A stretch of DNA of 24,172 nucleotides from a virus, in IMG/VR virus record IMGVR_UViG_3300038701_003109, positions 1 through 24,172 of that record; one strand, given 5' to 3'. Positions within the stretch are counted from its first letter, which is position 1. Each line of letters opens with the position of its first letter. Below are positions 1 through 24,172 of the stretch, piece after piece. The notes under the pieces were generated by a model. The model saw only the letters and a list, made by a program, of their open reading frames with translations. It searched no databases and had not been told where the DNA came from. The position numbers and the translations under genes were made by a program.

Positions 1-387
1 AGTCCGAGGACCGCCGCGCTGGCGACCTGCTCGCCAAACAGCAGCCGGGGGCGGCAGGCCCGGACCAGGCCTGCAAAATGGGGGGGGGGCGAGGTGTCGC
101 TCATCGTCACGTCCCTTTCCGGCGCCCGCTGCGCTGAACGGCTGGCACGGCGGCGAGCCGGTCCACAGGGGTTCGTCGTCCGCCACCCCGGCCAGCCGCA
201 GCGCGTAGCTCCAGCCGCCGATCCCGGCGAAGAAATGGCATTGCGTGAAGTCGCGCAGGTCGTCCGGCGCGACATCCAGGATGGACCGTTCGTCCACCTC
301 CCCATCCGCGATGTGGCCGCCGCGGATCAGCTCGCGCAGCCACGCGGCGGCCTTGGGGTCGAACTCGTTGTAGTAGGCCCCGCCCAT
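1..387 (-). CDS. C5-cytosine DNA methyltransferase, partial, frame broken at a C run
   Basis: This would methylate cytosine at C5 in phage or host DNA, most likely to protect phage DNA from host restriction. Reading from the ATG at 387, the protein shows the AdoMet-binding motif I (CHFFAGIGGWS, about residues 50-60) and the catalytic motif IV PCQPFSAAG with its cysteine near residue 76. Family conservation then jumps frame: after GKGRDDERHLAP the sequence matching the family (LVRACRPRLLFGEQVAS) lies in another frame. The switch falls at ten consecutive G on the plus strand (80-89, C on the coding strand). Nine C would restore one open frame to the window edge. The start overlaps the upstream stop as TGATG. 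The C-terminal target-recognition part lies outside the window. The identity is firm. Whether the shift is real, phase-variable or a sequencing error cannot be decided here. Confidence 0.88.
   Translation of the reverse strand, partial: MGGAYYNEFDPKAAAWLRELIRGGHIADGEVDERSILDVAPDDLRDFTQCHFFAGIGGWSYALRLAGVADDEPLWTGSPPCQPFSAAGAGKGRDDERHLAPPPFCRPGPGLPPPAAVWRAGRQRGGPRT
80..89. repeat. Homopolymer run of ten G/C inside the methyltransferase gene
   Basis: Ten consecutive G on the plus strand, read as C by the minus-strand gene. The run sits exactly where the methyltransferase changes reading frame. A run of this length is prone to polymerase slippage and to sequencing error. Confidence 0.95.
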
Positions 388-617
388 CAGCCGAGCGCCC
401 CCAGCGACGGCGCGGGCGGGGCCGCGGCGGGCTCGACGTCGTACAGCGCCCGCAGCGCGGCCAGCGGGCTGTCCGCCGTGGCCTGCCGGGTGTCGCCGCC
501 GCGGTGCTTGGAGTGCCGCGACGCGCTCCAGCGCCCGTCGGGCCGGATCCAGAACGCGATGCTGTCGAAGCCGCTCTCGGCCTGCGCGCGGACGATCAGG
601 TCGTTGAGGTCAGCCAT
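387..617 (-). CDS. Small phage protein of unknown function (76 aa)
   Basis: Not recognised. The N-terminal part (MADLNDLIVRAQAESGFDSIAFWIRPDGRW) looks like a compact folded domain, and the C-terminal tail is rich in Ala and Pro. The ATG at 617 lies inside the end of the upstream gene (8-base overlap), and its TGA overlaps the methyltransferase start as TGATG. It is therefore part of the same translationally coupled early operon. The coupling supports it as a real gene; nothing in the sequence points to a function. Confidence 0.7.
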   Translation of the reverse strand: MADLNDLIVRAQAESGFDSIAFWIRPDGRWSASRHSKHRGGDTRQATADSPLAALRALYDVEPAAAPPAPSLGALG

Positions 618-819
618 CGCGCCCGCCCTCGTACAGGCCCGCTTCGTAACCCCCGTGGAAGGCTTCCTCGTTGGTGCGCTCCTGTTCTCCCTCCATCGCT
701 TCGCGCACCGCCAGAATGCTGGCCCAGATGCGCCTTGCGTCCGGGTGCGCGTCGATCTCCTCGACGCGGAACGGTTCGGCCCCCATGTCCCGCGGGGTGA
801 CGGTCAGAAGCTCGGTCAT
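610..819 (-). CDS. Small acidic phage protein of unknown function (69 aa)
   Basis: Not recognised. The protein is acidic, with many Glu, Asp and Ala, and probably helical in the middle (RIWASILAVREAMEGEQERTNEEAF). It ends in Gly, Tyr and Glu residues. The ATG at 819 overlaps the stop of the GapR-like gene as TGATG, and its 3' end overlaps the next gene by 8 bases. No signal peptide, membrane helix or metal-binding motif is visible. Position alone suggests an accessory early function. Confidence 0.65.
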   Translation of the reverse strand: MTELLTVTPRDMGAEPFRVEEIDAHPDARRIWASILAVREAMEGEQERTNEEAFHGGYEAGLYEGGRDG

Positions 820-1091
820 CCCAGCGCCCCCATTCGCGCCTCGTACAGATCGGCCGTGGCCTTGGTGTCGTCGTCCAGCTTGCGCCGACGCAGCACTTCG
901 GCCAGGGCCTTCATGTCGTGGCCGCGTGCCTTGGCCTCGGCCTTGACGTTCTTGATGTCCTCGGCGAACTCGGCGGCGCTTTCCGCCTTGTCCCGCTGCA
1001 GGCGCTCGATCCGCTCCACGAAGGAGAGCAGTTCTTCCGCAGCGGCGCGCGAGGCGTTGTCGCCGCCGTCCATGTCGGGGGTGTCGGTCAT
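816..1091 (-). CDS. GapR-like nucleoid-associated protein (DUF2312/UPF0335)
   Basis: DUF2312 proteins include Caulobacter GapR, a small helical DNA-binding protein that binds overtwisted DNA ahead of replication forks and helps type II topoisomerases. This 91-aa protein shows the family pattern: a coiled-coil stretch (residues 20-50, with VERIERLQRDKAE), then AEAKARGHDMKALAEVLRRRK (51-71), then an acidic linker and a final helix ending DLYEARMGAL. Length matches the family. The true start is the ATG at 1091, which overlaps the preceding stop as TGATG. A longer reading to 1232 would run through the membrane-protein gene. In this phage it may organise replicating phage DNA or interfere with host GapR; that role is inferred. 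Confidence 0.9.
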   Translation of the reverse strand: MTDTPDMDGGDNASRAAAEELLSFVERIERLQRDKAESAAEFAEDIKNVKAEAKARGHDMKALAEVLRRRKLDDDTKATADLYEARMGALG

Positions 1092-1288
1092 CGGGTGGCC
1101 TCCGGGTTGCACGCGGCGGCGATAGCCGCGAGATTTTCGGCGCTGATCTCGCGGGGCTCGATCAGCCAAGTCGTGAACGCCACGATGGCGAGCATGATGC
1201 CCGTGCCGGTCAGCAGCCCGGACAGCACCCACGCGGCGGCGGAGCCGAGGAACTTGGCAACCTCGTCACTGAAAGGCTTGTCGGCCAT
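1088..1288 (-). CDS. Small single-helix membrane protein (66 aa)
   Basis: The protein has one clear hydrophobic helix at about residues 17-43 (AAAWVLSGLLTGTGIMLAIV and onward). A short charged N-terminus precedes it, and a soluble tail with PREISAENLAAIAAAC follows. The ATG at 1288 has a strong AAGGAG ribosome-binding site, and its stop overlaps the GapR-like start. It lies just after a large GC-rich palindrome. A holin-like or superinfection-exclusion role is possible, but no lysis gene is nearby and it is embedded among DNA-metabolism genes, so no function is assigned. Confidence 0.75.
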   Translation of the reverse strand: MADKPFSDEVAKFLGSAAAWVLSGLLTGTGIMLAIVAFTTWLIEPREISAENLAAIAAACNPEATR

Positions 1289-1318
1289 CGGGTAGTCTCC
1301 TTGGTCAGGGTTGAGGTC

Positions 1319-1344
1319 GGCGCCGCCCCGCGCGGGGCGGCGCC
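1319..1344. repeat. Perfect 26-bp GC palindrome between two early genes
   Basis: The 26 bases are a perfect palindrome made only of G and C. As RNA it can form an 11-bp stem with a GCGC loop. It lies between the SSB gene stop (1352) and the ribosome-binding site of the membrane-protein gene (start 1288). No T-tract follows on the minus strand, so it is not a standard intrinsic terminator. It may pause transcription, protect the upstream mRNA from 3' exonucleases, or bind a dimeric protein. Confidence 0.85.
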
Positions 1345-1351
1345 GCGCGGG

Positions 1352-1996
1352 TCAGCCGAAGAAGCCCGCGGCGCCGGAGCCGCCGGCGGTCTCCTTGGGG
1401 GCCTCGCCCTCATCCGGGATGGCCTCGAAAAAAGCGTTGGGGTCCGACGGCGCGCCGCCCCCGCCCAGCTTCTCGCCGTCGCGCGACTTCGCCACGATCG
1501 ACACGCCGAACGTGACGCCCTTGCCGTTCTTCGGGTTGTCCCAGGTGAAGGCGTTCAGGCCCGCGAACCCGTAGCAGCCCGAATAGAAGGTCTCCGGCGT
1601 CGCGGGCGAGAAGCCGTTGCCGTCCGGCACGAACACGCCCGGCTTGTAATCGGGGCCGGAGCTGGCGCGGATGAAGACGTGGCCCTCGTAGCCCGGGTGC
1701 CGCTCGCCCGTCTTGTTCGAGCGCCCCTGCTTGCCGTCACCGTCGAGGAACGGGCTCTTGATCGTGCCGTCGGCCAGCCAGGCCTTCGCCTTGTCGCCCC
1801 ACTGCGCGACGGCGGCCTGCACCGCGAGGTCCTTCAGCGGCGCCAGATCGGCCGTCTTCGGGAACAGGATGGTGCAGCCATAGCCGCGGTTCTTCCCGGT
1901 CTCCGGGTCGGTGCGGGTCTGGAACAGATCCTTGGTGAAGGCGAAGCGGCCCTCGAGGCCGAATTTCTGGGTGTTGATCGTGTCGGTGTTCGCCAC
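1352..1996 (-). CDS. DUF2815 single-stranded DNA-binding protein
   Basis: DUF2815 proteins are phage single-strand DNA-binding proteins of the Enc34 type. Family signs in this 214-aa protein include an N-terminal KFGLEGRFAFTKDLF, the core TGKNRGYGCTILFPKTADL, IKSPFLDGDGKQG and GHVFIRASSGPDYKPGVF. Near the C-terminus FYSGCYGFAGLNAFTWDNPKNGKGVTFGVSIVA is followed by a Gly, Ala and Pro-rich tail ending GFFG. The start is taken as GTG at 1996, nine bases after an AAGGAG site; an in-frame GTG at 2005 is the alternative but lies against that site. It follows the DUF2800 nuclease gene directly, a common phage pairing, and should coat DNA during replication and recombination. Confidence 0.88.
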   Translation of the reverse strand: MANTDTINTQKFGLEGRFAFTKDLFQTRTDPETGKNRGYGCTILFPKTADLAPLKDLAVQAAVAQWGDKAKAWLADGTIKSPFLDGDGKQGRSNKTGERHPGYEGHVFIRASSGPDYKPGVFVPDGNGFSPATPETFYSGCYGFAGLNAFTWDNPKNGKGVTFGVSIVAKSRDGEKLGGGGAPSDPNAFFEAIPDEGEAPKETAGGSGAAGFFG

Positions 1997-2001
1997 GGGG
2001 G

Positions 2002-3282
2002 TCACTCCTTGATGGGGTCGAAAAACTGCGCGGCGGGGTTGACCGCCGGGCGGGAAGTGCTGTCGAGCCGCACCAGGTTCGTCCCGGTGACGGACGTGCT
2101 CGACAGCCCGGCAAGGGCCGACGGATCGCCCCCCGCCTTCTTGATCGCCTCGCGCACCTGCTTCGGCGTGCGGGGCTTGCCGGGCGTGAGGATCTTGTCC
2201 TCGGCCACGCCGGCCGCGCGGGCCGCGGCCAGTGCTTTGGCCGCGTCGGCGTCGCCGTTCCACGTCTCCCGGCCCGTCTTCTCCACGAGCCCGTAGCCGG
2301 TCGCCGGAGAACCGGCCTCCGCCATGCGGTGCTCGTGCGCGCGGACCTCCTTGACCCACCCGTCGATCATGTCGAGCAGGTCGAGGCGGCGGGCCCGCTC
2401 GTCCGCGTCGCCGCTGTTCGGCTTGACGGACGCACCGGGCGCGTCGGTGATCGGGTCAAAGAACAGTCCGACCTCGGCCTCCACCTTCATCCGCAGGGCC
2501 GGGCAGGTCGCCGCGGCGCCGCAGAAAGCGGAACGGCAATGCTCGCCCGGGCGCAGGAAGTCCCGCGCCCATTCCTCGAGCGCCACCTGCCGGTCGGGGC
2601 CGGGGTAGGCGTCGAGGGCGGCCTTGGCGGCGTGCATGGCCTCCAGCATCTGCCCCGCCCAGGAGATCAGGTCGGCGACGTGGAACGCCTCCGACCGGAT
2701 ACGGCCGTCCGGGTGCGGCGCGCGGGGCTGCACGATCGTGACGCGTACCGTTTCCGGCGAGACGCCCGGGTTCGCCAGCATCGCGCCGAGGGCGTAGGTC
2801 CGCAGTTGCGGGTTGCCCTTGGCCTCGACGACGACGCCGCGCCCGCCTTTCAGGTCCACGATCTCCAGCTCCCGGTCGCCCGGGAACCAGATCACCGCAT
2901 CGCCCGTGCCGCCCGCGTCGAACGGCGGGTCGAGAGCGGCCAGCGAGAACCGCTGCTCGATCCACAGCACGTTGGCGTCGGAGGCGGCGTATCGCTTGCG
3001 CACGTAGGAGATGAACTCCTGCGCGCAGTCGGCCATCTCGTCATCCACCTCGAAGCTGTACTGCTTGCCCTTGAGCCGCTGCCCGAGAAACCGATCCGCG
3101 TCGGAGCCGTCGGACAGGCACGCCTCGGCGATCTGGTGGGCGCACGTCCCCCAATCCGCCGCCTCGGAGGTTCGGTTCGGCAGATCCTTGGTCATCGCCA
3201 GCGCGCCGGGGCACGCGAAGTTGCGCTTCGACGCGCTGGCCGACCAGGTGGCGTGGTCCCGAGCGGAATGATCGGGGGTCAT
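2002..3282 (-). CDS. DUF2800 RecB/Cas4-like nuclease
   Basis: A 426-aa DUF2800 family protein, part of the PD-(D/E)XK nuclease superfamily. The visible catalytic set is H49 (in GTCAHQIAE), D128 (GTGDAVIW), D143 and K145 (EIVDLKGG), then Q159 and Y163 (QLRTYALG). Four cysteines, C24 near the N-terminus and C249, C254 and C260 after the core, are arranged like the iron-sulphur ligands of Cas4 and AddB. The expected role is trimming DNA ends for phage recombination or replication with the neighbouring SSB, helicase and RusA-like resolvase. The ATG at 3282 follows GGGAGG and overlaps the previous stop as ATGA. Nuclease activity and the cluster are inferred from residue pattern. Confidence 0.86.
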   Translation of the reverse strand: MTPDHSARDHATWSASASKRNFACPGALAMTKDLPNRTSEAADWGTCAHQIAEACLSDGSDADRFLGQRLKGKQYSFEVDDEMADCAQEFISYVRKRYAASDANVLWIEQRFSLAALDPPFDAGGTGDAVIWFPGDRELEIVDLKGGRGVVVEAKGNPQLRTYALGAMLANPGVSPETVRVTIVQPRAPHPDGRIRSEAFHVADLISWAGQMLEAMHAAKAALDAYPGPDRQVALEEWARDFLRPGEHCRSAFCGAAATCPALRMKVEAEVGLFFDPITDAPGASVKPNSGDADERARRLDLLDMIDGWVKEVRAHEHRMAEAGSPATGYGLVEKTGRETWNGDADAAKALAAARAAGVAEDKILTPGKPRTPKQVREAIKKAGGDPSALAGLSSTSVTGTNLVRLDSTSRPAVNPAAQFFDPIKE

Positions 3283-4277
3283 TTCGCCTCCCGGTTGAAG
3301 GGGTTCTCCGCCGTCGCGGCCTCGAACGCCGCGGCGGCCTTGCCGTAGGCCTCGGGCGTGTCGGGGATCTTCGAAATCCCGGTCACGCCCTCACCCAGCG
3401 CCGCCGACAGCACGCGCGGCAGATCCTCGGTCAGCGCCGGAACCTTGGCGAGGTCCGTGAAGTCGCGGTTGCCGTCGTACTTGTCGGCGTAGCGCAGGGC
3501 CGCCTCGACGGCCTCCTCCTTCGTCGCCGTCCGGGGCGGGGTCGGCGCGGCCTCGGGAGCCGGGGCGTCGGCGACGAACTTCTCGGTCGCCTCGCGCACG
3601 ATGGCGATGGCCGTCTCCAGTTCATCCTCCGGCACGTCGGCCACGGCATAGCCGATCAGGTTCGGGACGGCCTTCGACGCCGCCGCGATGCCATGCTTCT
3701 TGGAGAACTCGCCGACGGCCTGGCGCAGGTCGTCGTGCGTGACCGGCCCGCGGTTGGCCTCGACCTCCGCCGCCTCGTCCGCGGCGTCCTGGGCGGCGTC
3801 CGCCGGGTCGACGCGGTTCTCCGGCACCGCCGAGATGTTCGGCGGCGTCTCGGGGGCGCCGTCGACGGCCCACTCGGGCGGGATGCTGCCGCTCGCCAGC
3901 GCCTCCAGCATCTCGACCGCCGGGGCGGCCAGCAGGTTCACGCCGGGGTAGCGATCAGCCAGCGCCTCGATCTCCTTGTCGACGGCCATGGCCTCCTTGG
4001 TGCGGCGCTTGCGGCCTTCCTCGGGCTCGCCGTACCGGCGCGGCGACGGGGCGGGCGTCTCCGGGGCCACCTCGGCCTCGGGCGCCGGGACGGTGTGGCC
4101 GGAGCCGTCGGACGGCTCGTCGGGCAGCATCTCGAGCCGCGGCTCCGGCAGGGTCGTCTTGGACGCCGCGCTGCTGCGCCGGAAGCCCAGCGCCGCCACC
4201 GCGGCGTCCAGATACTGCGCCGCGGCGCCGTTGCGCACCTCGTCCTCGGGGACGAGCACTTCGATCTTGAGGGTCAT
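3279..4277 (-). CDS. Phage protein of unknown function, acidic and partly disordered (332 aa)
   Basis: Not recognised. The N-terminus (MTLKIEVLVPEDEVRNGAAAQYLDAAV) looks like a small alpha/beta domain. A Pro, Glu and Ala-rich linker follows, with a basic patch GRKRRTKEAMAVDKEI near residue 90. The second half is mostly predicted helix, with ATKEEAVEAALRYADKYDGN near residue 255. It lies directly upstream of DUF2800 and overlaps it by 4 bases. A strong AAGGAG site precedes the ATG at 4277. Its place between helicase and nuclease genes suggests a recombination or replication accessory protein. Confidence 0.75.
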   Translation of the reverse strand: MTLKIEVLVPEDEVRNGAAAQYLDAAVAALGFRRSSAASKTTLPEPRLEMLPDEPSDGSGHTVPAPEAEVAPETPAPSPRRYGEPEEGRKRRTKEAMAVDKEIEALADRYPGVNLLAAPAVEMLEALASGSIPPEWAVDGAPETPPNISAVPENRVDPADAAQDAADEAAEVEANRGPVTHDDLRQAVGEFSKKHGIAAASKAVPNLIGYAVADVPEDELETAIAIVREATEKFVADAPAPEAAPTPPRTATKEEAVEAALRYADKYDGNRDFTDLAKVPALTEDLPRVLSAALGEGVTGISKIPDTPEAYGKAAAAFEAATAENPFNREAK

Positions 4278-4281
4278 AGGG

Positions 4282-4626
4282 TCAGTTCTCCTTGGTATTC
4301 ACGCCCAGCCGGACAAAAAGCGCCGCCGTTTCCGTCTCGGCGACACGTCGGGTCTCGTCCGCCCAGGCAAAGGCCCGGGCGATGAAGTCGTTAGCCTCGG
4401 CCGCGGTGCCGAATTCGTGGATGGTGCGGCGGCCGAACGCCGCGAGGGCCACCGTATCGAGGAACTGGCCGTCCGGGCGCACGTCGCGCACCAGGGCTAT
4501 GCTGTAGCCCGCGGCCACGCCAGTCATGGCCGACAGGCCGAAGCTGTTGCCGAGGTCGTAGATCAGCTGCGCGCCCAAGGCGTGCGGGTAGCGCGCGATG
4601 CAGCGGGCCGCGATCAGGTCGTTCAC
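4282..4626 (-). CDS. Phage protein of unknown function (114 aa)
   Basis: Not recognised. It starts with GTG at 4626, overlapping the stop of the previous small gene as GTGA. The N-terminus NDLIAARC is nearly the same as the N-terminus of the upstream 49-aa protein. The middle has small hydrophobic segments (GLSAMTGVAAGYSIALV). The C-terminal half is helical and charged (AAEANDFIARAFAWADETRRVAETE). No catalytic motif is seen. The overlapping starts and stops support it as a translated member of the early operon. Confidence 0.68.
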   Translation of the reverse strand: MNDLIAARCIARYPHALGAQLIYDLGNSFGLSAMTGVAAGYSIALVRDVRPDGQFLDTVALAAFGRRTIHEFGTAAEANDFIARAFAWADETRRVAETETAALFVRLGVNTKEN

Positions 4627-4772
4627 CGGCCCCTCCTGTAGACCACCGCGCGGCAGGCCGCCCGGATCGCCGAAGCATTGGCGGCGCGCATCTCCGCGAG
4701 CATGGCGGCGTAGCTGCGCAGCACCGGGTGCCTGCGCCGCATGGTGCAGCGGTTCGCGATCAGATCATTCAT
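4623..4772 (-). CDS. Very small basic phage protein (49 aa)
   Basis: A 49-aa protein rich in Arg and Ala, beginning MNDLIANRCTMRRRHPV and ending VVYRRGR. The ATG at 4772 lies 8 bases inside the end of the upstream Cys-rich gene, and its TGA overlaps the GTG of the next gene. A longer reading to 4892 would run through the Cys-rich gene in another frame and is rejected. Its N-terminus resembles the next gene's, so the pair may come from a local duplication. Function unknown; basic charge would allow nucleic acid binding. Confidence 0.6.
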   Translation of the reverse strand: MNDLIANRCTMRRRHPVLRSYAAMLAEMRAANASAIRAACRAVVYRRGR

Positions 4773-5070
4773 CGCTCGGGGCCTCGGGTGCGACAAACGG
4801 GCTGGCCTCCGGCGCCGTCGCTGGCTTGAACACCGGGCACGTCTCCAGCGGCTCGCTGGAATGGGGGCCGAAGACGCGCTTCCGCGCCACAATCACGTCG
4901 TCGCGCACGGGCGTAAACGTCGGCGAGGCCAGCGGCAGCGGCTGATCCCACCACCCGCACGCCATGTAGTAAGGCTGCAGGTCGGGGTTCTCGCACTCCC
5001 GAAGGTGCGCGCACTCTTTGCACGGCACCGGGCGGATCGGGTGCGCGTGCAGGTTCCAGAGCTCCGTCAT
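4765..5070 (-). CDS. Small Cys-rich, probably zinc-binding protein (101 aa)
   Basis: The N-terminal half carries cysteines C17, C20, C26 and C38 (PCKECAHLREC, then YYMACGWWDQ), a spacing that suits one zinc site. C78 is a further cysteine. The C-terminal tail is Pro, Ala and Glu-rich. The true start is the ATG at 5070, which overlaps the helicase stop as ATGA. Frame and start are well fixed by this coupling and by the cysteine pattern. It could be a helicase partner, but this is only suggested by position. Confidence 0.72.
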   Translation of the reverse strand: MTELWNLHAHPIRPVPCKECAHLRECENPDLQPYYMACGWWDQPLPLASPTFTPVRDDVIVARKRVFGPHSSEPLETCPVFKPATAPEASPFVAPEAPSDE

Positions 5071-6395
5071 TTCGCCAGTACCTCCTGAATGGTCCGAATG
5101 CGCCGGAGCAGCGACTGCTGGATCGGCTCGTCGATGGACCCGGCCATGGTGGCGACGCGCACCCTCGGGCGCCGGGTCTGGTTGTGGTTCGTCACCCGCA
5201 TCGCCATCTGCTGCCCGTCCTTGGGGACGAACGACATCTCGACGAAGATCAGCTCCGCCGCGGCGCTCAGGTCGATGGCCTCGCCCGCCGCCTGGATCTG
5301 CGCCAGAAACACCCGCGGCCCGGTCGGCTTGCTGAACGCGGCCACGTTGGCCTCGCGCTGGGCAGCGGAGGTGGCGCCGTCGATCCCGACCACGCCGAAC
5401 TTCGCCAGCCCTTCGGCCAGCGCGGCGCCGACGTCGGTGTGCCAGAACGCCAGCACCACCTTGTCCAGCCCGCACTCGAACTCGTCTTTCACCAGATCGA
5501 CGACGGGGGCCGTCTTCAAGCCGCCGGTCAACCGCCGCAGCGGCCCGAGGTGCATCTCGAGGTCGCGGGTCGAGCCGCTGTCTATGGCTTTCATGACCGC
5601 GGCCAGATCGGCCTCTTTTTCCGCCTCGCGCCTGGCACGGTCGGGAACCTCGACCGGCAGCAGGTCGAAAATCGGGGAGGTGATCCCCACGTCCTGCTGC
5701 GTTCGGCGCAGCAGGAGGCCGTCCAGCCGCTGCCGCAGGTCGCCGAGGTTCTTGCCCTCCATGACGACCTTGATCGTGCTCCAAGCGTTCAGCCGCTTGG
5801 GGCGCCAGACGCAGAACTGGTCGAGGAAGCTATCTTCGTCGAGGTAGGGGTCGATGCGCTCCGGCGCGCCGAAGCGCAGCATCGGGAACAGGTCGAGCGG
5901 GCTCGTCGGCATGGGCGTGCCGGTCAGGCACCACACCCGGTCGCTGGCCGCGGCCAGCGCGTGTTCGCCGAACACGGCCTGCGTGCGCTTGGCGCCGAAG
6001 TTCTTCGCGTAGTGGCTCTCGTCCAGGATGATCGCGTCCCAGCGGCGCTTGCGCAGCGCGTGGTGCAGGTGCGGGTTCGCGACCGTCGGCCAACCGACGA
6101 TCACCGCTTGCGCGTGTTCGGAGGGGAGTTTTTTAGGCGCCGCGACTTCGATACGACGGGGGAGGAACTGCCAGTCCTCGAAGCCGCGGCGCCACACCGG
6201 CCGCCCGGAGGCGGTGGTGACGACGAGCACGTTTTCCACGAGCGCCATGTCGGCCGCCATGATGGCCGCGCCCGTTTTGCCCACTCGGGGCTCATCCGCG
6301 AGCACCGCGAACGTCCTCGCCGCAAGGAAGCGTGCGCCGGCGATCTGGTGCGGAAGGGGGGTCATCATGGGGGCGCCTACCTGGCTCTCGGTCAT
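5067..6395 (-). CDS. SNF2-type DEAD/DEAH helicase
   Basis: A compact 442-aa superfamily 2 helicase/translocase. RecA-like domain 1 shows PLPHQIAGARFL (Q-motif-like), Walker A DEPRVGKT (K40, T41), DESH (125-128) and LTGTP (157-161). Domain 2 shows KVVLAFWHTDVGAALAEGL, FLAQIQAAGEAIDLSAA and QQMAMRVTNHNQTR as motif VI. The canonical motif VI (QAxDRxHRIGQ) has two arginines; here the second appears replaced by N. Phages of this kind use such proteins in replication or recombination. The ATG at 6395 lacks a clear ribosome-binding site. ATGs at 6368 and 6365 give a more family-like N-terminus and are good alternatives. A likely promoter lies just upstream. Confidence 0.9.
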   Translation of the reverse strand: MTESQVGAPMMTPLPHQIAGARFLAARTFAVLADEPRVGKTGAAIMAADMALVENVLVVTTASGRPVWRRGFEDWQFLPRRIEVAAPKKLPSEHAQAVIVGWPTVANPHLHHALRKRRWDAIILDESHYAKNFGAKRTQAVFGEHALAAASDRVWCLTGTPMPTSPLDLFPMLRFGAPERIDPYLDEDSFLDQFCVWRPKRLNAWSTIKVVMEGKNLGDLRQRLDGLLLRRTQQDVGITSPIFDLLPVEVPDRARREAEKEADLAAVMKAIDSGSTRDLEMHLGPLRRLTGGLKTAPVVDLVKDEFECGLDKVVLAFWHTDVGAALAEGLAKFGVVGIDGATSAAQREANVAAFSKPTGPRVFLAQIQAAGEAIDLSAAAELIFVEMSFVPKDGQQMAMRVTNHNQTRRPRVRVATMAGSIDEPIQQSLLRRIRTIQEVLAK

Positions 6396-6404
6396 CGTGC
6401 TCGT

Positions 6405-6441
6405 GTAAGGCCAACGTAAGTACGTCGGTCGCTGGCGTCAA
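6405..6441 (-). promoter_or_regulatory. Putative promoter of the helicase unit, with shared box and palindrome
   Basis: On the minus strand TTGACG (6436-6441) is followed after 17 bases by TACGTT (6413-6418). The same stretch holds a 5-2-5 inverted repeat, ACGTA-CT-TACGT (6414-6425). The 20 bases at 6405-6424 match those at 7688-7707 on the plus strand at 17 positions. It lies in the 42-base gap before the helicase gene. This suggests a secondary early promoter under the same control as the integrase unit. Confidence 0.5.
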
Positions 6442-6899
6442 GCGCCTTCGTCGGAATTTTTCGCGCCGTTCACCTCGGCCCCGGTCAGCGTGTAGCCGAT
6501 CAGGTCGATGAAGCTGTCCTCGTGCTGCGGGCTCTCGATCAGGCGCGCCTCCTTCATGAGGCGCATAAGCGGCGACACATCCTCCGCGGTCAGCGAGATG
6601 CTGTGCCCGGCGGCCTGCAGCCACGCGGTCCACAGCAGCGCGATCCGGTTGAAATTGTCCTCGGGCTTGCCGTAGGCCCCGCGGCGCGCGCCCGCGACGA
6701 TGGCCTTGGCCTTGTCCGCCAGAAACGCCTTGGGGTGCTCGCGGTGCGCGGGCGAGGCGAGCGCGACACGCGCCTTTTCAGCGAGGTTGCACGCCGCGGC
6801 GGTGTTGGAGCCGAGGCGCATCGTGCGCGCCTCGTGCTCAGCGAGGTCTTGGAGGACAAGGGCCTCCCCGTCAGTAAGGGCGATGACGCGGGTGGTCAT
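6438..6899 (-). CDS. DUF6378 domain protein
   Basis: The C-terminal half (about residues 70-143) matches the DUF6378 pattern: YGKPEDNFNRIALLW (76-90), an LMRLMKEARL segment (111-120) and HEDSFIDLIGY (126-136). The acidic and aromatic positions resemble all-helical nucleotide pyrophosphatase folds of the MazG kind, which would suit nucleotide-pool control, but this link is tentative. The first 65 residues are a separate helical region. The ATG at 6899 follows a strong AAGGAG site after the RusA stop. It sits between the resolvase and helicase genes. Confidence 0.78.
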   Translation of the reverse strand: MTTRVIALTDGEALVLQDLAEHEARTMRLGSNTAAACNLAEKARVALASPAHREHPKAFLADKAKAIVAGARRGAYGKPEDNFNRIALLWTAWLQAAGHSISLTAEDVSPLMRLMKEARLIESPQHEDSFIDLIGYTLTGAEVNGAKNSDEGA

Positions 6900-6918
6900 G
6901 GTCCGGTTCTCCTTGGGG

Positions 6919-7395
6919 TCAGCCGAGCGCGTCGGCTTTGGGCTTCGCGGCCAGGTAGGCCTCGGGGTGGGCGCGGTGGTGCTCGACCAGGTCGCACGGG
7001 CCGAACACGATCCGGGACAGGGGCCGACGGCCGTAGAACTTGCGCACGCGGCCGTCGATGATCTGGCCGTCGTCCACCCACGCGATCTGGTTCAGCGCGT
7101 CGATCACCTTGCCGAGGTTGTCCCAATCGGGCTTCCCAAGCGGGGCCTCGGCGCCGGCCAGGCACGCCTCGCGGCGCTTCTTCGACCACGACTTTGCGAT
7201 CGGCATGACCAGCCGCATGTCGACCGCCAGCGGCCCCTCGAGCGGGTGCAAACCGGCCATGGCCTCTTGCGCCATGTCGTTCAGCACCGCCTCGTAGTTC
7301 CGGGTCTTCTCGGGCGTGAAGGCCGCGCCGGTCGCGCGGTTGAACCGCGGGCGGCCCTTGGCGACCGGGACGCCCAGCACCAGGATCTCGATCAT
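6919..7395 (-). CDS. RusA-like Holliday junction resolvase
   Basis: A 158-aa protein of the RusA family, which cuts four-way DNA junctions as a dimer. The N-terminus IEILVLGVPVAKGRPRF matches the family. The catalytic segment is KPDWDNLGKVIDALN, with D90, D92 and K96 matching E. coli RusA D70, D72 and K76. WVDDGQI (D108/D109) supplies the third acidic position. Length is slightly above the bacterial protein. The start is the ATG at 7395, overlapping the regulator stop as ATGA; the longer reading to 7569 runs through the regulator gene. It likely resolves recombination intermediates of replicating phage DNA. Confidence 0.92.
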   Translation of the reverse strand: MIEILVLGVPVAKGRPRFNRATGAAFTPEKTRNYEAVLNDMAQEAMAGLHPLEGPLAVDMRLVMPIAKSWSKKRREACLAGAEAPLGKPDWDNLGKVIDALNQIAWVDDGQIIDGRVRKFYGRRPLSRIVFGPCDLVEHHRAHPEAYLAAKPKADALG

Positions 7396-7604
7396 GCCAG
7401 GTACGGCGCGACCGAGACGGGGGCGCCGCGCTCCATCTCCAGCACGGCCAGCAGCGTCAGCACCCACCCGGGCGGGACGCCGCGGCTGGACCATTTCTGG
7501 ATGTTCGCCTCGCTCGGCCCGGCCCCGTAGGACTGCAGCAGCGCAGCGGCGCTTCGCACCCCGCCGCACTCGACCTCCATGAATTTCTTGCCGTCGACTT
7601 CCAT
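7392..7604 (-). CDS. Small helix-turn-helix regulator, Cro/CI-like
   Basis: A 70-aa protein with a probable helix-turn-helix at about residues 16-55 (VRSAAALLQSYGAGPSEANIQKW, then GVPPGWVLTLLAVLEME). The pattern of a small helix, a turn, then IQKWSSRGVPPGW is typical of small phage Cro-like DNA-binding proteins. The start is the ATG at 7604 with a GGAG site; upstream in-frame codons to 7694 would read through the promoter. It is the first gene of the early operon and faces the integrase unit across the control region, so it probably binds the operator-like sites there. No separate full-length CI repressor is in the window. Confidence 0.72.
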   Translation of the reverse strand: MEVDGKKFMEVECGGVRSAAALLQSYGAGPSEANIQKWSSRGVPPGWVLTLLAVLEMERGAPVSVAPYLA

Positions 7605-7628
7605 CCGGGCCTCCGTTCTTCCGCCATC

Positions 7629-7657
7629 TACATAGACAGCCTGTCCGGGCGCGTCAA
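7629..7657 (-). promoter_or_regulatory. Putative early promoter for the regulator and RusA operon
   Basis: On the minus strand TTGACG (7652-7657) is followed after exactly 17 bases by TATGTA (7629-7634). Transcription would begin near 7622, giving a leader of about 18 bases with a GGAG ribosome-binding site before the ATG at 7604. The spacer contains the palindrome GACAG-C-CTGTC. Confidence 0.65.
7635..7645. promoter_or_regulatory. Operator-like palindrome 1
   Basis: A perfect 5-1-5 inverted repeat, GACAGCCTGTC, inside the spacer of the leftward promoter. It shares the form GAC-N5-GTC with the second site 25 bp away (centre to centre). A repressor bound here would block the leftward promoter. 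Confidence 0.5.
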
Positions 7658-7676
7658 CGGACGATTTGTCCTTGAC
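7653..7676. promoter_or_regulatory. Operator-like site 2 within an inverted repeat linking both -35 boxes
   Basis: GTCAACGGAC and GTCCTTGAC form an imperfect inverted repeat around a 5-base centre. Its core, GACGATTTGTC (7660-7670), has the same GAC-N5-GTC form as site 1. The outer arms contain the TTGAC of both divergent promoters, so a protein bound at the centre could affect both directions. Confidence 0.5.
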
Positions 7677-7707
7677 GGCGGGAAATTCGTACATACATTG
7701 GCCTCAC
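7672..7707 (+). promoter_or_regulatory. Putative promoter of the integrase unit
   Basis: TTGACG (7672-7677), a 16-base spacer and TACATT (7694-7699). Transcription would start near 7706. The ribosome-binding site AAGGAGG (7715-7721) and the ATG at 7729 follow. The 20 bases at 7688-7707 closely resemble the helicase promoter. Confidence 0.55.
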
Positions 7708-7728
7708 ATCAACGAAGGAGGCCGAAGA

Positions 7729-8001
7729 ATGACCAAGGATTACGAAGTGCTCGACACGCACCATATGGGGGCGGGGCTCACCGACATCTCGACCGCGGTG
7801 GAGGCCGCCCTGCGTTCGGGCGCCAGCTCCTGCGATGTCCGGGGTTGCGCCGAGGAATTGCGCTGCACCGTCGATGCCTTGGTGGAGGCCGTCGGCGCGC
7901 TGGTGGAGATGCTGGCCGAGGAGGATCGCATCACGCAGTCCGATGTCGAAAGGCTGCTCGGGTACGGGTTCGAGGTGCGCGTCAAGGGGGCCGAGGGATG
8001 A
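7729..8001 (+). CDS. Small acidic protein upstream of integrase (90 aa)
   Basis: Not recognised. The protein is acidic and largely helical, with AELRCTVDALVEAVGALVEMLAEE-type heptad spacing around residues 40-66 and three cysteines in SSCDVRGCAEELRC. It has a strong AAGGAGG site 7 bases before the ATG at 7729, and its stop overlaps the integrase start as ATGA. A longer reading from 7666 would begin inside the promoter. Being first in the integrase unit, it could be a recombination directionality factor or a regulator of lysogeny, but no DNA-binding motif is evident. Confidence 0.72.
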   Translation: MTKDYEVLDTHHMGAGLTDISTAVEAALRSGASSCDVRGCAEELRCTVDALVEAVGALVEMLAEEDRITQSDVERLLGYGFEVRVKGAEG

Positions 8002-9026
8002 CCCCCAAGCTGATCCGCCAGAAGAACGCCATGTTCTACGCCGTCTGGTCCGAAGACGGCCGGTCGAAGCGCCGCAGCCTGCGGACCTCCGACCGCGAGA
8101 TCGCCGAGGTTCGCTTCGCCGATTGGCTGCGGGACCGGCGCGCGCCCGCCGCGCAGAGCAGCCCCGTGACCGCCGCCGACGCCTGGGCGGCCTACGTCAC
8201 CACGAAGAACGCCTCGGCGGCCGGGCGTCATGCGTGGGGCAACCTGTCGCGCGCGTTCGGCGAGAAACGGGTCGACCGCACCCGCCCCGCCGACGCGCTC
8301 GCCTACCTGCGCGCCCGGGAGGCCGGGCGGATCGGGAGGCCCGCGGTCGCCTCGACCGTCCGCAAGGAACTGGCGTGGCTGCAGGCGGTCCTGAACAACG
8401 CCGCGGCGCTGGGCCTCGTCCCGGCCTCCGCGGTGCCGCGCTTCCCGCTCCCGCCCGCGGCGGCCCCGCGCAGCCGGTGGCTGACCCGGGACGAGATCAA
8501 CCGCCTGCTGGCCGAGGCGTCGGCCCTCCGCCCGGGCGGGCGGCTGACGCGGCTGGAGCGGTTCGCCCGGATCGCGCTGGAGACCGGCGCTCGGAAGACG
8601 GCCGTTCTGGAACTGACCTGGGACCGCGTGGACCTCGGCGCTGGGGTGATCCACTTCGCCGTCGAGGGCGAGGCCTATTCGAAGAAGCGCCGCGCCAGCG
8701 TCCCGATCTCGGCGGCGCTGCGCCCGGTGCTGGAGCAGGCGCAGCGCGAGGCGACCGGCCCCCTGGTCATGGACACGCCGAGCGACATCTGGCGGCAGTT
8801 CACCCGCTGCGCGGCCCGCGCCGGGCTGGCGGACGTGACGCCGCACACGCTGCGGCACACCGCCGCGACGCACATGGCCCGGGGCGGCGTGCCGCTGTGG
8901 CAGATCGCGAAGATCCTCGGGAACACTCTGGCCGTGGTCGAGGCTACCTACGCCAAATGGGCCCCCGACGACGCCGCCGGGACGGTGGACCACATCTCGA
9001 GAGGAAATCAGCAAAATGTCGCGTAA
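7998..9026 (+). CDS. int: Tyrosine recombinase (phage integrase)
   Basis: A 342-aa tyrosine integrase for site-specific integration and excision. The N-terminal part (about 1-50) is an arm-binding-like region with WSEDGRSKRRSLRTSDREIAE. A core-binding SAM-like domain follows (about 55-145). The catalytic domain shows R199 (ETGARKTAVLELTW), K229/K230 before RRASVPIS, and H283 with R286 (TPHTLRHTAATHM). LGNTLAVVEATYAKW then carries the nucleophile Y318. The second catalytic histidine, usually in LGH, is N309 here. The start overlaps the upstream stop as ATGA. It lies between the early and late operons, with phage genes on both sides. Confidence 0.95.
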   Translation: MTPKLIRQKNAMFYAVWSEDGRSKRRSLRTSDREIAEVRFADWLRDRRAPAAQSSPVTAADAWAAYVTTKNASAAGRHAWGNLSRAFGEKRVDRTRPADALAYLRAREAGRIGRPAVASTVRKELAWLQAVLNNAAALGLVPASAVPRFPLPPAAAPRSRWLTRDEINRLLAEASALRPGGRLTRLERFARIALETGARKTAVLELTWDRVDLGAGVIHFAVEGEAYSKKRRASVPISAALRPVLEQAQREATGPLVMDTPSDIWRQFTRCAARAGLADVTPHTLRHTAATHMARGGVPLWQIAKILGNTLAVVEATYAKWAPDDAAGTVDHISRGNQQNVA

Positions 9027-9099
9027 GATCAGTAAGTTGCAGTCCGTTTGGGCCGGGAAGGAAATCGCCGGCGCTCAGGCCGTCGGGCCCACCTCGTGA
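9016..9099 (+). CDS. Possible 27-aa ORF after integrase
   Basis: The ORF MSRKISKLQSVWAGKEIAG and onward starts at the ATG at 9016, inside the last codons of the integrase. A weak AGAGG-like site precedes it. Its TGA overlaps the GTG of the next gene as GTGA. The basic peptide has no known match. The neat overlap suggests a leader that couples translation to the next gene; it may also be chance. Confidence 0.35.
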   Translation: MSRKISKLQSVWAGKEIAGAQAVGPTS

Positions 9100-9476
9100 C
9101 CGACGAAATCGACTGGCTCGGGCTCGCGAACAAGCACCACGCCGCGCGCCAGCCCGGCGCCAGACGACGGCGCCCGTCCACGCCCGGCTCGCCCCTGCGC
9201 GCTGCCCGGGACAATGGCCACCGCGTGTTCGACGTGATCTGGAAGCGCGGCTACATGAGCCGGGCCGAGGCTTACCGTTGGCTGGCGCGAGAGATGGGGA
9301 TGCCTGCCGATGACTGCCATTTCGGGATGATGACCGCCGCCGAGTGCAAGCGCGCCGAGGGCTTGGCGCAGGCCTTCGTGGAGGCCCGTTACGCGGAGAC
9401 CGCGAAGCGGCGCCGGGATCGCGTCGCCCGGCGGGCGGAAGCACGGCTGGCGAAGAAAATCGAGCGCGGGGGCTAG
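9096..9476 (+). CDS. DUF3268-like protein lacking the zinc ribbon
   Basis: The section VFDVIWKRGYMSRAEAYRWLAREMGMPADDCHFGMMTAAECKR (residues 44-86) matches the C-terminal half of DUF3268, the phage 'zinc-finger-containing domain' family, in which F-x-x-(L/I)WK, AYxWLA and CHxGM are conserved. The N-terminal CPYC zinc ribbon of that family is absent and is replaced by a short Arg-rich stretch near residue 21-27. The C-terminus is a long basic helix. The start is taken as the GTG at 9096; a TTG at 9048 in the same frame would add 16 basic residues. The stop TAG overlaps the stop of the converging late gene. Function unknown. Confidence 0.65.
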   Translation: MTDEIDWLGLANKHHAARQPGARRRRPSTPGSPLRAARDNGHRVFDVIWKRGYMSRAEAYRWLAREMGMPADDCHFGMMTAAECKRAEGLAQAFVEARYAETAKRRRDRVARRAEARLAKKIERGG

Positions 9477-12400
9477 TCGCCCCCGGCCAGTTCCGCCTCC
9501 ACCTCCGCATTCGTCTCGTCCAGCGCCTGCACGAGCCACGGCAGGCGCTGGCCGTACCGCTGCACGACGGAGCGCCGCACGTTGCCGTAGGAGGCCGGGT
9601 TGTACTTCTCCAGCAGCAGCGCGGTCAGCTCGGGGTCGTTCGCCATCTCGGCCACGAGTTCCCCGATGGCCCCCGCCCGGCGGCTGGCCTGCAGCCTGCG
9701 CAGGCCGGTCGAAGCCAGGTCCACGACGGCGATGGTGGGCGAGAGCTGCCCGCGGTTCACCGACCGGATGCGGGACGCGATCGAGGCCGGGGTCAGCGCC
9801 GCGTCGTAGGCGGAGGCGTTCAGGCCCTGCGCCGAGCCGGAGCCGCGCTGGCCCTGCTTCGCCGCCAGATCGGCGCCGCGTAGCGCCGAGAGCACCGACT
9901 TGATGTCCTCCAACTGCTCCGGGTTGTCGGCCCACAGTTCCCTCGCGACCGCCGCGGTCTTCTCCTCGCCAAGGCGCGCCTCCAGCGTGTGCGGGTTGTA
10001 GCGCGGCACCCCGGCCTGCGACTGCCGCGACATCTGGCCCTCCGACATGAGCCGGTCGAAGAACGCCTTGCGGAGATCGCCGCGCGCCGTATCGGTCCCG
10101 GCGCGCCCGATGAGCGCCCGGGCCGCGCCGCCGGGATCCTTGGCGGCGAGCACCGTGCCGATGGCCGCGGCGGGCTGGTCCTCGGGATAGGCCAGGAACT
10201 TGCCCTCCGGGGTCGGGCCGCCCGGGGACAGCGCCTTGGCCGTGGCCTCGGCCTCCTTGGCGGCGGCGGTCGAGGCGGCGGACGCCGCGCCGGCCGCTTC
10301 CAGGTTGGCCCGGAGCTCGGGGAATTCGGCCAGTACGACGCCGCGCTCGCCCAGATACCGCTCCAGTTGCTGCGGCTTGTCCGCCAGCCCCCGGCGCTGC
10401 ACATCGGCCATGATGTCGTCCGCGATCGCGGCGCGCACGCGCGGGTCGCCTCCCGCCTCCCGCATGAGCGCGGTGAAGCCCTCGGTCCGGCCCGCGTCGG
10501 GCTGCACGAATTTCCGGGGGACGCCGCTGTCCGGGGCTGCGTACCCGCCGCCGGGCCGCTCCCGCAGCGCCGCCGCGATGTCGGTGCCCGGGCGCTCGAA
10601 CCGGTCCGCGACATCGCGCCGGGCCGCCGCTGCAAGCCCGAGGATGTCCGCGGCCTGCGGGTTGCCCGCGAGGGCGCCGGGCAGCGTGCGGTCGATAGCC
10701 TCCCGATACCCGCCGAACACGCGCTGCCCCGGGGGGTCGTTCGCCGCCTGCGCGGAGCGGACCCGCTGACCGAGGGTCGAGCGCGCGTCGAGGATGTCGC
10801 CGAGCGGCACCGGCGCGGCAGGGGTCGACGGCTCCGGCGGGGTGGCGAGGCCGCGCATGATACCCGGCTCCGGCGCCGGGTATTCCGCGCGGGTGAATGG
10901 CCCGAGGGCGCGGGTCGCGGCGTCCAGCGCGTCCGCGAACGGCTCGGGGCTGACCGCGACGTTCAGCTCGCGGAGCTGGTCGTACAGCCCGTCCACCTGC
11001 GCCTGCGCGGCGCGGTAGGCGTCCTCGAGCCCCGCGCGGATCTCCGCCCCGCGGGCGGAAGCGTCGCCCATGCCCGGCGCGATGCTGGCCCGCGCATCCT
11101 CCAGCGCCGCGGCGGCCTGGTCGCGCGCGGCTTCGGCCCGTGCGATTTCCGCCGCCACCCCGGCCTGTACGTCGGCCCGGGCCCGCGCGGGGTCGCCGGA
11201 CTGCTCGAAACCGGCCATCCGGTTCGCGATGGCGACATCGTTGCTCGCCTGCCGGCCCACCGAAGCGCCCGGCGCGCCGATGTCGGCGGAGCGCACCAGC
11301 GCGCCCAGCGTGGGGTCGGACAGCCGGTCGGCGATGTCGGCCCGGAAGCCCGGCACCGCGCGCTCGACCGGCGTTTCAGCGCGCAGCGCGCGGGCGAGGC
11401 CGCGCGTGTCGTTCGAGCCGACCTCCTCGAGCTGGCGCCCGAACGCGGTCGAGTTGCGCAGCAGCCGCTCGACCGCGGCCTGCTCCACGACACGACCGCC
11501 ACCGCGGCCCAGCAGGACGTTGGCCAGGTCTCCCCCAGCCCGGGCGAGGCCCATGGTCCCGGCGGCCCCGAGGCCGCCGAGCGTGGACCCGACGAGATCG
11601 GCGGTCAGGCTGCCCGGTGCGACTTCGTTGGCCGCGCCCGCGCCGAGACCCGCGCCGAGGCCAAGCGCCGTTTCCGCGCCGATGGCCGCCGCGGGCGAGC
11701 GGGCCATGGCCTGCTCCGCGGTCGCGACGACGCGCGCGGGGATGCTGGACGTGCGCGAGATCAGCACGTCGTCGGCGCGGCGCGCCAGTTCTGCGCGGCC
11801 CGCGGCGCGGGCCTCGGCGCCGGTTGCGGCCCGGCCGGATGCGCGCGCAGCATCCGCGAAGCCGCGCGCTTTGCCCACTGCGGAGGCCATGGGGCCGCCC
11901 GCGAGCAGCGCGGTCGCGCTAAGTTCTTCGCCGGCGCGCGCCAGGACGCGCTCGGCCGCGTTCTGCGGCCGATACTCGTCGTAGCCGAGGCGCATGAGCC
12001 GCCCCACCGCCCCGGGCTCTGCGGCCGCGCTCGCCGCGGCGCCCGATGCTTCGTCCAGCCCGAGCGCCGACAGGATCTCGGCCGCGCCGCGCGTCGCCAG
12101 ATTGTAGGGCGAGACTTCCACGCCCGCCTCGGCGAGGCCGGTAATCGGACGGCTCGTACCCGCGCCGAAGGCGCTGACGAGACCGCCCAGCGTCGAGGGC
12201 GGCTCGGGTGCGACCGGGGGCGGGGCGGCGTAAGGCGTGACGCCCGGCGGCAGCGGCGCGGCCTCCGCGACCGGGAGCGGGGCCGTATCCACGCCAAGGC
12301 CGGGCGCGCGCTGCACGCCCTGCGGCGGAAAGGCCGTCGCGGGGGTCGGGCCCTGCCGGGCCATGAGGGGCGGCGCGCTGGGCGCCGCGCCCGCGCCGCG

Positions 12401-12682
12401 CACCAGGTCCAGCACCCGCTCCGGGTCGGGGCCGGGCGGGGCCGGGCGCACAACGCCCTGCGCGTCCGCCGCGGGCCCGGGGATCGCCGGCGTTGCGCTG
12501 GGCGCGGGCGGGGCGGCGAGTGCGGGCGGGGCGGCCCCGACCTGCGGGGCCTGCTCGGGCGCGGCGCGCATCTGCCCGCGGGCCGCTGCGGTCTCCTGCG
12601 CGGCGACGCGATCCATCACCTCGTCGGGCGTGCCATCGGGGAACTCCAGGACCGTTCCGTCGAACAGCTCTATCTCGATCAT
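9473..12682 (-). CDS. Large internal virion (ejection) protein
   Basis: A 1069-aa, Ala- and Arg-rich protein, last gene of the late operon. The N-terminus IEIELFDGTVLEFPDGTPDEVMDR matches a short domain seen at the start of many podophage internal or ejected proteins. A low-complexity Pro/Ala region follows (about 40-165), then Gly/Ala-rich helices that could insert in membranes (about 255-390), then long helical regions. By position, size and N-terminus it should be packaged in the capsid and ejected to form the DNA channel across the cell envelope, like T7 gp16. No transglycosylase motif was recognised. The ATG at 12682 overlaps the previous stop as ATGA. Confidence 0.72.
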   Translation of the reverse strand: MIEIELFDGTVLEFPDGTPDEVMDRVAAQETAAARGQMRAAPEQAPQVGAAPPALAAPPAPSATPAIPGPAADAQGVVRPAPPGPDPERVLDLVRGAGAAPSAPPLMARQGPTPATAFPPQGVQRAPGLGVDTAPLPVAEAAPLPPGVTPYAAPPPVAPEPPSTLGGLVSAFGAGTSRPITGLAEAGVEVSPYNLATRGAAEILSALGLDEASGAAASAAAEPGAVGRLMRLGYDEYRPQNAAERVLARAGEELSATALLAGGPMASAVGKARGFADAARASGRAATGAEARAAGRAELARRADDVLISRTSSIPARVVATAEQAMARSPAAAIGAETALGLGAGLGAGAANEVAPGSLTADLVGSTLGGLGAAGTMGLARAGGDLANVLLGRGGGRVVEQAAVERLLRNSTAFGRQLEEVGSNDTRGLARALRAETPVERAVPGFRADIADRLSDPTLGALVRSADIGAPGASVGRQASNDVAIANRMAGFEQSGDPARARADVQAGVAAEIARAEAARDQAAAALEDARASIAPGMGDASARGAEIRAGLEDAYRAAQAQVDGLYDQLRELNVAVSPEPFADALDAATRALGPFTRAEYPAPEPGIMRGLATPPEPSTPAAPVPLGDILDARSTLGQRVRSAQAANDPPGQRVFGGYREAIDRTLPGALAGNPQAADILGLAAAARRDVADRFERPGTDIAAALRERPGGGYAAPDSGVPRKFVQPDAGRTEGFTALMREAGGDPRVRAAIADDIMADVQRRGLADKPQQLERYLGERGVVLAEFPELRANLEAAGAASAASTAAAKEAEATAKALSPGGPTPEGKFLAYPEDQPAAAIGTVLAAKDPGGAARALIGRAGTDTARGDLRKAFFDRLMSEGQMSRQSQAGVPRYNPHTLEARLGEEKTAAVARELWADNPEQLEDIKSVLSALRGADLAAKQGQRGSGSAQGLNASAYDAALTPASIASRIRSVNRGQLSPTIAVVDLASTGLRRLQASRRAGAIGELVAEMANDPELTALLLEKYNPASYGNVRRSVVQRYGQRLPWLVQALDETNAEVEAELAGGD

Positions 12683-14985
12683 CGCACCAGGTTCCCGTTC
12701 GCGTCATAGCGGCGGCGCTGGGGGCCGCCGCCCATGCCCCCCGGCGGCGTCGGGCCCGCAGCGGCCGGGGCCGGGGCAGGGGCGGGGGCAGGGGCGGGCG
12801 CCGCGTCCGCTCCGCCGATGGCCGCCAACGCACGGGACAGGTTGTGCGCCGGGCCCAGCGTGTCCGCGTAGAGCCGCGCCTTGCCCGCCACCGTGGCGTC
12901 GAGCTGGTCGAGCCGGGACAGCACGTCCGCGGAGTTGGACAGCGCGCGGTTCAAGCCGAGCGTGGCGCGGGCCTCGTCGAGCTGCTGGTTCGAGATACGG
13001 CCGTCGGAGGCCATGTCGGCGTAGGCCCAGACGAGCGCGTTTTTCAGGAAGTCGATGGCCGACAGGTCGGGGTTGAAGTCCGCGGCGTACCGCGCGCGCA
13101 GAGCCTCGCCGTCGGCGCCCGTCGCGCTACGGACCAGCGCGCCCGCGTCGGCCGACATCTCCGCGCCGAGCGCGGCCAGTTCTCCGCCGGTCGCGCGGAA
13201 GTTCTGCCACCCGGCTTGCAGCGCCCCGGCGGTGCCTAGGGCCGCGGGGTTGGTCCTCACCAACTCGCGCAGGCGGTTCGACAGCCCGGCGGCGTTCATC
13301 ACGCCGAGCGCCTGCGTTTCGACGCGGCCCTGCGCCCCGGAGGTGAGGCCGGTTTCGACCCGCTGCGACTGCAGCGTGCCCTGCGCGGTGAACTGCGACA
13401 TGTCGGCGGGCTGGCCGGTGGCGGCGTCAATGTAGTTGCCCGTGCTGGCGTCAAACACGCCCGCGATCGGCATGCCGCCATCGTTCGGCACGAGGCTGAC
13501 CTGCTTGTAATTCCCGGCGGCCATGTCCCGCTTGGCCTGCAGAAGCTGCTCGGCCGTCGCGCCCGGCCCGAGCGCGCGCACCACGGCGGCCTCCAGCGAA
13601 GCCGGGGCCGTCGTGGTGTCGCCCGCCGCGGTCAGCAGCCGCTGCGCCTCGGCGATCTGGGCGTTGTCGGCGCCCGCGGCGGCGAGATTGGCGGCCATGG
13701 CGGCCTCGAGCGTCTTCGGCGCGTTTGCGCTCGCGCCCGCGGCGCGGTCGGCGTCGGCGATCCGCTCGGCAGAGGCCGCCGCGATATTCGCGCGCTCGAT
13801 GTCCGCGGCGGCCCGGGTCTCCGCCGCGGTGCCGCGCGACTGCACGTCGCCTTCGGCGCGAACCTGCGCGGCGCCCACCGTACCCCGGGCTTGCGCATCG
13901 GCGACGCCGAGGTCGGTCTGCGCGGCCAGTTCGGCGCGCGCCATGGCGTTCGCCAGTTCGGCTTCGCTGATGTCGCGCAGCCGGATGTCCTCGACGCCTG
14001 CAAGTTCGCGCTCCAGCGCCTGCGCGTAGCGCGCGCCCTCGGGCGTATCGCCGTATTTCTGCCGGCCGATGAGCGCGGCTTTCGCGGCGAGCGAGAGATC
14101 GCCCCGCGCGACGGTGCCCGCGACGAAATCGGCTTCCACCTGGTCGCGGCTGCGGCCCCCGGCCGGGGCGCGGGCGGCCACACCCCCGAAGCCGGGCACG
14201 GCGAAATCCATCTGGTCCGCGGTCGCCCCGGTGAACCCTTCCGCGCCGCCGACCAGCTTCAACACCTCGAGCGCCCGGTCGCGATCCGCCGCCGCGGCGG
14301 CCGCGTCAGCGGTGGCCTCGAACCCGGGCCGGGTCTCGTCGTACTTCGCCTGCCCAGCCGCCGCGGCGAGTTCCGCCAGCATGTCGGTCGTGATCGCGGG
14401 CATGGCGGCGTCGGCCGTGACGGGCGGCGCGCCGGCGGCGCTACGCAGGAGCCCGGCCACGGTTTGATCCGCGGAGGGGGCGACAGGGCCCGTTGCGGGC
14501 TGGGCGCCGAGGCCGGGGAAGAACGTGTTGCCGACCGCGGCGGGGACCGCCTGGCGGCCGCTCGGGTCGAACATCCAGTCGCCCGCCGCCGCGGCGGCGT
14601 TCAGGCGCGCCTGCAGTTCCGCGGCCGCGCGCGCCTGGTCGTGGCCGTAGCGCGCCGCGCCCGCGGCGATATTCGCGGCGCCGAGCGTGCCCTGCAGGCC
14701 GATATCCTGCCCCCGCCGGGTCGTGGCGTCGCCGAGCTGCACGCCGGACATGGTGTTCTGGTACGACTGATCGCCGATCAACGCGGCCAGCGCGTCAGGG
14801 CCGTAGTCCTCCGCGTTGGCCTTGGACCAGATCGACGTGCGCCGGTCGTTGAGCGCGTTCTGCCCGCGCGCCCGGGCCCCCGCGTAGGCCTCCTGCGCCG
14901 TCGGCGGGGCGAACAGTTGCGCGAGCGTCGAGAAACCCTCCCCGAGCGCCCGGTTGCTGTAGTTGTTGCGGACGAAGTTCGCCAT
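12679..14985 (-). CDS. Internal virion protein (768 aa)
   Basis: A 768-aa, Ala-rich, highly helical protein. It begins MANFVRNNYSNRALGEGFSTLAQLF, then has long helices with heptad-like repeats (RAELAAQTDLGVADAQARGT and onward near residue 350-400). A C-terminal Pro-Ala repeat precedes a final PPGGMGGGPQRRRYDANGNLVR-type tail. It lies between two other presumed internal proteins and is coupled to the 1069-aa gene by an ATGA overlap. The start at 14985 has a GAGGT site; the longer reading to 15084 is in the upstream gene's shadow. Structural role is inferred from size, composition and order; no enzyme motif is visible. Confidence 0.7.
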   Translation of the reverse strand: MANFVRNNYSNRALGEGFSTLAQLFAPPTAQEAYAGARARGQNALNDRRTSIWSKANAEDYGPDALAALIGDQSYQNTMSGVQLGDATTRRGQDIGLQGTLGAANIAAGAARYGHDQARAAAELQARLNAAAAAGDWMFDPSGRQAVPAAVGNTFFPGLGAQPATGPVAPSADQTVAGLLRSAAGAPPVTADAAMPAITTDMLAELAAAAGQAKYDETRPGFEATADAAAAAADRDRALEVLKLVGGAEGFTGATADQMDFAVPGFGGVAARAPAGGRSRDQVEADFVAGTVARGDLSLAAKAALIGRQKYGDTPEGARYAQALERELAGVEDIRLRDISEAELANAMARAELAAQTDLGVADAQARGTVGAAQVRAEGDVQSRGTAAETRAAADIERANIAAASAERIADADRAAGASANAPKTLEAAMAANLAAAGADNAQIAEAQRLLTAAGDTTTAPASLEAAVVRALGPGATAEQLLQAKRDMAAGNYKQVSLVPNDGGMPIAGVFDASTGNYIDAATGQPADMSQFTAQGTLQSQRVETGLTSGAQGRVETQALGVMNAAGLSNRLRELVRTNPAALGTAGALQAGWQNFRATGGELAALGAEMSADAGALVRSATGADGEALRARYAADFNPDLSAIDFLKNALVWAYADMASDGRISNQQLDEARATLGLNRALSNSADVLSRLDQLDATVAGKARLYADTLGPAHNLSRALAAIGGADAAPAPAPAPAPAPAAAGPTPPGGMGGGPQRRRYDANGNLVR
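12763..12800 (+). repeat. G-run cluster coding for a Pro-Ala repeat
   Basis: Six runs of three to five G separated by one or two bases on the plus strand. On the coding strand this gives alternating Pro and Ala near the C-terminus of the 768-aa protein. The pattern fits a G-quadruplex motif on the template strand of the late operon. Confidence 0.6.
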
Positions 14986-14995
14986 GGTCGAGACC

Positions 14996-15760
14996 TCAGA
15001 TAAGGATCGGCGCCGCGCCGAAGCCGCCGCCCCCGCCGACCCCCGCCGCGCCACTGAACGCGCCAAGGGACGACCCCGCCGCACCGCCAGCCCCCGCGGC
15101 TCCGCCCCCCACGCCCGCGGCGGTGGCCGCCGGGGCGGAGAACGCCCCGGCCATGCCTCCTGTCAGCGCGATGGACCCGAGGCCCTTCAACACGTCGCCC
15201 AGCAGGCGCAGGCCCGCACCCTTCTGGTTGGCCGCTTCCAGCTCGTAGGGGAGCACGTTGGCGGAACCTTGCCGGGCGGCGTTGGTCTGCCCGATATACC
15301 CGGCATCTCGCGCGGTGGCCGTGCCGATATCGCTGAACAGGTCGCCGAAGGACCGGAGCCGCGCCCGCGCGTCGGCCTGCTGCCCCGTGAACGCCTCGGT
15401 GGCGTCCCGCTGCTTGCCCTGCTCGCGCACGAGGATGTCGCTGGTGGCGCTGGGCAGCACCGACGCCGCCGATACGTTCGCATCGGCCAAGGCGCCGTCC
15501 GCGGTCGTCGGGGCGTCGCGGAACAGTGCCTGCAGGTCCGTCGCCTTGGCCTGCTGTTGGGCCTCGGCGTCGCGGTAGCGGTCTCGGGCCGCGGCGTTCT
15601 GCGCGGCGGCCTTCTCCGCGAATTCGTCCTGCCGGGCGCGCTCGGTGGCGAGCGTGTTGTTGCGGGCCTTGATGCGCTGCCGCTCGGCGCGGCTGGAGGC
15701 GTAGATGCCGCCGCCGGTAAGCGCAGCGCCAAGGGCGAGGAGGGCGAGGGGCGCTACCAT
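14996..15760 (-). CDS. Internal virion protein with N-terminal membrane-like helix (254 aa)
   Basis: The N-terminus MVAPLALLALGAALTGGGIYA forms a hydrophobic helix, followed by a long charged coiled-coil region (RAERQRIKARNNTLATERARQ and on, about residues 24-75). The C-terminal third is Gly/Ala-rich, ending GGGFGAAPILI. This layout is common for podophage internal virion proteins that are ejected with DNA. The ATG at 15760 has GGAG upstream and lies two bases after the previous stop. Function is inferred by position. Confidence 0.66.
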   Translation of the reverse strand: MVAPLALLALGAALTGGGIYASSRAERQRIKARNNTLATERARQDEFAEKAAAQNAAARDRYRDAEAQQQAKATDLQALFRDAPTTADGALADANVSAASVLPSATSDILVREQGKQRDATEAFTGQQADARARLRSFGDLFSDIGTATARDAGYIGQTNAARQGSANVLPYELEAANQKGAGLRLLGDVLKGLGSIALTGGMAGAFSAPAATAAGVGGGAAGAGGAAGSSLGAFSGAAGVGGGGGFGAAPILI

Positions 15761-15762
15761 GG

Positions 15763-16383
15763 TCAGCTCCGCACGACGGTGGATTTGGGGCTCGCGCCGA
15801 AGATTTGCGCGCCCAGGCCGCTGTACTGCGTCCCGCCGGCGCCGTAGGAGCGCGCTCGGGCGGCGGCGTCGGCCGTTCCGAGGGCGCTGGTGAACGAGGT
15901 GAATGCGTCGGCCAGAGGGCTGTACGCCTCCTGCTGCGTCAGCGATGCCGAGCGCGCAAGCGCGCCCTGCGCGGCGGCGTCTGCGTCGCCGGTCGTGTTC
16001 AGGAGCGAAACGAGATCCGACCGGGCGCCTTCGACGCCGCGCCGGGCCGCGTTGGCTTTGTCCAGCGCGGTGTCCACGACGTTCTGCGACTGCAGGTCGA
16101 AAAGCTGCTGCAGATCGCCTTCCTGCGTCGCGCGCGCGGAACTGCCGAGCTGCCCCTGCCGCGCCAGCGCGTATGTCAGATCGCGCGCGGCGTCGACGCG
16201 CTGATCCTCGAGCTGCGGCATGGCGTAGTCGAGGTAATTCTGGCGCTGCTGGTCGTAGAACGTATCGTCGAACTGCGAGAAAATGTCGTCGATGCTCGCG
16301 GTGCCTTCGGCGATGGCCTGCTGCTTGGCTTCGTCTTGCGCACGGTAGTAAGCCGCCGTATCGTCGCCACTTTTACCACCCAT
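15763..16383 (-). CDS. Podophage structural protein, probable internal virion protein (206 aa)
   Basis: A 206-aa helical protein. The segment FDDTFYDQQRQNYLDYAMPQLEDQ (about residues 38-61) followed by ALARQGQLGSSARA is a pattern met in small proteins preceding internal virion genes of podophages of Proteobacteria. Gln, Asp and Ala are frequent and the C-terminus is Gly- and Ser-rich. The ATG at 16383 follows AAAGGAG and overlaps the acetyltransferase gene end by 11 bases. It probably joins the ejected complex or lines the portal; this is an inference. Confidence 0.62.
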   Translation of the reverse strand: MGGKSGDDTAAYYRAQDEAKQQAIAEGTASIDDIFSQFDDTFYDQQRQNYLDYAMPQLEDQRVDAARDLTYALARQGQLGSSARATQEGDLQQLFDLQSQNVVDTALDKANAARRGVEGARSDLVSLLNTTGDADAAAQGALARSASLTQQEAYSPLADAFTSFTSALGTADAAARARSYGAGGTQYSGLGAQIFGASPKSTVVRS

Positions 16384-16831
16384 GCGGCAACTCCTTTCGC
16401 ATGGCGACGCCGACCCGCTTGAACCCCAGCCGCGACAAGAACCGCGCGGTGCGCTCGGTGTCGGCCTCGTTATCGGCCCCGCCGATAATCTCGGTCGCGC
16501 CCAGGATACGGCTCCAGCGGTCCATCTCCCGCATCAGGTAGACGGCCGCGCGTGACCCGCGCCACGCTGGCTTCACGTACAGTACCTCCTGCGAGGTATA
16601 AAGTCCATCGAAGGCCCGGTGCGGCGTAGCGGAGGCCACCAGCATCCCGCAAGTCTCCCCGGTGCCGGCCTCCGCGATGAAAAAGACCGGAAGCGCCGTG
16701 CGCAAGTAGTCCGCGAAGGCCGCCCGCACGCGGACCTCGTTGAAGGTCCGATGCGGCACGGTCTCGGCGTTGTGGCGCGCCATCGCTACGATCTCGTCGG
16801 CGTCGGACGCCCGGGCCAGACGCACCTTCAT
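16373..16831 (-). CDS. GNAT-family acetyltransferase in the tail gene cluster
   Basis: A 152-aa GNAT fold protein, which would transfer an acetyl group from acetyl-CoA. Visible parts are the N-terminal VRLARASDADEIVAMARHN, the strand VFFIAEAGTGETCGMLVAS, and motif A, VLYVKPAWRGSRAAVYLM, then GATEIIGGADN and FLSRLGFKRVGVAMRKEL at the end. The usual Q/R-x-x-G-x-G/A loop is here RGSRAA, lacking the second glycine. It lies between nozzle and internal virion genes and overlaps both. Such acetyltransferases occur at this place in other podophages; the substrate is unknown. Confidence 0.83.
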   Translation of the reverse strand: MKVRLARASDADEIVAMARHNAETVPHRTFNEVRVRAAFADYLRTALPVFFIAEAGTGETCGMLVASATPHRAFDGLYTSQEVLYVKPAWRGSRAAVYLMREMDRWSRILGATEIIGGADNEADTERTARFLSRLGFKRVGVAMRKELPHGW

Positions 16832-18903
16832 GCCTCCTCCCCACGCCCGTCGAAATGGAGCGCCGCTGCGCTCAGAACCGCGGGGCCGTCGCCGGGCGGC
16901 GAGAGGCTGGTGAACCGCAAGGACAGGTGCGTCGAGGCATGGCGCAGAGGGATGCGTTCGGGGGAGTAGGTCGTCTTGTAGACCCGGCCCACTTCCTCCG
17001 CGGCGGTGGTGTCGGTCGGATCCGCGGCCGCCTCGATCTTCCAGGTGCCGCGGAGCGCCGCGTCGACGCCGGACCATTGCTTGACGGCCGAGGGGGCGTT
17101 GGCGTCGAGATAGGGCAGCCATGCTTCCACCGTCGAGTTGTCGTAGGTGGGCGAAGCCCCGGTCCCGCCGTAAGCGTAGATCGTATCGCCGCTGCGCACC
17201 CAAACGCGGCCATCGAAGGCGACGGCCCCCTCTACGTCGAAGCCCGGCTCGTAGGTGGACCACGCCGACACCTTCGCGTTCTCGTAGAAGGAAAACACGT
17301 AGATCACGCCGTCGATGATGAGCCAGAACCGATTGTCCAGCGGGTTGATGAGGCCCCGGACCCGGTGTTCCTCGCCCGCCGGGATGGCCGCGAGCGCGGG
17401 CGCGATCAGGCTGTCGACCGGGACGCCGATGTCCGTCGAGGCCGCAGCGTTGGAGCTGTCGCGCGCGCGGAGCGACCGCAGGCCGCTTCGATGCGCGTAG
17501 AAAACGTCCGCGTCGCCGAATTGGGTCACGCTCTCCGCGAAGCGCGTGCCGGTGCCGACCAGCACCTGCGACAGCGTGTTCAGCGTCGGATCGGGGTCGA
17601 CGAACCAGATCATCGTCACATCGTCCGCGAACACCGCGACACGATCGAAATACCGGGCTATTCCGACGAGGTTGTCTGCGTCCGCGTCCTCGACCGACAG
17701 GTCTTCGAACCCGGCCCCCGTCGCGTCCGTCGTCCACGCGGTCGGCTGCTGGACGCCCGAGTAATGCAGGAAGCCGCCCGCCGTCGAGTAGACCTTGGCC
17801 CGGATCGTCTTGACGAAGCGCCCAGGCGTGAACGCCGCGGTGCTGTCGGCCCCGTCGGCCAGCGCCGCGCCGGACGCCGGGTCCAAGGTCAGCCCGTCCG
17901 CGGCCACGGTCGTTATGGCGCGGCCGTTCGCCGCGGCGCCCGCGACGGCGGCGATCACGACGACCGTCGGGCCTACGGCGGCCGCGTCATACTCGGGGCT
18001 GGTCGTCGCGGCGTTGATGGACGCCGCGATGGCCGCTGCGGTCGCCTCGACGGTCCCCGCCCAGGCGACCGAGCCTGCGAGCGTTTGCACGCCGTCAACG
18101 CGCAGCTCGGTCAGCGTCGAAGTCGCCGCCTCGGCGCCGCCCGCCATGTGCGAGATGCCCGAGACCGATACGCCGGTCGTCGCCACCGCGACCGTCCGCC
18201 CGTTGGCCGCGGCGCCCGCCAGCGCGGCGGTGATCGTCACCACGTCGCCGTCCGCGGCAGCGCTGTAATCGGGGCTCGAGGTGTTCGCGGTGATCGCCGC
18301 GGCGACCGCAGCGGCCGTGGCGGCGGCGTCGGCGCCGTAGGTTACGGCCCCCGCCATGAGTGCGATGCCGTTGACCGTCACGCTGTCCACCGTGTCGACC
18401 GACGGCGTTCCGGCGCCGACGCGGAAGGCGCCCGTGGCGGTAAGCGCCGCTGTGGCGTGCCCCCCGGTGACGGTCAGAAGCGCCCGCGCTCGGCCGTCGA
18501 ACCAGTCAGCGACATGGGCCCCGTCGTAGAAATGCAACACCTCGCCGTTGCTGAACTGCGCCGCGGCGTAGATTTTGCCCGCGTAGCGGTCCCACGACAG
18601 CACGCGCGCCACAGTCAGCGCCGGGTCCGTCGGGTGCTGCAGCCGCTGATAGGTCACGCCGGCTGGAACGCCGGAGGGGGCCGCGGCCGCGCCGAAGACC
18701 ACCAGCCCGGCGCTGCCGCGCGCCAGGCCCGTCGTCCCGGCGGGCAGCGTGTGGACGGGCACGAAGGCCGCGCGCTGCTCGAACTCGGCGCCGCGCGTCA
18801 GATGGCCGTTGCGGGCCCGGATGAGCGCGCCGCCGGGGGTCGTCTCGGGGAGCCGCCGCGTGTCCAGGCCGCCGGTGAATTCTTTGACCTGGATCGTCCC
18901 CAT
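16828..18903 (-). CDS. Tail nozzle protein (tail tubular protein B-like)
   Basis: A 691-aa protein that should form the tip of the short tail, below the adaptor. The N-terminus IQVKEFTGGLDTRRLPETTPGGAL is typical of this group, and the C-terminal half holds beta-rich, propeller-like segments (VGIARYFDRVAVFADDVTMIWFVDPD; DNRFWLIIDGVIYVFSFYENAKVSAWSTYE). Between them lie two tandem copies of a roughly 90-residue domain (about 172-257 and 264-353). The ATG at 18903 has GAGGA and lies one base after the adaptor stop. The stop overlaps the acetyltransferase start as ATGA. Confidence 0.82.
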   Translation of the reverse strand: MGTIQVKEFTGGLDTRRLPETTPGGALIRARNGHLTRGAEFEQRAAFVPVHTLPAGTTGLARGSAGLVVFGAAAAPSGVPAGVTYQRLQHPTDPALTVARVLSWDRYAGKIYAAAQFSNGEVLHFYDGAHVADWFDGRARALLTVTGGHATAALTATGAFRVGAGTPSVDTVDSVTVNGIALMAGAVTYGADAAATAAAVAAAITANTSSPDYSAAADGDVVTITAALAGAAANGRTVAVATTGVSVSGISHMAGGAEAATSTLTELRVDGVQTLAGSVAWAGTVEATAAAIAASINAATTSPEYDAAAVGPTVVVIAAVAGAAANGRAITTVAADGLTLDPASGAALADGADSTAAFTPGRFVKTIRAKVYSTAGGFLHYSGVQQPTAWTTDATGAGFEDLSVEDADADNLVGIARYFDRVAVFADDVTMIWFVDPDPTLNTLSQVLVGTGTRFAESVTQFGDADVFYAHRSGLRSLRARDSSNAAASTDIGVPVDSLIAPALAAIPAGEEHRVRGLINPLDNRFWLIIDGVIYVFSFYENAKVSAWSTYEPGFDVEGAVAFDGRVWVRSGDTIYAYGGTGASPTYDNSTVEAWLPYLDANAPSAVKQWSGVDAALRGTWKIEAAADPTDTTAAEEVGRVYKTTYSPERIPLRHASTHLSLRFTSLSPPGDGPAVLSAAALHFDGRGEEA
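17845..18390 (-). repeat. Tandem duplicated domain within the nozzle gene
   Basis: Two adjacent protein repeats. Copy 1 (18133-18390) and copy 2 (17845-18114) share the order V-x-V-(N/D)-G, LAG or MAG, ATAAA(V/I)AA(A/S)I, TSP(D/E)Y, then VAGAAANGR or LAGAAANGR. Both end in a Gly/Ala-rich strand and ADG/AGG. They are clearly related but diverged. Confidence 0.82.
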
Positions 18904-18904
18904 G

Positions 18905-19642
18905 TCAGTCCTCGATCGGGGTGAACTTCCGCACGTACATGCGCCCGCGGCCCCCGCGGCGTCGGCCGGCGCCGAACAACTGGAAGCTGCGGACCTGCGA
19001 GAGGCGGGATTTCAAGTCAGCATAACGGCGGTTGGCGCGCTCCAGCAAGAGCCGCTTGGCGTTGGCGTCGTGCGTCAAGTTCGCGGCCCCGTACAGGGCC
19101 AGCATCTGCGCGTCGAGGTCCACCGTGTCGTCGTCCGCGACGAACGGGCCGAGGCGCTTGATCCCGGTGATGCGGAGGAGGCCTTCCTGCTCGGCGCCCG
19201 CATTCGTAAGCGGCACCGGCCATACCTCGATCTGCTCGTCCTCGTACAGTCGCCACGCCTCCGCCGGGTCGTCTCGCTCGTCCAGCGCGCTGTCGTGAAG
19301 CCCGTATTCAGAGGGCCCGATGCCGCGCCGCAGCTGCATCCAGTCGCCGTTATCCTTGACGTGCAGGCAGAGGATCCGATCCACGTCGAGGTCCGCCTTG
19401 GTGGCCCCCGCCTCGTTCGTGGCGGCCGCCAGATCATAGAACCGCTGGCCCGCTTGCAGGGGCAGGAACCGCTCCACCCGCAGGTGCGGCCAGTCGTAGT
19501 CCGTCCACAGGCGGTCGGCTTCGTGCTGCAGCACTTGGACCTGGCGGTCCCGCTCCTGCGCCGAATGTGCGGAGGAGGCGGAGATGCCCGCCTCCAGCCG
19601 CATGCTGGTCAGCACTCGCAGAAGCTGCTCCCCGCGCGCCAC
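18905..19642 (-). CDS. Tail adaptor (tail tubular protein A-like)
   Basis: A 245-aa protein of the podophage adaptor or gatekeeper group, which ties the portal ring to the tail nozzle. The family-like segment is QHEADRLWTDYDWPHLRVERFLPLQAGQRFYDL (about residues 39-71), followed by DVDRILCLHV and EVWPVPLTNAG. The helical end LHDANAKRLLLERANRRYADLKSRL-like segment precedes a basic C-terminal tail (GRRRGGRGRMYVRKF). It uses GTG at 19642, five bases after the preceding stop, without a strong ribosome-binding site, so translation is probably coupled. Confidence 0.8.
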   Translation of the reverse strand: MARGEQLLRVLTSMRLEAGISASSAHSAQERDRQVQVLQHEADRLWTDYDWPHLRVERFLPLQAGQRFYDLAAATNEAGATKADLDVDRILCLHVKDNGDWMQLRRGIGPSEYGLHDSALDERDDPAEAWRLYEDEQIEVWPVPLTNAGAEQEGLLRITGIKRLGPFVADDDTVDLDAQMLALYGAANLTHDANAKRLLLERANRRYADLKSRLSQVRSFQLFGAGRRRGGRGRMYVRKFTPIED

Positions 19643-19647
19643 GGCGG

Positions 19648-20151
19648 TCAGCCCAGGCCGCCGGCCGGTTCGGCCGGTTCGGCCGGTTCGGGTTCGTCGG
19701 GCTCGTCGGTCGCGCCGACCAGAACGGCCAGCAGTTCCGCCTTCTTGATGCCGGTGGGGTCGACGCCGGTCGCGACGGCGCGAGCGCGCAGCTCGGCCAC
19801 GGTCATGTCCTCCAGCGCCTTCGACACGGCGGCGTCGGCCGCCGCGGGCGCCGACGAAACCTCGATCTCCACCTCGGCGAAGGTCTGCGGGAACGCGGCG
19901 AGGGTGCCGCCGAACAGGCTTCCGACGAGCTGGCGCCCGTCACCGTCCTTGGCGCTGCCGTACCGGGCGCGCAGGAGGCCGCGGAGCGTGGCGACCGCCG
20001 GGGCGGCGCCCTCGACCAGCGTCACATCGTGGACGGCGCCGCGGCCGTGAATGTGGTCCAGCACGGCGGCCTCGGCCGGGGTGATGCCGTACTTGGGCAC
20101 GGTGTTCAGGGTGTCGCCGCCGAGGGCGACGAAGCAGTTGGCGAGCTGCAT
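19648..20151 (-). CDS. Phage head-region protein with SAP/Rho-N-like motif (167 aa)
   Basis: Not fully recognised. Residues about 113-145 (LEDMTVAELRARAVATGVDPTGIKKAELLAVL) match the two-helix SAP/LEM/Rho-N type, often found in phage head-completion or DNA-contacting proteins. The first part (CFVALGGDTLNTVPKYGITPAEAAVLDHIHG) is a separate fold. The C-terminus is EPDEP followed by repeated AEP. The ATG at 20151 has a strong AGGAG. It lies between the capsid-associated protein and the tail adaptor, so a head-tail joining or capsid accessory role is likely. Confidence 0.68.
   Translation of the reverse strand: MQLANCFVALGGDTLNTVPKYGITPAEAAVLDHIHGRGAVHDVTLVEGAAPAVATLRGLLRARYGSAKDGDGRQLVGSLFGGTLAAFPQTFAEVEIEVSSAPAAADAAVSKALEDMTVAELRARAVATGVDPTGIKKAELLAVLVGATDEPDEPEPAEPAEPAGGLG
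19663..19689. repeat. Three perfect 9-bp tandem repeats
   Basis: Three copies of GGCCGGTTC on the plus strand. They code for repeated Glu-Pro-Ala at the end of the 167-aa protein. Copy number could vary by slippage without changing frame. Confidence 0.85.
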
Positions 20152-20176
20152 GGGGGTTCTCCTGTGTCAGGGGGCG

Positions 20177-20196
20177 GAGGGGGCCGGAGCCCCCTC
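20177..20196 (-). terminator. Hairpin with UCCG tetraloop after the 159-aa gene
   Basis: On the minus strand an 8-bp stem of GAGGGGGC and GCCCCCTC closes on TCCG, a UNCG-type stable tetraloop with a C-G closing pair. It follows the stop at 20203 and precedes the next ribosome-binding site. No T-tract follows, so it may be an mRNA stabiliser or partial terminator. Confidence 0.5.
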
Positions 20197-20202
20197 GCGC
20201 GA

Positions 20203-20682
20203 TCAGTCGCGGAGCAGGCCCGCGTTGCGCAGGGCGACGATGACCTCGTCCAGCTTTGCGGCGACCGAGGCGACGGAGTTGGCGACCTCGGTCTGCGAGT
20301 AGGAGGCGCCGATGGCCGGGAGCGTGTCGCTGGCGGTGCCGCCGGAGCTGTCGGTCAGCGACACGATGCCGGGCTGGCGGATCGTGGCGTTGTAGGAACC
20401 ATCCTGCGTGCGGTCGCCGAAGGACAGCTTGATCTCCGACTGCGCGGCGATGGTGGCGCCGGTGCGGTTGGTGACGGTGATGTTCGAGGCGCCGAAAGTG
20501 AACTCGAAGCCGGGGTCGCCCTGGTCCCACACGTCGTTCTCGCCGACGACGATCTGGCCGCCGGTGGTCTCGATCAGGGACGCCTGGTCGTGGCCGGTGG
20601 GGTAGGCGACGGTGAAGGTGCCGTCGTCCGCCACGGCGGAAGCGAGGGTGTGCGTGGTGTAGGCGATCGCGCTGACGGTCAT
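20203..20682 (-). CDS. Capsid-associated protein, possible decoration or head-fibre protein (159 aa)
   Basis: The N-terminal two thirds is beta-rich (AIAYTTHTLASAVADDGTFTVAYPTGHD; FEFTFGASNITVTNRTGATIA). The C-terminus (LPAIGASYSQTEVANSVASVAAKLDEVIVALRNAGLLRD) is a helix of a kind seen at the ends of phage head-fibre and decoration proteins, where it may form a trimer. The ATG at 20682 has AAAGGAA. It is directly downstream of the major capsid gene, from which it is separated by a UUCG hairpin. A capsid decoration role is inferred by position and shape. Confidence 0.62.
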   Translation of the reverse strand: MTVSAIAYTTHTLASAVADDGTFTVAYPTGHDQASLIETTGGQIVVGENDVWDQGDPGFEFTFGASNITVTNRTGATIAAQSEIKLSFGDRTQDGSYNATIRQPGIVSLTDSSGGTASDTLPAIGASYSQTEVANSVASVAAKLDEVIVALRNAGLLRD

Positions 20683-20711
20683 GTCGCGTTCCTTTCAGAG
20701 GTTGAGCGGCC

Positions 20712-20727
20712 CGGCGCCGAAGCGCCG
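20712..20727 (-). terminator. UUCG-capped hairpin after the major capsid gene
   Basis: On the minus strand CGGCGC and GCGCCG pair around the stable TTCG tetraloop. Four further pairs, one of them G-U, extend the stem to about 10 bp. It lies 11 bases past the capsid stop and before the next ribosome-binding site. No T-tract follows. It may stabilise the capsid mRNA or limit read-through. Confidence 0.6.
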
Positions 20728-20737
20728 AGCCCGCCGA

Positions 20738-21826
20738 TCAGGCGATGTCATAGACGCCGGAGGTCCGCAGACGGAACGCCACCATGACGCCGGTCATGGA
20801 CGCGCCCGAGTACATGACCATGCGGTCGTAGGGCCGGGCCGGATTGTGCTTCTTGTGGCGGTTCCCGTCCATGTACATCAGGCGGATGCCGTTGGGCGAG
20901 GTGTCGATGGTGTAGCACCGCTTGTCGTAACCGAGGTCATCCAGCGTCGGGTCGTACCGGAAGCGCACGTTCCCGAAATAGACATCGCCCATGTCGATGT
21001 CCTGCCGCCCGTTGAAGCCGGTCTGCGAATACTGGCCGTTGGCCCGCAGCTCGCGTTTCAGCGCCTCGAGGAAGTCGGAGCCGCACAGCCGGACGATGGC
21101 GTTGCGCTGGCCGCCGTAGCGGGTCCGCTGACGCTCCTCCTTGCCGAAGAACTCGATCAGGGCGCCGCCGTTGGTCGTGGACGAGGTGATCTCGTCGTTG
21201 CCCGACCCGGCGGCCGCGGCCGCCGCGGTGGCCGCGCGGTTGCGCCACCAGGTGTGCGTCGAGCGCGACAGGCCGCCGGTCGTGCCCGCCGCCGGGTTGT
21301 CGAGGATGAACGCCTGGATCCCGGCCAGCGCCTTGCTGTCCGCGGTGCCGTCGCCCCACAGGAGGGCGTTGAAGGACTTCTTCCGGTCCTCGTCGAACAT
21401 CTCCATCTTCTCGTCGAGCGCGTTGCCGAGGGCGTGCGCCTCGCGGCCCGACATGGCGACGGTGCTCTGGTCGACGCCATCCTCCAGCACGTCGATGCCG
21501 TGCTGTTTGAGCTCGGTGAAATTCACCTGCAGACCCTGGAAGTGCTCCTTCCAGGTATAGCGGACCTTCTTGACCCCGGTCGGGTTGTCGTAGGACAGCG
21601 GGTCGTCGCCGCTGTAACCCTGCCAGCCGGCCGTGCCGCCGGCGCCGTCCTTGACGTTGAACGCCAGGGTCTCCCGGCCGCCCGCGAAGGAGCCGGCCTT
21701 GGGGTCCAGCGCCGCGATCAGCGGCTTGTCCTGGACGTTCTGCGCGATGGCCTTGCGGCCCTTGCGGAGGTGGGTTTCGTGCGTGAGGTTGAAGACGTCG
21801 TTGAGTTGAGCCGCGGTGATGGGCAT
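20738..21826 (-). CDS. Major capsid protein
   Basis: A 362-aa protein expected to form the icosahedral shell with the HK97 fold. It begins MPITAAQLNDVFNLTHETHLRKGRK. Features resembling podophage coat proteins include the KVRYTWKEHFQGLQVNFTELKQHGID segment, a long central helix ALGNALDEKMEMFDEDRKKSFNALLW, then GIQAFILDNPAAGTTGGLSRSTHTWWRNRA. The C-terminal half holds YDKRCYTIDTSPNGIRLMYMDGN and ends in a strand ending TSGVYDIA. It follows a scaffold gene, and the ATG at 21826 has an AAAGGA site. Family naming is uncertain, but capsid identity is well supported by sequence and place. Confidence 0.86.
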   Translation of the reverse strand: MPITAAQLNDVFNLTHETHLRKGRKAIAQNVQDKPLIAALDPKAGSFAGGRETLAFNVKDGAGGTAGWQGYSGDDPLSYDNPTGVKKVRYTWKEHFQGLQVNFTELKQHGIDVLEDGVDQSTVAMSGREAHALGNALDEKMEMFDEDRKKSFNALLWGDGTADSKALAGIQAFILDNPAAGTTGGLSRSTHTWWRNRAATAAAAAAGSGNDEITSSTTNGGALIEFFGKEERQRTRYGGQRNAIVRLCGSDFLEALKRELRANGQYSQTGFNGRQDIDMGDVYFGNVRFRYDPTLDDLGYDKRCYTIDTSPNGIRLMYMDGNRHKKHNPARPYDRMVMYSGASMTGVMVAFRLRTSGVYDIA

Positions 21827-21841
21827 AAGTCCAGTCCTTTA

Positions 21842-22846
21842 TTACCCGCGGACCGGCACCACAGTCTTGATGAGGTCCATCGTATTCTGGGGTGCGCTGT
21901 CCGAGCCGTTTCCGGCGGAGCGACCCCCCACGACAGGTTTCACCGGCTTCTTCGCCGGGCGCGACGCCGGGGCGGCGCTCCCGCTGACATTCGTGTACGC
22001 CTTATCCAGCACCGCCCGGACTTCCTCCGGGGTGGTGCTCGGCATGCTGTCGAGAAGCCAGCGGGTTTCCTTCCGCAGGGCGTCGTACTTGGCGTCGAAT
22101 TTGGGATCCCGCGCACGGCGCTCCGCCTCCCACGAGGCGACGGCCTCGCTCTTGGCGGCGGCCTGCTGCGCCTGCACGCTTTCCTGCGCCTGCGCCTGCC
22201 CGCGCGCGAGCCGCGCCTCGGCCGACGAGGTTTTCGCCCGCGCCCGGGCCACCTCTTGCGCGATGGCCTTCGGGAGCGTACCCGCCGCGACCTGCTGCTG
22301 CAGATCATCCGGCAGCAGCTCGCCCGCGCGCATCGCCAGGTCGGCGAACCACCGGGCGCCCTCCGCGTAGGCGGCGACGGGGTCGTGCTTGGCGAGCGCC
22401 GCCACCTGGAGCATGCCGGCCGCCTCGTCGGCGGTCATGGCGTTCTCCTGCAGGAACGAGTTGACCTGCAGGTACTGCTCGGCGGCGGGGCGAACCTGCT
22501 CCAGTTCGGCCTTGGCCTGTGCGGCCTCCTCCTTGAACTGGCGCCGCTCGGTGACGACCTGCTTGAAGCGGGGGTGTTCGTGGAACGGGACGTCGCTGTG
22601 GTCGTCCTCGTCGCCTTCCTCACCCTCGGTCTCGGCCGCTTCGGGATCCGTCTCTTCGACAGTTTCGGGGGACGAGCCCGGTTCGCCTTCGACAGCGACC
22701 ACGTCACGAATGATGCTGCCGATGTCGGGGCTGTCGTCCTCTGCGGGGGACGAACCCGCTTCGACCTCACCCTCGGTCGGGGTTTCGATCTCGTCTGCGG
22801 GAGGGGACGAGGCCTCCTGCTCCAGGGCTTTAGCGTCGGTGGTCAT
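21842..22846 (-). CDS. Capsid scaffolding protein
   Basis: A 334-aa acidic, helical protein just before the capsid gene. Residues 1-85 are very acidic and probably disordered (EGEEGDEDDHSD). Residues about 95-250 form long helices with coiled-coil character (RRQFKEEAAQAKAELEQVRPAAEQYL; ARARAKTSSAEARLARGQAQA). The C-terminus has a basic patch (RPAKKPVKPVVGGR), which in scaffold proteins contacts the coat. It should guide procapsid assembly and then leave. A GGAGAG site precedes the ATG at 22846, and a likely promoter lies in the 89-base gap upstream. Confidence 0.82.
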   Translation of the reverse strand: MTTDAKALEQEASSPPADEIETPTEGEVEAGSSPAEDDSPDIGSIIRDVVAVEGEPGSSPETVEETDPEAAETEGEEGDEDDHSDVPFHEHPRFKQVVTERRQFKEEAAQAKAELEQVRPAAEQYLQVNSFLQENAMTADEAAGMLQVAALAKHDPVAAYAEGARWFADLAMRAGELLPDDLQQQVAAGTLPKAIAQEVARARAKTSSAEARLARGQAQAQESVQAQQAAAKSEAVASWEAERRARDPKFDAKYDALRKETRWLLDSMPSTTPEEVRAVLDKAYTNVSGSAAPASRPAKKPVKPVVGGRSAGNGSDSAPQNTMDLIKTVVPVRG

Positions 22847-22874
22847 GGGTCTCTCCGGTTAGGTGGTGGTCGGG

Positions 22875-22903
22875 ATGATACGCCAGGTGTGGCTTTTCGG
22901 CAA
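22875..22903 (-). promoter_or_regulatory. Putative promoter of the scaffold-capsid genes
   Basis: On the minus strand TTGCCG (22898-22903), a 17-base spacer and TATCAT (22875-22880). Transcription would start near 22868, about 22 bases before the ATG at 22846. It is the only sizeable gap in this part of the late region, which supports an internal promoter that boosts capsid production. Confidence 0.55.
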
Positions 22904-22935
22904 TGCCGTCCGGGTGCTCCGAAACGCAGGGAGCG

Positions 22936-24172
22936 TCAGACGACCGAGACGTGCGCCTCTGCGGCCGCGGCGCTCTCTCCGATGTAGACCTTGTAAACGT
23001 CATCGCCCGAGCGGGTCTGCCGACCGACCGAAGCGGAGCCGACGATCAGGCGTCCGGGCGTGATCTGCTCGAAGTCGCCCGACGCGGACGCCGGGTCGGA
23101 GCCGAGATAGATGGTCCCGTAGTCCACCCCGAACGTGCCGAGGTCGCAGTAGCCCGAGACGGTCTTCGCCTCCATGTCGAACTCGATCACCGCCCACGTC
23201 GCGGTGCGGATGTCGAAGCCCGTCAGCTCGCCGTAGGCAACCTCGCCCGTGCTGTTGCACCGGAAGCGGAAGACCAGCCGGTTGAGGTAGCTGCGGAGGA
23301 TCGCGAAGCCCGTGGCGGTCTGCACCTCGTCTTCCGACGTGATGAACGCGGCGTCCACCGAGCCGCCGCAGTCGAAGCGCAGCCCGACAGCGAGGGTCGT
23401 GGTGGCGATGGGGGCCGGCGGCACGGGGACGGTGTGGCGGACCACGCGGTTATCCCCGGTCGTCGTGCCGTGGTAATACCCGTCCGAGTTGAAGTAGAAG
23501 TAGGTGCCGTCGTAGGCCGCCCCCTCGGGGCTGTCCACCTCGGAGCTATCGGCGACGAGCCACTCGCCGTATCCGCGCGCCCTGTCCAGCGCCGGGGTCG
23601 ATCCGGAGAGGTCGATGCCGACATATCGGACCTTGCCCGCCGCGTTGTTCGCGCCCGTCGTCCCGTAGAGGATGCCCTTCCCGCCGCCCTCGGGGTAGTA
23701 GCCGAGGTCGTCGAAGCCGGGCGTGACCGCCTTGCGGTCCATGTCGGCGAGGTCCAGGTCTCCGACGTAGGCCCCGGTCCCGGCGTCGAAAAGCTTCCCG
23801 TCCGTGCCGGACGAGGCGAGCGCCAGGATCATGTCGACGCCGGGCAGGTAGACGATGCCGTTCGCCGTCAGCGTTCCGCTGATCGTGAGCGAGGTCGTGA
23901 AGGCGCCAGACTGGTCGCAGCGGACGATTGCCCCGCCGGTGCAGGCAAGGAATAGATCGCGGCTGCTGTCGTATGTGACGCCCTGCACCGTGGTCGCGCC
24001 GCCGCCGACAGCGAATTCCGCCGCGTAGGTGTTGGTCGCCGGGTCCCAGACGGTGATGTTCGGCTGCACGGGGGTGGACGCACTCAGCTCGCGCCCGTGG
24101 CCGCCCATGAGCAGCTTGCCGGAGTGCGTGCCGCCGGTGATGGTGGAAAGGCCCGTGTTGGTCTTCTTCTGC
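22936..24172 (-). CDS. Fibre-like protein with propeller and jelly-roll regions, 5' end outside window
   Basis: The frame is open to the right edge; the first in-window ATG is at 24108, but upstream residues (KKTNTGLSTITGGTHSGKLL) continue the protein. The first part has repeating strands like beta-propeller blades (VWDPATNTYAAEF; TVQGVTYDSSRDLFLACTGG; GIVYLPGVDMILALASSG). The last 170 residues (VGLRFDCGGSVDAAFI; WAVIEFDMEAKTVSGYCDLGTFG) look like a concanavalin-type jelly roll. These shapes suit a virion surface or receptor-binding protein. It precedes the scaffold gene, an unusual place for a tail fibre, so a head appendage is also possible. Confidence 0.6.
   Translation of the reverse strand, partial: QKKTNTGLSTITGGTHSGKLLMGGHGRELSASTPVQPNITVWDPATNTYAAEFAVGGGATTVQGVTYDSSRDLFLACTGGAIVRCDQSGAFTTSLTISGTLTANGIVYLPGVDMILALASSGTDGKLFDAGTGAYVGDLDLADMDRKAVTPGFDDLGYYPEGGGKGILYGTTGANNAAGKVRYVGIDLSGSTPALDRARGYGEWLVADSSEVDSPEGAAYDGTYFYFNSDGYYHGTTTGDNRVVRHTVPVPPAPIATTTLAVGLRFDCGGSVDAAFITSEDEVQTATGFAILRSYLNRLVFRFRCNSTGEVAYGELTGFDIRTATWAVIEFDMEAKTVSGYCDLGTFGVDYGTIYLGSDPASASGDFEQITPGRLIVGSASVGRQTRSGDDVYKVYIGESAAAAEAHVSVV

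Follow-up and report, generated by a model that had tools for sequence, protein, structure and literature searches.

A ten-cytosine run in a phage cytosine-5 methyltransferase gene is probably a length change private to one contig

The run of ten cytosines that interrupts a DNA methyltransferase gene at the edge of a metagenomic phage contig is probably a private change in an ordinary gene rather than an evolved switch, and would stem from an assembly or sequencing error so near the end of the contig or from a sporadic frameshift. The stretch of DNA analyzed here (the window) comprises 24,172 bases, is recorded in IMG/VR as a linear virus sequence and has a G+C content of 72%. The affected gene is an ordinary member of its family, a common phage enzyme, and its relatives among cultured phages and metagenomic contigs provide the main evidence on the original length of the run.

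The methyltransferase gene at the contig edge

The features referred to below are as follows.

1 to 387, minus strand: 5' part of a phage C5-cytosine methyltransferase gene, truncated by the contig end (open reading frame, ATG at 387)
90 to 387, minus strand: in-frame part, with the N-terminal block, motif I and motif IV, ending in RHLA (translation)
80 to 89, minus strand: run of ten C on the gene strand (ten G on the plus strand), four bases more than in relatives with the same flanks
3 to 80, minus strand: conserved continuation HFAGLVRACRPRLLFGEQVASAAVLG, which the assembled sequence places in a frame other than that of the start codon
387 to 617, minus strand: small open reading frame directly upstream of the methyltransferase, 76 amino acids
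816 to 1091, minus strand: GapR-like DNA-binding protein (PF10073, E 3.6e-15)
2002 to 3282, minus strand: DUF2800/exonuclease-family gene (PF10926, E 1.7e-59; phrog_69 exonuclease, E 1.2e-84)

The minus-strand frame opened by the ATG at 387 runs out past the contig start, and motif VIII, the target-recognition region and motif X of the enzyme lie beyond the contig end. The first-pass annotation, made from the sequence alone, had called the gene a phage cytosine-5 methyltransferase, and this identification was borne out: the product of 1 to 387 matched PF00145 (24.4 bits, E 2.3e-5, above the curated cut-off) and, over residues 3-101, phrog_363 'DNA methyltransferase' (E 3.8e-40), and in tblastn it matched 225 cultured phage records. 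Motif I (FFAGIGGWS) and motif IV (PCQPFS) are both in frame 5' of the run, as that annotation had stated. The in-frame part, which shares at most 81% identity with its IMG/VR relatives, ends in DDERHLA, and the cytosine run then breaks the frame just before GEQV. The family sequence does resume in another frame directly after the run, where HFAGLVRACRPRLLFGEQVASAAVLG (26 codons) has 65-77% identity to the nine closest relatives. Residue conservation 3' of the tract is at the level of an intact gene. Motif VI (ENV; here GEQV) is thus encoded, but the assembled sequence places it out of frame; in every homologue it is in frame.

The run is the sole homopolymer longer than six in the window. About 0.2 runs of at least ten G or C are expected in such a window from its dinucleotide composition, so the run alone is unremarkable. 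What is notable is its position: it interrupts a conserved gene and is only 79 bp away from where the contig ends. The chance of a given place falling so near an end is about 0.007.

The DUF2800 gene served as a handle for finding syntenic relatives, and RusA, helicase, DUF2800 and methyltransferase genes follow in the same order in L082, L083 and L085. The small open reading frame at 387 to 617 had no Pfam or PHROG match, but L083 has a weakly similar sequence in the equivalent position. The phage-encoded GapR-like gene (816-1091) lies three genes upstream of the methyltransferase, and by eye the open reading frame at 8110-8352 of L082, in the corresponding place, looks similar to it.

Tract length among relatives

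All ten cultured phages with the flanks CACCTCG and ATTTT, namely Paracoccus phage vB_PmaP_KLEP18-1 and nine Rhodobacter phages, carry six cytosines between them. The flanks of the window are identical to those of the ten phages on both sides and only the tract length differs, which means that the contig has four extra cytosines, not one. The same four-base surplus is seen in blastn alignments, in which 377 window bases pair with 373 of RcCWillis and 378 with 374 of KLEP18-1. The DNA (cytosine-5-)-methyltransferase of KLEP18-1 (OM654376, gp45) is 80.6% identical over residues 4-101, but has the six-cytosine tract and a complete reading frame of 273 codons. The DNA methylase genes of the Rhodobacter phages (RcCWillis, RcJoli, RcPescado, RcIroh and others), which match the window over positions 3-379, belong to the same family; they differ from it in having six cytosines in nine of the nine read and in being annotated as intact in all. 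In RcCWillis the methylase lies in another gene neighborhood, adjoining the terminase. The closest syntenic complete phage (L082, IMGVR_UViG_3300036944_000737, 49 kb) differs in having a tract of five cytosines (TCC CCC AAA) in an intact gene.

The wider family gave the same picture. None of the 91 relatives examined (80 metagenomic and 11 cultured) has a tract of more than six cytosines, and its coding length is constant, with 20 residues between RHL and GEQV in each of them. The frame is continuous across the tract position in 80 of 80 IMG/VR homologues. Most relatives have TGG CCN or GCC CCN codons at the tract and read straight through them. A sequence search for relatives of known structure found only 3g7u, and its alignment is likewise ungapped here. 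In the window, the spacing would be 20 residues with six cytosines, 21 with nine and 22 with twelve. The earlier suggestion that nine cytosines would give one continuous gene is therefore correct as frame arithmetic, but six or twelve restore the frame equally, relatives with the same flanks carry six, and nine would add a residue that is absent from all homologues. We rejected nine as the default true length, since both the family spacing and the same-flank relatives point to six. When homologous phages were compared, as the first-pass annotation had proposed, the downstream frame was conserved in all of them; this argues that any loss of the intact gene is very recent, if the gene has been lost at all.

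Phase variation, recoding and decay as alternatives

The first-pass annotation had offered phase variation as one explanation. Under this model, the tract slips during replication and the methyltransferase is on at six, nine or twelve cytosines and otherwise off. Ten cytosines are within the length range of slipped-strand tracts, the frame 3' of the tract is still conserved, and the tract is a long in-frame homopolymer whose length sets the frame, as in homopolymeric phase-variable genes. Homopolymeric tracts are known to switch bacterial methyltransferases; in Helicobacter pylori, a poly-G tract switches a type III methyltransferase (PMC12003011). The H. pylori poly-G genes resemble the present gene in that a long G/C homopolymer decides the frame, although there the tract belongs to a bacterial type III enzyme and is recognized as variable (PMC12003011), and here it stands in a single metagenomic contig. 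However, phase variation predicts that tracts of variable length recur among relatives or within the population, and no such recurrence was found in the 91 relatives examined, in which the tract is at most six cytosines long and constant in coding length. In addition, the on-states other than six would insert prolines unseen in the family.

A second methyltransferase with at least eight cytosines at the tract was also sought and was found neither among the viral contigs nor among the bacterial matches listed. Exact-pattern searches for other copies of this phage across the tract, and for the 25 bases beside it, gave no match, a result of little weight since near-identical records may lie outside the set searched. 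In 2.9 million viral contigs, the pattern CGNCAYCTNN followed by eight or more cytosines occurred at 41 other places, and none of the 41 is a methyltransferase. A second pattern, eight cytosines followed by GEQV-type codons at the right distance, occurred at 17 viral places and in at least 118 bacterial-genome stretches; among the matches listed, none of the 97 viral or bacterial loci read is a methyltransferase. The evidence for this absence is strong but incomplete, as members with unusual codons could escape both patterns and records very close to the window may lie outside the set searched. Phase variation is therefore without comparative support and we consider it unlikely; from the sequences compared, a private length change appears far more likely. 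Should mixed tract lengths be found, the gene would be a rare phage-encoded methyltransferase under slipped-strand control.

Three contigs with ten, ten and nine cytosines after RHLAP (L097, L103 and L113) were considered as a parallel and rejected, as they are not methyltransferases. They are related viral contigs in which the tract is apparently not coding in that frame, and their poly-C may be a genuinely variable tract or a sequencing difference. A methyltransferase homologue in L056 (2236-3321, approximate) has a run of nine G in the variable middle of the gene, and its frame stays open to a normal end.

Transcriptional slippage had also been put forward; in a wider form of this model, either the ribosome or RNA polymerase would restore the frame on the cytosine run in some of the products. 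Successive CCC codons can favor +1 slippage, and a +1 shift from the ten-cytosine run would land in the GEQV frame. On the other hand, the relatives have no conserved slippery run at the site and read through it with varied codons. A conserved frameshift site is expected of programmed frameshifting (PMC3711429); here neither such a site nor a frame break at the tract was found in the homologues, which are in frame there and have no long tract. The comparison thus lends no support to recoding, which we regard as highly improbable.

It is also conceivable that the gene decayed long ago and that the cytosine run is one of several lesions. Frame breaks do occur further downstream in four of about 80 relatives (L010, L026, L046 and L053). 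The 387 bp in the window, however, contain no further lesion, and identity to the nearest relatives is similar on either side of the tract (for example 77% after it vs 73-74% before it; L034, L022). An old pseudogene is thus quite improbable.

Origin of the extra cytosines

With no recurring tract among relatives and no conserved slippery site, the reading that we prefer is a change in tract length confined to the present contig. The family's tract of six cytosines (GCC CCC CAT, Ala-Pro-His) would read as ten in this single contig, the extra cytosines coming either from an error at a poorly supported contig edge or from sporadic slippage that shifted the frame in the phage that was sequenced. 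As assembled, translation would exit the methyltransferase frame after motif IV and enter a frame that closes within about 20 codons in most relatives, so that a molecule of this kind would not yield the complete enzyme. The tract lengths here and in the relatives, the conserved spacing and the nearness of the contig end are observed directly; the cause of the extra cytosines and the loss of activity are inferred.

The two sources have roughly equal odds. The position near the end (about 0.7% chance) and the error-prone nature of homopolymers favor an edge artefact; reported homopolymer errors are mostly wrong lengths and rise with run length (PMC11140927). A sporadic frameshift is favored by the size of the change, as four added bases in a six-cytosine tract are a large change for a base-calling error. 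The real tract may also be longer than those of the relatives (nine or ten), which would leave room for an unstable tract. The decayed gene and the sequencing error, two further possibilities that had been raised at the outset, are together the likely answer. On either account the gene is an ordinary family member that was recently still intact. An odd homopolymer within about 80 bases of the end of a metagenomic contig, seen without reads, is no ground for claiming phase variation, and some caution is needed with similar cases.

A second conserved frame in the methyltransferase family

The second half of most methyltransferases in this widespread family appears, from sequence comparison, to be dual-coding, with the enzyme itself and another conserved protein in the +1 frame read from the same strand, and this may outweigh the finding on the tract. 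The region was defined downstream of GEQV in L002-L085 and L273-L275 (for example L082:9303-10079, L070:5338-6156 and L022:5335-5955); the window covers only its first edge (1-79, minus strand). After GEQV, the median open length is 216 codons in the +1 frame, 230 in the methyltransferase frame and 17 in the +2 frame. Conserved words (GSTLYxLTW, TPxGR, WPTP and others) are present in the +1 frame in 80 of 87, and the consensus of its product is GSTLYxLTWKxxxTPxGR...WPTP...ARLTASGExLTGSSAGM...LNPAHSRWLMGxPxEWDDCAxTAM.

Under synonymous-codon shuffling of 78 genes, which are related and thus do not give independent tests of stops or divergence, stops in the +1 frame numbered 0.86 observed vs 3.4 expected, and those in the +2 frame were not depleted (10.3 observed vs 9.3 expected). 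Pairwise divergence at fourfold sites of the methyltransferase frame was 0.65 in the N-terminal half and dropped to about 0.40 from the seventh codon past RHL; it was 0.29 ahead of both motif VIII and motif X, and 0.17 around DWLFC. From the N-terminal half to the motif VIII block, divergence per codon rose from 0.21 to 0.32 at position 1 and fell from 0.56 to 0.37 at position 3; this combination is expected if a second frame is coding, whereas recent recombination by itself would not account for it.

The +1 product matched phrog_31772 and phrog_1008, both labelled 'DNA methyltransferase', and nothing in Pfam; in tblastn it matched 199 phage records. In K1 phages, the annotation lists the +1 open reading frame as a 'putative Mte8-like protein' lying within the methylase gene, and no description of the +1-frame protein was found in open-access papers. 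The AlphaFold model of the product (mean pLDDT 61, pTM 0.27) is overall too weak to support a fold search, and its confident parts are limited to residues 1-60 and a short segment of the C-terminal region. A start codon lies at +58 relative to RHL in 75 of 90 members, and the TTG at this position is only a candidate start for the +1 frame. As phages N15, epsilon15 and the K1 phages carry the family, dual coding is testable.

The tract lies a short way upstream of the point at which dual coding begins in the family. It might be supposed that changes in tract length direct ribosomes leaving the common N-terminal catalytic half to one ending or the other, so that the enzyme would have switchable C-terminal halves in place of a plain on/off switch. 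Read from the methyltransferase start, however, the ten-cytosine run leads into the +2 frame and not the +1 frame, so that present evidence does not link the tract with dual coding. This third frame is uninformative, and the sequence itself bears no sign of switchable endings; the idea is very unlikely to be correct.

In the four relatives with a downstream frame break, the break exchanges the two conserved endings, and the WLMG ending sits in the methyltransferase frame in L010, L046 and L053. The break region holds a run of seven C in L026 and a run of seven G in L046.
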